NCBI GenBank assembly: GCA_009801085.1
Contig: VNWV01000035.1
Location: 1-64,000, forward strand
Origin: Lasiodiplodia sp. COLG20
Lineage: Eukaryota > Ascomycota > Dothideomycetes > Botryosphaeriales > Botryosphaeriaceae
DNA: 64,000 bases
Reading direction: 5' to 3'
This document shows positions 1 to 64,000 of the stretch, one piece after another. The position numbers and the translations under genes are program-made. Each line of letters begins with the position of its first letter. Position 1 is the stretch's first letter. The notes below the pieces were generated by a model. The model was not told the origin of the DNA. It did not search any database and saw only the letters and a program-made list of their open reading frames with translations.

Positions 1-260
1 CCAGTGGCACGACGAAGTGCGCTTTTGGTTCTCGATCAAACTCGCCGGCCTGCAACGCACGTTCCTCTCCTTGACGCGCACCCCACCAGACCCCAGCTCC
101 GCATACATATACGAAGAGCTGTTTGCTGATGCTGGGGGGCAGCTCTTCGTATATGTATGCGGAGCTGGGGTCTGGTGGGGTGCGCGTCAAGGAGAGGAAC
201 GTGCGTTGCAGGCCGGCGAGTTTGATCGAGAACCAAAAGCGCACTTCGTCGTGCCACTGG
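1..260. repeat. Perfect 120-bp inverted repeat with 20-bp loop
   Basis: Bases 1-120 are the exact reverse complement of 141-260, with a 20-base spacer at 121-140. No mismatch was seen. The right arm is coding sequence of the minus-strand gene at 121-1738. The left arm is the same coding sequence folded back, so the gene cannot continue leftwards. A long perfect palindrome inside an exon at the very edge of a sequence is typical of a fold-back read or assembly artefact at a contig end. A genuine hairpin is less likely. There are no TTAGGG-type telomere repeats. Confidence 0.95.
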
Positions 261-1738
261 GTGTCCGGGAGGGCCTTTTGGAAGCCGAGGCGGTTTACGG
301 AGAGCGAGGCGAGGAGGGAGGCTTCGCCCAAGACGCTGGTGATCTCGGCGAAGGAAAAGGCCGACCTGTCCTTCGCCAACATGATCCAGGCCAGAGTCTT
401 TTGGAAGACGGGATCGTGTTCCCAGAGATCGAGTGCGTGGTGTTTGACTGCGAACTGATCCAGGAGGGCGGTGCAGTTCGGGGACCCGGCAGGGGGTCGC
501 GGATTGCAGTACTGCTCGCGCTGCACGCAGGCCATGGGAGAGGCGGGTTCGTCCCGTACGTGCACGACGAAGCCGTTGTCGAGCTGGAATTTCTTGGTGG
601 TGGCGTTGAACCAAGGGTCTGAAACGGGACCCTCGTACATGATGCCGTCGGAAGTAAGCCATATGATCTCGAGCAAGGCGTCGGGGAGCCTGAGTTCGTC
701 TATGGGGACCCAGGTGGAGTAGTTGTTCGCGTACCCTGGCCACCATTTCGATGTCCCGAGTAGGTATCTGGGTGCACTTGCCAAGGACAAAGGCGCATGC
801 CAGAGTAACGGCGCCATGAAGGTATAGTTCGCGTAGTTGGTATATCCGCCGAACGAGTATTCCACTGTCCTGTATGTGTCATTGCCATTGATGACAGCGT
901 TGTACTCGAAACGACCATGTGTATTGAGAGGAGCGCAGTGAGCGGTGGCACGGTACATGAACCTCTGCTCTGGTGGTGCGTTGAGACCGAGGTCGTAGTG
1001 ACTATCCAACAGCCCGGTGTCGAGGAAGATATTCGAAGTGTTGGTTAGGCACAGGGTGTTGTTGAACGGGCACGCTGCATTAGTATCGGAATGGATGGTG
1101 TGGCTCGGCTTCACGAGCTTTTCGCAGGGCGTCACGGCGTCCATCGGCCTGTCGCTGGAGTACTCCTTGGCATATATGCCGAGATCATGGCTAAACTCAG
1201 CTTGTTGAATGGCTTCGATGAGTGATGATTGGTCCGTGAAAACATTAGACCCATCGGCGACTTGGTACGGAGCGGTGAGGCAAACCGGGCTGTTGACGAG
1301 GGCCTCACTGGATACTGACGTCGCTACCTTGGCTGAGAAGCCAGAAGCAAGAGAGAACAAAGCAACGCAGATGGCCGTAAGTAAGATGACCGGAACCATG
1401 CGACGCTTAACACGCTTGGCGCTATGGCGCCAGGCCCAGCCCGATCGAGCAAGGTAAATCAGGCCGCTCAGCAGATTTAGTGAGTTCTTGAGAATGGCCT
1501 GGCGTTGATGGTAAAGACCATCGCGAGCGTCCGGAGCCTTGGTGGAGAAGATATGGAAGATGATGTATGTCACGATCTTCCACAGGTCGGCGGTGATAAT
1601 CGTTATAAGGAAAGCCAGGAAAGCGATGAGGAGCGCGCCATGAGCGGAAGTCAAGGTAAGAGTTGAACCGGTGATGCGACCTCTGGACCAATTAATCCAG
1701 ACACCCGTGTAGATGCCCGTGGTGTTCTGGGCGCTCAT
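121..1738 (-). CDS. Fungal multi-TM membrane protein, 3'-truncated
   Basis: The ATG is at 1738 (starts MSAQNTTGIYTGVW) and the frame stays open without a stop to the loop of the inverted repeat at 121-140, about 539 codons, with no intron needed. There is a hydrophobic segment around residues 30-50, a second around 112-130 (MVPVILLTAICVALFSLASG), then a long extracellular-looking stretch with several cysteines and N-x-S/T sites. The layout (two N-terminal membrane spans, large ectodomain, C-terminal span expected) recalls a large family of uncharacterised Pezizomycotina membrane proteins, sometimes mislabelled in databases. I infer no function. The C-terminus is missing: coding sequence runs into the palindrome and then into its own reverse complement. 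Confidence 0.75.
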
Positions 1739-2077
1739 TTCTGGTGAGCGAAGCGGAAGAGAGGATGGAGGTGACAAGATGACATAGAATCTGTAGAAAT
1801 AGATGGCTCGCGTGCACAGGCCGACCTAAGTGTCGCGACACGACCGCCGGGCTGGCGCATCCAAGTGAGGCAGTCACCTGACAAGGCTTTCATTCACAAT
1901 TTACTGGATAACACACCCGGCTTACCGATAACCGGGAGGATTTCTTCTGAATGTCATTCACGCAGTTTCTCGTTTTCCTAATTCATGTTCCTGGGCTGTT
2001 CACATACCAACAATCCGCCCATTGTCTTGTTTCAATCTTTAGCACATATCCATTTCAATAAAAGGGATATCTGCGCT

Positions 2078-4021
2078 CTACTTCACCAAAACTCTAATCC
2101 CCTTGCTCCCAGGTTTAACTGCAGGGATGAAGGCATCATGATGAAACTCTACATCCTCAATCGTAGTCTCGAAGAGCTGCAAGCGATGACCGTAGCAGTG
2201 GATCAACATTGCCAGCAAGGTAAATACTTCCGCTTGGGCAAGGCTGCAAGATGCTCTTTATTAGAAATTCTGCGTCCCAACAACTTTGCACGGAAAATGA
2301 CTACTCACTTCATTCCCAGACACTGTCTTGATCCTTTGGAGAAGCTCAACAAGTACTGATCTAGGTGTTTATGCCTCTTTCCGCGCTCATCCAACCACCT
2401 CTCTAGCTTGAATGTCCGGCTGTTGGGGAATAATGCTTCGTCATGATGAATCTGGTAACTCGACATCCCGACTGCATAGCCTGGAGGGATCATCCACGTC
2501 TTATCAGCATTCTTGTAGATGATGGGTTCATCGGGGGAGCTGCGCGGAAGACGTGACCCCACTCCATAGCTGAGACGGAGAGCTTCATTGACACAAGCGC
2601 TCAAGTACGGAAGCTGCTCCAGTGTCGACAACGGCGGGGTGGTGGTTGGATCTGTGGCGGGGATGACCGTCTCAAGTTCAGCGCGAAGCTTCTCAATTAC
2701 CTCTGGAGCTGACAGGAGGTAGAACATGGCAACGGAAAGACCTGCAGCAGAGAGTTACTCATTAAGGTCGGTCATGATTAGCGTGAAACACCTTACACCA
2801 GCTGACTGTTTCAATCCCCGCACCAACCAGTGACTGCGCCTCCATGCCCATTCGCTCAACTCCTTTCTCGGAATCCGGTAGATCGCTCGTGAGTAGCTCA
2901 TGGAACACGGTTGTCCGTGACTTTGGGACGTTTAGATTGATGTCTTCCTTGATTTTTCTGATGCGTATACGTGCGTCGACTCGAAACAGACGCCAAAGCT
3001 CACTGACAGGGCTTAAGCGTTCCATTATGGAGCTGTTAATTATTAATCTACGAACTAGCTTTTGGCGTACAAACTCACGAGGGGATGGCATTAAACAAAT
3101 GCATGTAAATCGGAAAATGCCTAAACGAGAGGATGGACTCAGCGCCCATGTGGATTGGATGGTAAAGGCTCAGGGGCATCCGCGGGTCATCCAGGAAATG
3201 GTTTCCGTCGCCGTATAGGTATTCCGTAATCACGTCTGTCGAGAAGCATGAGATAGACGTGACAAGGTCGATCGGTTCGCCGGTTCCAGCCCAGGTTTCG
3301 AGATTTTTGCAGTACTGGATTGCCTTCGCTTTGATGGCTGGCTCCAGCTTAGAAATCATTGCTTTGGAGAAGAACCGGTTCAGAGGAGCCCGACGGGTGC
3401 GATGTAGGTTGTGGTCGGCGGTACCGAAATGGGCCTGTGTCAGCATCAGCCCAATGTGTTTCAATTATCATTGCAGCTTCCGCATACTCCTTCGAATCTG
3501 AGCCGGTGGTCAGCAGCCTTACACAAATACATAATCTACTAGAAGCGTACTGAAATGGTCGCGTGTGCCACGGTGGACTTTCTCGCTTCTTGCCCGAGTT
3601 CGTGTACAGAACTTCGATGAAGCTGGGATCGCTAACATGGAGCTCATCTGGGTTTATTCGCATAATAGGCCCTGAAAAGCGTTAGAGACTATGTCGATGC
3701 TAGAGAAAGTCGCTGATACACGTACCGTATGTCTTGTGAAGGTCGATAATGACCTTGGTGTAGTCACCAGGTCTGTAGATGTCGTAATAGATCTCGTACC
3801 AATATCTAATGTGGGTAAGCGCATTTTCAGCAGTGCCAGCATGCAGAATGTTACGTTAGACCGGCGAGCTTTGGTCCAGGGAATTTAGCCAAAGGGTGAA
3901 ATCTCGACAATCGGTACAGGCCGAGAGATAAACCATACAGTAGTATCGCCACCGCAGTAACGAGAATAGGATGTGCTGCGATGTACCCAACACTGGTTAA
4001 AGGTCCGGTGTGAAACTCCAT
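2078..4021 (-). CDS. Cytochrome P450 monooxygenase (trichodiene-oxygenase-like)
   Basis: Seven exons on the minus strand: 4021-3855, 3805-3726, 3671-3523, 3434-3079, 3032-2797, 2741-2309 and 2243-2078, giving about 528 aa. An N-terminal membrane anchor (residues ~15-40) is followed by the proline hinge FPGPKLAGL. Then come YWYEIYYDIYRPGDYT and MRINPDELHVSDPSFIEVLY, which are typical of the fungal CYP58/trichodiene-oxygenase-like group. The I-helix reads AGIETVSW, the ExxR is in CVNEALRLS, and the haem loop is FSKGSRQCLGM with the cysteine thiolate. The expected role is hydroxylation of a lipophilic secondary metabolite at the ER with a P450 reductase. No terpene cyclase, PKS or NRPS lies nearby, so the substrate is unknown. 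The least certain junction is exon 3/4: a phase-compatible donor at 3522 is used, while a better-looking donor at 3550 would break the frame. Confidence 0.88.
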
Positions 4022-5195
4022 GGCTGTGTAGTTGGCAGTCTCGACGTCGAGTGGGAGGAGGATCAGGCAGGCGAGTGGCGACAGTGATGGGTGAGGTCCT
4101 AAATGATATCCATTTTATGGAGATAACGGCGGTATGCAAAGTATACCTTGCGCCCAATGATAAATCTCAATCTGCGCCACATAGGTCATGCGACACGTCA
4201 GGCACTTTAGCCTAGTAACATAATAGTGGCCGTTTTGCCGTTTGTGTATCACCCAGCTCACCATTGCTCTATCTCTATAAGATTAATGTGACAGATGCAC
4301 AGGTAGAAGACCTGTAACTTTCATGCCCAACCGTGCTCCTGTCACTCACATTTGAGGCCCAACTGCTTTGGACGTCGCTATTGTTGTGTGTATGATGAGA
4401 AAGCTGCCCCGCATCCAGTGAAACCTACAACGCACAGGGTGCATTAGCGCTGAGTATCCATGCATGAAGATATTGATTACATATAGTACGACAAGGACCG
4501 GAAGAAGTGGGGTAGAAATGATATCGGTTGATTAGTGGTTAGTTGAGCTTATCTCAAGACACATTAGTTCCAAACTTTCTGCTGCAATGATCTAGTAAAA
4601 ACGGCATTTTCGGGGCATATCACGTCGACAAAAGCTCCGAGCTTTTTAAAAGAAAACGTATAGGCGTCAGTAGTCTATCAACCAATTAGCGAGTTGCGCC
4701 CTAGCGGTAGAGCATTTCAAAGGGTAAAGCGTGCAGCATCGGCAACCTTGAACGTGGCAAACAGAACTTCGTTTGCCTTCAACGAGGCAAACAACACTTT
4801 GAACACAAAAAGTGCACTAAGCTCTATTCAGCGTAGTATCTACATGGCTCGTGAGGTACTCAACTCCCTCTCCCACACAAGCAGGAATAACCAAAAAGAT
4901 TAACTTGTTCCGTACTACGTTTTGAGCTGAGCTGTTGAGTTGACAAGATGCAGATGCACTCATTATCACGCGCACGTATATCCGGTCCTCTGTCAGTGGT
5001 CTGGGAGTGAAATCCTTCGTCGCATTAGGAAAGGTGTCGCGGAAATCTACCCATCTTTAGACGAAAGGACCGATGACTATTAAGGATGACACGTGACATT
5101 TTCGCTTATCTAGGCAGCAGTCTTGAACTATTTCACCGCTTGCATTCTTTCACAGCCACTACTTCTCCAAATACACATATGTTTTGAGTGTCAAA
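4022..5195. other. Intergenic, no gene recognised
   Basis: Divergent spacer between the P450 (minus) and the F-box-like gene (plus). Only short unsupported ORFs are present. Promoters of both genes should lie here. I see no repeat or RNA gene. Confidence 0.6.
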
Positions 5196-6746
5196 ATGGA
5201 AAATTTACCTGTCGACATCAAAATCATCATCATTGAGAAACTCATAATCCTTCTTCGTCAAGACCGAAAATTGAAGAAATCAGCCCACAACAGACCAAGG
5301 CTCGCCCCTTACGCGTGCATCAACAAATCATTCAATCAACTCGTGGAGTACTACAGCTTCCAGCATCTCTTTGTAACTGCACCAGACCTCATTGGGCAGA
5401 CAGATGTAGGCTCGACATCCACCAACCGCTTTAAGCAGATGATGGAACGCGACGGTGGACGCCGCAAAAAACATGTCCGCCGTATTTGGTTCACGGGCAG
5501 CCTTGAGTTTCCACTGAGCTCTAGCGAGGCTCACTCAGAGTGCGGTTCTGCAGCCAATGACAAGGCCTTTTCTGAATCATTGCGCAACTTTTGGCAGATT
5601 CTGGCCGAGTGGCCGACAACAGACAGACGGCTAAGGCTAAACCTACACCACGCGCCTATCAAAAAGCATGGCCCCGAATCATTGCCTTCATCGCAAGAAG
5701 AAGCCTTTTTGAACATCATAGATGTCGTCTCTTGGCCGCGAGTACACTGTGTTTCCGATTTCGGAACAAACAGACCCTGGCACCTCTCCACGAGTTTGGA
5801 AGCAAGTGACATTTGGGACTGGCGTATATGGCCAGTCTCGCTCATGCATCTCCTGGCGGCCATGGAAGGACTTAGTGGGGTAGCCGTCCAGCTGCATGAT
5901 GAATCAAGCGCAGATCTGCCTCTGTGGCAGGAATACCGTACAGGTTTGTAGTCTCCTTTTCTACTCATCTCCACATTGGTCACTAACAGAGTGCGACAAA
6001 GTGCTGGGACAAAACTTGCACATGCTTCCCAAAACGTGCGAGCGATTCGAAGCATTCATCACACTACGCACAAGCGATCAGCCAGCATCCATGCCGCGCG
6101 GCACAGATCACTTGTGCGTCGGACTGCGGAATCTATCCACGCAGCTACGCTGGTTGCGTTTACATGACTTCACCATCTCGCCCTCGCTTTTTTGGCCCAG
6201 CCAGAATGAGGACCCCTCCGGCAGTCCAGCCCTTTACTGGCCCAACTTGAAGGGTCTTTCTCTCATTTTCGATCGAACAGACTGTTACGGTACGTAATGG
6301 TAGCCCAGCGATTTTTATTGACCAATTTGAAATATCAACAGCTAACCGTTTTTCATTTCTTTTTAACAGGCGAACGGTTCGACCTGTTTGAATCTGAAAG
6401 ATCTGGAGCCGGGTTTGAAAGACAGGCCGCGATTAAGGAGAATCTAAATGCGCTTCAAGTGGCCATGGGACGCGCAGTTTGTCGGATGCCTGCCCTCGAG
6501 GAGCTGTATGTGAGTATGTCCGCGGGGCAAGGGTTCCTCAATCGTCCGGAGCTGCGGAGCTGGGTGGCCGAAAGGTCTCAGACAAGGGATAATGTGCTTG
6601 TCGTTAAATGGCACAGCAAGCCCGATGTTCCCATTACAGAACTGAGCGATGAGGCTCTGGCTGCCTGGAACGTCAAAAAGGAACAGCTTGATATAGGGCG
6701 TGGCCGGTCCCAGAACACAGTAAAGGCAGTTATAGAACAAGCGTGA
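5196..6746 (+). CDS. F-box-like protein, fungal, function unknown
   Basis: Three exons: 5196-5943, 5990-6289 and 6370-6746, for 474 aa. The ATG at 5196 opens MENLPVDIKIIIIEKLI, which resembles the start of an F-box (LP-x-D/E-I...I-x-x-L). A few residues later YACINKSFNQLVEYYSF fits the second half of the box. The rest has leucine- and tryptophan-rich segments such as LRWLRLHDFTISPSLFWP and LYWPNLKGLSLIF, as in fungal F-box proteins with degenerate LRR-like tails. F-box proteins are substrate receptors of SCF ubiquitin ligases, but the box here is weak and the assignment is an inference. Both introns are short with clear donors (GTTTGT, GTACGT) and CAG acceptors. The family is highly expanded and poorly characterised in Pezizomycotina. 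Confidence 0.72.
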
Positions 6747-7437
6747 GGTATATTTCATTGTTCGAGAAACGAGAAGCGTTCTAGATGATTATCATTTCAG
6801 TTTTGCGCAGAAGAATTACCTTTTCCTTCTGTATTGCTACCTTAATGAGAATCTTACTAGCCGTGTCCATAGTACTATTTCCCGAGAGATCAACAGCAAC
6901 GACATGTCTCTCAAACACTATCCATTGGGATCCAAGATATGTATTGTTCATCGAAATGTTTGCGATACCGCATGCCTTTTACATAAGAGTCATCATCAAG
7001 GTGCCCGCACGTGAGAAGCGAGGTGTTGGCGCCAAGCCAGCTCGCCGATTCCCGCGTGCGAAGGTCACTTTCATTGGCATACCCACTTCTCCACGCGGGC
7101 TTGGCACTTGGCATTCGGGCTTGAGGCGGCATCGCATTACACTTTCGATCCCGTTCTCCCGCTCACGTTTTTTCCTTTATGGCGGATCGCTGTTTATATC
7201 TGACGCGTACCCGCGGCCCTAAATCTTCCGTTCCTATGGCTCGGTGACCTTGCCTACCATCAGCGTCTTCTTCTTCCTCAGCCCTCCCTCCACACCCACG
7301 ATCTTACAAAATCCCATGGCCGCAAACAGAAAATCCTCCTCCACCCCGCCGCCGCATAGAGCAAGGAACCCGGAATAAACTCCGCCAAACCAAACCTCAC
7401 CCAGCCCCAATCGTCACCACCACCACCACCACCAACC
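6747..7437. other. Intergenic; (CAC)n tract just before ZIP gene start
   Basis: No convincing gene: a 145-codon frame at 6785-7222 shows no domain. A short CAC/CCA-rich run at about 7406-7435 sits immediately upstream of the ATG at 7438 and is probably part of the 5' UTR of the ZIP gene. Confidence 0.55.
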
Positions 7438-8831
7438 ATGGCATCCACCTGCGCCGGGCCCAACCGCGGCCCCACCACCTCCTACAACACGCCCCTCCAC
7501 GTCGCAGCCCTCTTCATCATCCTCCTCGTCTCCACCCTGGCCTGCGCCTTCCCACTCCTCACCCTCGCCCTGAACCGCAAGACCGCTGCCCGCTCTTCCA
7601 CTGCTGCTGCCACTGCACCTCGCCCCCCCAATCGCCGCTGGCGCCTGACTTCCTTCCTCTTCTGCGCCCGCCACTTCGGGACCGGCGTGCTGCTCGCGAC
7701 AGCCTTCGTGCACCTGCTGCCGACGGCCTTCACGTCGCTGGGCGACCCCTGCCTGTCGAATTTCTGGACAGAGGACTACCAGGCTATGCCCGGCGCGATA
7801 TGCTTGCTTGCGATATTCTTCATCGCGACGGTCGAGATGGTGTTCTCGCCGGGTGGGCATATGCATGGGCATAAGGAGGAGGATGTTTTGGGAGGTCAGG
7901 GCAGGAGAGAGGGGCTGGAGAGGATGGGGAGTCGGGGGAGTAGTGCGGTTGGCGATGGGGAGGAGGAGGGGGTGGAGGAGGAAGTGAGAGGGCAGAGGGG
8001 GTCGGCGGAGGGAGCGGGAGGGGAGGGACTGCATTTGCGGCATTTGGGGCCGTGGAATGGAAGGTCGAATAGCGTTGGTCGCAGGCTGACGGATATGGGT
8101 GAGAGACGCGGTCAGGAAGATTCGGCAGCGGAGATGCGGAGGGTGGGAAGCGTGGTGGAAGAAGAGGGCCAGCACGAGCCGGTGAAAGGCGTCGCGCCGC
8201 TGACGCCGGAGCAGGAGCATAAGAAGGCGTTGCTGCAGTGCATGCTGCTCGAGATGGGGATTTTATTCCACAGCATCTTCATTGGTATGGCGTTGAGCGT
8301 GTCGGTTGGGAAGGAGTTTATCATCCTTCTGATTGCAATTGCGTTTCACCGTAAGGCTCCCATGATTCATTGACGGAAGAGAGCTCTCTGGCTGACAATT
8401 TCGTAGAAACGTTTGAGGGACTCGCGTTGGGATCCAGGATTGCGGCATTGAAATGGAAGCCGAACGCCATCCAACCCTGGATGATGTCTTTGGCTTATGG
8501 CTGCACGTGAGTCTCTTCTCATTGCACAAGGCTGCATCCTTTACGTTTCTTTTTTGCTAACATCTCATGCAGAACACCGGTCGGGCAAGCCATTGGCCTG
8601 GGACTTCACACACTTTACAGTCCAGACTCGGAGGTCGGTCTCCTAGTCGTTGGAATTATGAATGCAATCTCTGCTGGTCTGTTAGTGTATGCGTCGCTCG
8701 TGGAGCTGATGGCTGAGGATTTCCTGAGTGACGAGAGCTGGCGCGTTTTGCGGGGCAAGCGCAGAGTTTATGCATGCTTACTCGTTTTTTTGGGCGCTAT
8801 CGGAATGAGCTTGGTAGGAGCATGGGCATAG
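7438..8831 (+). CDS. ZIP family zinc/iron transporter (Zrt-like)
   Basis: Three exons: 7438-8350, 8407-8506 and 8573-8831, for 423 aa. The ATG has a good context (accATGG). Transmembrane segments lie at about residues 20-45, then FGTGVLLATAFVHLLPTAF (TM2, with the conserved H of the ZIP family) and AICLLAIFFIATVEMVF. A long variable cytosolic loop carries a short histidine-rich metal-binding patch (GGHMHGHKE) and is otherwise acidic and glycine-rich. The signature TM4/TM5 pair follows: LLEMGILFHSIFIGMAL and, across an intron, HQTFEGLALGSRI (the H and E that coordinate metal). The protein ends with three more helices. The role is import of zinc or iron into the cytosol. Both introns fall inside the conserved helices at codons that restore the motif, so the model is firm. 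Confidence 0.93.
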
Positions 8832-9243
8832 AAAAAGCACAGAGGCGGCTGATGTCTCACGAAATGAATAATAGTAGCACGATATGCAGCCACAGCCCCA
8901 TTTGCATCGAAAAATGAATAATCCCGTCTCGCGTGTAGAGCATGTTCGACCGGCAAATTACCTGACAGCATTTCTACCACTGCATCAATTTAAGCTGCAT
9001 GATTGTTTTTCCTTTTCGTTTTCACTTGTTTTTTGCAGTCTGACGCGCGCCTGCAACATTTCCCCGCACACTCAAAGGGCTGAGTCACGCGCTCGCTTAG
9101 CGTTCGCATGCAGCCTGCGGCTGAGAACATGTGAATCCTATATTTATCCAGCCTTGCCGTGTAATCAAGACGTGCGGTTGCCTAAATTCTGTTTACCCTC
9201 ACGTCTCAGCGGGCTCCATCTACTCTTTGCCACATCAAGCTCA
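8832..9243. other. Intergenic spacer, nothing recognised
   Basis: About 410 bases between the ZIP gene and the next plus-strand gene. The open frame running into 9244 lacks an ATG-led coding look before 9244. T-rich tracts near 9005-9035 are likely promoter sequence. Confidence 0.5.
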
Positions 9244-10178
9244 ATGCGCCCACCCCGCGTCGCAGTGTACAGTCAGGGATTTGACCCTCTAAGACGGACA
9301 CAATCTGATGGAGGGCGCCGAGTGGAAACAGTCAGGGTTGTGAGAAGTCACAGAGGCAAAACGCGGTACAGGCCCCGTGATCAAGAAGCAGGACTAGTTC
9401 CGCCGTGCAAGTCAAACGCCTATCCTACCGAATGGGACACATCGAACCCGGAGTGCTCACTCAATCTATTCTGTCGACGAACAAGAAGGGGAGGCTATGT
9501 TGGGCATCAAATCCAAGCAATCGACACACGGCGGTACGATCGCGACGAGATTGAGGAAAAAATTCGAAGAAATCCACGCTTGGTGTACAACGACTGGATG
9601 TTTTTCGAAGAGTTGAACAGTGCTTATTATACTAATATTTGCGGCTTCTGGCGCCGGTGGTTTGCTCTAAAAACTCTACGTACATTTCAACTTGTCCAAG
9701 TAAGTTGAATGGCATTCTTCAGGCTTACAAAGCTGACTTATTTGTGTGATACAGTTTACTCGTGATTGCAACTCAAGATTCGAAGTAGTCGAAATGGCCC
9801 CGGATGCCTTCCAGGAGGTGCTGTGGAACTTCTATAAGCCTAGCCGTGTCAAAAAGGATTCGTTTCGCTACGTAGACTGGATTTTCAAACTACGGCAGGA
9901 GGAACAGCGACATGCTCTTGAGTTTGTTGAGGGCTGGTCTGGATGGCGGGTGGCACTCGCCGGGTCCATCCCTGGTATGATTTCCACTGGGGTTGCCATA
10001 GCATGGGCGTTAATGGGTGGCGATCTCTCGACGGTCTTTACGGTTTCCAGTTTTATTCTTGCAATCTCTACTCGTGAGTATCCAAGCAAATCTTTGCAGA
10101 GCTTATTGCTGATTTTTCAATTCCAAATGTGTAGTTCTCGCCGCACTGCTTGCGTTCATTAGCGAGACCGAGCGATAG
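9244..10178 (+). CDS. Uncharacterised fungal protein with C-terminal TM pair
   Basis: Three exons: 9244-9699, 9755-10073 and 10135-10178, for 272 aa. The N-terminal part is basic and low in hydrophobicity, followed by IEEKIRRNPRLVYNDWMFF and an aromatic-rich block around FWRRWFALKTLRTFQL. The C-terminus has FVEGWSGWRVALAGSIPG followed by two predicted membrane spans (ISTGVAIAWALMGG and FTVSSFILAIST...LLAALLAFIS) and ends in SETER. This C-terminal layout (E-x-W-x-x-W/R plus a TM hairpin) recurs in uncharacterised fungal proteins. No enzymatic motif is visible and I assign no function. The last intron splits the second TM helix (donor GTGAGT, acceptor TAG) and joining restores the helix, which supports the model. 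Confidence 0.7.
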
Positions 10179-11042
10179 CTGTTGCATTATACTCAGCTTA
10201 AATAGAGCCCGTTGAAATAGTCTTGAAGCATCGATAACGATTATAAATATGATATTCTGTGTTCGACCCCCTTAGCCTATCCGTTTATATAATTAAAACC
10301 ACCTGATCATATGCGTACCGAGCTTATAGACGATGTGAATTCTTTATTCATCTGCACCAAGTTGACATTATTTTACGCATGAACAGCCGCTGCTCCCAGT
10401 GAAAGTATGAATTTTCTCTCATCAATTGCCATCTCTTCCATGGGATACTTTAACGCCGATACTTTTTATCATCCACGTTCAACTTCGGATTGTATCGCTT
10501 TAAAGAATTTAAAATATTACGATCCAAAGCTGATTTCTGGGAGGAGCACCCTGAGTACTTAGTACATCCAGTTTACAGCTATACCCTCCAGAGACGGGTC
10601 AGACATGTCTTAGCCACAAGTACAAAGAGATCATTTGCACAAATTACTTACAAAGAAACACTTCACAATCCGTTGTTAAGTATTTGAAAGTTCTTTGTTT
10701 CAGAAACATACCGTAACTTCCTCGATAGGCGAGATGTCAATTTGACACGCTTCCTCATTGGAATGCATGAAATTCAGCACTTCCATTCAGAAGCGCTATG
10801 ATCATACTAATAGGATGATTACTGCCTGCGTCATCACACTTCTGATTGACAGGTCCAAAAATGGGAATATTCTGGTGTGAGGTCCGTGACGGAAAAACAA
10901 TGCAAATGTCTCATGAATCGAAGTAGACATTGTCCAGCCCGAACAAAGAATCTGAAAGATACAAAATCTCGCAAGTCTGCTGAATGTTTACGGAGATAGG
11001 TTCAATCCTGAGCAGGCTCGGTGGACGATATCACAGAACGCA
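10179..11042. other. Intergenic, AT-rich, no gene recognised
   Basis: About 860 bases with only short frames (one of 65 codons at 10490). Moderately AT-rich. A tRNA-like T-arm string near 10999 has no matching D and anticodon arms. I see nothing further. Confidence 0.5.
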
Positions 11043-11573
11043 ATGGCACGCTACATCAAGGCCCATGATATCGCAGGTATAATCATTGTACTTGGAGTAG
11101 CCATGTTTCTTGTGGTAACGGTACTCAAGACTTACAAGATGGCTTTCGGTTTCATCTTTCCCTTGATATCTCAGAGTATTGTGCAGGACACATTGGAACG
11201 AAATGGTACTGTTGTTCCCACCACCCTGATCGAACACACAACGATAACAGTTGAGCCTTCGTTCGGTGAGCTTACAACCGCCACAGTGACTATGTTCAGC
11301 ACCGAGGTTGTGACGTCTGTTGTGGTGGCTACCGAGGCCGGTACTTGCAGCCCCACTCCGACAGTTCATTCATACATTTCGATATGGTCCACGCCGGTAG
11401 TGCTGGTCCATGAGTCAACCGATGCTGAAATCAGCATCATGACGTTCACTCTTACCACCGCAATAACGGATGTTATCTGTGCTCCTGCTTCAGCAACTTC
11501 GCATGGCCACCGTCCATCTCTAATTACGCTGTACATTCCACGTCCGGCTGAGACTGTTCGGGAGGATGAGTAA
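11043..11573 (+). CDS. Small Thr/Val-rich single-TM protein, unknown
   Basis: Single exon of 176 codons starting MARYIKAHDIAGIIIVLGVAMF. A strong hydrophobic span at residues ~10-30 near the N-terminus would act as a signal anchor. The remainder is rich in Thr, Val and Ser (for example TTATVTMFSTEVVTSVVVAT), with two cysteines in the C-terminal half. This looks like a wall-facing or secreted Ser/Thr-rich protein that could be O-mannosylated. No known domain is recognised. Composition (regular Thr/Val codons, no stops) favours a real gene over chance, but support is moderate. Confidence 0.5.
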   Translation: MARYIKAHDIAGIIIVLGVAMFLVVTVLKTYKMAFGFIFPLISQSIVQDTLERNGTVVPTTLIEHTTITVEPSFGELTTATVTMFSTEVVTSVVVATEAGTCSPTPTVHSYISIWSTPVVLVHESTDAEISIMTFTLTTAITDVICAPASATSHGHRPSLITLYIPRPAETVREDE

Positions 11574-12052
11574 AAAATTGCATAGAGTTTATTATCTTGA
11601 TGTCTATTAGTAGATATATCATTATCTCATATTTATTCAGTCTCATGTGAGTTTTGATTTAATTTCATGTGATCTTGGAAACGTTCCGGCTACTCAGCTT
11701 TTCCAAACCAACATTTGTAAAAACACTTGTATAGCGGGCTTAATAAGATACCTTATTAAGCCCTTTAAAAAGATTCAAACAGCAGTAATGACAAGATGTC
11801 TCTGGAAAAGTAGAGGAGTACATCGAAGTGTAGTTTCATGGGATTTGATTGCATACTCTACGCATCTACGCTTACGGCGCTAGTAAAACACAGAATCGAG
11901 GCCAGAAGCCTACCTCCGCTGGTTCCGGCATCTTATAACTGGACAAAATAGCTATGCCGTGGAGCACCGTCTCTGCTTCTCGTAACTTCTGATCGTTTTT
12001 CTACGTCTGTGTCCCCCCGCTTTCTTTCAGTCCTTTACATTTCTCTAAGCCT
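11574..12052. other. Intergenic, convergent 3' spacer
   Basis: Lies between the 3' end of the plus-strand TM protein and the 3' end of the minus-strand hydrolase. Contains an imperfect short palindrome around 11732-11763 (aataagatacc...ggcttaata type) and no gene. Confidence 0.45.
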
Positions 12053-13348
12053 TTAGTGCCCACGCCTCGGGCTAGGCTCTGGCGAGGAACTATCATTCCT
12101 GGGTCGATAATCCTTGCCATAGTAGTGGACCTAAGAAAAAAGTCAGTTGCGTACTCTGCCACCCCCGGACAAGACCTGAACTCACCGTGCGAGACCCCGA
12201 GATGCGGACACCATTTTCACTAGTACTGTCGATCCCTCCTGTGACCACCCCTGAAACGCCTGAAATTTCTTTATGGTAGTGGGTGTCGCCCACGACCACA
12301 GAACCGGGCTGGGCGCACACAAATTAGCATAGTTTGTGTAATGAGGGCAAATGAATGTTTTAGAGATGCTTACACCAGCTTGCCTTTCTTCACGTTTGGC
12401 TGGTGGCGTGCTAAATTCTTTGACCCACTGAGCCAGGTGAAGAGCGATTTCCCGCCAGTTTCCATCCGTAACCTCGACCAAGTCGTCATCATGCAGTGGG
12501 GTTGACGGCACGTACGTCTCGTAGAAATACTGGATCTGAAGAAAGTCTTTGCGTATTTCCAGAAAATCCAAAAACTCCTTGCTGATGCCGACGAGCTTCC
12601 AAGACCGCTCCTTCAGGTTGCTGGGCAAGTTCAATCCCTCAAAGGCGGGTAGCTCTCTAGCGGCCTTGACCCACCTGGCAGCTGCTATTCCTTCAAATGG
12701 TGTCTCGAAAAAGGCAAGTCCACGGATGTTGTTGATAATGGTCGGATTGGCATCCTGGTGGGATAACGCATTTGCGCATACGAGACCGCCAAGGTCCCGG
12801 GCGACAAGGATAATCGGACGATCTCCCTTCACCAGGTCAGCGTCGAACTCCCTTTGTATATGTTCACATGTGCATCTTCACTTACTGTTTGAGCGATGGC
12901 CTCAAGACCCTGGAGAAGTTTAGCAGAATGATCGTCAATCGCCGTGCCCGTGTTGCTGGGCTCGGGATAGAAATCATCCAACGTGGCATCATATCTGAAT
13001 TGAAAGACTCGGGCGGTCCTTCCTGTTTGCTTCAGAAGTTCCGGAGGCCAGGCTGCAGTGGAAGATGCATCAGTCCCGTGTAGGTGGCCGCTACCAAAAC
13101 CGTCTACGAAGATAACGCTATCACGTATATTAGTGATCCGAATTATTTTTCGAGCAGATATATCTCAGGTTCGGGCAGCTAACATACTCGACCTTTGCTC
13201 CGGATGGGTCGAAGAGGGGCTCTCCGAGGCCATCGGTCATGGCGGGAACTATGTTCGAGGGGGGCTGGTGGTGAGGGTCTCGAATATGGAATTGATCTCG
13301 GAGCAAGCTCCGCCAGTGGGATCTTCTTTTTTTGGAGTCGTCGGTCAT
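12053..13348 (-). CDS. SesB-like alpha/beta-hydrolase with C-terminal amyloid-like motif
   Basis: Five exons: 13348-13188, 13117-12886, 12847-12374, 12308-12186 and 12130-12053, for 355 aa. The alpha/beta-hydrolase start is VIFVDGFGSGHLHGTDASS...WPPELL. The nucleophile-elbow region is VARDLGGLVCANAL, so Asp stands where lipases have Ser. The sequence VEVTDGNWREIALHLAQWVKEF precedes the linker PPAKREERQAG, a hallmark of fungal SesB-like proteins. The last two exons encode PGSVVVGDTHYHKEI, then GVVTGGIDSTSENGVRISG and VHYYGKDYRPRN, a Gly/Val-rich tail absent from plain hydrolases. SesB-like domains are known N-terminal or stand-alone effectors of fungal NLR cell-death systems. A PNP_UDP gene and an NLR sharing the same motif lie next to it. 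The intron at 12885-12848 is only 38 nt and that junction is the weakest. The overall frame closes. Confidence 0.85.
12186..12308 (-). other. Motif exon: candidate amyloid-signalling motif (hydrolase copy)
   Basis: This 123-nt exon (41 codons) is flanked by phase-0 introns on both sides. It encodes HYHKEI followed by GVVTGGIDSTSENGVRISG. The core GVV-x-G...RISG recurs in the PNP gene (14156-14281) and at the NLR N-terminus (16859-16952). Compared with the PNP copy it has a short insertion before RISG. Class assignment (sigma, PP or other) is not possible by eye. Confidence 0.7.
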
Positions 13349-14075
13349 GGATTATCAGGAAATTTGGGCGATATTCCGGTCGTTTGTGTCGTAAAAGAGC
13401 GAAACAGAAAGAGAAATCGGGACCCAATATGCCAACACAGCCTCAAAAGCATATGTCCGGAACATGGCAGGTTAAAGGCATTATCTAAAGACGTTGTACG
13501 ATTAGGCAACAATGTGCCCCCTTGTCTACCCACAAAAACGGTGCAGCCTCGCAGGTTTTGTCACATTCTGCATAGCCTCGCTTCCGATGCTGGGTGGGGT
13601 TCATCTCGCACCGTGAATCGTGCATCCCTGCAATTGGCCAGTTTCATTCTCCACCATGCCCCGCACTCTATCTCTGCAGCCGCTCCGTCGTCAAATCATG
13701 TAGGGCATCATTAACCGCTGCTCGGGGAATCGTGGGGATCTGGCTCCTGCTACGTTCGCCTTTTTCTTTTCTTGCTTTTTGCTGTACCTAGCCTGTAGAG
13801 CGTAGAGCTCGGGTCTCTGCTTGTCCTGCATCCACCACCGGTGATGTTTGCGAACAAGGTGCTACTTACTCTCCTGTTGCTCGAATCTGTGTGCATAGTC
13901 TTCTAAGTCATCTCTATTTCATGAAATGTGTCTAGTCTCTCGCTACTGCTATTTTTGTCCTTATGTTTTGTCTTCTCTATCGCCTCTTACGTGACAGCGA
14001 ACTGCACTCTCAAGGCTGGGGTGAGAGGGAGAGTCATTCCTAGCGTCAGTCTTGTTTCATGATTAGAATTTCCAA
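13349..14075. other. Intergenic between hydrolase and PNP genes
   Basis: About 730 bases holding the upstream region of the hydrolase and the 3' flank of the PNP gene, both minus strand. Pyrimidine-rich stretches at 13755-13780 and 13920-13985. No further gene seen. Confidence 0.5.
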
Positions 14076-15313
14076 CTATCGCTGCACATAGTTGTTGGTC
14101 TGAAAGAAAAGATCAGCCGGGCTCACTGTCATGGTCCAACAAGTATTGAACTCACCACCTGAGCACCCGAGATACGGCCACCAGAGACGTTTCCCACCAC
14201 AACCCCAGAGACATCATTGATTGGTCCATGGTACGTAGTTCTATCTTGACGTACATATTGCGGTTGAGATGCCTCATCAGTCTGTATACGTCAGCTTAAA
14301 ATAAAATCAGGATTCGTGAAAGGGCCAGCACTGACATTGCTTTTCTCTGCTGGTGACTTTTGTGGAATCGGTGGTGGAGCTTCATTCTGTCCAATCGCCG
14401 CCAAGACGGCTTTGGCGTAAGCAGCAGCCATGGCCGCAGCGTATGGTTGCCAAATATGATTCTTGTGGGCATCCGCGTAGTCACTGACTCCTCGGATAAC
14501 GCCAACCGGTATGCGGTTCATAGTACCGGCTGCCTCCATTTCGAGGCCGATGACATCGTCATTCAATAAAGCTTTCAGCACGTCTCGCTTGCAGGCGCTC
14601 TTGACCAGTTTGTCTCCAGACCCAATACTTCCATACCATACTCGAGTACGTCTGGAATGCGTCCGCGGTTCCCGTGTGACCTCCCTTTCTTCTCCGTCAC
14701 TGTCGTATTCGTATAAGGCATCCTTGTCTTGCCCTGGGTCATTGAAGGTGCCTGTGGCATGTTCCTCGTTTTTGATTCTCTCATAATACGGCAAAAACCG
14801 TTGCGCATCGTTCGGCGCTCTGACTTGGATGCTGCCAATTGCAGATCTGACGACAGGCTCCGTGACGGCCAGAACATGCCCAGCGCGCAGGAGCTCAAAC
14901 CCGTTCTCAGTTTCTTTGCCGAGATCGTAGGGTATGAGGCCAGCGGTGTTCGGGGTGGGAAGAGCGACGAGCACGTCGCCGAGACGGATGTCGCGAATGG
15001 GATCCCCAGAGAGCTTCGGGAGGCCGGCAGCAATCCCCACCAGCAGTCCAAACCAAAGGTTGGGGAAGAAGGTTTTTACCCGATCGGCGAGGGCGGCCGC
15101 GGAGCCTGTGCCGTACTCTTGGCCTGCCGGTAGTGTTGCAATGATAACGTTATGCCCGCACATGTCCCCAGCGTGAAACACGTAGTCATCGCCCCGGCCC
15201 AAACGGAAACTTCCCTCATGCTCGTTGTCCAGCATGTACAGGGCTGCTCGGGTCTCGATCTGGAGCGGGGCAATCCATGCGACGGTGTAGAGCGCGGGGT
15301 CCAAATTTACCAT
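14076..15313 (-). CDS. PNP_UDP nucleoside-phosphorylase-like protein with C-terminal motif
   Basis: Three exons: 15313-14336, 14281-14156 and 14099-14076, for 375 aa. The PNP_UDP fold is clear: YTVAWIAPLQIETRAALYML at the start, HNVIIATLPAGQEYGTGSAA, FGLLVGIAAGLP (nucleoside/phosphate-binding Gly loop), IRLGDVLVALP, VIGLEMEAAG (the ribose-binding ME pair) and IRGVSDYADAHKN (catalytic Asp), ending with an Ala-rich helix. Stopping at the first in-frame stop (14291) would drop the tail. A GT-AG intron 14335-14282 with a CTGAC branch site joins in frame to an exon encoding TYHGPI and GVVVGNVSGGRISG, then TNNYVQR. PNP_UDP domains are common effector domains of fungal NLRs. This stand-alone protein carries the same motif as the neighbouring NLR. 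It may cleave or bind nucleosides when activated (inference). Confidence 0.87.
14156..14281 (-). other. Motif exon: candidate amyloid-signalling motif (PNP copy)
   Basis: A 126-nt exon (42 codons) flanked by phase-0 introns. It encodes TYHGPI followed by GVVVGNVSGGRISG and AQV. It aligns with the hydrolase exon at 12186-12308. The downstream intron falls three residues after RISG in both genes. Confidence 0.7.
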
Positions 15314-16792
15314 CGTAAAGAGGAAAGTTGGGGGCCAGGATAAAATCGAACTTGACAACCGAACTTAGCGCTCAGGTAGTGGCCGTGTCGGGCGAGAACA
15401 AAAGAAATCAAGAAGAGTTGATCCACACCAGAAGGAGATGGGCGAACCGAGACCTTAACCGAGCCAGCGACAGCGGCCAGCGGGCTACTTACTTAAAGAG
15501 TACGGCGCAACTCCGCAAAGACTAGCATGTGACCATGCAGAGCCATGTAAGGTCCTACCAAGAAGAGCTTGTCCTGTTGATAGGACATCAGTACATCAAC
15601 TTGAAGCGCATGTTGTGTGTGTCCCACATTTATTTGCTAATCTTCTTTATGTACTCATTATCGGCATGGTCCAGCTAAAAAGGTAGTGTGATTGTCAGAC
15701 CGACAAACAATCTGGTGTGGGTATTGATGCGGAATCGGGTCTTGGAGTAGATTTGGGGGCAGATTTGGGGGCCGAATTGAATCTGCATGCGGGTCAGGGA
15801 TGACGTGGCTGCGTGCATGCAATAGACCGAGGATCCCTCCCGAAAATGGTGCAGTTGCTGCCTGAATTATGGCAGCACTTCCCGTGCCTAGATGGCGGGA
15901 TGCGTCGTTTTTTCTTGCCAAGCTCAGTCCACGAGTGGGTGACACTTTTCGTTGCTGAGGGGTTAACAATGCTTTTAGGCCAAATTGCAGAGATGACTGT
16001 GTAATGCTTAGCGAAAAGATCCTCAGATTATCTCGGTCCCGAGGCGGCACGGTCGCACGGCGAGATTTCCACAGGAACCACCTATGTCAGCGCTCTTTGG
16101 ATTTTCAATGAGCAATTGAGGAAATTAATCAAAGACAAAACGCTTGGGACAATGCTGTTCCTCACACAATGTGTACTCGGGGAAGTGGATAGGCTAGTAC
16201 CGGCTGCCGGTGCGTCTTCAGCTCGGAGGCCTGTGCGGCTAAGCTGAGATCGTAAGGGTGGAGCGGATGTGATGTGATGAGAATCACATCGCATAGGGGT
16301 CCCACTAGAGTAGCGGGGCCGCCCAGCCGCACGCGTACGTATCATCCAATAATAAAGCTACGTGTCACTCGTATCCGACAAGTCGAAGCCACCCGATCAC
16401 AGCTAAGTTATGAGAAGATTACAATTGATATTAGCATGCTGTCCAGTTCTAGTAGGCTGCTGGACTTCGCAAACACGCAAACAGTGGTCACTAGAGCCAT
16501 AGCGTCACACCCTGCTCGTTCGGTGGTGATGAGCGAAAGGTTAGCCCCTGAGATGAAAGCTAAATCGATACGATCATAAGACACAAAGCTAACCTTCTCC
16601 ACGCGCTGCACCTCAGCTGCATAGCCCTCCCTTGCTTGGACTGATCTTTTTGCTGGAAATTGCGTTGAGGAATATTGGCGGATCGAAATCGATCGGCACG
16701 TAGCCACGGATCTTTCCAATAGAAGACTGAAGTCAGCCTTCGCATCAACAGAAGCACAGGGGCTCCAATCCACGCTCGAACCTTCTATACCC
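15314..16792. other. Divergent spacer between PNP and NLR genes
   Basis: About 1.5 kb upstream of both PNP (minus) and NLR (plus), so likely holding both promoters. A direct repeat of GATTTGGGGGC occurs at about 15750-15772. From 16625 the NLR frame is open without an ATG (through EEYWRIEIDRHVATDLSNRR), so a 5' extension by an unrecognised upstream exon cannot be excluded. No other gene is supported. Confidence 0.5.
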
Positions 16793-19700
16793 ATGGCATC
16801 TTCCTCGGTGGGCGATGTGACCTTGTCGACCTCCGCACAATTGAATGACACCGCGAGCGTGTATATAGGAGAGACGACGTACGAATCGAATATAGACGGA
16901 AACCGAGGGGTGGTATCGGGGCCTGTTCATGGCGGAGCGATATCAATGATTGGTAAGTCTGCATCCTTAGATTGAGGGCCTCCACTAATTTGTTCATAGG
17001 AACCCAAACGATATTGATAGAAACACAAAAGTCTGGAAATGTAGTTCAAGAAACCAGTAGTATGTCCTTCCCTCGGCTCGATAATCGAATTTATCACGGC
17101 TAATTCCTTAATTCCGGCCAAGAAGGCTTTCCAGACTACATGGATTGCTTGAAAAGATTAAGCTTCTCCACATCTGCAAAAGACCAGACCACGAATTTGA
17201 AAATTCTGCACCAGCAGTACATTGATGGCACGTGTGACTGGTTCCTGCAGATGCCCCAGTATGAGCGCTGGTACCGTGAACAAGATCACTCTATGCTCCT
17301 GCTCCTGGGCAATATTGGCATGGGAAAGTCAATGATGTGCCGATTCGTGAAAAAGAACCTGGACAATTTGCCGAAGCAACAGGGACGTCGGAGGACAGTT
17401 GTCTGCTTCTTTTGCGACTACCATCCGGAACGGAGCACAGCAACCGCAGTGGTCGCAGGACTTCTTTCGCAGCTGTTAAAGGCGCACAAAACAAACTTCA
17501 AGGACATCCACACCGAATACCTCCAATGTAAAGATTCGCTTCCTGACGATTTTGACAATCTTTGGGTTATCTTTCAGACCTTTCTGGGGACTCTCAATGG
17601 CGAAGTATACCTCATCATCGACGGAATGGACAAATGTGACGAGTCATCGCGGGACGACCTCTTAGGTCTGCTCAGTGCTGCACTCACTTTCAAAATCACG
17701 GGGCTCGCCATCAAGGTACTCTTGACATCCAGGCCAGAATCGGATTTTTCACGCCTTTCCGGTGGTCTAATTTTGAAAGTCGAGCAGAGGGAAGTCTCCG
17801 CACAACTGAAAATGAGCATCTCAAAGTTCATCCAAGTCCGAGTCCAAAAGCTCCGTACCGCCCCTGAGGTGAAAGAGAATATCCAGAAAGAAATCTGGAG
17901 GAAGGCTGGAGAAACTTACCTGTGGGCCTCGTTCGTCCTTCAGGACCTTCAACAAGCACGCACCTCTCAGGACGTCGACATCAAGTTTGAAAACTTGCCT
18001 CAAGATCTGCACGAAGTGTACGACAGAATGCTGAGAGATATCGACCCTGCTAAGGCCAAGGAGGCCGCTTTTGTCCTTCGCATGGCTGCTGTCGCCCGCC
18101 GACCGTTGACATCAAAAGAGCTCGGCCTACTTTATGTCCTGCGCCCCAAGCGAAAGAGCGCTCGTAGACTAAAGACATTGAAGCAGGAGGAGCGATACCT
18201 GGACCCGAATCTGCCTACCGCCTGCAAGGCCCTCGTCAAGGATGATGACGCCGTGGGATTCGTTCATGAGTCAGTTAAGGAACATCTTCTGGATGATAAA
18301 CTTTCGACTATCCACTGGAGCAGCATTCTTTGTCCGGGTGTGGAAAAGCACAGAAGTTACATGTTCCTCGCTACTGCTATCGGCAAAGCGCTGAGAAATC
18401 TTGGATTGAAGAGAGGAATATCACGGTATCACGTCGTGCCTGATAAGACCCATTTTCTCTTCCTCCAAATCTGCTGGACTTGCTTCGGCATGAAAGAGCT
18501 CCAGCGAGGGGAAAAATTGATCCAGCGCAAGGGCACCGACGAACTAATTCCCAACCCCGATCTGCAGGAATTTCTAGAGTCGCGGCCCGATTTGAGCTAC
18601 ATGATACAGGAATGGCATCACCACGCGTTGTCTGCTGGTCCGGCATTGGGCAGTCGCCGAGCTTGGCTTGCTCGTCACTTGGGCGAGCTGCCCAATTTGC
18701 GCGACGTCTGGCTGCACCGGGTGGTCCTAGCCGGTGACGTGGACACGGCTCGGCTGCTTCTCGATAACCACGCCGATGTCAAGACGCGATGGGGAGACTA
18801 CGGCAGCATTCTTCACGGGCCTTCATCCATGGGCAACGAAGAGATGGTAAAACTGCTGCTCGATCATAAAGCCGATATAGACGCCAAGGGGCGACTGTTC
18901 GACAACGCTTTGGAAGCCGCCTCGAGTAACTCCCATGCAAATATTGTCCGGCTACTGCTTGAACACGGGGCTTCACTTGGTGCACAGGATGGGGACTCCT
19001 GCTCAGCTCTCCAGATAGCCGCGGCAAATGGGTACACGGATATTGTCCGTACTCTGCTCCGCTACGGAGCAGACGTCAATTCCTCTGGGGGAAGACACGC
19101 TCGTCCTTTACATGGAGCCGCGCTTCGTGGGCATTTGGAGCTGGTCAAATTACTTCTAGACCATGGGGCCAATGTCAATGCACAGGGGCAGGGGCATGCC
19201 TACGCTCTGCAGGCGGCTTCGTGTGCCGGCCATTTTGATATCGTGAGGCTGTTAGTGAACAGTGGTGCCAACATCAACGCCAAAGGCGGTGAGCATGGCA
19301 GTGCGCTCCAAGCAGCCATCAAAAGTCACAATAGTGAAATCGAGAAGTGGCTCATTGGGCATGGAGCTGAGTTTAGCCTCGAGGAAGACGAGAGCGATAA
19401 TCCACTATATTCAGCCGCGCTCAGAGGGGATGTCGAAGAAGTTCAGGCCTTACTACCGCGATACGATGTCAATGTTCAAGGCGGTAAGCATGGAAGCCCG
19501 CTGCAAGCAGCAGCTTACGAGGGACATGAGAACGTAGTTCAGCTTCTTATCGACAGCAGAGCTGATGTCAACGCTCAGGGAGGCATTTATGGAAATGCTT
19601 TACATGCAGCGTCCGTCAATGGAAGTGTTGAGGCTATGCGAGTGCTGCTCAGGCATGGCGTTAGCGCAAATATCCGCGGGGAAGCGCACTCAACCGCTCT

Positions 19701-20346
19701 GCAGGCCGCCATCTCATCCAAGTCTTCCAACAAGAAGGAGGCTGTCCGCCTGCTGTTGGAAAATGGCGCCCTAACCAACATTCAGGGCATTTCTTTCGGT
19801 ACCCCGTTACAGGTGGCCGCCTTGAGAGGGAACATTGATATAGCTGAGCTGCTGATCGACAATGGCGCCAACGTCAACGCCAAAGGCGGCAGATACGGCT
19901 TCGCACTCCAGGCTGCCGTCCTCTGTGGTAGAAAAGGCATGGTTCAGCTTCTACTTGACTACGGCGCTAACGTTAATGCGAAAGGCGGCGAGTTTGATTC
20001 CGCGCTACAAGCGGCCGCCTACCTGGGTGATGAAGAGATCGTTGAGTACCTGCTTACCCGCGGCGCTGACATTAACGCCAAAGGCGGGAGGTATGGCTTT
20101 GCATTGCAAGCGGCTGCCCATCAAGGTGAGGAAGAGGTCGTCAAGCTCCTGCTCGACCGAGGCGCCAATGTCAATGCGGAATGTGGCCCGTACGGAACAG
20201 CGTTAAAAGCGGCACGCCACAGCGAACACGAGACAGTCGTCCAGCTGCTACAGCAGTGGGACAGCCGACTCAATAGGACGGGTAGTTGGGGGATACATAG
20301 GATGGGTAGTTGGGGGATACAGGTCGGCAGGGGTGGGCGTGGATAA
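16793..20346 (+). CDS. NLR: N-terminal motif, NACHT NTPase, 16 ankyrin repeats
   Basis: Three exons: 16793-16952, 17000-17059 and 17123-20346, for 1147 aa. Residues ~23-54 hold the short motif (VYIGETTYES, then GVVSGPVHGGAISMIG). No HeLo, HET, SesB or PNP effector domain precedes the NTPase. The NACHT region has Walker A LLLLGNIGMGKSM, Walker B VYLIIDGMDKCDE and sensor KVLLTSRPESDF, followed by the winged-helix-like FVHESVKEHLL. The C-terminal half (from ~18688) is about 16 ankyrin repeats of ~33 aa, many with the consensus GANVNAKGG-x-YG-x-ALQAA. Such repeats form the ligand sensor in fungal NLRs. The tail ends with two copies of a GSWGI unit. Inferred role: a cytosolic sensor that oligomerises on detecting a cue and exposes its N-terminal motif to template the two effectors encoded next door. 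Confidence 0.9.
16859..16952 (+). other. Candidate amyloid-signalling motif (NLR copy)
   Basis: Residues 23-54 of the NLR: VYIGETTYES then GVVSGPVHGGAISMIG. It matches the motif exons of the neighbouring hydrolase and PNP. The first intron (from 16953) interrupts it just after the I-S block, close to where introns fall in the two effector genes. Confidence 0.7.
18688..20265 (+). repeat. Ankyrin repeat array in the NLR
   Basis: About 16 tandem ~99-nt units. Later units are nearly identical in parts: the string AKGGRYGFALQAA appears twice, at about 19880 and 20080. High similarity between units suggests recent duplication or conversion, as in other fungal NLR sensor arrays. Confidence 0.85.
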
Positions 20347-20719
20347 TGAAGCCGCTGGTTCGACTTCTCCGACATTGCCCTCTTCTGGGATGGTAACGTC
20401 TCTTGCTAGGATGTTGAGTTCCTTTTGGCGACGCCTTGTTAGATCTTTCCTGTAGTCTGAGGTAACAGCACGGTTGGCTTCCTCGCTGGCTAAGAGGCTT
20501 GGTAGTGTAGCTTTCGGCTCTTTTCAAAACTGTGGTTTATCATCTGAAAGCATCACTACTATTTTCTGTACGTGTAACTTTCTTCGGAATGCTTATGCTG
20601 GCTTCTCCTTTCCCTTGATTATCGCCGCACCTTGTTACAAATCTAATGAACATTCGGGACTACTAATCTCAAGACCTCTAGAATAATAGAGATCTCTATT
20701 TTGTGTTCTCCGTCCCATT
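20347..20719. other. Intergenic, convergent 3' spacer
   Basis: Lies between the 3' ends of the NLR and the epoxide-hydrolase-like gene. The 3' end of the NLR holds a 24-nt tandem duplication (about 20276-20325, GATGGGTAGTTGGGGGATAC unit). No gene. Confidence 0.5.
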
Positions 20720-21786
20720 TCAGAAATTCCCCGACAGCCAATCATACAGAGCCTTCCCCACCACATCCGGCTTCTCCATCGTGCACCAATGCGTAGAGTC
20801 AATGATCTTGACCGTCAAGTCCGGCAGCAGCCCCGCCTTCTTCGGCCCCTCAATCAACTGCCACAAACACGCATCATCGCGCTCGCACCCCAAAAAGAAC
20901 GACGGCACCTGCACCACGATGCGCTCCCTTGGCAACTCCTTCTCAACCTCATACTGATAATTCCCGGCCATAGCCAAATACGGCCCCAACGCCCCCGCCA
21001 TCCCTCCCCCCTCCCTCACCGCGCTCAACCACTCCTCCCTCCACCCCTTCCCGGGCCGCGCATACTCAAGCACCTCCGCCTCCCGCCCCTCCTCCACAAA
21101 CCTCCTCAGCTCCCCCCTCGTACAAAACTTCCCCCTAACCCAATGCTCGCCCGCGCCATGGCACGCATCCCAAAAACTCTCGAGATGCCCATCCAGCACC
21201 GCCGCCGCGTCCTCGGCCGTGAACAGCTCCCAGTACGCCAACCGCGGCCAGCCGGTGGCTTCCTCGGTCGCGGAGTTGGCGGCACCCAGGTCGAACGGCG
21301 CGTCCGGCGGCATGTACGGCGCCGACAGCATGCCCAGGCCGACGACGAGCTCGGGGTGCCAGAGGTAGAGGCGTTGCGCGTAGTACGAGCCCCAGTCGTG
21401 CCCGATGGCGATGACGTTGCGCGTGATGCCTTCCGAGGCGAGCAGCGCGGCGTAGTCGGCGGCGCAGGCTTTGGAGGTGTAGTCAGACGCGGTCGTGGGG
21501 CGGGAGGATGAGCCGTAGCCGAGACTGTGGGGGGTGGGGTTAGTTTGTGTGGTTGGATGGGGGGCTGGAGGGGGGGTAGGACGGACAGGTCGGGGAGGAT
21601 GATGCGGAAGCCCAATGGCTCGAGGTGGGGGAGGACGTGTTTCCACAGGTGCGCGTTGTCGGGGAAGCCGTGGACGAGGAAGATGGTGGGCTTGGAGGCG
21701 TCGATTGGTTTGGTGGGGGCGGAGTCGTAGTAGGTATACGTCAGGGAGCGGGAGGAAGTGAAGGTTTTTTTCGTGTAGCTTTCCAT
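20720..21786 (-). CDS. Alpha/beta-hydrolase, soluble epoxide-hydrolase-like
   Basis: Two exons: 21786-21587 and 21524-20720, for 334 aa. Epoxide-hydrolase hallmarks: the oxyanion motif HGFPDNAHLW, LPDLLGYG restored across the intron, the nucleophile elbow IAIGHDWGSYYAQRL (catalytic Asp) and a C-terminal DSTHWCTMEKPDVV with the catalytic His. A helical cap follows the elbow. Expected reaction: hydrolysis of epoxides to diols, or a related hydrolysis (the fold also serves haloalkane dehalogenases). The intron donor reads GTCCGT, weaker than average, but splicing restores the family motif exactly. The gene is GC-rich with strongly biased codons, which creates long spurious frames on the opposite strand. 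Confidence 0.88.
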
Positions 21787-23071
21787 TGTTGCGGTGTTGT
21801 CAGTGGTGTGATTTTTGTGTTGATGTGGAAGCTCTTCACGGCGGGGTAAGTAGTGCTATATACTCGGCGCTTCGGCCGTACTCCGCAGGTAATCCGGCTG
21901 TTGGTGGACAAGGAATAGGCTCCGCCACATGTTCGAAACAGTCTGACAGGGTTTGTACTACACCGCTTGAATTCCGCTTGATATCCGTATGAACTCCGCT
22001 TGAAGAGGCTCTATTACCTGAGGCAGTTTAGCGTCTGTGTAAAAAGTAAGACCTAAACTGATTTAGGGAAAAACAGCGAAACCAGGCGGCCATTTGCGAA
22101 ATGCCATTGATACATCATTCAAGACCAATGAGCCCAAGTTCAATTTTGGGGCAATTACTAAACAGCACTTCTCGGCCCAAACAGCACCTCTTGCATCGTA
22201 CGACGATTTTATGGTCTTATTGGCCAAGGCTACGCCTGAGTGAGAAGAGGTGCTGCTCGGTAATTTGACTTGTGGTGCTTGACGAGGACAAACGCGACAT
22301 GGTTGGTCTTTGTATAGGCATCGCATACAAAATCGGCCACGACTTCTGAGCGCACGGTGTAAGACGTGCTGTTTAGGGCGAGGAGTATTGTTTGGTTCGT
22401 ATGGTTGCCTCAGAGGTGCTGTTTGGTTTACCCCTTCAATTTTTGAGTGGCGTGTTGGCATATATAATTGTGTCGTGGTGATGGTGGTGTTATCGGCGAC
22501 TAAAGCTCTGTCCCAGTCCGTTCGGCGACCTCGCTTTCATTCAATCTCCCCACCAACTCCGTCCTGTTAGTCTGGGAGACCTTCACTGCCGTGCGGCGTA
22601 TGTTGCTAATAGTAATCCTCCTGTTCTATCTCCTTTGCACTGATCTCGTTCTCCACTCTTATCCTCGTCATTCTTACCGGCGCCGCCTAAGCTGCCATCG
22701 TTTTTCTTACCAATTCTGCTATCGGTGTTTGAGCTTATTGTAAAATTTTCACAAAGCCTTTGGAAATATCATGTTTACTGGTGGTATTCGTGGGGCCATG
22801 TCTTGGCAGGTGCTTTTTTTTTTTTTTCGAGTGAGTTATCGCCGTTCAAGACCTGACAGGAGGTCGCCGATATGGTCGCCGAGGCTCGGCTGGAACGGAG
22901 TACGAATCAATCAATTAATCAGACATGGTCGCCGATGGTGGACAAACTTGCGGACTAGAAGTTTTATATAGTAAGTCAGCAAAATCAAACTTTATCAATT
23001 TAGAATTTCCAATAGTAAGGTGCAGCTTTCGAAGTCAGAGTAAAAGACTATTTCGCCATTAACTCAACACA
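21787..23071. other. Intergenic, no gene recognised
   Basis: About 1.3 kb. Contains several scattered copies, in both orientations, of a short AGGTGCTGTT-like word (near 22160, 22180, 22246, 22365 and 22415) and a T16 run at ~22811. A 132-codon minus frame at 22063-22461 has no domain and I do not call it. May be a decayed repeat. Confidence 0.4.
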
Positions 23072-23961
23072 ATGGAAGTGGGCGCTGGCTCAAATTCATT
23101 GGCCCGATCATTGCGAAAGTTCGGAGGATTTCTCAATCGGGAGGTAAACACAAAGTCACATCTGCTTGAGTTCAATTTGCTTCTCCTTGCTCTTGCTATT
23201 GGTATTCAAGATGCAGTGTCTTACCCAGACTTTCAGTGCTTCGCTTCCAATCAAACAGGTAGGTACCGCATTCCAGCAACTGGACACGCATATGCGAAAT
23301 GATTCGCTAATGCGGGCTTGGCGTAGGAAACACGGTCATGTTCGCGGTTGGTCTCTTGGATGACCGGGCTGCGGACCTCATGCTCTCTGTACCAACAATC
23401 GGCTTGTCGCTCGGGTTCTTCTTGGCCGGCGTCCTGATTTTCGGACAATTCGCGAACCTCATACGGTCGGTACGGCAGCGGTGGTGGCTTGTTCTTTCTA
23501 GTGTCCTGCAGACATTGATGATCTCTGCGGGCGCAATCCTCCAATACAAGTTCCCTGAGGCGTCTACCAATGCATCTGCGCTCGGAAAAACAGTGTTGGG
23601 ATTACTGGCATTCTCCGCAGGTGCCCAAGTGTCAATGGTACGAGCGTTAAAGATTACAGAGTGAGTGCGCCGTAGCTGTTGGCGTTTTACCGCTAACCTT
23701 TGCGCTAACAGCATGACAACGGCAATGGCGACGGCTGCTTGGGTCGACATCTTCATCGACCCGTATTTGCTCGCTGGTATCACGAAGAACCGAAGCCGCA
23801 ACCGACGCGCAGCATTTCTTCTTGCTTTGATTGCAGGGAGTTTCCTTGGAGCCGCCACATACAGAGCTGGTGGTTCGGGTTTCGCCTTGGTCATCAGCGT
23901 CGTCATCAAAACGATGGCAGCTCTACTATTTCTCATTAACGACGAGGATAGATCCAGGTAG
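23072..23961 (+). CDS. DUF1275 (YoaK-like) membrane protein
   Basis: Three exons: 23072-23258, 23327-23660 and 23712-23961, for 256 aa. About six transmembrane spans are visible. DUF1275 features: AIGIQDAVSYPDFQCFASNQTGNTVMFAVGL (a polar GxQDA and F-x-S-NQTGN-T block on the first helices; the NQTGN site is rebuilt across intron 1), then helices around GLSLGFFLAGVLIFG, LVLSSVLQTLMISAGAIL and GLLAFSAGAQVSMVRAL, and DIFIDPYLL near the end. The family is widespread in bacteria and fungi and its substrate is unknown. Introns have GTAGGT and GTGAGT donors and the frame closes. Confidence 0.85.
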
Positions 23962-26481
23962 TTCTCGTAATAATGTCTCTTTGTCTGTTGCTGCTGACGT
24001 TGGAATTTTGTAGTTTTCCAGAACCATAGAATCCACGATTTAAAAATTTAGCGGATGGATTATCAATCTGCTGCTGTTTGATTCGGGTCAGAACTTGCTC
24101 TATGGCAAGATGGAGATAACTGTATAGTGCGAAGAAAGTATCATCAAAACTTTACACTATTATTATATTCTCTCAAGCCCCTTTTCCAATGTCGCTGTCC
24201 ATACGTGTTGTTCTACGCCCATAGTCAGTTGGGGGCCAACTCCCCCAAGTCCGTTGACCGCATGACCCCGCCTCCCAACCAGAAGCGGCTGGTGAAGAAT
24301 TTTCTGGCCAAGTATATGAGTGGCTAGTAGCTCACGGCTAATTGAGCACTTTTCGTCGCCCAAGCTTCGCAACTCACTATTCCTCTTCTCGAACCCGGAC
24401 ATGGCCCCGGAAACGGTGAAAGGTTTTGCAAGTAATGATTGCCTAATGACTCCCAAGAGGCTTTTATTCCACTCTCGTAAGAGTCGGCAAATAATTCGGC
24501 AGTGCTATGTCTCGAATGCGCTCATGCTCTATTACCCGGCAAATTCTATACTTGGCCGTTAAGAGCAGACTCGGCAACCTGTCAAGACTGCTGGCTTTGA
24601 ACCTATCTTCTTCTATCACTGTTTCATCGGTTATGCCTTCTGGACCTCGGAGAAGATGGGCAACCGCACAACTATGGGAAGCCTCGTACAGAAGACGCTT
24701 GACACGGAGATTTCCGAAGGGGCGAAAAGACATGAAATCTTCACTTCACTGTTTCAAAACTCCGAATAGCAAGCTTTACACATCCAGCGCCGTCACCGAC
24801 ATTTCGAAGCTTGGCTTTGACTACGGACGTGGCTCCATAGATGCTTTCGTTCCTGATGGCACCGCACGGACTCGTTCGTATTGTTAGGTACAGGCACATG
24901 CACAACACCAGCCGTACCGACTATGCGGGCTCCTTCATCCTCCATCACTTTTCGAAAGGACCAGGGACGAGCGATCGTTGGAGTTTGGTAAGGGTTTCAT
25001 CTTTAGACGCTTGAATGTCTAAAATTGTCAAAACTGTCCGGACGAACTGAGCGACCAGTCTTTGATTCCAATCCCCAAGCCACTCGATTCGAGGCATCAC
25101 GAGCCAGTGAAGTCAAATATTGAGTGGAAATTGAGACCGCCACCGGTTCCCTCAAGTTCTCTTCTGCATGAGACCCTACCATTAAGGACATTCCTATCAG
25201 GAGTTCATCATTGCAGTGGCGGTGACAAGTGAAGTGCAAATTAGATTTCTCGAAGAACTTTTGGCGTTGTTTCAGGAGTATACAAAGTTCACAAGAACAC
25301 AATGTTCAGGCCAACAAGACAAAAGTACTGTTAGGTAGTGTCTGTTCAATGCAATTTCTGCTGCCACCAGACTTCTTCTTGCTACGAGAGCCGCATTTCT
25401 ACAGTGCGTGAGTTGCACTCTTAGGGTGTATGCTTAACATTACGCGATTGAATTTGTGGTCGATAACTACAATGCAGGAGTTCTCCGCGTGATTTTAGGT
25501 TGCTATTCACGGAGCCACCTCTCGTTGATTGGTTGTGTTCTTGGCGCGCAAGTACATGAGCTTACACTTGACACGCTCTCTGTGATGATGGGTTCTCACT
25601 CAACTGCCGAAAGCTATTAAAGTTCGAACAAGGCGTTGGCGCCGAGACATTCGCGAGATTTCTACAGCTTAACCATATCCAGCCATCATGACCTGCTGAT
25701 TTCACAAGTAGAGTCATGTAGAGGCGGTCTGATAAGTTGGGGGCCACAACCGCGCAAATACACAAAATAGATACTGAACAAGACAATCGAGGAACAAGGC
25801 GGAAGGCCGAAAGGATGATCGTTGCTAGAAACAGCCCAAAAAGGCATTAGCGCAGATGAAACTTTCCCGCCAAGGCTAGTAAGCTTTGATTGCGGCAACC
25901 GCCGGCTACTAATCTTAGCCAGCGAAACGCGTCCCTTTGCGAAACTCGGATCCCCAATGGGACCTGCGGCTGATTCCAGGCCTTTGGGCGCGTGAGATAA
26001 ACGTTGGGCTAAAAAAGTAACATTTGTGGGGTTGACCAGTGACGAACCCGCGCCCCGCAGTTGACTCGAGAGCCTTACTCAAGCAAGTAACCTTCCAGTA
26101 CCTGAGTACATTTTTTCCATCGCTCAGCCTCGCTGTGTAAGCTCTAAATGTGGCTTCTGGAATTTCTTGTCCGAGCAGATCGTCATCTCAGTTCAGCTCG
26201 TCGACGTCACTGGGCAACTTCACCGTCTCGGAAGAGCCGGAAACAACTCAGAACAAGGTTTACCTCGGTATTCCGGCATGGCTATGCTGGAAGCTCAGAG
26301 CAATGGGGGAGACAAACGTTGAGGAAGTATGAGTGTTGACTGACCGTTTAAGAATCACCCAAATATATATATAAAGGAGCACGCAAGAACCCCTCTTACT
26401 GTCGCCACCATCATCAGCTCTCTCATCAAATCAGATCACTCAAACCTCCTCACCACAACACTATTTAAACCAATCACCACC
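23962..26481. other. 2.5-kb stretch without a recognisable gene
   Basis: Only short frames interrupted by stops on both strands. A patch at 24240-24900 has a gene-like composition in short pieces (for example NQKRLVKNFLAKYMSG before a stop), so it may be an eroded gene, but no family is recognised. A TATA-like ATATATATATAAAGG at about 26362 probably belongs to the secreted-protein gene that follows. Confidence 0.4.
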
Positions 26482-26928
26482 ATGCGTTTCACCAGCGTCC
26501 TCCTCACTCTCGCCACCGTCGGCTCCGCCTTCGCCGCGGCCGCCCACACGGGTCCCCACGACAACAAGCTGGCGGCGCGCCACGACGAGTTCCGCGAGGA
26601 CATCAGCAAGCGCTGGGACGACGGCGGCAGCGTCTGGGCCTCTGGCACCTGCGACCACGACAACGACTGCCCGCGCGTGTGCCGCGACGAGTTCGGCAAG
26701 GACGCCTTCGCCGACGAGGGCACCAAGTGCTGCTCGGGCTACTGCGCCTGCTCCGGCGGCTGCAAGGGCAAGGGCGGCAAGAACGAGTGCGACGCCACCA
26801 ACGACTGCCCGCGCATCTGCAGGGAGAGGTACGGCATCGAGACCGATTCTCAGAACTCCAAGTGCTGCAGCAGCACGTGCAACTGCTATGGCAACTACTG
26901 CGAGAAGAACGATTTCGGCGGCTGGTAG
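26482..26928 (+). CDS. Small secreted protein, two tandem 8-Cys modules
   Basis: Single exon, 148 aa. A signal peptide (MRFTSVLLTLATVGSAFA) is followed by a short acidic/basic propeptide ending in SKR, a likely Kex2-type site. The mature part has two modules with identical cysteine spacing: C-x5-C-x3-C-x13/14-CC-x3-C-x-C-x3-C (first from CDHDNDCPRVC, second from CDATNDCPRIC). All eight cysteines are kept in both. The rest is Gly/Asp-rich and the protein ends FGGW. Sixteen cysteines in about 80 residues point to a disulphide-stabilised extracellular protein such as an effector, antimicrobial or knottin-like protein, but I recognise no named family. A TATA-like box lies ~115 bases upstream. Confidence 0.82.
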   Translation: MRFTSVLLTLATVGSAFAAAAHTGPHDNKLAARHDEFREDISKRWDDGGSVWASGTCDHDNDCPRVCRDEFGKDAFADEGTKCCSGYCACSGGCKGKGGKNECDATNDCPRICRERYGIETDSQNSKCCSSTCNCYGNYCEKNDFGGW

Positions 26929-27183
26929 AGGAGTGGTTCTCGGATCGCTCGGGTGTTTGGCTGGATGGGGGATGAGGGGAGGTGGAAGTTTGGGGAGACT
27001 GCAAGGATGGCGGGTGAGGGAGTTGTAATGGAACGGGGGAGCATCAATCAGGGGGAGGCACTTCAATCATGTCTGGCTGTACTGAAGACTCTAATTGTAA
27101 TTCGCGCCTCACTCAAAAATGGTAGTGATTGACAATACCTTTCCGCTTTCGATAGTGACCGTGCTATCTTCCATAACCTTATT

Positions 27184-28332
27184 TCACCGCTCAAGCCTTC
27201 TGCTTATACCAATGCAGCTTTCGAATGTCGTCTCTCTCTTTCCCTCCTTCAATGCAACCATCTCATCCATGAAGTCCTGCCGCCACGCATCATCCAGTCT
27301 CTCAGGGCTCCATTGAAACAACTTCTTAGCCATTGTTCCCTTCATGCCTTTGTGGCCTGCTAATCCACGCTCAGCTATCGCAGTCTGTCCGGCACAGATT
27401 TCATCAGCAACCGCTTGCAGTGATTCCTGGCGAATTTCCTTTTCCTTTGGCGTATCCTCGCGAGGCAACACTCCAGCCTTGAACGCAGCGTCGAGGGCGA
27501 GCTGTTGGATCTCGAGGTTCAGCACGCGAGCAACGGAAGGGAAGATGATGCCCTTCCTGCCCGACGGAATATATCCCACGCCACGGTCTTCGCGCTCGAG
27601 GATAGCACGCACGATGAGCACGTAAAGCGCAGCGAGGTCCTGTACGTGCACCCAGTCGAAGTTGGCAGTGTCGGTCAACTTGTAGCCATAGCCATGCTCG
27701 ACAACATAGCGAACAGCCATTGGAACAACAAGGCCGCCTCGGTTGAAGAGTCCCGAACCCTCGCCAAATATGCACGGCGTTGTAAGGCTGACGGCCTGCA
27801 CGCCCGTCTCTTCGGCACGAGTGAGCACCGCGACTTCGGCGGTTCGTTGCGGATATGGATCGCGTTCGTCCTCGCTCTTGATGAAGTTGTAGACTTTCTC
27901 GGGGTCGGCGTCGTCGAATTCGCGGTCGGGATCGGCCTGTCCAGTGATCGGCTTGTCGCCCAGATTCGTGCACCCACTGATGTGGAGCATCCATGGCATC
28001 GGCTTTCCGGCACCGATGCGACGCGCAAGCCCATCTACAAATGCACGGGCGCCCACTGGAATAAACCCCGAGCCTGTGTTGATGACGATGTCGTAATTCG
28101 AAGCTATGTTAGTGATGGCCTCGATGTCGTGGAGCCCCTTCCATTGAAGAGGGTTGACGCGAGCGCCATAGGCATCTTTGAGCTTCTGTGCCGATTCTTC
28201 CCCACGTATCAGCACATCGAAAGTCAGATCCTTGAGGGAGGGTGCGGGGTTCTTGACAAGTTGATCGAGAACAGTGCCACCAACATATCCGGTAGCCCCG
28301 GTAAGAACGATTTTGTTTCCCATGGGACTCAT
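27184..28332 (-). CDS. NAD(P)-dependent epimerase/extended-SDR-like protein
   Basis: Single exon, 382 aa, ATG at 28332. The Rossmann nucleotide-binding start is KIVLTGATGYVGGTVLDQL (G-x-x-G-x-x-G). Later VINTGSGFIPVGARAFVDGL and MLHISGCTNLGDKP place the usual catalytic Ser region, and VYNFIKSED gives a Y-x-x-x-K pair. SLTTPCIFGEGSGLFNRGG and FDWVHVQDLAALYVLIV match epimerase/dehydratase-type substrate loops. The closest everyday description is an NmrA/epimerase-like oxidoreductase. Substrate is unknown. No pathway partners are adjacent except another SDR 1.4 kb away on the other strand. Confidence 0.83.
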   Translation of the reverse strand: MSPMGNKIVLTGATGYVGGTVLDQLVKNPAPSLKDLTFDVLIRGEESAQKLKDAYGARVNPLQWKGLHDIEAITNIASNYDIVINTGSGFIPVGARAFVDGLARRIGAGKPMPWMLHISGCTNLGDKPITGQADPDREFDDADPEKVYNFIKSEDERDPYPQRTAEVAVLTRAEETGVQAVSLTTPCIFGEGSGLFNRGGLVVPMAVRYVVEHGYGYKLTDTANFDWVHVQDLAALYVLIVRAILEREDRGVGYIPSGRKGIIFPSVARVLNLEIQQLALDAAFKAGVLPREDTPKEKEIRQESLQAVADEICAGQTAIAERGLAGHKGMKGTMAKKLFQWSPERLDDAWRQDFMDEMVALKEGKRETTFESCIGISRRLER

Positions 28333-29689
28333 GCCCGCAGTTTTGCTTTCGTCTGAAGATTGACCAATATTGGAGAGAGGTGCTCAACGTCTTCGATTCT
28401 CGAAGCTCATTCTGGAGTATATGAGCGGAGACTTTGTATTTGGCTCGGCACTCCTTGTTCAGTGACAGGGTTCTTTTAAGGTTCACTTTTACCTAGCAAA
28501 CCAACGTGGAAGAGATGCGAGAGGACATGAAAGTGACATAGAAGCCGTCTTATTTCGTCTCTTACATATAGCATACATTGATGTGAGCCGCCAATCGAGC
28601 CACAAACCACGCCCTCATGAAAATAGATATCGCTGCCATTCTCATTTATTTTTTTTTTGTACGGTTGTAGAACATCGAGATTCAAAAATGTCTTCAATGG
28701 AGATCATCTCTGAATAATTTATAGTGAGTAGTTGTTGACACTGACGTGCTGACTTGATCGTATGTCCGAGTCGTTCTGGATGTAACGTGATTTAACTCCG
28801 GAGCTGGGCGGTGTCCGGTTTTGGAATGATCCGCGCTCAGAAAGATACGATCGATGATTCGTCGTCAGCAAGGTCGGCAGGATCGGAACTTCGTCTACAC
28901 TGATCTTACAAATCGAGTTGGACAACATCATGAGAGGAAGGCCATTTATAAGCTGCATGCCTGTCACTTGTACCATCCGGCGGGATGCCGTTATCAGTAG
29001 ATGTCGATGATCGCGAACTGCATACACGACGAATTTGACTGCTACGTCATGATCAGATTTTTTCCACCAGAATGCGAGTAGAATTTCTTGCAAGGATGCC
29101 TCTGCTAAAGTTTACTTCCAGGTTTAGTAACAGCTATTTCTACAAATATTCACCAGATAAGTTGCTCTTCTATCTACAAAGCGCTATAGCTCCTTTATAA
29201 GTCCTTTAGTTTGCGCACAGACCCAGTAATTCTTGAACTGCTGGCCGATGAAATTGAGCCGCACTTTTGGTCAGGGATGGGCACAGCGACTTCCTTTTTA
29301 GGGATTCCGCATAAGCGCTTTTGCAAAGTATATTGAAGTATGTAGTGATGCAATAGGCGGCGGCCGAAAAAAGAGCGAAACTCAGGTGTCATTTCAAATC
29401 GGCGGACGAAAATCGGCGGGAACTTTGATTTGAAACGTCTATCCTCGCGAATAGGATCCGTGATGACTTCAAAATCTCACTCGACAACAATCCTTCCGAT
29501 GATTCATCACGCATCATTGGCAGACATACTGGACCACTCAGATGCAAAACTCCGAAACCTTCTTACTATCTCCATCGTCAGTGCTCAACGAGGACTATAA
29601 GATAGCACGGTGAAGCGATGGAAGAGACCATCAACAGCACATCACTTCATCCCAACATCCACTCCTCAGTATTGAACACGTGAAAAACC
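28333..29689. other. Divergent spacer, no gene called
   Basis: Lies upstream of two oppositely oriented SDR-type genes. Holds a poly-T/A run near 28647. A 124-codon minus frame at 28719-29093 lacks an ATG at its start and any domain, so I leave it out. Confidence 0.45.
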
Positions 29690-30661
29690 ATGGAGAAGTA
29701 CTCCCCAGTCAAGACGCTCCACCGGAGCATGTACCCAGCCATCGACCCCACCAACCCGGCCAACAGCGCAGCCGGCAAGACCATTGCCATCAGCGGCGGC
29801 GGCAGCGGCATCGGTTACGCCATTGCACGCGGCTTCTGCAAAGCAGGCGCCTCGACCGTCATCCTCCTCGGCCGCCGGCAAGCCGTGCTGGACGAAGCAT
29901 CCGCCGCGCTGCACGCCGACTACGGCACGACCATCTGGACCTACAGCCTCGACGTGCGCGACAACTCCGCCACGTCCGCCACCTTCGCCTCCATCCGCGA
30001 ACGCCTCCGTTCCGCCACCAACGACGAGACGGCCGACGTCGACGTGCTAGTCGCCAACGCGGCAGTGCTAGACCAGGGCGAAGTCTCGCTCGAGTTCGAC
30101 CCAGCCGTCATCGCCAACGCCTTCACGACCAACGTCTTCGGCGTCGCGAACCTCGCGCGCGCCTTCCTCGCGCCCGAGCTGCCCGCCGTGCCCAACCCCG
30201 GCTGGAAGCCCGGCGTCGACCCCATCGGCACGCGCAAAGACACGTCGGCCGTGCGCGCGCCGGGTCGCCCCAAGGTCCTGCTCGAGGTCTCGTCCGCGGC
30301 CGCGCACCTGCTGTTCCCGGGGCAGGCGGTTTATGGCACGACGAAGCTGGCGTCGACGCACTTCTTGCGCCACTTGCAGGCTGAGCTGGATCGCATGGAG
30401 GGGCAGCCTGTGCGCGTGCATAGTTTTCATCCTGGTGCTATTTTTACGCCGGGTGTGCTGGCGCTGGGGGTTACGGAGGAGGTCATGGCGGGCGATGATA
30501 TCAGTTTGCCTGAGGGTTTCGCCGTGTGGCTTGCGTCGCCGGCTGCGGCGTTCTTGAAGGGCAGGTTGGCTTGGTCGGCTTGGGATGTGCCCGAGTTGTT
30601 GGAGCTGAAGGGCAAGTTTGAAGAGGATCCGGAATTTTGTACCGTTTCGTTGAAGCTGTGA
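29690..30661 (+). CDS. Short-chain dehydrogenase/reductase (classical SDR)
   Basis: Single exon, 323 aa. The ATG at 29690 has a Kozak-like context. Cofactor site TIAISGGGSGIGYAIARGF (TGxxxGIG variant), VDVLVANAAVLD (the NNAG-equivalent NAA), active-site Ser in LEVSSAAAHLLF, and YGTTKLAST as the Y-x-x-x-K catalytic pair. FHPGAIFTPGV follows as the usual PG loop. The enzyme should oxidise or reduce a carbonyl or alcohol with NAD(P)(H). Substrate is unknown. The N-terminal 25 residues before the Rossmann fold are an extension found in many fungal SDRs. GC-rich coding region. Confidence 0.92.
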   Translation: MEKYSPVKTLHRSMYPAIDPTNPANSAAGKTIAISGGGSGIGYAIARGFCKAGASTVILLGRRQAVLDEASAALHADYGTTIWTYSLDVRDNSATSATFASIRERLRSATNDETADVDVLVANAAVLDQGEVSLEFDPAVIANAFTTNVFGVANLARAFLAPELPAVPNPGWKPGVDPIGTRKDTSAVRAPGRPKVLLEVSSAAAHLLFPGQAVYGTTKLASTHFLRHLQAELDRMEGQPVRVHSFHPGAIFTPGVLALGVTEEVMAGDDISLPEGFAVWLASPAAAFLKGRLAWSAWDVPELLELKGKFEEDPEFCTVSLKL

Positions 30662-31632
30662 GTGGACGGTTGTTCGGATGTTATTGAGGTGCTGTAGTAT
30701 GATATCATATTCGATTTATATACTGCGAATTTGAAATGGAAAACGATGAAGTTGCATCCAATATTGTAATGGATAAATGCCGAGAAGTGGTATTTCACGA
30801 ATTGGGTACGCGAAGTGAGCAATACGCTACCTGGTCGCATCGATGAGCTAATATATCGAATGGTTGAGGATTGTTTTGGAGTTTTATAAATAAGAAAACT
30901 CCTAAGCTCCTGAGTTTCTGCTAACCCCTACAATGCGCTTTTGATTCGCTGTCGTGGACATACTCTAGTGCAAGTAGTGCCTGTGCGTGCAGCTACTTAA
31001 GCGAGGCTTTTGTTGGCTGTTCGGCCCTGCATTCGGGCGCTTCCAACACGATGTAGAAGCGTGTTTCTGCGACGTGCATCACCAATCGAACTAGCTTGTC
31101 TCTGGCTGTATTTCTGAGTGTCAGCAATACATGCTTCCATCCGGAGGAACTTTCAATGGTAACATCTGAATCCTTATCAATATTCGTACACCTGTGGCGC
31201 TATCCATGATTCGCAAAGCTTATCCTTCCTGTCTAGACCTGTTCGGTCCCACATTTTACCACAACAGGCTAAGCAACCCGTTTCTACCAAGCCTTGACCA
31301 AGCTTGTTCGTTATAAAGCCGGGGGAACTTCTGTCTGATCGCCGTCCAAACCCTCGGTGGATCTCTGCCACACCGCTTCAGCGGCTGTGCTGCTCTCAAT
31401 TTTCTTGCGACAACCACGTCATAGCATCTGCGTCATCAACGTACATTTATCACGACCTCAACCAGCAGCGCTGCGATTCCATCTCCCTTTTTCTTCCCCA
31501 GTCCATTAAAAAAATTTTCCGTTCCTCCCGATACCCCTTTTTCCATTTCCCAACCCCGACGACGTCCACGAACAAACTCCTTGAACGAACAACCCACAAT
31601 CCAAGAAAACACAAAACAAAACTCCATCGAAA
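30662..31632. other. Intergenic, promoter of ZZ-finger gene
   Basis: About 970 bases with no gene. The 3' part (31480-31632) is CT-rich with short A runs, typical of a 5' UTR/promoter in filamentous ascomycetes. Confidence 0.5.
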
Positions 31633-33394
31633 ATGGGCCTCCACGACACCTTCGACTTCGACGAACCCGCCTACATCGCCAAGACCAAAGCCCGCACCAC
31701 CCCGCAACTCCAAGAAGAAGAAATCAAAAAGCTGCGCCAACACTTCGCCGCCTCCTGCTCCATCGGCGCCGGCGTGGGCCACTCGATCCACAGCGCCGGC
31801 ATCTCGCTCGGCGTCTCGGCCTTCGGCCTGCGCCGCCTCGTCGTCGCGCGGCGCAAGCTCGCCATCATCCGCGCCGAGCTGACCGCCCGCGGCGTCAAGC
31901 TGCACGACCCGACCAAACGCGATGTAGCCATTCCGGTGGGAGCGGCGCTGGCGGGCATGGGGTTGGGCGCCGAGATTGGGCATCTGGTGGGCGGGTTGAT
32001 GCCGACGCCTGGCTTGCCGCCCGGCACACATCTCGATCAGGCGGGCAATGTGGTGGGGGATCTGGCGGGCGCGAGTGAGGGGTTTGTGCATGGCCTCGCA
32101 GATCAGAGCCATGCGGTTGGTCATGCGGTGCATGAGCAGGTTGCTGGCGCGCTGGCGGGTCACGTGGGGGCGGAGGTGGCGGGTGGTGCGACGAATGCGG
32201 CGGGTGATGGGCATGCGGTCGGGTATGTGGCGGGCATTTTGGCGGCGAAGAAGACGGAGGAGTTTATTGCCGAGGTGGTGGGGGAGGCCGTGTTTGCGTA
32301 TGCGATGGAGAAGTTGTTGGATCCGGAGATTAAGGTCGAGTTGGCGTTGAAGGGGAAGTGTAGTCGGTTGTTGGGGCCGTTGGGGCAGTATTGTAGGGGG
32401 TGTGGGCAGTCGATTAGGGAGGGGAGGTTTGCGCGTAAGTCGACAGGAGGGAGGTGCGGGTTAAGGATTGATGCTGATGGTTTGATTGCAGATTGCTGCC
32501 AGGGCGGTGATGACTACGACCTCTGCATGCCGTGCTTCGGCAATGGCGTTAGCTGTCAATGCACCGATCGCGAGATGGTGATCATGCAGAAGTCAGTTGC
32601 TGGAGATGTCGTGATTTCCGAGAAGGGAGAAACCAATAGGCGACTTGCTGCTGCTCCGAAGGTGAATTGTGTCGGCTGCCAAAAAGAGGTCACCCAAGGC
32701 CGCTATTACTGTAAGCTCCCGTGCAGAGTCTCGTCAAAGCCAGTCGTACTGACAGACGTTCAGATTGCGATTCGTGCAATCAGAGCAAGGATGGGTATGA
32801 TCTATGCGAATCTTGCTACGAATCTGGCCACACTTGCGAAACTCCAGACGAACATCGTCTGTACGTCTATCTGAGGGCCAACGTTCCAGAGAACGTGGGC
32901 CCATACACATACATCTCGGTTGATGCAGTACCTTGTAATACCTGTGAGACGCGGGTAGAACAAGGGCCATATTATTGTAAGTTATCACATGCACCTTTAA
33001 ATGGGTACCCAGAACTGACTTCCTTAAGACTGCCCCAGTTGCGGGGATTTCGCAATGTGCGAGCGGTGCTACGAGATGGGACGTTCATGCAAGAATCGTG
33101 AGGCTGGCCATATCCTCATCCGATACTATGCCTACTCTGCCATGTACTCGGTCTCTGGAGACTTCCACGACAAAAAATGCAGGTTCTGCAAAGATTCATT
33201 AGGAAAATCACGGGATTCCTTTTACCGTAAGTCTTCTTACTCTACAGCTACCCTACACCAACACTAAAGTTCATAATTCGCTAGGCTGTACGAAGTGCGA
33301 TGACGGACATTACGATCTTTGCGGAAGTTGTTACACGAAGGGTGCAGGTTGTGAGGACCGGACGCATTCTTTGGCGAAGTATATTATTCAATGA
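31633..33394 (+). CDS. Protein with glycine-rich domain and four ZZ-type zinc-finger units
   Basis: Five exons: 31633-32434, 32492-32710, 32764-32976, 33029-33226 and 33285-33394, for 513 aa. The N-terminal ~260 residues are glycine/alanine/histidine-rich and amphipathic (for example PVGAALAGMGLGAEIGHLVG). The C-terminal half has four repeats, each starting with a C-x2-C pair (YCRGCGQSI, CVGCQKEV, PCNTCETRV, KCRFCKDSL) and continuing after an intron with a C-x2-C...Y-D-L-C-x2-C half (DYDLCMPC, GYDLCESC, FAMCERCYE, HYDLCGSC). This is ZZ-type zinc-finger spacing. ZZ fingers bind protein partners. All four introns sit at the same phase-1 codon inside the repeats, so the array grew by duplication of an exon-intron-exon unit. 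Cellular role is unknown. Confidence 0.85.
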
Positions 33395-35603
33395 GCTTGC
33401 TTGATGTAGAATGGAAAGAAAAATATAGGGGGGGTATCGCAGCCGAAAGCGTGAAGAATAGTATGGCCCTAGGCGTACATATACCTCAGCCGTTTCTTAG
33501 AAGAATAACACAAGTGGGTAGTTGAAGCTGTTGTCCAAACGCGTATGTAGAACTTTTGATTCCACATTCTCATCCAAACGATAGCTTCATCTACCCATAT
33601 GTTGTTCTACATTTCGGCGGCGATACCCCTCTACAAGAGTTGAAGCGCTGAATGCGGAGGTAGTAGTAGATAAACTACTTTGGGTAGCCTGTGCATTTAT
33701 ATTGACCCCCTTTTTCTGTAGCCGGGCCAGCCGCCGCTGGTCGACGTCTTCGCATTACGTAGCCACCGCCTTGGCCCCCTGGTACTAGCGTCACAGCCTT
33801 ACCATACACCGCCCGATTGGCGAGTTGATCAGCTTTGCCGCCCTCTACAGCCACCGCTCGTCCCGGTTAGATGTACCAGATTGCGGCCAGCGAAGTGCTC
33901 GATCCAACCGGGACGGCCTTGCCTACCTCCGCCTTCTTACACTTGACTCATTCAACCGTTCAGCCGTTTAACAACTACCACACCTTCGCTGTCTCCTCTC
34001 CTTGCCTCTAGCCAGCCGCCTGTTCTTGGCCTCTCGTTATGAAAGAGCGAGACGCATATTCACTGGTCAAACCCAACTATCAGACCGTACGGGTCAACAT
34101 TATCTGATAAAAAAAACATTGCTTTTTACTATAATAGATATCTGTAGGCTTAGCTATCAATATAACAACGAGAAAAGCCCTGGTTAGTTTTCTTGAAGTC
34201 CTACTACAGCTGGAAGATGGTGAAATTCATGAAGAGTTGGTTTTGGCCGGCGATAGTTAGATTTGGCCGGTGGGAGTTGGGTCTGGTAATTCCTCCAACA
34301 GCAGATACCTTCCCTCTACGGTAACTATCACGCCAGCGCCCGGACTCAAACGGCGTCGCCGACTCTGCCACCGTGGCCGCGTATGAGCTAGCCGTGCAGT
34401 GGCTCCGCATGTGGTCTGGGCTTCTGTAACTAAACAAAGCAGCAGCGCCCTAGCTGGCCGTGATATAGCAGGCCATCTATGAGAACGGTCAGTCGTGGGA
34501 TCGCAATGTCGACAGTGCGACCGGGACGTCCGGTCCCGAGGGGCATCTCAGCAGATGGCCGGCTCAGTGCCTCTCCACTACGCCCGTCACCGCCCGGGTG
34601 TGCCTCTCAGCCTTACCCGTGCGCCTTGTCCTACAGATGAGCCTTGACCACATTCGGTCGGACGCGTAATGTGTTTCTCCGGTTCATGAAAAGCACGGGG
34701 TAATGAGACATCCAATAGAAAACTGCTTAGATTTTTGTTCGCTCGTGGAAGATGGCATCTCGGCCTAAAATCCATGTCAGCCGAGAAACAACCAATTCGT
34801 TGTCTCATAACCCCGAGCATCTCGTAACCCCGAGCATATTATAACGCCGTGGAACACGTTGTAGGTTAGGTAAAAGCGCTGTCGATCTCGGCCTATAGTA
34901 GAAATAGAGCGGTGCGGAGGGGAACGGCTCGTGCGGCTGTTTCACCGGTCAAATTAGCGCACTGCGTAATCGGTGGCTTTACCGTTGGCTAAGCCGCCAG
35001 CCTTACGCTGTGATCGGGCCAACTTTTGGCTATAGCTCCTTCGGTTGAAATTGCTTGCGTAGTGTTGCTAGAAGCTTAGCACTCTTCTAATAGTCTTAGT
35101 ACACGAATGACACCGAATCCTGAGAACTAGGCAAGTAGTCGTTGCAAGCACAGGGCTGAGTGCAGACCAAATCGCGCCATGGTAATGAACGCAAGGACAT
35201 GCCGATCGCAGTTCATGGGACGAGTTTCCTCAGCCTTATGCTTCGTATTTTGGTTACCCCTGAGCTACGCATGTTCCACGTCCACGACGACTGTCGATTC
35301 TTACCCCATCTGCACGGAGACAAGGTTTTCGAGAATTCCGGAGCTGGGGTGACCCCATCAACATGAGCGGGGACTAGGGTACGGAATACGAGCCCTATGA
35401 CAACCAAATGTCGACCAAAGCGTTCGTGTTGAAGGACAGAGCCCAACGGCTAGAGAAAGGAGCAACGCTCAACAGTGTGGAAGACACACATATATATACA
35501 CCTGGAGCACGCCATATCCAGTCCTCATCGCAACAACCAAAGTCATTCACTTCAGCCACAGTCGTTTCTGACCAATCACTCACTCAAACCTCAACCAATC
35601 AAC
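33395..35603. other. 2.2-kb gene-free stretch with one 81-bp palindromic element
   Basis: No coding gene recognised. Contains element copy 33516-33596 (listed separately) and an 11-bp inverted pair (CGTCCCGGTT near 33855 and AACCGGGACG near 33907). There is also a 17-bp tandem direct repeat near 34803-34836 (CTCATAACCCCGAGCAT then a one-mismatch copy). A TATATATA string near 35490 probably serves the repeat-precursor gene. Confidence 0.5.
33516..33596. mobile_element. 81-bp palindromic element, copy 1
   Basis: Starts GGGTAGTTGAAGCTGTTGTC and ends CGATAGCTTCATCTACCC. The ends are inverted repeats of about 25 bp. Same length and ends as the copies at 48958-49038 and 51148-51228. Too short to code; MITE-like. 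No clear target duplication. Confidence 0.75.
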
Positions 35604-36610
35604 ATGTACTTCTCCAAGGCCACCATCATTGCCGTCGCGGCTCTCATCTCCACCGGCTACGCTCTCCCCGCCGCTACTGGCGGTTGCCCTGAGAAGGCTG
35701 CCGCCTGCCGCTCCTCGAACGGCCCCAGCTGCGACTCGGACGCAAAGATCTGCTGCGATGATTCGTACCCTGTAATTATACACCCACTTCGGACGGCGAG
35801 CACTGCCGATGCTGACGCAAATTTAGGTTGTCAGCCCTAAGAGCGACGGCGACCACTACCAGTGCTACCAGGACTCTGGCATCGGCAGCATGCTTCAGAA
35901 GCGTGATGTCGGAGATGAGTGCGCGGCTGCAGCCAATGACGACGCCAAAGCTGCTTGCTGTGACAAAGCCATCCCTGTAAGACTTCTACCTCTTTCGGAC
36001 GGTAACCACTACCAATGCTAACAGAAATAGGTTGTTTCCCCCAAGTCGGACGGCGACCACTACCAGTGCTACAAGAATGCCGGCATTGAGAGCCGCCTGA
36101 ACAAGCGGGACGTGGGAGATGACTGTGCGGCTGCCGCGAATGACGACGCCAAAGCTGCTTGCTGTGACAAGGCCATCCCTGTAAGACATCTCTTTCGGAC
36201 GGCGAGCACTACCAATGCTAACAATTTGATTTTAGGTTGTTTCCCCTAAGTCAGACGGTGACCACTACCAGTGCTACAAGAATGCCGGCATTGAGAGCCG
36301 CCTGAACAAGCGGGACGTGGGAGATGACTGTGCGGCTGCCGCGAATGACGACGCCAAAGCTGCTTGCTGTGACAAGGCCATTCCCGTTGTTTCCCCCAAA
36401 TCGGACGGAGACCACTACCAGTGCTACAAGAACGCCGGCATTGAGAGCCGCCTCAACAAGCGCGATGCAGGAGATGACTGTGCTGCCGCCGCGAATGACG
36501 ACGCCAAAGCTGCTTGCTGTGATAAGGCCATTCCCGTTGTTTCCCCCAAATCGGACGGAGACCACTACCAGTGCTACAAGAATGCCGGCATTGAGAGCCG
36601 TCTCCAGTAA
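35604..36610 (+). CDS. Secreted Kex2-site repeat precursor (KEP-type), 50-aa repeats
   Basis: Four exons: 35604-35771, 35827-35976, 36031-36180 and 36236-36610, for 280 aa. The signal peptide is MYFSKATIIAVAALISTGYA. After a divergent first unit come four near-identical 50-residue units: D-V-G-D-D/E-C-AAAANDDAKAACCDKAIP then VVSPKSDGDHYQCYKNAGIE, each ending SRLNKR (first junction LQKR). The KR dipeptides are Kex2/furin-type cleavage sites, so the precursor should release about four ~50-aa peptides with a C...CC...C pattern. Exons 2 and 3 are exactly 150 nt, one repeat each. Introns 1-3 all sit at AIP|VVSP; the last two units lack introns. Kex2-processed repeat precursors feed pheromone-like peptides and ribosomal peptide natural products. 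No UstYa-type oxidase is seen nearby, so a plain secreted cysteine peptide is likelier. Confidence 0.88.
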
Positions 36611-36860
36611 ATTCAGCACATTGGAGTTGTACACGATGGACATGATGGACCCTACGAAGAATTAGAAACTTAGAGATCTTGAAACTGTAATCTAGTAATG
36701 CAAAAAGCCATTGGCTCAAAGCCAGCTACCACTCTACCTGATACGTTGACAATCACGTGGTTCTCAAAAATTACGTGACTACCGGATAATCAACCATGTT
36801 TCTTCGATGATAATTTTACACAACAGTCACTCACTTACATTCCTGTTGTTTAACAAGTCG

Positions 36861-36941
36861 GCGGAAATGGAACTATTGTTCAGATTCTTTTGGTCATGTA
36901 TTTATTGCACATTCACATCCGGATGAAGGCTTCAACTACCC
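36861..36941. mobile_element. 81-bp palindromic element, copy 2 (left arm eroded)
   Basis: The right arm CATCCGGATGAAGGCTTCAA then CTACCC is clear. The left arm from 36861 is only weakly similar to the family. The ~30 bases after it (to ~36972, including TTAAACGA) resemble the flank of copy 3, so the two may share a longer ancestral segment. Confidence 0.5.
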
Positions 36942-37011
36942 GTCTTTGTTGCAATTATGTTAAACGATCCAGCCTAGCACTGAAAAGCCAGCCCAAACTG
37001 TTGCGCCTCGC

Positions 37012-37992
37012 ATGCCGGTGCTGTGCACTGTATCCGGCTTCGCCGCGGTGGTGGTCGCGTTCCTGCCCCGGAGCTCCCCCGCTCCTTCCCCAACTGCGCT
37101 CCCGCCGCAAGGGTCCTCGCTTCCCTCCCGCACAGCAAACCTTAAAGCAACTACCTCTGCGCGCTGCCGTCTGCTCCACCTCCAGCGTCATTACGCCCAC
37201 CTCCGCCACCACGATCGCCCGCGCCGCCGCCGCCACCACATCTCCAAAAATCATCATCATCATCATCACCACCACCACAACTTCCTTCCCGAAATGGACA
37301 ATTCTGCGGGAATGGTCTGGGTCAGGGTCCAGCTAGCCCTTTTGGGCGATGAGGGCGTTGCCATGGGGCTTTTTGGGCGCACCCAAGGTGCCGCTTGGGA
37401 GGACGTCTTGTCCGAAGAGAACCAGCCTCACATCCGGTCCATTCTCGCAATCCCGTTCCCGTAGCTCGGCTCTCCCTCTCTCTTCCTCCCTCTCTTTCTC
37501 TCCCTCTAAAGCCGAACGGAAGGTCAAGCGGTGAGTCGGGGAGGAGGACGACAACGAGAATGATGACAAGGCCGAGAAGGCGGACACATGCGAGGAGACA
37601 GCTAAGAAGACTACTTCCGGAAGGCTCTGCGTCGGTTGTGGCAGAAGCTAAGAGGATGAAGAAAATCGCCTTAAAGGACTTGCCGATTAAGGAGCCTGGT
37701 CCTGCGCCCAAGCCCCCGTCGATGTCTGAGACGGAGCCTGCGCCTAAGTCCGAGCCCAAGGTATACCTGACTTCGGAGGGTGGACGATGGAGATTATGAG
37801 AGTTGGAGGGACGAGGAAGAAGGCTGAGATCCCTACCCTCCGGCCTCTGTGTGGTGTGGTTCTCACGGGAGGGGGCCAGGAGGCTCCATGAGGTGGCATC
37901 GAAGGACTTGCCGGTCAGGTAGCTTGAGCCTGCGTCGATGTCTAAAGTGTTTCCCGACTCCGAGGAGGAGGAGGAAGAGGAGAAGGAGTATC

Positions 37993-38027
<35 letters not shown>

Positions 38028-38240
38028 AACGATGAGGAGGAGCAGGAGGAGGACGACGACGAGAAGGATAAGACCGAGCAGAAGACTGAGGACATTCTCG
38101 TGGCTGGTGAGAAGAGGCTGCGGGAGATGGCCTCGAAGGACCTTCCCGTGAAGCGACCTGAGCATGCGTTTGCGCTCAAGGTGGTTCCCGACTCCGAGAA
38201 GGAGGAGGATGAGGTGAAGAATTGCTTCGAAGGGTTATAA
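37012..38240 (+). pseudogene. Frameshifted paralogue of the 38.5-39.2 kb gene, low-complexity tail
   Basis: The block MVWVRVQLALLGDEGVAMGL followed by WEDVLSEENQPHIR corresponds to MWLKVQLGFLYDEGLAIGLL and WEDVLSQDNQPHLW of the minus-strand gene at 38522-39178. The Ala/Thr-rich N-terminal part lies in a different frame. The plus copy reads ttcccgaaatgg where the minus copy reads ttcccaatgg, a 2-nt difference that shifts the frame. Downstream are three decayed units of the type A-S-K-D-L-P-V-K (around 37665, 37900 and 38135), one interrupted by a stop, and a long Asp/Glu run encoded by (GAC)n/(GAG)n at 37974-38070. An (ATC)n(ACC)n run lies at 37250-37280. Together this looks like a broken inverted duplicate. 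Expression cannot be judged. Confidence 0.6.
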
Positions 38241-38521
38241 AGGGTATGCAACGTGGACCAGTCCTACTTCCCGAGGCATACGTCACAGTAGAGGGCTTCG
38301 GTGCAGGACACCAGAAGAAGTGTCATAATCATTGGTATCGTATACTACTGAGTTTCTGGATGGGAGTTTTTGAAATCGCCAGTGGTGGTGCCTTGATGAA
38401 ATCTATCTGCAGAGACGGGCTGCGAGCAGCCTTGCGCGCACGAGGGCGGCAGCGCTGCCTCTTGACCGGAAGACCCTTTGCGGCCATCTTCCGTAGTCAG
38501 CCTCTTGTGATTGTCCTTGGC

Positions 38522-39178
38522 CTACTCCGCGGCGTAGTCATCGGCATCCTCCTCGACCTTCTCCCATTCCTCCTCGTCATCATCGTTGTCCTTGGCCTCA
38601 GGCTCGGAGGTGGGCTCGGAGGTGGTCTCAAAGGTGGGTTCAGGTACGGGCGCGGACTCGTCGACCTCGCTCTCGCAGCGCAACAAGCCCCGTACCTCCT
38701 TAGCGATACTTTCGGGAAACTGCCACCGGAGGAACTACATATTTGATTAGATACTGCTAATATAGATGTTTGTTCGTGGACAAGGGGGATTTACGCGTTC
38801 TCCGTCGTCGGTATTGCCCCAGTGGGCAGGCACAGCCAAAGCGCCAGGAAGGCTGAGGTGGCGGAACATGTCTGTCTAGGATACCATTAGCCAACGATCA
38901 AGGTTTATTAGGCTCTATCAACGTACAAGAAGCTCCCAGAGGTGAGGTTGGTTGTCCTGGGAAAGGACGTCTTCCCACGGCGGATTCGGGGTTCCGCCCA
39001 GGAGTCCGATGGCAAGACCTTCGTCGTACAAGAAGCCCAGCTGGACCTTCAACCACATAGATTCAGCGGTGACATCCATTGGGAAGGAGGTCTTGGTGGT
39101 TGTGATGTTGGCGGCGCGGGTGCGGGCGATGGCGGCGCGGACGATGGCGGCGCGGACGCTGGCGGGCATGGACGTCAT
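38522..39178 (-). CDS. Hypothetical protein, acidic C-terminus, intact member of an inverted pair
   Basis: Three exons: 39178-38927, 38875-38795 and 38734-38522, for 181 aa. The N-terminus is Ala/Arg/Thr-rich. Residues ~35-84 include MWLKVQLGFLYDEGLAIGLL and WEDVLSQDNQPHLWELL. Exon 2 gives DMFRHLSLPGALAVPAHW, and exon 3 gives FLRWQFPESIAKEVRGLL followed by a Glu/Pro-rich acidic tail ending DADDYAAE. Both introns have GT-AG ends and preserve phase 0. I recognise no family. The related block on the opposite strand at 37.27-37.43 kb shows the two arose by an inverted duplication. After the stop, another frame encodes KMAAKGLPVKR, matching repeat units of the plus copy, so the 3' end may be longer or eroded. 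Confidence 0.6.
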
Positions 39179-39832
39179 GGCGCTGGGGCTGGGGGAGAGC
39201 CTGCGGGCAAGGTTCTTTTTATCTTTCCTGCACGAGAGTAAAGCAAGAGCGTGACTACCGCCGCGGCGAAACTTCGGTGCCCGGTAGCATAGGCAACGGC
39301 ATGTGAGGGGGTAATAGAACTGGCTGGAATATGGCTCTCACCAAGTGAGTTCACATTCCAGCTGTCGAAATTGGTCGAATAAGAATGAAAAGAAACATCT
39401 ACTATTTGTGTGCTACCTAATCAAGCAGTGTCCTATGCCGGTTCCCGCCTTACTGGACCCCACGAGACGTAACGCTTCTGTCACTGTCCCGAGCGTTGAA
39501 ATGAGGAACCTTTGCTTCAGCTAGGTGTGAGACAGAACCACCAACGCCTGTTTTTTGTAAACTCAAAACGCCTTTTCGTCCTCTTTTATCCAACGTCATG
39601 ACTGCGCATCAAAAGAAAAGAAAGAAACCATAAAATGGAATTTCTGAAGCTGATCTGAGTCTCGTTGAGTTGCAGAAATGAAAGGGGGCATCTACCAAGA
39701 TCCCCCGAAGCCGTACCGACTATCCTTCACAGTCATCCCGAGGCTTCCTTCAAATGGGTGCCGGGGCTACAATGTTATTTTATCTTTGACCATTCCGACC
39801 ATATCCTCCATGTGTCCTGCTGACTGTTTGTG
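39179..39832. other. Intergenic spacer
   Basis: Upstream of the 38.5-39.2 kb gene and downstream of the next minus-strand gene. Bases 39240-39302 still resemble, in inverse, the segment 37012-37070, marking the extent of the inverted duplication. No further gene. Confidence 0.5.
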
Positions 39833-40570
39833 CTAGTTGCCATGTAGCGAGTTCTCAGGCTTTCCTGAGACGGTCTCGGACGGCGAAATGGGCTTTTGAG
39901 CTTTGTCTGATTCCACTTTGTGGTTGTTCTGCTGGCCAGACGCACTGGATTCCGAGTTGTTGCGCTTGTGTTCTGAGTCCTCGTCGGCTGGAGCGAACGT
40001 AGGGTGGGGTGAAGGTCCTTGGAAGCAGTCGGCAGCGTTTGCGCGGTTGATGACGTCCTCAACTTCCTCCGTGAAACTTTCGATTGCATTAGTATGCATC
40101 ACGCAGCATATTTCTGGTCATTACTTACCTGAATACTTCTTCAGTGCCTCACGGTATTTTTCCGTGGCTGCAAGGTCCTCGGGACTCATAGGCTCGATCT
40201 TGCGCAGATGCTCTAGAAGCTCCCCAGTTCGATGGATTGCCATGGCTCGATCAGTTCTAGGCAGACCAAGCACACGCGTAGAAGTGAAGGACCGAGGTTG
40301 AAGGTGCTTGACACGATCGAGGAATTCGTTCAAGTTAGGGTTGGGAGGCGTCGGATCATCAGAAGTCAGGCGAAGCTCTACAACTATGGGCCTTGCAAGG
40401 AGGACGAACTTTCTGTCTTCTTCGATGAGCTTCACCAGCCTGTCGGTTTCGGCGGCAGTGTCGACTCCGTCGCAAGTGCGGGTATACCATGAGCGGAGGT
40501 CATTGTTGAACTTCCGAGTACTGCTTTTCCCCGAGGGGTACTCCGCCGCGGAGGAGAAGGTCAGCCGCAT
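39833..40570 (-). CDS. Hypothetical protein, unknown family
   Basis: Two exons: 40570-40129 and 40062-39833, for 223 aa. The acceptor GGAGGAAG restores the frame after donor GTAAGT. The N-terminal ~145 residues are mixed charged and look globular (WYTRTCDGVDTAAETDRLVK, FVLLARPIVVELRLTSDDP). The C-terminal ~70 are Ser/Asn/Lys/Pro-rich and probably disordered (KRNNSESSASGQQNNHKVES). I recognise no domain. It is divergent from the broken gene at 41.06 kb with a 490-base spacer, so both may share a promoter region. Confidence 0.55.
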
Positions 40571-41061
40571 CGCGGACTACGGACAGGTCGGGTGGAGTTG
40601 TAGTTGAAACGACAGTGAAGGGAAGGTGAGAGTGATTTTATGTGCGACCGCGACGAAGCCGGCCGAGATTTCCAGTGACGTAACACCTGAATCATGTGCT
40701 GCATTTCTTTGCAAATGGATGCCCGCAGGTTGAGCGGCGGGTAGAGCTCGCGAGGATGGGCGCGCTTGCCAGACTGGGAAACGGGTCCGTGCGCGCACCT
40801 GCCCAAGGAGCTGCACCGACCTTTTGCCGGCCGTCGTTCAAGGTGCGGTCCACGCTGTTTCCTCTGACACTTACCACGACATCCGCGGTCCTGCGCAGCC
40901 CGCTCGAACTCACCAAGGTCACCTTCGTCCATCTGCGCCACCCCAGCGCTTCGATCAACCACCCGGTCTGCTGTAGCCGATCGGGTCAGCCTTCGTATGT
41001 ATTCTTGATAATTCGTCACCCATATATAGCTCTTCAACCCAGCTAACTTGCTCCCAGGACC
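40571..41061. other. Divergent promoter-length spacer
   Basis: 490 bases between the minus-strand gene ending upstream at 40570 and the plus-strand broken gene from 41062. A long minus frame across it (40561-41151) is a shadow with no ATG-led coding character. No RNA or repeat seen. Confidence 0.45.
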
Positions 41062-42965
41062 ATGACTTCGCCCGAGATTAAGAGCCTCAGTCAGCTTCCT
41101 GACGGCTTTGAAACTGACCTCCCAGCCATCGATGGCAATCGCGATAACCAATTTGCCGATGTCCGGCGGGCCAGGAAGACGGCCTCCATTCAGAAAGAAG
41201 TGTTCGATCAGGTGTTTGGTTCCCCCGTGCTCCGGTGTTTTGTGGCGAGCAGTTTTGACGGATTACTTTACGCCGGCTATGCCATTACCGAAGAACTCAA
41301 GAACAAGCCGTTCATTGAGCGCAAGAAGATCGCTGAGAGGACCGAGAAGCACACCAAAGGCGGCTATTGGATTCCCTTTGATGTGAAGTCTGTCAAGTAT
41401 CCTACATCGACAAGCGACAGCCGTAAAGAAGAAGTCTCCAAGGCATTCCAAGAGGAAAATTGCCAGTTCGTCATCAACTCCTACGACTTGGCTCCGGAAA
41501 CGCTGGTACTGATCCCGCGTACATTGATGCACCTCGCGACCAAGGCCACACAGGATCCCGACGGTCTTCTGCTTGCAACTGCAACTAGGATCCCTCGTGG
41601 ACTCGCACACTTGGCATTCCCAATTCATCTACTACCAAAAGCATTGGAGAACGTCAGGCAAGCAGCAATCTCCACTGGGGTGTACGTAAACCCTCACTGG
41701 GGTAACCAGATTCCATTCAAGCCCAAGCTCTTCAGGCTTTCGGAAGTGAACTACACGCCTATCAGCATCACCAGTCCTGTCTCTCAGCTGTCCGCCGTTT
41801 CAGCATCCTTTCCAAGGCCATAGAGATGTCTCAAAAGGGAAAAGAAGGATACTTTCTTGACCTTCATCCGTACCAACCCTTTGGGTGCGACGCGATAATT
41901 CATGGACCTGGGAACGCCGAATGAGATGTGGAGATTAAGCTTCGATCAAACATGGAAGCAGGATCCTCGCTTGTTCTTCACTATGATATCGATGAGAGAG
42001 GATTCAGAGATCCCATGGCACTATCCGACATATGGAACTTTCTCATGTTGTACGATGAGAGTGAGAGGTTTTGTTACTGGATCCCCAGAGACAAGATGAA
42101 GCTGGAATGGTCTCCCACATACCAGGGATTCAACGGCTCCGGCGTCATTTACATACCAAAGCAGGATGTAGCAGCTTTCCGGATCGATTGCCGCCATTCG
42201 AACTGGTTTTCCTATGTTGTTAACAGAATCATTCTACCCAACAAGGATGTTCTTCCCGACTCGCACCCTAGCTTGGAGCAAATAGCTGAAGCGAGGTCCA
42301 ACCCCAACTTGAACTTTCTCAGTCCCGACAGAGTTGAGCCATCCTCGCTATTCTCGATCTTCCAAGCTATGTGCGCTATGTCCAAGCAAGGTCTTCTTCT
42401 TGTCCTTGATAAGGATGATCCGGCTGGGAACTACGCGTATGTCCGCTGGAACTGGACAGAACAGCAAGTGCAGACGTTCTTTTACAAGGGCATCTCTCCA
42501 TCCTAGCCCAATGACTTCAGTTCTCCGGAAGAACCAGCAGTACCGATCCATCTCCACCACGTAGCCACATCCGGCGGTAGTCAAGGACAAGATGTAGCCC
42601 ACCACAGCGTTGATGTCGGCAAATGGAGGAAGAAAAAACACATTTTCATTGGAGATACGCTTCTGAACCAGTACAAGTGGAACCAGTCCCGCGGCGTATG
42701 GCTCATTCCCTCCGGAGAATGCCGCGACGAGCCCAGAACCATGTTCTACCGTCATAGCGCTGAAAATCTCTCGGCACTGCTCGTTGATTACCTGCCAAAG
42801 GACAAGCTCGCCTCATCGTACATCGTTTCCTCTAATTACATCGCGCAGATTCTCCAAAACTTCATGGAGGACGCTCGCCGGTCTTCCGGTAAGCCTGTCC
42901 GTCTAGGTGGAGCGCAGGTCATCCCGGGCGACTACATCACCACAGTTGGAGACCTTATGAGGTAG
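41062..42965 (+). pseudogene. Broken long gene, one frameshift and two in-frame stops
   Basis: Starts MTSPEIKSLSQLPDGFETDL and is open for 254 codons to 41823. Coding character then continues in another frame from about 41790 (RRFSILSKAIEMSQKGKEGY) through TGA at 41922 and TAG at 42504, up to TAG at 42963. The last stop may lie in an intron: donor AG|GTAGAT at 42962 and a good TTTTCAG acceptor near 43090. Between the stops the protein looks normal (MALSDIWNFLMLYDESERFC, LLVDYLPKDKLASSYIVSSN), so damage is recent or due to sequencing error. The family is not recognised. Total intact length would exceed 630 aa. Each of the two nonsense codons is one C-to-T step from CGA or CAG, as RIP would make. 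Confidence 0.65.
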
Positions 42966-44284
42966 ATGGAGGATACGCTAGTGGCGGTCCGTGAAATCGC
43001 TTACGCCTCGATGCGTAGCAATTTCAATGAGAACCCGAGCTTCACGGTTTTCTTTTCTTTCTTTTTTGGCAAGTCATTACAACTTTTCAGGTACTATTTC
43101 GAGATACGGGATGCGAGCTGCACGCTCCAATCCGCGCCGAAGCCGGCCATCCGTCCATTCGGCACTCCCGGCAACGCAAACTGTGGCGCTTCGCGAAGCA
43201 ATCTGTAGGGCAGCCATCCGACATATACCGGATCTCCTGCTCTTGTTTCCAGAAATGAAAGGAACCGCGAAGAAAATCGGCACGGCACTTTGAGAGACAG
43301 GTGTCGGGATCATGGAGCGATACCCGGTCTCCAAGAACAATTGGGATTAAATGGTTGGAAAATGGTGGGAAAAACAGGCGATTCTCCTTGAGCGTGCTTT
43401 CGCATCCTAGAACAAGTATTTTAGAGAAAATAGCAAAGACAAGTCTTGCTGAAGGTCCCATCGGGGATTGGCCAAAACTGACTGGTGATCAGCCATGTAG
43501 GTTCGATTTTGGGTTTGAACTCGCCGGATTTGATGCCACTACATTGGTTAGTGCTACTACGCTTGATGGCGGCGATATCAATGCTGATGTAAATGTTGGA
43601 GTACTGGCGTGCGCATCGGTGGTCGTGGTGAAAGCTAAAGTCCGAGCTGACGTCACGTCCAAGAGCCAAGAGAAGTCGTTGCCGGCTGTGCCGACTCAGC
43701 GCTGCGGCTTTACGTGGACATGTGCAAGATTCCCAGCTGATATGCCCCTGCTCTCTCCCGGTGTGAAATGAGACCGGCTGGGCCGATTCGCTTAATATTA
43801 CAACAAATTGGGAGACGTGAAGCTATCGTCCGGACGTCTTTGTTCACATTTTTATTGGACATTCACGTCCGGATGAACGCTTCAAATACCCATCTTTTGT
43901 CATATTAAACGAACCGACGGTGTAAGTACGCCAATCTTACGCATTGCATATAGCACGTCTAATTGTTCAGCATTTATTCAACGCGCGACGCCTTTTACTG
44001 TCATCCAGCCGCCAGAAACTCGCTTCTGTTCGGCAATTGCGGCACGCTTGTTGGTCTAGCGCTTGGTCGCACTGACGATGCCCCAGTAATCTCTCATCTT
44101 GGCCGTTCCATTCATGTTTCTGGTGTTGTTGACCACAGATGGTCCAGACCCTTGGCAGCCGCCAGCTTCTTGGCCTACGTCCGGACACCAGCTGAGTCTT
44201 ACTCTCGCGTCCCGTATTTACAGCTGTGCTTCTGCTCTCAATCGCGACGGCCTTACAAATTTCTGAACTCGAATCCCTGGCGAT
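42966..44284. other. Intergenic, holds palindromic element copy 3
   Basis: May include the last exon of the broken gene (43090-43300). Contains the 82-bp element at 43810-43891. Otherwise no gene. The last ~300 bases should be the promoter of the NADPH oxidase gene. Confidence 0.45.
43810..43891. mobile_element. 81-bp palindromic element, copy 3 (82 bp)
   Basis: Left end GGGAGACGTGAAGCTATCGT then CCGGACG; right end CGTCCGGATGAACGCTTCAA then ATACCC. One base longer than the other copies. Imperfect terminal inverted repeats of about 27 bp. Confidence 0.7.
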
Positions 44285-46573
44285 ATGCCTCGTGTCGCAT
44301 TCCTTACTGGCGAAGAAATTGACCGTTTTCTTGACGAGCTAGACCACAATGGAGATGGAACAATCGACTATCAAGAGGTAGAGGCCAAATTGGACCAAGT
44401 TCACGCCAAAATTGCACCGAACCCGAAACCTCATAACCTCCACCACGACAGCAAAGACGATGACGACCGTCATCAATTCCTACGCAGCATCATTGGTTCC
44501 GATAAGGACCGCATTCCCAGAGCGGAGTTTGCCCAACGGGTTCGAGAATGGGAGATCCCATCATTGAAACAGTCGAAGAAGGAGGAGCAAGATGAGAAGG
44601 ATTACATGCATGAGATGTCAGTTTGGAGACGCGTGCGCTCTTACTGGGCAGTGCATGGCCCGGAGATCGTCTTTATTGCCTTGGTTATCTCAATGCAACT
44701 CGCCTTCGGAATCTGGCAAATGGTCAAATACATCACTGTCGTCGAATACCGCCGGGCATTCGGCTGGGGGGTTGTACTGGCAAAGACGTGTGCTGGCGCC
44801 CTCTATCCCACCTTCTTCTTCGTCATTTTGAGTATGAGCCGGTATTTTTCAACATTCCTCCGGAAGTCATACTACATTTCCCGTTTCATCAATTGGGACC
44901 TGTCTCAGGATTTCCACATGAAGATATCGTGCGTGGCCCTGGCCCTGGCAACCCTCCACGCGATCGGCCATCTGACAGGGTCTTTTGTGTTCGGAAGCCA
45001 ACCCGGAAGGCAGGATGCCGTTGCCTACCTACTCGGACCTGACGCTGTCCCACGTCCGTATAGGGCATATGCCGCATCCGTACCTGGATGGACCGGTATC
45101 GTGGCACTTGGACTATTCTGGACCCTTGCACTCTGCAGCATGCCGCCGGTCCGTAGGTGGAACTACGAGGTCTTCCAACTGAGCCATTTGCTTATGTACC
45201 CCATTATCGGTCTCCTCATGGCTCATGGCACAGCCGCTCTCCTACAATGGCCCATGCTCGGCTACTGGCTTGCGTTCCCCACGCTCCTCATCTTCGCCGA
45301 AAGAGTAACACGCATCTCCGTCGGCTTCCACCGCATCCCAGCAACAGTGAAGATCCTCGACGGAGAGACCGTTGAGATCAAGGCGAAAGTACCAAGCGAA
45401 CGCATCTGGAAATACCAAGCGGGGCAATACGTCTTCCTCCAGGTGCCTGCTCTGAGCTTCTGGCAATGGCACCCGTTCACCGTCTCCGTCTGCATCGGCC
45501 GCGAGTTCCAGCTGCACATCAAGACGGACGGTGACTGGACGGGCCGCCTGCGCGGGTTAGCCAACAGAGACGGGACAGCTACGCGACTCGACATCGGCAT
45601 CAACGGGCCCTTCGGCGCGCCCGCCCAGCGCTTCTACGACTTCACCCACACCATCGTCGTCGGGGCCGGCATCGGTATCACGCCCTTCTCCGGCATCCTG
45701 GCCGACCTCCAGGCCCGCGACGACCAGATCCACGGCTGCGCGTCGTCGTCGCTGACGTCGAACAACAGAGAGGAAGACGGTGGCGGCGGCGGCGGCGGCG
45801 GCAGCAGCAGCAGCAGCAGCGGAGGCGACAAACCTACCCTCGACACGTCCAACTCCGGCTCGACACTGACCTCCCCACCGCCGACCCAACCACCCGCCTC
45901 CGCCTCTGCCGCCACCGCCGCCACCGTCTTCGCCCCCGACTACCGCCGCTGCGACTTCCACTGGATGGTGCGCGACCGCAACTACCTCCTCTGGTTCTCG
46001 GACCTACTCAACACCGCCTCGCGTTCACAAGCGTCTCAACACAGTCGTAGCACCCCGGACCCCGCCGACGCGCGTCACCCCTCACCCCAACAGCAGGAAC
46101 AGCAGCAACAGCAACAACACCTCGACATCCGCATCCACACGCACGTCACCCAGCGCCGCGGCAACGACATCGCCATCCACGTCTACCGCTGGCTCCTCGA
46201 GCAGCACCGCACGCCCGCGCACCCGGCCAGCCCGCTGACGGGTCTCGTCAACGCGACGCGCTTCGGGCGGCCCGATTTCGTGGGGGTACTGGACGCGCAT
46301 TACGACGATATGCGGAGGTATCAGGCGAGTTTGGTGGCGGTGAGGGAGATGGAGAAGGAAAAGGAAAAGCAGGAGCAGGGAGAACGGGGAGGACAGGGAG
46401 AAGAACAGGGGGTGGTGGATGCTGGCAGCAGCAGGTTGAAGGTGGGGGTGTTCTTCTGCGGGGCGCCGGTCGTCGGAGAGATCCTGGCGGATCGGTGCAG
46501 GGCGTTGACGGCGAGGGGACGGGCGGATGGGAGTAGGGTTGAGTACCATTTTATGATGGAGGTGTTTGGGTAG
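44285..46573 (+). CDS. noxC: EF-hand NADPH oxidase, NoxC type
   Basis: Single exon, 762 aa. An EF-hand loop at residues ~20-31 (DHNGDGTIDYQE) gives calcium control, a feature of fungal NoxC and animal NOX5 but not NoxA/NoxB. A membrane domain of about six spans carries the haem histidines (HAIGHLTGS and HLLMYPIIGLLMAHGT). FAD site WHPFTVSVC; NADPH site VVVGAGIGITPFSGILADL; and a C-terminal FFCGAPVVGEILADRC. The enzyme moves electrons from NADPH across the membrane to make superoxide, used in fungal differentiation and infection structures. Between the two NADPH motifs (roughly residues 490-630) the sequence is expanded by Gly, Ser, Gln and Pro runs encoded by GGC, AGC and CAG repeats. A Glu/Lys/Gly-rich insert follows near residue 690. 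The symbol is by domain architecture only. Confidence 0.9.
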   Translation: MPRVAFLTGEEIDRFLDELDHNGDGTIDYQEVEAKLDQVHAKIAPNPKPHNLHHDSKDDDDRHQFLRSIIGSDKDRIPRAEFAQRVREWEIPSLKQSKKEEQDEKDYMHEMSVWRRVRSYWAVHGPEIVFIALVISMQLAFGIWQMVKYITVVEYRRAFGWGVVLAKTCAGALYPTFFFVILSMSRYFSTFLRKSYYISRFINWDLSQDFHMKISCVALALATLHAIGHLTGSFVFGSQPGRQDAVAYLLGPDAVPRPYRAYAASVPGWTGIVALGLFWTLALCSMPPVRRWNYEVFQLSHLLMYPIIGLLMAHGTAALLQWPMLGYWLAFPTLLIFAERVTRISVGFHRIPATVKILDGETVEIKAKVPSERIWKYQAGQYVFLQVPALSFWQWHPFTVSVCIGREFQLHIKTDGDWTGRLRGLANRDGTATRLDIGINGPFGAPAQRFYDFTHTIVVGAGIGITPFSGILADLQARDDQIHGCASSSLTSNNREEDGGGGGGGGSSSSSSGGDKPTLDTSNSGSTLTSPPPTQPPASASAATAATVFAPDYRRCDFHWMVRDRNYLLWFSDLLNTASRSQASQHSRSTPDPADARHPSPQQQEQQQQQQHLDIRIHTHVTQRRGNDIAIHVYRWLLEQHRTPAHPASPLTGLVNATRFGRPDFVGVLDAHYDDMRRYQASLVAVREMEKEKEKQEQGERGGQGEEQGVVDAGSSRLKVGVFFCGAPVVGEILADRCRALTARGRADGSRVEYHFMMEVFG

Positions 46574-47003
46574 GGGTGGTTGTTTCTTTTGTTGTTGTTG
46601 GAGGTTTGGCGGTTCTGGTATTTTTGTTGGTGTCCGCGTTCACGCTCTGCTGGGGAGAGGTAGCATATCGGATATGCGCCCTTGCCTGTGTTTCATTCGC
46701 TCCTCTTTGGCGGATAAATGTCCGACGGTGATCTTTCTTAAATCGGCTGCTTCACCTTGCAAGCTCATCTCCCCGTGGGGTATCCCGCACCGAAAACTGG
46801 AGTGGACCGGCTTCCCCGCACCGTCAGGCGAACGTTGATCAACGGCATCTCCGCATTTCTTCCCGAGCTGTTAGCCGTCGGCTTTGAGATAAACAGGGCC
46901 GGTTTGGCAGATATATTGAGACGGGATGTCGTCCTCTTGTTTCCGCTGTCGATAGCATCCGGCGCTAAATTTTGGCAACGAACCCCCCTTCCCAACAGCC
47001 AAG
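46574..47003. other. Intergenic spacer, promoter of MFS gene
   Basis: 430 bases between NoxC and the Dal5-like transporter, same strand. T/G-rich just after the NoxC stop. No feature recognised. Confidence 0.5.
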
Positions 47004-48759
47004 ATGCAGCAAGTGAAGGCCGAGTCCGTCGAGGCCATTGAGAAGATCGAGATTGCCGCACCGTTACCGGACGACTTGCCACTGCCGGATTCTCTGAGTA
47101 GTTTAGAGCCGGACGAGCTTCGACGACTCGAGAGGAGCCTTGTTCGGCGCCTCGACTACACATTGTTGCCGGTCGTGCTGCTGCTGTTCCTGCTCAATAT
47201 TATCGATGTTCGTCTCCGTCAACTGTGGAAGGCCCCCCATCCAACTACCCAATCGCTGACGACTTCAAGCGCAATAACATCGCTAGTGCAAAGATCGTGG
47301 GCTTAACGGAGACGCTTAATCTGACCAACAATCAATACAACACTTGTCTACTATTATTCTACGTTGGCTGTGGGTCGTCATGTTGAACCATCCCACGACC
47401 GTCCCCAGAGCTAATGGATGTATTCCCAGATGTCATTACGCAGGTTCCATCCAATCTCATCATCGGCAAGGTCAGGCCATCATACTATATCTGCGGTATC
47501 ACGTCGGCATGGGGAGTCGTGTCCATGTGCCAAGGCTTTACAAAAGACTTCGCGACACTTGCCGTGACGAGGACAATCCTCGGTCTCGTAGAAGGTAAGC
47601 GCTTTAAAAGTGAAAGGAATATGACATATCCAACTGATCAATCCAGCTCCCTTCTTGCCGGGTGTCTTCGTCCTGATGTCTTGCTGGTACAAGCGCACGG
47701 AGCTACCAGTACGAGTCGCCATCCTCTACGGTGGAAACATGCTAGCCACCGCTTTCTCTGGTCTCATCGCCGCAGGCAGTAAGTCAACCGCCTAAGCTCA
47801 ATTCCCTCAAAACGCTCCCCACTCACCTCCAACGCGCAGTCACGTCCCGAATGGAAGGCAAAGCGGGTCGCCCAGCCTGGGAATGGCTCTTCATAATCGA
47901 AGGCTCCATGACCGTCGTCATCGCGCTCCTCGTCATCCCCATCCTGCCCGACTACCCGCTCCAATCCACTCACCGCTGGCTGTCCCCCGCCCACCAAGCG
48001 CTAGCCGAATACCGCATCCGCCAAGAGAACGCCGGCATCCCAGACGAAGACCCAGAAAGCGTGCTGTGGGGCCTGAAGCAGGCGCTGCTCGACCCGAAGC
48101 TGTACGCCTTCACGCTCCAACAAATGGCGCTCATCACGGCGCAGTCGTTCAACAACTTCTTCCCGTCCATCGTCGGCACCCTCGGCTACTCCAGCACCAT
48201 CACGCTCCTCCTTACCGCCCCGCCCTACTTCTTCGCCTTCATCGCCTCCATGGCCGTCTCGCTGCACGCGTCCAGGCGCGGCGAGCGCGGCTTCCACATC
48301 GCCGCCTGCATGTCCGTCTCCCTCCTCGGCAACCTGCTCGCCATGCTGGCCCCCGGCACCGGCGCAAGGTACTTCTCGATGTTCCTGATGACGTCGGGCT
48401 CGTACGCGCCGTACAACCTGTGCGTGTCGTGGTTGTCAGCGTCGCTGCCGCGGCCCCGGGCGAAGCGCGCCGCCGCGCTGGCGATTGTGAATTTCATGGG
48501 CGCCGGCGTCGCGCACTTTTATACCAGCTACATGTTCCCGGATAGCCAGAAGCCGCGGTATTATGCGGGTGGGGCGGTTATGAGCGGCGCGTGCGTGGTT
48601 ACGGCGGTCGCGGCGGTTGGGATTAAGCGGCATTTGAAGAAGGAGAATGCGAAGTTTGAGAGGGAGGAGATGGAGGGCGAGGTCAGGCACAAGGGTATTG
48701 CGGGAGCGAGGGAGGGCAGGGGTGCGGAGGCCGTGGTTCGGTTCCGCTATGTCCATTAG
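47004..48759 (+). CDS. MFS transporter, Dal5/allantoate-permease-like (anion:cation symporter)
   Basis: Five exons: 47004-47207, 47270-47369, 47430-47594, 47647-47778 and 47840-48759, for 506 aa. Features of this MFS group: LRRLERSLVRRLDYTLLPVV before TM1, NNIASAKIVGLTETLNLTNNQYN, FYVGYVITQVPSNLIIGK rebuilt across an intron, SAWGVVSMCQGF, the loop CWYKRTELPVRVAILY, and GKAGRPAWEWLFIIEGSMTV before TM6. Twelve spans fit. Members import organic anions such as allantoate, nicotinate or other vitamins and dipeptides with protons. Substrate not predictable here. Donor GTTCGT of intron 1 and GTGGGT of intron 2 are weak but give exact family joins. Confidence 0.9.
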
Positions 48760-48957
48760 AAAAAAAAAAGGGTCACGCGCGTGGCAGGAGTACAGTTGCG
48801 CTACGCAGCAACACGTTTCGCACTATGGGAAAAGAAAAGGCGTTGGCAATTCAACGTAGTTACAGCTGGCCAAGTCGCGGGACCGCGGTCGTGTCTAGCT
48901 AACCATTGAGTCAAATGGCAAAATTGAAGTCCGCCCACGATGAACAATAACATGTGT

Positions 48958-49038
48958 GGGGCGTTGAAGCTATCATCCGGATGCGAATGTCAAATTAATA
49001 ATTGTACATTTACGTCCGGACGACAGCTTCAACTACCC
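48958..49038. mobile_element. 81-bp palindromic element, copy 4
   Basis: Starts GGGGCGTTGAAGCTATCATC and ends CGACAGCTTCAACTACCC. The AT-rich centre CAAATTAATAATTGTACATT is nearly the same as in copy 5 (GAAATTAATAATTAAACATC). Confidence 0.8.
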
Positions 49039-49253
49039 ATGGGATGAGTGAAAAAACAAATTAACGCCAGTCGTCGACTGCAATACCCTCCTGTACAAGG
49101 CATGATAGCCCTACACTGAGATATTTGAAAGAACGCTTACGGTTCTTCATCCTGACGCAGGTGTCTCGATTTGGTAACACATGAAGTCGCGCTTCTTGAT
49201 CCGCACTGTCAACTCCGACTATGTATCTTCACAAGCTATAGTGATGTTTCGCA

Positions 49254-49657
49254 GGGTTTCAAGTGAGTAAATACAAACAGTTCAAGTTTTTCTCGGTACC
49301 GAATTGCAAGTTACTAAAAGGAAATTGGACTTACTTAAATTCGTCGAGTTTCAAATTAAATTGATTTCAATTTATTAGAATATATTAACATCGAAATTCT
49401 TCGTATTTTATTGGCTAAATTTTAAATCACGTGATTATATTAATATATATTAGCGCGTTTTCTACGCGTATTTTCGCGTTATTTACGCGTATTTAAATAT
49501 ATTTAAATATATTTTACTCGACTTGATTTACTTGGTATTTTAGAGGTCCAGATTTGAATTGCAAACCGGCCCCTAAATTGGGGCAAGTAAAAGAAAAAAG
49601 CGGTTTGAATTGGGAAATTGTTTCAAATTGAATTTTTGATTTACTCACTGGAAACCC
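49254..49657. mobile_element. 404-bp AT-rich TIR element with 12-bp target-site duplication
   Basis: Left end GGGTTTCAAGTGAGTAAATA; the reverse complement of the right end is GGGTTTCCAGTGAGTAAATC, so 18 of the first 19 bases match. The element is flanked by perfect direct repeats TGATGTTTCGCA at 49242-49253 and 49658-49669. The interior is strongly AT-rich (TTTAAATATATTTAAATATA near 49490) and has no coding frame. This is a non-autonomous DNA transposon. A 9-12-bp duplication would suit a Mutator-like source better than Tc1/mariner (TA) or hAT (8 bp), but the superfamily is inferred only from that. Confidence 0.85.
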
Positions 49658-49949
49658 TGATGTTTCGCACGTAACCACATTTTCTTGTAGGGCAGGGCCT
49701 CTTCGGACTCGCTTACGTGAACTGAGCTCTCAACAGGATCTTCTAATGTCAACACGTTCTCGTTGAGTCATATTGAATATTGGTGAACTAGTACGAGGTG
49801 AACCGTTACACTCATACCCCAAGGATACCAGTACGTAAGCATCATAATGACAACAATGCAAACGAAAATGATTATATATGTCTCTCCTGCGACTTGAACA
49901 CAGCGCCCTCGACATCTTCAGATATTTTTCGAGATCTATATTAAACATC

Positions 49950-50326
49950 ATGCGTTTCGATACCATCTCTCTCGTTATTCTTCTTGGATCCGCCGTTGGC
50001 GTTGCAGCCCAAGATTGCACACGCGATCATACCTGGTGTGGTGTATGAGGCTATTCCTCATCATACTTCCCGTGAGCAAAATACTGACACTCCTAATCCG
50101 CTAGTTTTGCAATGGTTACAGTTGTAACATTGGTGCCAAGACGTTTAAAATCAACAGGGAGTGTTGTCCAGGAACTTCGGTCAGTATCTCCAAATTTAAG
50201 AAACGGCTTATTAAGATAATCTAATAGTCTATACAGTGTGTTGGCAACGGCGGTGGAGACGGCGTCTATTGTGGCACTACGGGTAGAACAGACTCAGACT
50301 GTTATGAATGCCCTGTAGTTGCATAA
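49950..50326 (+). CDS. Small secreted cysteine-rich protein (85 aa)
   Basis: Three exons: 49950-50042, 50105-50179 and 50237-50326. The signal peptide is MRFDTISLVILLGSAVGVAA. The mature part has ten cysteines in 65 residues: QDCTRDHTWCG, FCNGYSCNIG, NRECCPGTS, CVGNGGGDGVYC and DSDCYECPVVA. Both introns have GT-AG ends and lie at phase 0. Cysteine density and size fit a secreted effector or antimicrobial-type protein. No named family recognised. It lies just downstream of the 404-bp TIR element. Confidence 0.7.
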
Positions 50327-51647
50327 GTCTAGAGGACGCAATTCTGCGTGCTACTCGCATAGGAAACACCGGCGTTGCCTTCCCAACAATCATTTTATTG
50401 TGATCAATAGTATAGAGCACCCGCACCGGGATGCTGATCATATGTTTGCCAATGTTGCTGATACCATGTGTTATCGCCCTCTGTAGGAGAATTCTTGACG
50501 GCCCACCCGGATGCGCTTGTTGCTCATGCAATGGAAAGTCGTAGTCAATGCAGTGCTGATATACAGGGTCAATCAGCTTCATGTCTCGGGCCATGAGAAG
50601 TTTCCTTACTATCCGGTGTAAGAAGTTGGCCTCAGATTCGTGCTTGCTCGAGCTAGGAACGCCGTAAACCTGCAATAGGCCTTTACACCAGGCGTTGACT
50701 CGTCTTCGAACAATGTCATGCTGCTGACGTACTTGCTCTGACACTTGCTATTTGATAAACAACGGCTCCATTGAAATTTTATGCTATCTTTGCGCGGCGC
50801 ACCGGCACGCGACCGCGTCGCTTATCTCTGATTCGCGAGACTTGTTGTAGTTCGCGTCTCCCAAGCCCGCGCTCTTTTCTTCGTGCGTCTTCCCGTGCTT
50901 ACTCAAAGCGGGGACGCGTGTTGTGAATTTATAAAAACAACTTAGCGATTAGTTCAATACTCAATAGTAACAGTACTGTTTGAGCTGAAGGTAATCTTGC
51001 TTAGCGAGGATGAGATTTCTGTGGTTGCACAGCGCCGTGAGCTGAAAGGTGACAGAGTTGTCACTTAAATGACAACATCTCACCTACGGCAGAACTCTGC
51101 GCTCTATAAGCTCAAGGGATGTTAGTACAAGTATTAGTTCATTTTATGGGTAGTTGAAGCTATCGTCCGGACGTAAATGTGAAATTAATAATTAAACATC
51201 CACATCCGTACGATAGCTTCAACTACCCGCATAAGTCGAATATTTGACTCTCCACAAATATTGTGACGTAATGTCTGTCCTAAGGGGCTACAAATACTTC
51301 CTGTCTCAAGGCTCTGCTATTCGCGCTAGCTTTCAGCTGAACATACAATGTTGCGCAGAAGTTGCAGACATACCAGCAGCTATGGCGCTGGGGAACGCAC
51401 GGTCCGATGAAGCATGAGCACAGCGATTGGTTCAGGTATGTCTGTTGTTGTTTCACAGGGCTTGGGGCTGGAACACGGCGCTGCCTAGGTATAAACAACA
51501 AGCAAGGAGATCCAATGAACCTGGAGTACAAAGACAAGGCTGAAATTTCGGAAGTGAGAATGTAAGCCTCGTCGCTGAGTACTTAACAGGGGGGTCGCCC
51601 CTCTGAATAGCACAACCGGATTGCATGATTGCACCAGCCTTGTCACT
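50327..51647. other. Intergenic with palindromic element copy 5
   Basis: A 155-codon minus frame (50277-50744) has no ATG near its start, overlaps the last exon of the secreted protein and shows no domain, so I do not call it. Element copy 5 is at 51148-51228. The last 400 bases should contain the CorA-like gene promoter. Confidence 0.45.
51148..51228. mobile_element. 81-bp palindromic element, copy 5 (best preserved)
   Basis: Starts GGGTAGTTGAAGCTATCGTC then CGGACG, and ends CGTACGATAGCTTCAACTACCC in two blocks. The arms match over about 27 bp with one mismatch. The whole element is a near-perfect imperfect palindrome with a 27-base AT-rich centre. Confidence 0.85.
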
Positions 51648-54001
51648 ATGTTACGTCAACGCACCGCGATGCAGAGATCTGTAGACCCAGAGGATATCGA
51701 AATGTCCCTTCTGCCAACATACCCCAGGACCTGGCCTGCAGATACGGGCGGTTCGTTCCTTGGTTCTGTGCAAGGTTGGATCCGACGTCTGTTCCAAACT
51801 CTTCATCGTGTGAGTCCGCCCGTCTAAACCTTAGACAATTTTACTGACAGCCATCAAAAGCAACATGCGACCACAAATTTTGAGCGCCATATCCTAGAGC
51901 ACAATGAATTCCCCCAAGCAATGCAGCTATGCAAAGCCTTTTCAGCCCTGTCAAGAAAACCCCACAGAGGGTCTTTCCAGGGCCTTTGCCGCTACCAGGG
52001 ACCTTATTACGAACGGGCATTTTCACCAAAATCAGATCACGAACCCTGGTGTTTATGTCTTGATTCATTGTGGACAGAGATGGAACGGAACGATAACGCC
52101 AGTCTCCAAGTCCTTTCCCTCTTTGTTCGAACTCCAGACGTTGGACGAGCACTATCCTTCGTAGAAAAAACGTTCCCATCTTATAGCCGGCTCCAAAGAC
52201 TTGCATCGACTCTCCAAGGGCTAGTCTTACTTGAAGCGGCTATTCAATGGGAGCTGTCGCCACTTTGGGTGTCCGAAATTTCCAACATCCTAAAACAACG
52301 CCATCGGCCATTAGACGCAGTCATGTGGAAGCCGTCATTCCTGTGCAAAGAGCAAAATCCGTCTTATGGACCTTGGAAAGTCTCCAAAACATCGCTGTCG
52401 TTCACATACCCGACACAAAATACGATTCAGGAATTCATCACCGACTTGCACGTTTACGTGTTCAGACCCTTCGCGAAAAGCCCTCGGATTGAAAGCATAG
52501 ATATCTTCATTTTTAGAGATGAACAGGCAGGATCGCACAAGGTCCTGCTCATTTCCGAGTCTCCGGAAACGTTGCCTACATTGCCGGAAGAAGACAAAAG
52601 GGAGCTGGACACTCCTCAAAGGGAGGATGCACTTGTCGATATAGTCTCGGCTACCGTTGATCACATGCGAAGAAAATATACTGCTTTCATGGAGAAAGCA
52701 TTAGAGGATCTTTCACGGACAGTGAGTAGATTTAACATCTAGAACAATTGAAGGAGTATGCGCTGATACGTAAGGTTCCATCAAGGCTACGGACGGACGC
52801 ATTTATCCATCAGGAAGCAAGATACATCACTTTCTCCATCTTGATGACTGCAGAAGGAGCGTGATCCGCACCTGTGATGAAAATGAACGGAATATCTCCC
52901 TCTGCTTGAAATTTCTCGAAACGCACGTTGCACAAAATCAAAACGACAGGGCTGAGAACATCAAAGGTTTTGCCACTGAGCTCAAACAAATAAAAAAAGA
53001 TCTCGCAAAACTGGATTCAGTCATTGGACTGGCGCGCAAGACAACGCGGGAGCAACTGGAGCTTGCGCAAATCCGTAGGACGAGCGTACTTACCGTTCTC
53101 GCCGGACTATACATTCCAATGTCATTCATAACAGTAAGTCATTTCCCTAGAATCTTGAATAGCTTCCCGTGAATCTGTTCTAACTTTGTATGCAGTCATT
53201 CTTCGGAATGAACATCCAGTCTCTTACCAAAGATGGCAACGTGAGCTATTCGCAGAATACTACGGAGAACGGAAGATGGTCCAATCAAACAATCGTCACT
53301 GACAATGAAAACCACTCATTTGAATTGGACACCTATTGGGCAGTTTCGATCCCTCTCACGTTCGGCACTATTTTATTCCCTTTGATTCTGGGGACCTTAG
53401 TCCGATGGTTCTTACGGTTTGCCTCCGGCAAGCAGATATGGTGGAGAGCTATCGTTGCTCTTGTGAGTCTTGCGTAAGTCTTGATTTCGTTGTCCTCATC
53501 CAGAAAACAATGTTAAACAAAGACCTAATTTCGCGTAGTCTTCTCGAATCGATAGGTATAATTGCGGCAACGCGTGTACCTATGATCAAGGCCGATTGCC
53601 GGTTCTTCAGCAGGTTCTCCGAGAACTACGAGTGGATTTACGAATATTTTTCAGGCCCCGACGCATTCTATGTCTCCAACTACAGTATAGTTTTCGCTCT
53701 GTCCATGCTTTGTCTTTTTGCGTTAGTGTTCTTGTGGAACTTTTTCCACGCCGCTCAGAGAAAAGATTGGTGGGGAATGTTATACTGGCTGGTCCAAAGT
53801 ACTTTGTACGTCCTGATAATGTTCCTTCCACACACCCTTCCAGTTTGGAAGCTCAGCTTGGGTTGCAGATATGAAAATCTCTATCTTTTCCTTTGTTACG
53901 GTGGCGGGGTAGTCTACTGGCTTCTTCACGGGTTGGGATGGTGGTTAAGACCTCGGTGGTATTACCGTTGGGACGAGAGGAGACTCAGACCGGGGAACTG
54001 A
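51648..54001 (+). CDS. CorA-like membrane protein with GMN motif
   Basis: Five exons: 51648-51809, 51861-52721, 52786-53133, 53196-53473 and 53539-54001, for 703 aa. The N-terminal ~340 residues form a large cytosolic part. Then a coiled-coil/long-helix region (ERNISLCLKFLETHVAQNQN, LAKLDSVIGLARKTTREQLE) leads into TM1, RTSVLTVLAGLYIPMSFIT. The CorA signature SFFGMNIQSL is rebuilt across intron 3. An N-glycosylatable loop (NTTENGRWSNQT) precedes TM2 (YWAVSIPLTFGTILFPLILG). Unlike classical CorA, about four further hydrophobic spans follow (for example YSIVFALSMLCLFALVFLW). CorA proteins pass Mg2+ or other divalent ions. This divergent fungal form may have another role. Exon 1/2 and 2/3 acceptors were chosen for frame and are the least certain. 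Confidence 0.8.
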
Positions 54002-55852
54002 TGACAGATTGAAGATCAAAATCATCTATAGTCGTTAGGTAGCGCTGGGCTATAAGAATATTGGTTGGAAGAGAACACCAATTCAGATTCAAGCTACGAA
54101 GTTTCCGCGCTGTTTCCGCATGACCAGTAGAAATGTCTGCCATGCCACGGCATCCCGAAACTCAATAGCCGCAGACCGGACCGTGGCTGCAGGATGCAAT
54201 CTACCACGGAAGGAGCCGGCGATTATCGGATATCTCAACACCAAAAGTGATCCATATCGGAGCAGCACGGAAGCAAATTTGGAGCAACATAATTGGCTGA
54301 AGGCCAATTCTCCCCTCGTGATTCGTCGCAGGTTGGGGACCGATTGTAGGGAAGGAAATTCCGCTGACGTTGGGAGGGAAACAGATTCCGGCGGCTCATG
54401 GCGGAGCGGAAGCCCCTCAAAAGCTTAGCGGATCGGTGCGGTCCCCGGACCGAGCAGGACCCATGTCCATCTTCCCCACGGGGTAGGGCTAGCGGGCGCA
54501 TAAAGTGAAATCCGAGTGGACTTCAGGGTGCGGGGAGCGTCTGGGGAGGAGTGTCGTGGGAGTATGATCCCGTCGGCAATCAGTTTCCACGTGTCTTGGC
54601 AAGGGGATACGGCTAGCTTAAAACGCCTCTTTTCAGCCACCGCTTGGGCTTTGCGGGAGATGCGAGCTTTGCCGTGCGAAATTGCGGGCTCTGATTCTAC
54701 GGGTCGGCGTTTGTGACGTCGTGGCATCGCCCATGGTCGAGAGGAGAGCGCACGCGTGTCAGACGCGCGAAACAGAAGAGGAAGGTGCTTCACAGCGGGG
54801 AAAGTGAGTCAGCAAGAGTGTACGGCCATGACTTCCTTCTCACAAACGGCAGCATCCTCCGAACGACGAGATGAAAGGGCGGCGCGAGGATCTGGTATCA
54901 CAGGCAGCATCGCAAGTGTCTGCTATCGCCTCGGCGGCGGTTTATCGGCGCCGGTCGGCAAGTGTTCGCCGCATCTGTGGTGGCGTCCGGAAGAGAGAGC
55001 GAGTCGTGGTGTCTGGGCGGGCAGGAAGCGGTATGCGATAGCTGACAACCAGCGATTGTGATTGGACGGATAAGGCGCCATCACGTGCGCCTAGGCCCGG
55101 CACGGGCCCTTGGATGGGCGCCAACGCCGCCGTGGCTGCTTAAGCCGCACGCACTTTCTCGCCGCTGTGACGAAGCCGCGCACGCCCAGCGCCTTGTCGA
55201 TCGATTCCATGCAACACCACTTCCTTCACGATCCGGGACGCCGGCAGCTGGCAGACCCGGCAACAGTAGCCCGCGCAGTCATACCGAAGCCGGAAACTCG
55301 ATCGACTGGAAAATCGGGGCGCGGGGAAGACGGCGTGGAGACGGGCTGGGTGAGCGTCGGGGAAAAACGCGGTCCCGCCCTGGTCGGCAGCTGTCCGCCT
55401 CCACCAGCCCAGGCCTCGTAAGCCAAGAGTCACCAGCCGAATCTGGACTGCCGGCCGACAGGAACTGCTGCACGGTCCGCCCGCTATCCATCGAATTGCC
55501 GGCTCAGTCCCAGCGGCTCTCAACGGGCGCTGTCGGCATTGACGGCGACTGGTCGCTATCTCGCTCTGGCCCAAGCTTGCGACTGTGCTAGAAGCATCGC
55601 GCGGCGCCTTGAACGATCCTCATGCACCAAAACTCGACACATGCCGAGACGGAGAGCACCGTGTCCGCCCTGATTTGCTCATACCGGGATGCCTGGTCGC
55701 ACACCCTACCCCGTGGGACCCCGCAATCGCTGCAATCTCGTCGCCTATAAGACCCCCCTCGTCGCTCGCAGGTGGTCAGCGCTCCAGGTCAGCTGCTTCG
55801 CTCCTCCTCACCCACACCCGGACACCAGCGCCAGTTCGACTCTTCAGCAACA
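54002..55852. other. 1.85-kb upstream region of the sugar transporter
   Basis: GC-rich from ~54900 with long chance frames on both strands (for example 55058-55591) but no domain. A TATA-like CTATAAGACC at about 55744 lies ~110 bases before the ATG at 55853 and is a plausible core promoter. CT-rich leader follows. Confidence 0.5.
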
Positions 55853-57712
55853 ATGGCCGACGTCAAGGCTGATATCGCCACCACCGTCCCCGCCGAGGAC
55901 CTCGAGCCCACCAAGACGGTCGAGGTGCTCAAGCATGATGCGAAGTTGGCCACCGAGAAGGAGAAGAGCATGACTCTTCTCCAGGGCATCAAGCTCTACC
56001 CCAAGGCTGTTGCTTGGAGTGTCGCCATTTCGACCTGTATCGTCATGGAGGTCAGTCATCATGGGCAATTCTTTTTCTCGCGGGATTCTAACAATCCTCC
56101 AGGGCTACCAAACCTGTCTGTTGTCGAACTTCTACGCTTTCCCCGAGTTCAACCGGAAATTCGGTGAGCAGCTTCCCGATGGCGATTACCAGGTCCCGGC
56201 AGCATGGCAAGCTGGTCTCAGCAACGGTGTCTACGTTGGCGAAATCATCGGTCTGATGATCAATGGTTGGGCCTCTGACAAATTCGGCTACCGGTGGACT
56301 CTCATCGTGTCCCTCACGTTCCTGACCGGCTTCATCACCATTTTCTTCACTGCGCAGACCGTCGTTGCCCTCCAGGTTGGCGAGATTTTGGCCGGTATTC
56401 CATGGGGTGTCTTCCAGACCCTCACCATCACCTACGCCTCGGAAGTCGTCCCCGTTGCCCTGCGTGGTTACTTGACTACCTACGTCAACATCTGCTGGGG
56501 CTTCGGTCAGCTCATCGGTGTTGGTGTGATCAAGTCGATGCTTCCCCGTAACGACGAGTGGTCTTTCCGCATTCCCTACGCTTTACAGTGGATGTGGCCC
56601 GTTCCTCTCATCGTCATCATCTTCTTCGCTCCCGAGTCTCCCTGGTGGCTCGTCCGTAAGGGCAGGGTTGCAGAGGCCAGGAAGAGTCTCTTGCGCCTCA
56701 CCAGCCTTGATCGGGAAACTGATTTCGATGTCGACGACACTATTGCCATGATTACCCACACCACTGCCCTGGAAAGTGAGTCGACGGCTGGCGCAACCTA
56801 CATGGACTGCTTCAAGGGTGTTGATAGGCGCCGTACCGAGATTATCTGCATGGTGTGGGCTATGCAGAATCTTTCCGGCAATGCCTTCTCCTCTTACTCC
56901 ACGTACTTCCTCCAGCAGGCCGGCCTTCCCACCTCTACTTCTTATTCTTTCGCTCTGGGTCAAGTAAGCAGACACTCCCTGATTGATTAAACCACTAGCT
57001 AACATTTGCCAAGTACGCCATCAACGTTGTTGGAACTTTCTGCGCGTGGTTCCTGATGTCCTGGGGAATCGGACGTCGTTCGCTGTACTTTTACGGATTG
57101 ATCGGCCTTTTCATCATGCTTTTCGTCATGGGCTGCCTTGGCTTTGTCCCTGAAGCTCACCGTGAGGCTGCCTCCATGGGAACCGGTGCCATGATGATCT
57201 GCTGGGCAATGGTCTACCAATGTTCCGTTGGAAGTGTCGCCTACTCCCTGGTCTCCGAAATTTCCAGCCGTCGTCTCCAGGTCAAGACCGTTGTCCTTGG
57301 CAGGAACCTCTACAATGTTGTTGGTAAGTTCTAAGCAGAGAACCCTATTATTTCCAAGTTTCTAACTCTAGATCCAGGTATCATTTGCGGTGTCCTTTCC
57401 CCGTACATGCTTAACCCCGGTGCCTGGGACTGGGGCAACTACACCGGCTTCTTCTGGGCTGGTATCTGCTTCTGCTGCATCATCTACACCTACTTCCGCC
57501 TCCCCGAACCCTCCGGACGCTCCTTCGCCGAGCTCGACCTTCTGTTCGAGAAGGGTGTCAGCGCCCGCAAGTTCGCCACTACCGAGGTCAACGTGTTCGA
57601 GGAGAACATTCACTCTACCGTCGTCGATGCGTACGGTCAGCAGATTGATCCCCTCCACCACACCCACGGAAAGGATGATAAGGAGGGTGCGGTGTACGTC
57701 GAGAAGGTTTAA
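55853..57712 (+). CDS. MFS alpha-glucoside/maltose-type sugar transporter
   Basis: Four exons: 55853-56050, 56103-56963, 57014-57323 and 57378-57712, for 567 aa. The ATG is in good context (caacaATGG). Twelve spans of the sugar-porter family: MEGYQTCLLSNFYAFPEFN (TM1 loop of the maltose-permease group), WASDKFGYRWT (R/K-x-G-R/K-type loop), GIPWGVFQTLTITYASEVVP, the PESPWWLVRKGR motif after TM6 and the inter-domain loop RRTEIICMVWAMQNLSGNAF. Near the end are YSLVSEISSRRLQVKT and RLPEPSGRSFAELDLLFEKG (PET-K/R-equivalent). Role: proton-coupled uptake of maltose or other alpha-glucosides across the plasma membrane. Codon bias is strong (C-ending), suggesting high expression. Confidence 0.93.
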
Positions 57713-58249
57713 AGGGAGGGCTGGAAGAGATGCTAATGGAACTGTACAGTGTGGTGAAGATGGTTTGATGTATCATGGATTACGAAGAGATGGAGTATAT
57801 GGAGCTGGAAAAGATAAGATAACGATACCCTTAATATACTGATATATTCAAAGATGTCCCGAACAGCAAACCGGTGATACAGTTCCGAAGCGAGCACGAG
57901 AAACAGCAAGTTTGATGCATTTCTCAATGTTGAACAATGAGTTGGAGTTTTTATTCGCATAAATCGCAGAACTATCTACTCGGCATTTCCGTCCGGATCT
58001 TCCAGAATATCTCTATACTTTATATGCTAATTTGAAGAGGGGTTGTATACAGCGAAAAACGAGCTGAATTTGTAACAACAGGAAAGCAGACCCAAACGCC
58101 ATCCATCATATGCGTCTCGCGACCAATTCTACCGTCTCAACGGTCTATACAAGCCAAACTCCAACGCCCACGCTATGCAATAAAGGTACCGCTCCATGAT
58201 TTACAGAGTGGAGAACATGCTAAAAACTCTCATACAGTCAAAATCAGTT
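57713..58249. other. Convergent 3' spacer
   Basis: 537 bases between the 3' ends of the sugar transporter (plus) and the P450 (minus). Frames here are short and unsupported. The two 3' UTRs probably fill most of it. Confidence 0.5.
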
Positions 58250-59955
58250 TCACAACTCAACTTCGGGCGTCCTCCTCCTAAACAGAATCTCGGCCTCCGG
58301 GTCGGGGATATGCTCGGACTGGATGACGCTCTGCGGCTGGCCCTTGCCCTCCTCCCAGCGCCAGTCGAAGTGGAGCAGCAGGTGGATGATGGTCACCTTG
58401 ATCTGGGTGGCGGCGAAGAAGCGGCCCGGGCAGGCCTGGCGTCCGTAGCCGAAGCCCATGTGGTCGGCCGACGTGCTGACGAACTGGAAACGGTTGCCGC
58501 TGCCGCCGGATTCTTCGCGCAGCTTGAGGAAGCGGTCGCCCACGAAGCGGTCCGCGTCGCCGCCCCAGCGGCCGCCGGGCGTGCGCATAGTCGAGGTGGG
58601 GATGCCGAGGAGGGCGCCTTTGGGCAGGTAAGTGCCGTCGGAGAGGGTCATGGCTTGCTCGACGCGGCGGTTCATGGCGACTGTGTTGCTGTCAGTGAAG
58701 TGTTCTAAAAAACAGAAGTGTGGGCGGGGGATACTTACGCGCTCCAACCGTATGCAGCCGCTGGCTCTCCTTCATGCAGCTGTCCAGCAACTTCATCTTA
58801 TACAGCGTATTCTTCCTCCACCCGCCATCCTCCCTCAGCACGGCCACGACCTCCTCCCGCACGCGCTCAATCCACTCCGGGTTCTCGGCCAGGTCGTACA
58901 GCAGCGCCATCAGCGTGATGCTCGTCGTGTGTATCGCCGCCACGCTCAGCATCATCTGCTCGCGCACAATGTCGTACTCACGCTCGCCCGCCACCTCGTC
59001 GAACCACGCAATCGCGTCGTCGCTCTTGACCTCCTCGCCCCGCATCTCCGCTTCGAACCGCGCTCTCCGCCGCAACTCCACCTCCGCTCCGACGACGTGC
59101 TTCGCGGCTTTGACTTCGTCACGCACCACGCGCATCTCCGGCAGGAAGCGGTGCGCGATGGGCCGGAGGACTGGCGGCACCACGCGCAAGGCCCGCACCG
59201 CGAAGAACGAGTCGATCGTGTACTTGACGCTGATGGACAGCCAGGTCGGGTCACGGCAGAGGGGTGCGCCGAGGAAGGCGCGGGAGGAGACGCGTGCGGT
59301 GAGTTCGGGCGCGACGTGGAAGAACTTGAGCGCCTGCCACTTGTTGCCATCGGCAGCGCCGGCGTTAGGCGTTAAGAGCGCGGCGGAGGCAACGGACATT
59401 TCATCGGAGAGGGCGGGCGTCAGCGTGTCCAGGGAGAGGGTCAGGTGCTTGCGCACGACCTCCTGCAGGATGTCGTTGCCCGGCCCGATCGGGCTGAAGA
59501 TTTCCAACCCGGAGTAGTGCGGGAAGAAGTTTTGCTCGATGACGCCGGTGAAGGAGAGGCGCGGGTCGTTGCGGATTTCTTCGGCGAAGGCGGCGGGGAG
59601 GATGATGAGGGGGCCGTTGGCGCCGTTGACTTGGAAGGGGCGGGTGGGGTGCTGCGTGTGGTGTGTGTCAGTTGGATGTGGTGGCTGGACAAAAAAGAAA
59701 CGAGTGTTGGTATAGGTAGGTGGATTGACTGACCTCTGCCATGCCTTGAGCCAGAACTTCATTGGCATACCGCACGAAGCGCTCCTTGGTCTTCATGTTC
59801 AGGAAATCCCATGGCACTTTCCCCACGATGGGGATGTTTGGATAAGGTCTGTCCTCGTAGATGAAAGAGTAGATCAGAGCGGCTGCTAACAGCAATACAG
59901 CCAACAGGCACCATGTGGCCCAGCTAAGCTGAGTAGAAAGGAGTTGAGATAACAT
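58250..59955 (-). CDS. Cytochrome P450 monooxygenase (second, different family)
   Basis: Three exons: 59955-59734, 59651-58739 and 58680-58250, for 521 aa. A membrane anchor (LSWATWCLLAVLLLAAALIY) is followed by RPYPNIPIVGKVPW. The I-helix is MLSVAAIHTTSITLMALLYD, the ExxR is CMKESQRLHTV, and the haem loop is FGYGRQACPGRFFA with the thiolate cysteine. The general shape resembles fungal ent-kaurene-oxidase-like P450s. It differs clearly from the first P450, which has FSKGSRQCLG. Substrate unknown; no biosynthetic backbone gene lies in the window. Intron 1 (GTCAGT donor) and intron 2 (GTAAGT) close the frame exactly. Confidence 0.9.
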
Positions 59956-62261
59956 CTTCAAGGAAAAGGCTCGTTGCGATTTGCTTTCCGCTTGTTGCTT
60001 TGGTCATCTTCCGGCCACTGTGCCGCACCCGCCGTTATATATCAGCATGTCGTCCTGCAGAGCAGCAGAACACCCGTCTGACGCATTGAGGCTCCTTCAG
60101 CGACCAGGAACAGGCAACATGTTGGATTCGGCCCTCCGATGGCTCATGGGGTTGCTGCGCCCTGTCCAAATTCACGATGTCCGGTGTTCATGTTGGTGCG
60201 CCACATCGCTTGTATCCTCCAAAAATCGTCCCGGAGGACAACAGGCATCAAACGTGTTGCCTAATGGGCGCACTTCTCGTACGGACTTCTTGCCTACCTG
60301 CGGCCTCCTCCAGGACTTGTACTTCTTTCACGCGTATTTCGAAACCCCCAATTTTGAGGACCTGCGTGAGAGTCCGAAGGAGAGAAAAACAAAGTCCGAC
60401 GTGCACCACATCGTTGCAAGGTACAGCTGACAGTGCCACAGAGCCGGAGAATTAGGCCGCCCATCATGCCCGCAAATGGAAGTATTAATGCAGTTACGCC
60501 ACAGCGAGAGACCCAGATCCTTCAGGATCGGCACGCACGACCAAAATAAACGGCCTGCCGGCGCCTATAGAATGTTGGGCCAAGTGTGGCGGTGGTCACG
60601 TTCGCAAACCAATCACCTGCGGTGGTGTGGATACACAAGTGCCGAATGGCCCCCAAATCATCGCCTACATCCTTGCCGTGTGTGGCCCGACCCGTATCGC
60701 GGCCGATCCTGCAACAATTAGTCGCCTTTCTACTTTTTGCACTATTAGCTCAGCGGGTAGGCGCCGTGTCCATGACGTGCCTTCTTTCTCTGCAGGGCTG
60801 AGAGGCGACCCTTTTTCCTGATAGGGTAATCTCGAGAAACCGCATGCCCGCTTACGGGGTCTCACTTCAGCCACCCCATGTGGCTATTCAGCACAGTCAT
60901 ACTCGACTCAGGTCCCCCTGCTCGGCATCTCAGGTCCCGTGTTCCCATTGGTGGTTTCGGTCCGGGTCGGCCAGCCACGTGAGGCGGAATGTCCGTCCGG
61001 TCTGTGATTGAAAAGGGCTGTGAGGTCATGGGTCTTCTTTTTTCGGCCCTCTCTCTCTTAAGAAACTATTTTTTTCGGTGTGTGTGTTAGGCCGATTCCT
61101 ATCGCCGAGCCACCACCGCCGAGGGCGATGGTGGATGGACGCTGCGGACGTCGCCTTTCGCCGAAGGGGGCCGTCGCCTGCCGGGTGGTGTCTGCCTGAG
61201 CGGATGCGGGTTTCTCCTTCGAAGGACAGATTTAGAGTTTTTGAAGTTGTGAGTCTTTCGGAGGTGAGCAGAGGGTTGCATCGGGTGTTCTGAAGAAATA
61301 CGGTCGTTTGCAGTGCCCCTGCCAAATGAGTCAGCCTCAACCCTGTCACATGATCATGCATCGTAAACCGGCGCAGTGAGCTGTGGAAGCGTTCGGCAGT
61401 CTTGTTCTACAGGGAATACCATGTAGTTACTTCGTGAGCATTTGAAGCAGGTATGCGAACTGAAAACGAGGTTGAGGACTGTACAAACGTAGGATTTCCG
61501 TACTCACAGAGGCACAACACAGTATCTGCACAGGCATGCCATGTAGAAAGCAGTGGCAGGGCTGATATCGCCCATTTATCCACCACCGGCAAGCTGAACA
61601 CAGGAGAAAATAGGTTCGCCAAGCATCAAGTAATTCGGAGCTGGTGCATCGCACGTGTTCGGACACAACAGTGGCTTCCTCACCAAAGCAGCCACAGTTG
61701 CACAGGCTGTTCACAGCGGTGGCAGGATCACTTTGCTTTCTGGCCAGACCGCGACGAATTCAGCGCCAAGGAGTAGTTGCATAATTACTACAGTATTATT
61801 AGCGCAGTATTGGGCCACCAGTCGGATTATAGTGGCACGAGAGTGGTGCAGACAAGAGTTGTCAACCCCGCGTCAAGTTTTAATGTGTCGGTGCGGACCG
61901 CCGGACCGTGCGAGACGTTTGTCAGGCCAGCATGCGTAATAGGTTGCCGCAAGCTAAACCATCGAGATCATAGGGTTGTAAATGAAACAGCTATAGCCGA
62001 TATTCCGACGCTGATCCCTACGCTTGTAGTCAACGGCATGGTAGACAGCGAAACATTAGTGGAATGCCTCACGTGGGTTCATCTACAAGTTCGTGTTTGG
62101 TGGAGAGCTTACGTGGTGAGTTGCCGACTATTAGCCTTCGAATAGGAAGTAATCTCGCGCAATCAAGATGTATATAATTGACCATTAACTGGCTTCTCTG
62201 TCGTCAATAAACCAAAGAAAGTTCTCAATCATCTATCTCGTCTTCTCATCCTCTACACAAA
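59956..62261. other. 2.3-kb stretch without a recognised gene
   Basis: Promoter of the P450, then mixed sequence. A D-arm-like string near 60750 does not fold into a tRNA. A 122-codon plus frame at 61777-62145 has no domain and is not called. A TATA-like GTATATAATT at 62169 lies ~90 bases before the small secreted gene at 62262. Confidence 0.45.
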
Positions 62262-62503
62262 ATGCGTTTCTTCGCCGTCGTCTCTGTTGTCCTGGCCTCT
62301 GTCGTGTCTGTTTCGGCAGTGGCGGTGAGTCACCCCCTCGACAGTTTGGGAGATCTTCTAATGCTCTGCAGTGTGCCGATTGCGAATACTGCAGGCAGGA
62401 CGGTCCAACTTGCGCCATCAACGAGTGCAAGGTAAGATTTTAGACGCTTATGAACTGATGCAATGCTAATTCAACTCAGCCGGAGATCGAGGGTTGGTGC
62501 TAA
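62262..62503 (+). CDS. Tiny secreted cysteine-rich peptide (48 aa precursor)
   Basis: Three exons: 62262-62324 (63 nt), 62372-62431 (60 nt) and 62480-62503 (24 nt). Exon 1 is exactly the signal peptide, MRFFAVVSVVLASVVSVSAV plus A. Exon 2 encodes CADCEYCRQDGPTCAINECK. Exon 3 encodes PEIEGWC and the stop. The mature peptide is only ~27 residues with six cysteines (three possible disulphides). All splice sites are canonical (GTGAGT/CAG, GTAAGA/CAG) at phase 0, and a TATA-like box lies upstream. No family recognised. A candidate secreted effector or signalling peptide. Confidence 0.65.
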
Positions 62504-62766
62504 ATGAAGTTATACTTCGATGATTGGTGGGCAATGATGTAGCGTCATCCTGGAATCACTGTATCTGTGTAAAGACTTGCCAATCAATGCACATGGAAAT
62601 TGAAAGAAAATAACTAATTCTCAATGTGTTCATTTGCAGCATCTCCTAACAACACACATTTATAGCTCTTGTAGCTGTATCGTGACATAATATTGTCTAA
62701 TAAATCAATTTTCCCACATAGCCGCGAGGAATTCGGAAGTAAGAAAGACAACTGGATAAAAACATA

Positions 62767-64000
62767 TTAAGGAAATGGGAGAAGAACAAGAGCAAGTAGA
62801 GACGTAGCGTCAAATTCAACCTCCAAATTTTGACCATCGAGCATCGTTTGGTCATGCATTTTTCCAGAATAGGATACTCCATCATTCCTGAATGGGATAG
62901 GTGAAATGACGGCTCTTCCAACAGCCTGAAGTCCGGTAGGGGACTCGCGCAAAATTAGCGCATGTGTTGGGCTGATGCCACTGCAGTTGCAAACGAGGTC
63001 ACCCTCTTCGACGTGCATATCAGTTATACCGAAAGATCCACGTGAATGTGCAAACCAACAAAGCGAGTTATTTAGCACCGAAGGATTCTTTGGTTTGATT
63101 GGAGTACCTCTCTCCGCACCGGGAAAGTACTTAATCGAAAGGATTCGATTTGTTTTACCTGGTTCGCTGAGGTTCATCACAAATTGGGAGTATTCAACGC
63201 AACCAAAGGACTGGCCCGAATGACGTGCAAGGATTCTTTTCAGCCCCTGGATACATTGCATGAGGTTCGAGTGAGTGGATGGTCGGGTTGTCATCGAACG
63301 AATCCAAGTGTCGATCAATGCGCTGCCTTCATCTTCGTGGTTCGGACCATTCAGTACCATTGCCAAAACTGTCCCGACGATAGATCCGGAGACTGTAAGG
63401 ATGCTTCCAAATTCGTCTGTCTTTGCACCATCTTTTGGACCATGGATATCCAATCTTAGAGTGCTTTGCAACAACCTTCCGACGTGAAACAAATCGTATA
63501 TCGGTGGTCTCTGACTTTCTCGATTTTCTCGGTAGCTTCTCGTTTGAAACAGCCACAAAAGCTCCGAGAATAGCTCTATCGGTGTCTTCGCATAATCGGG
63601 CTCCAGTGGTGGATTCACGACTAGTCCAAGAAGGCCGAAAACCTTGTCTCGTACGTCGGAGCAAAGGGAGGCTTCAAACTTATCCAGGATATGTTCCAAT
63701 CCTTTGGATCCAATGGGAAGCTGTACAGGTGACGGGACATCGATCCTATGCCGCCTTTCCCATTCACGATACAGTACCATTGCGGTACTAGCTGTTATAG
63801 CTCGTGTGTGTTCAAGCATAGATCTTTCGCAAAGATACAGCATTTTACACCATCGATCCCACGTCGTCGTCTTAGAACCGCAGAAAAGCTCGATGGTAGC
63901 TGATAAGACAATCTCCTGGATGATCCAAACTCTCATCCAATATGGCCTTTTGCATAGGTCAGAGAGAACTTTCAAAGGGGCAGCAGGATCCATAAAGATG
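62767..64000 (-). CDS. HET-domain (heterokaryon incompatibility) protein, N-terminus cut by window end
   Basis: Open from the right edge to a stop at 62767, at least 408 codons. An internal Met at 63993 is probably not the true start. CKRPYWMRVWIIQEIVLS is the conserved third block of the HET domain. It is followed by SDVRDKVFGLLGLV, the usual sequence after the domain in this family. The remaining ~250 residues are the variable C-terminal part. HET proteins trigger cell death on non-self recognition. The first HET blocks should lie beyond base 64000. It does not carry the GVV-type motif of the 12-20 kb cluster. Confidence 0.87.
   Translation of the reverse strand, partial: IFMDPAAPLKVLSDLCKRPYWMRVWIIQEIVLSATIELFCGSKTTTWDRWCKMLYLCERSMLEHTRAITASTAMVLYREWERRHRIDVPSPVQLPIGSKGLEHILDKFEASLCSDVRDKVFGLLGLVVNPPLEPDYAKTPIELFSELLWLFQTRSYRENRESQRPPIYDLFHVGRLLQSTLRLDIHGPKDGAKTDEFGSILTVSGSIVGTVLAMVLNGPNHEDEGSALIDTWIRSMTTRPSTHSNLMQCIQGLKRILARHSGQSFGCVEYSQFVMNLSEPGKTNRILSIKYFPGAERGTPIKPKNPSVLNNSLCWFAHSRGSFGITDMHVEEGDLVCNCSGISPTHALILRESPTGLQAVGRAVISPIPFRNDGVSYSGKMHDQTMLDGQNLEVEFDATSLLALVLLPFP

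Follow-up and report, generated by a model that had tools for sequence, protein, structure and literature searches.

Can a single fungal NLR control two different effectors in trans through one short motif? This question is raised by a locus of Lasiodiplodia sp. COLG20, located in the analyzed 64,000-nucleotide stretch of contig VNWV01000035.1 (hereafter, the window), where a SesB-like hydrolase, a PNP_UDP protein and a NACHT-ankyrin NLR are encoded side by side.

Organization of the gene cluster

The gene models of the hydrolase, PNP and NLR were spliced by hand, and they bear out the three-gene adjacency claimed in the initial annotation. The SesB-like alpha/beta-hydrolase gene (12053-13348, minus strand; 348 aa) comprises five exons (13188-13348, 12886-13117, 12374-12826, 12186-12308 and 12053-12130), while the PNP_UDP / MTA-SAH-nucleosidase-fold effector gene (14076-15313, minus strand; 375 aa) comprises three (14336-15313, 14156-14281 and 14076-14099). 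The NACHT-ankyrin NLR gene (16793-20346, plus strand; 1147 aa) was assembled from the window sequence as three exons separated by predicted introns (16793-16952, 17000-17059 and 17123-20346). The two effectors are arranged in tandem, and the PNP and NLR genes are transcribed divergently. GT..AG borders and a CTRAY branch-like site, the latter judged by eye, were observed in all 8 introns. Both PNP introns are matched by the L. theobromae protein P0001, and hydrolase introns 2-4 are matched by L. theobromae P0121, a model that lacks about residues 54-100.

A motif common to the three proteins

The motif strings originally quoted for the three genes are present at this locus, and all three spliced products carry one common pattern, Y-x3-[IF]-x3/4-GVVxGx[VI]. 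The motif reads THYHKEISGVSGVVTGGIDSTSENGVRISGS in the hydrolase (12192-12284, minus strand; residues 291-321), TTYHGPINDVSGVVVGNVSGGRISGA in the PNP (14162-14239, minus strand; residues 341-366; kept in P0001) and TTYESNIDGNRGVVSGPVHGGAISMIG in the NLR (16874-17001, plus strand; residues 28-54), where intron 1 splits the last codon. Its placement is as first described, C-terminal in both effectors, with one copy in each, and N-terminal in the NLR.

When a profile was trained on any two of the genes, the held-out third was the best untrained match among 5737 ORFs, with E-values of 0.0024 (hydrolase), 1.9e-5 (PNP) and 0.0021 (NLR). This ORF set left out the 10 loci overlapping the window and kept the mutually overlapping L013, L017 and L036. 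The segments are short and rich in Gly and Val, so a chance likeness of Gly-rich sequence had to be considered, and comparison with shuffled sequence had been proposed as a check on the claim. In Smith-Waterman alignments against composition-preserving shuffles, the real alignments prevailed for hydrolase-PNP (z 8.1; 0/5000 shuffles as good), hydrolase-NLR (z 5.9; 1/5000) and PNP-NLR (z 5.7; 2/5000). Given these controls and the leave-one-gene-out profiles, chance is a highly improbable explanation. No further ORF in the window exceeded the inclusion threshold of the motif profile. A match at 2570-2719 (E 0.045), on the strand opposite a P450-like frame (identified by eye), was rejected as a fourth motif gene. 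When solved structures were searched with the motif profile, the single match had an E-value of 0.92.

The motif exon and its following intron

In both effectors the motif lies in an exon of its own with phase 0 at both ends, 12186-12308 in the hydrolase (minus strand; 41 codons) and 14156-14281 in the PNP (minus strand; 42 codons). These exons are also alike in DNA. The same was observed for the introns that follow them, 12131-12185 (minus strand; 55 nt) and 14100-14155 (PNP intron 2, minus strand; 56 nt), which formed the strongest of 28 intron pairs (z 3.9; 0/1000 core shuffles as good), with p<0.05 in three other pairs. At the DNA level, the NLR copy does not resemble those of the effectors. 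A separate phase-0/0 exon with a similar following intron suggests that the effector motif was probably mobilized together with its exon, as a module, and that the exon could be skipped with the frame preserved.

Effector and receptor domains

The PNP matches PF01048 at E 0.0029, below the curated cut-off. Its fold model (pLDDT 71) gave Foldseek matches to MTAN-type chains with E-values down to 1.1e-10, the ten best having TM-scores of 0.44-0.50 on the query and rmsd of 8-11 A. L. theobromae P0001 stands at 93% to the PNP, among the matches listed (the best 120 of 775 PNP homologs). Conservation was high for E20 (44/44), E260 (43/44) and D278 (43/44) in alignment A3, query included; E260 and D278, mapped onto E. 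coli residues, we take to be part of the active site. The protein has the PNP_UDP / MTAN fold and likely keeps its active-site residues.

For the hydrolase, Pfam alone gave Abhydrolase_1 at E 0.11, below cut-off, and a profile search of solved structures gave an esterase at E 0.69. Its relatives include L. theobromae P0121, a "SesB-related regulatory protein" (65% identity over 72% of the query), and Monosporascus P0122 (42% over 71%). The motif is kept in both L. theobromae relatives, P0001 and P0121, whose genes lie on contigs of the same length (1079237), and is absent from the Monosporascus model. The nucleophile elbow ARDLGG (12785-12802, minus strand; residues 140-145) has Asp where paralogs have Ser. 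In the alignment of relatives, this Asp occurs in 3/3 sequences, including the cluster hydrolase, as A[RC]DLGG, and HSLGG was found in 7/9 paralog loci, those where the elbow scan matched (L016 and L018 gave no elbow match). Towards the C-terminus of the domain, no His is common to the three sequences. The cluster protein thus departs from the pattern of SesB serine hydrolases, with their HSLGG nucleophile Ser and catalytic His. Replacement of the canonical Ser by Asp makes serine-hydrolase function doubtful, and the protein probably no longer works as such an enzyme. The original description of two enzyme-fold effectors holds for the folds, with one of the two probably inactive.

In the NLR, NPHP3_N and ankyrin families scored above the Pfam cut-off and NACHT just below it (25.4 of 26.7 bits), and a Walker A motif, GNIGMGKS, is present at residues 136-143. 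No other N-terminal effector domain was found on it with Pfam. A protein database search with the NLR N-terminus yielded 145 candidates, none at E<=0.001, so this motif copy has been seen in one genome only.

Related loci in the same genome

An unlinked SesB on C56 carries a divergent motif copy and an intact catalytic Ser (THSLGG, with HHSDMCKF canonical); against the PNP copy alone, this motif was not significant (z 1.8, p 0.07 by shuffles). Beside it, at C56:2264834-2267387, are frames that look NACHT- and ankyrin-like by eye. A motif-bearing NLR at this site was rejected, as the motif could not be located there and stops crowd the upstream frames. Whole-genome peptide searches revealed no further motif-bearing NLR; most of them also missed the C56 copy, and these searches are therefore insensitive. 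On C23, a PP-bearing HeLo protein adjoins an NLR whose own PP match reaches 17.7 of 23.2 bits, below the Pfam cut-off. Because of this adjacency, trans amyloid-type signalling is probably present in the genome.

Comparison with described amyloid motif families

The PP consensus FxGx(x)NxGLQLxGxNxGxL (PMC3321046) fits the five cluster and L. theobromae copies at 4-5/10 positions and the C56 copy at 7/10, whereas the two C23 motifs, used as positive controls, score 10/10 and 9/10. Sigma submotifs (GxGxQFN / GGTQN) fit at 1-2/5 and 3-4/8 positions, and PF17106 matched neither the proteins nor the genome, in a search with no sigma positive control. The PUASM pattern FxGxGxQxxGxGxF fits six copies at 3/7, against 7/7 in P0088 and P0102. 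The 21-residue HRAM pattern, as coded, fits at 4-6/9 positions, but seven other motifs compared score in the same range, so it does not discriminate. PF11558 (HRAM) matched none of the proteins; in a separate genome search with it no positive control matched, and this family covers only 38/155 double-HRAM proteins (PMC4518210). The comparison with published motifs suggested in the initial annotation therefore places the motif, as judged from its sequence, outside the PP, sigma and PUASM consensus, which is a new point, with the HRAM pattern uninformative.

A strongly diverged PP/RHIM-type motif, with N-x-G-V-V-x-G for N-x-G-L-Q-L-x-G and the same mechanism, would accommodate the alignment of the NLR "GNRGVVSG" with the C23 PP "GNRGFQLG" as well as the closer fit of the C56 copy. 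We consider this unlikely. The cluster and L. theobromae copies fall far below the C23 controls, V stands where PP has its central Q, comparison of the five copies with the C23 PP motif of the effector side gave p 0.03-0.78 by shuffling, and PF17046 (PP) matched no cluster protein, although it matched the control protein. It is similarly improbable that the motif is already catalogued as PUASM-2/PF01048_015 or as an HRAM3-like motif such as NLR12, profiles known here by their descriptions. Against the common tail of PNP homologs (FNGPISGRNVVAG..), the PNP motif gave a mean z of 2.2 (3/20 comparisons with p<=0.01), the NLR 1.4 (1/20), and the C56 copy 1/20; on a profile of this tail, built from 20/21 sequences with P0010 left out, shuffles as good numbered 4/500 for PNPLt, 41 for the PNP, 39 for C56 and 53 for the NLR. 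The hydrolase (mean z 0.1) and HYDLt (0.0) showed no such tendency, with 159 and 409/500 shuffles as good, and a search with the tail profile returned none of the three motifs at E<=10. We therefore rejected the idea that the motif is this common tail; a weak PNP likeness remains. According to the available descriptions, PUASM-1 and PF01048_015, the latter described from only four pairs, are unique to PNP_UDP, while the cluster motif also occurs on SesB.

The DNA likeness of exon and intron could also reflect a homotypic interaction peptide or a duplicated tail exon without amyloid signalling, such as an assembly tag or a duplication relic, since descent from one copy alone would explain the likeness between the effectors. 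It leaves unexplained the NLR copy, alike in protein yet not in DNA, and its N-terminal position, and L. theobromae retains the motif even though the whole hydrolase is just 65% identical. This possibility appears quite improbable.

Relation to known fungal and bacterial systems

HELLP/SBP/PNT1 (PP; Chaetomium globosum) resembles the cluster in that a pair of effectors is believed to be controlled by one NLR, whose N-terminal motif they share; SBP, moreover, is SesB-like. It differs in the PP consensus, from which the cluster motif departs, and in its partner effector, which is of the HeLo type and not a PNP. PMC3321046 gives HeLo/Goodbye as the effector domains of PP clusters and also reports a sesB homolog in them. 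SESA/SESB/HET-eN (sigma; Nectria haematococca) likewise places two effectors, of which one is an alpha/beta hydrolase, with a NACHT-ankyrin NLR, but its second effector is SESA, and neither sigma submotifs nor PF17106 fit the cluster. PNT1 of the HELLP locus and HET-eN with SESA and SESB each join one NLR to two effectors (PMC5485727), and fungal systems are referred to as "pairs (or triplets)" in PMC12261475. The cluster layout resembles these two loci, and the plan of one NLR with two effectors is therefore already known.

UDP-phosphorylase/STAND pairs (Aspergillus oryzae and others; NLR12, PUASM) share a sigma-type extension (PMC3321046), and their trans PNP_UDP has a C-terminal motif matching the adjacent NLR, as in the cluster; they differ in their sigma/PUASM motif and, in the available descriptions, no SesB partner is mentioned. 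The "uncommon pairing" of the initial annotation thus needs narrowing: two effectors per NLR are published, whereas PNP_UDP and SesB under one motif were not found in the available portions of the literature on these systems. NWD2/HET-S (HRAM) shares the adjacent, divergently transcribed NLR and effector and the single NLR motif copy, but the cluster has no HeLo effector, no PF11558 match and a single motif copy per effector. Bacterial Detocs also has a PNP effector, which cleaves ATP as an immune output (PMC11249213). Its receptor and activation differ, and ATP as the substrate of the cluster PNP would be an analogy.

Proposed mechanism and implications

We consider it likely that the cluster encodes a fungal NLR signalosome that works by amyloid signalling in trans. 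Effector and NLR genes are adjacent, the NLR carries a short motif and no N-terminal effector domain, and the same motif occurs above chance at the effector C-termini. The motif homology beyond chance and the N-/C-terminal geometry of published systems favor this assignment. The original proposal of one NLR with two effectors in trans is supported by adjacency, the common motif and its placement, with the amyloid part putative. A ligand on the ankyrin repeats would cause the NACHT protein to oligomerize and its N-terminal motifs (residues 28-54) to cluster, nucleating a beta-arch amyloid whose fold would template the matching C-terminal tails of both neighboring effectors. On clustering, the PNP_UDP nucleosidase may lower the level of purine nucleotides, of ATP if bacterial PNP effectors are a guide, and cell death could follow. 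The SesB-like protein, probably devoid of serine-hydrolase chemistry, may act as a co-assembling scaffold or modulator.

A more tentative and rather doubtful extension is that the motif represents a new fungal amyloid motif family spreading as a symmetric cassette exon, in which copying of exon and intron between the SesB-like and PNP genes gave the NLR its second effector, exon skipping yields motif-less isoforms and the pseudo-hydrolase tunes assembly. If the cassette-exon reading is true, in-frame skipping could produce unresponsive effector isoforms without the motif. With a nucleosidase beside a hydrolase that is probably dead, the locus also raises the role that a pseudoenzyme would play in an amyloid signalosome. 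In this cluster, the element that would wire effectors to a given NLR sits on an exon of its own; a motif exon that is common, with its intron, to two unrelated effector genes would offer a concrete route of rewiring and a testable splice switch.

Gene organisation and splicing

The cluster consists of a SesB-like hydrolase (12053-13348, minus strand; 348 aa) and a PNP_UDP protein (14076-15313, minus strand; 375 aa) in tandem, with the NACHT-ankyrin NLR (16793-20346, plus strand; 1147 aa) divergent from the PNP gene, all modelled by hand splicing. The three motif strings reported in the initial annotation were confirmed at their positions by direct look-up in the sequence, and intron phases and motif coordinates were computed from the spliced models. 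Cluster introns measure 47-70 nt, are GT..AG without exception, and have by eye a CTRAY site near every acceptor. In the Lasiodiplodia theobromae relatives of the PNP (P0001, 93% identity) and of the hydrolase (P0121, 65% over 72% of the protein, in a model without about residues 54-100 of the hydrolase), splicing matches the window models through the motif to the protein end; the L. theobromae contigs of the two genes are equally long (1079237) and are thus probably a single contig. A search for relatives of the NLR N-terminus found none, so for both NLR introns the support is that of splice signals and reading frame alone. The cluster is real and well formed, and probably functional. The window forms the start of contig C29 in an assembly of 43.5 Mb and 88 contigs.

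Across 12053-15313, the identities to L. theobromae imply very unequal rates for the PNP and the adjoining hydrolase, two genes of one cluster. Downstream of the NLR, an epoxide hydrolase-like frame recognised by eye (20720-21799, minus strand), with a GHDWGS elbow, looks unrelated to the cluster.

A motif shared by three genes

A motif profile built on five copies, three from the cluster and two from L. theobromae, was run on 5737 six-frame ORFs from the window and fetched loci, and the three cluster genes alone passed. Because these genes belonged to the training set, each was then left out once and the profile rebuilt. In all three cases the omitted gene came out as the best untrained match among the 5737 ORFs: the hydrolase at 0.0024 (next match 0.17), the PNP at 1.9e-5 (next the C56 hydrolase, 0.0006) and the NLR at 0.0021 (next the C56 hydrolase, 0.0027). 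Pairwise shuffle tests agree with the profiles, and together they support the proposal that all three genes carry the same motif. The signature Y-x3-[IF]-x3/4-G-V-V-x-G-x-[VI] matches 6/6 copies, by construction since it was derived from them, and 0/7 other motifs compared.

A fourth copy belongs to the closest genomic paralog of the hydrolase (C56:2269571-2270160), on another contig: behind this paralog comes ...NISYDDGFQNHGVVAGHIYGTKENAIHVVG, whose reading frame calls for a putative intron just upstream. In shuffles, this segment resembles the hydrolase motif (z 5.6) and the NLR motif (z 6.6); its likeness to the PNP motif is not significant (z 1.8).

A probable exon-intron module in the effectors

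In both effectors the motif occupies a separate exon (41 codons in the hydrolase, 42 in the PNP) with phase 0 on either side, and computed skipping of this exon keeps the reading frame open. The introns 3' of the motif exons, 55 nt and 56 nt respectively, form the most similar of 28 pairs (z 3.9, 0/1000 shuffles with donor and acceptor kept); three other pairs gave p between 0.019 and 0.049. Between the two genes, the exon-intron border shares 34/45 identities (BLASTN, E 5e-5), the wider region scores 408 against 262 +/- 23 (maximum 369) in 500 shuffles, and motif-exon DNA likeness exceeds synonymous resampling of the PNP exon (p 0.021). The last exon of the PNP begins with VTNNY, similar to TTNNY in the L. 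theobromae hydrolase; TVHYY in the window hydrolase is less similar. These likenesses of intron, border, exon DNA and last-exon starts indicate that both effector tails are most likely descendants of one exon-intron module. The NLR copy has no DNA-level link to them, its exon DNA not exceeding synonymous resampling against either effector (p 0.99 and 0.89). The model of the Monosporascus hydrolase relative, P0122, resembles the exon-skipped form; an exon missed in annotation is equally likely.

Effector domains

The elbow of the hydrolase reads ARDLGG, and ACDLGG in Monosporascus. Of nine SesB-like paralog loci, seven have an elbow that the scan recognised, and it is HSLGG in each; L016 and L018 yielded no match. 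The three hydrolase relatives have no histidine in common in the C-terminal part of the domain. The C56 paralog carries THSLGG and HHSDMCKF, and thus a canonical serine and histidine. From the residues present, we infer that the cluster hydrolase is a pseudo-hydrolase. Dehalogenases use Asp as nucleophile, and NCBIfam gave a weak dehalogenase match (E 0.09); a dehalogenase-like Asp nucleophile is the less likely reading because a conserved histidine is missing.

The PNP relative P0001 matches NCBIfam NF004079 (MTA/SAH-nucleosidase) with E 5.8e-10, but its score is 39 bits where the cut-off is 169, and the PF01048 match of the PNP is only 0.0029, below cut-off. An AlphaFold2 model of PNP exon 1 (44 sequences; pLDDT 71.2, pTM 0.78) gave as top Foldseek matches, with significant E-values, H. 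pylori futalosine hydrolase/MTAN and other MTANs, although they superpose only loosely, the ten best at rmsd 8-11 A. E20 (44/44 sequences), E260 and D278 (43/44 each) are conserved, and we take them to be catalytic residues with the E. coli enzyme as reference. PNP_UDP is a frequent effector of fungal NLRs (PMC10197012), and bacterial immune systems include PNP effectors that cleave ATP (PMC11249213).

By pattern scan, at least 21 of 120 listed PNP homologs (e.g. P0004, P0026) terminate in a sequence resembling FNGPISGRNVVAGTSxSGGTxNxNFS, and a PUASM tail occurs in at least 2 of the 120. That closely related PNP domains end in such different tails suggests motif swapping.

Other arrangements and described motif families

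Four further loci were observed in the genome. A second adjacent PNP/NLR pair (C1:3620049-3623137; L004, L025) has a PNP C-terminus ...NNFFGMSNQSGGHSISGSSFESGGGTINIG and MAGQSNNFDGTSVSGGFNVQGNQFNGPVNIGG preceding the neighbouring NACHT-type frame, and these two segments resemble each other (z 5.0, 1/3000 shuffles); the NLR-side segment matches 4/5 positions of sigma submotif A, and the motif of this pair is possibly sigma-like. At C23:495794-497253 (L040, L041), NLR frames recognised by eye, whose N-terminus is PP-like below the Pfam cut-off, lie beside a HeLo protein that bears a PP motif (PF14479, PF17046); this is probably a PP system of the same genome, and it served as control. About 90 kb from the cluster, successive SesB-, NACHT- and ankyrin-like frames on one strand (C29:109527-113879; L039) give by eye the impression of a SesB-NLR gene fused in cis. 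At C56:2232865-2235159 (L038), a NACHT-like frame comes immediately after a PNP frame on one strand, which looks like a cis-fused PNP-NLR.

The fungal motif families described in the sources are HRAM, PP, sigma and PUASM 1-2 (PMC3321046, PMC9815663, PMC5485727, PMC12261475, PMC4518210), and copies were scored against published consensus patterns as coded in this analysis. Cluster and L. theobromae copies match 4-5/10 PP positions, whereas the C56 copy matches 7/10 and PP controls 9-10/10; for PUASM they match 3/7, compared with 7/7 in controls. Sigma submotifs are matched at 1-2/5 and 3-4/8 positions, with no sigma positive control, and the HET-s pattern as coded does not discriminate (4-6/9 in motif copies and likewise in other motifs). 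Pfam recognised the HeLo-PP control and gave no motif match in the cluster proteins, with no positive control for sigma or HRAM. The consensus patterns would set the cluster motif apart from PP, sigma and PUASM, but a new family is not proven, since sigma and HRAM have no positive control and PUASM-2/PF01048_015 lay outside the profile comparison.

Three elements of the cluster have each been published: an NLR with a pair of effectors in trans, a trans-acting SesB and a trans-acting PNP. The pairing of PNP_UDP with SesB on one motif was not found in the open-access literature covered (subscription papers outside scope); nor were a motif on a symmetric cassette exon or a pseudo-SesB effector. 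The same texts bring up exon shuffling and alternative splicing in connection with the sensing domains of receptors and not with motifs of this kind. With its exon module and a hydrolase that is probably dead, the cluster is of more interest than one more motif pair.
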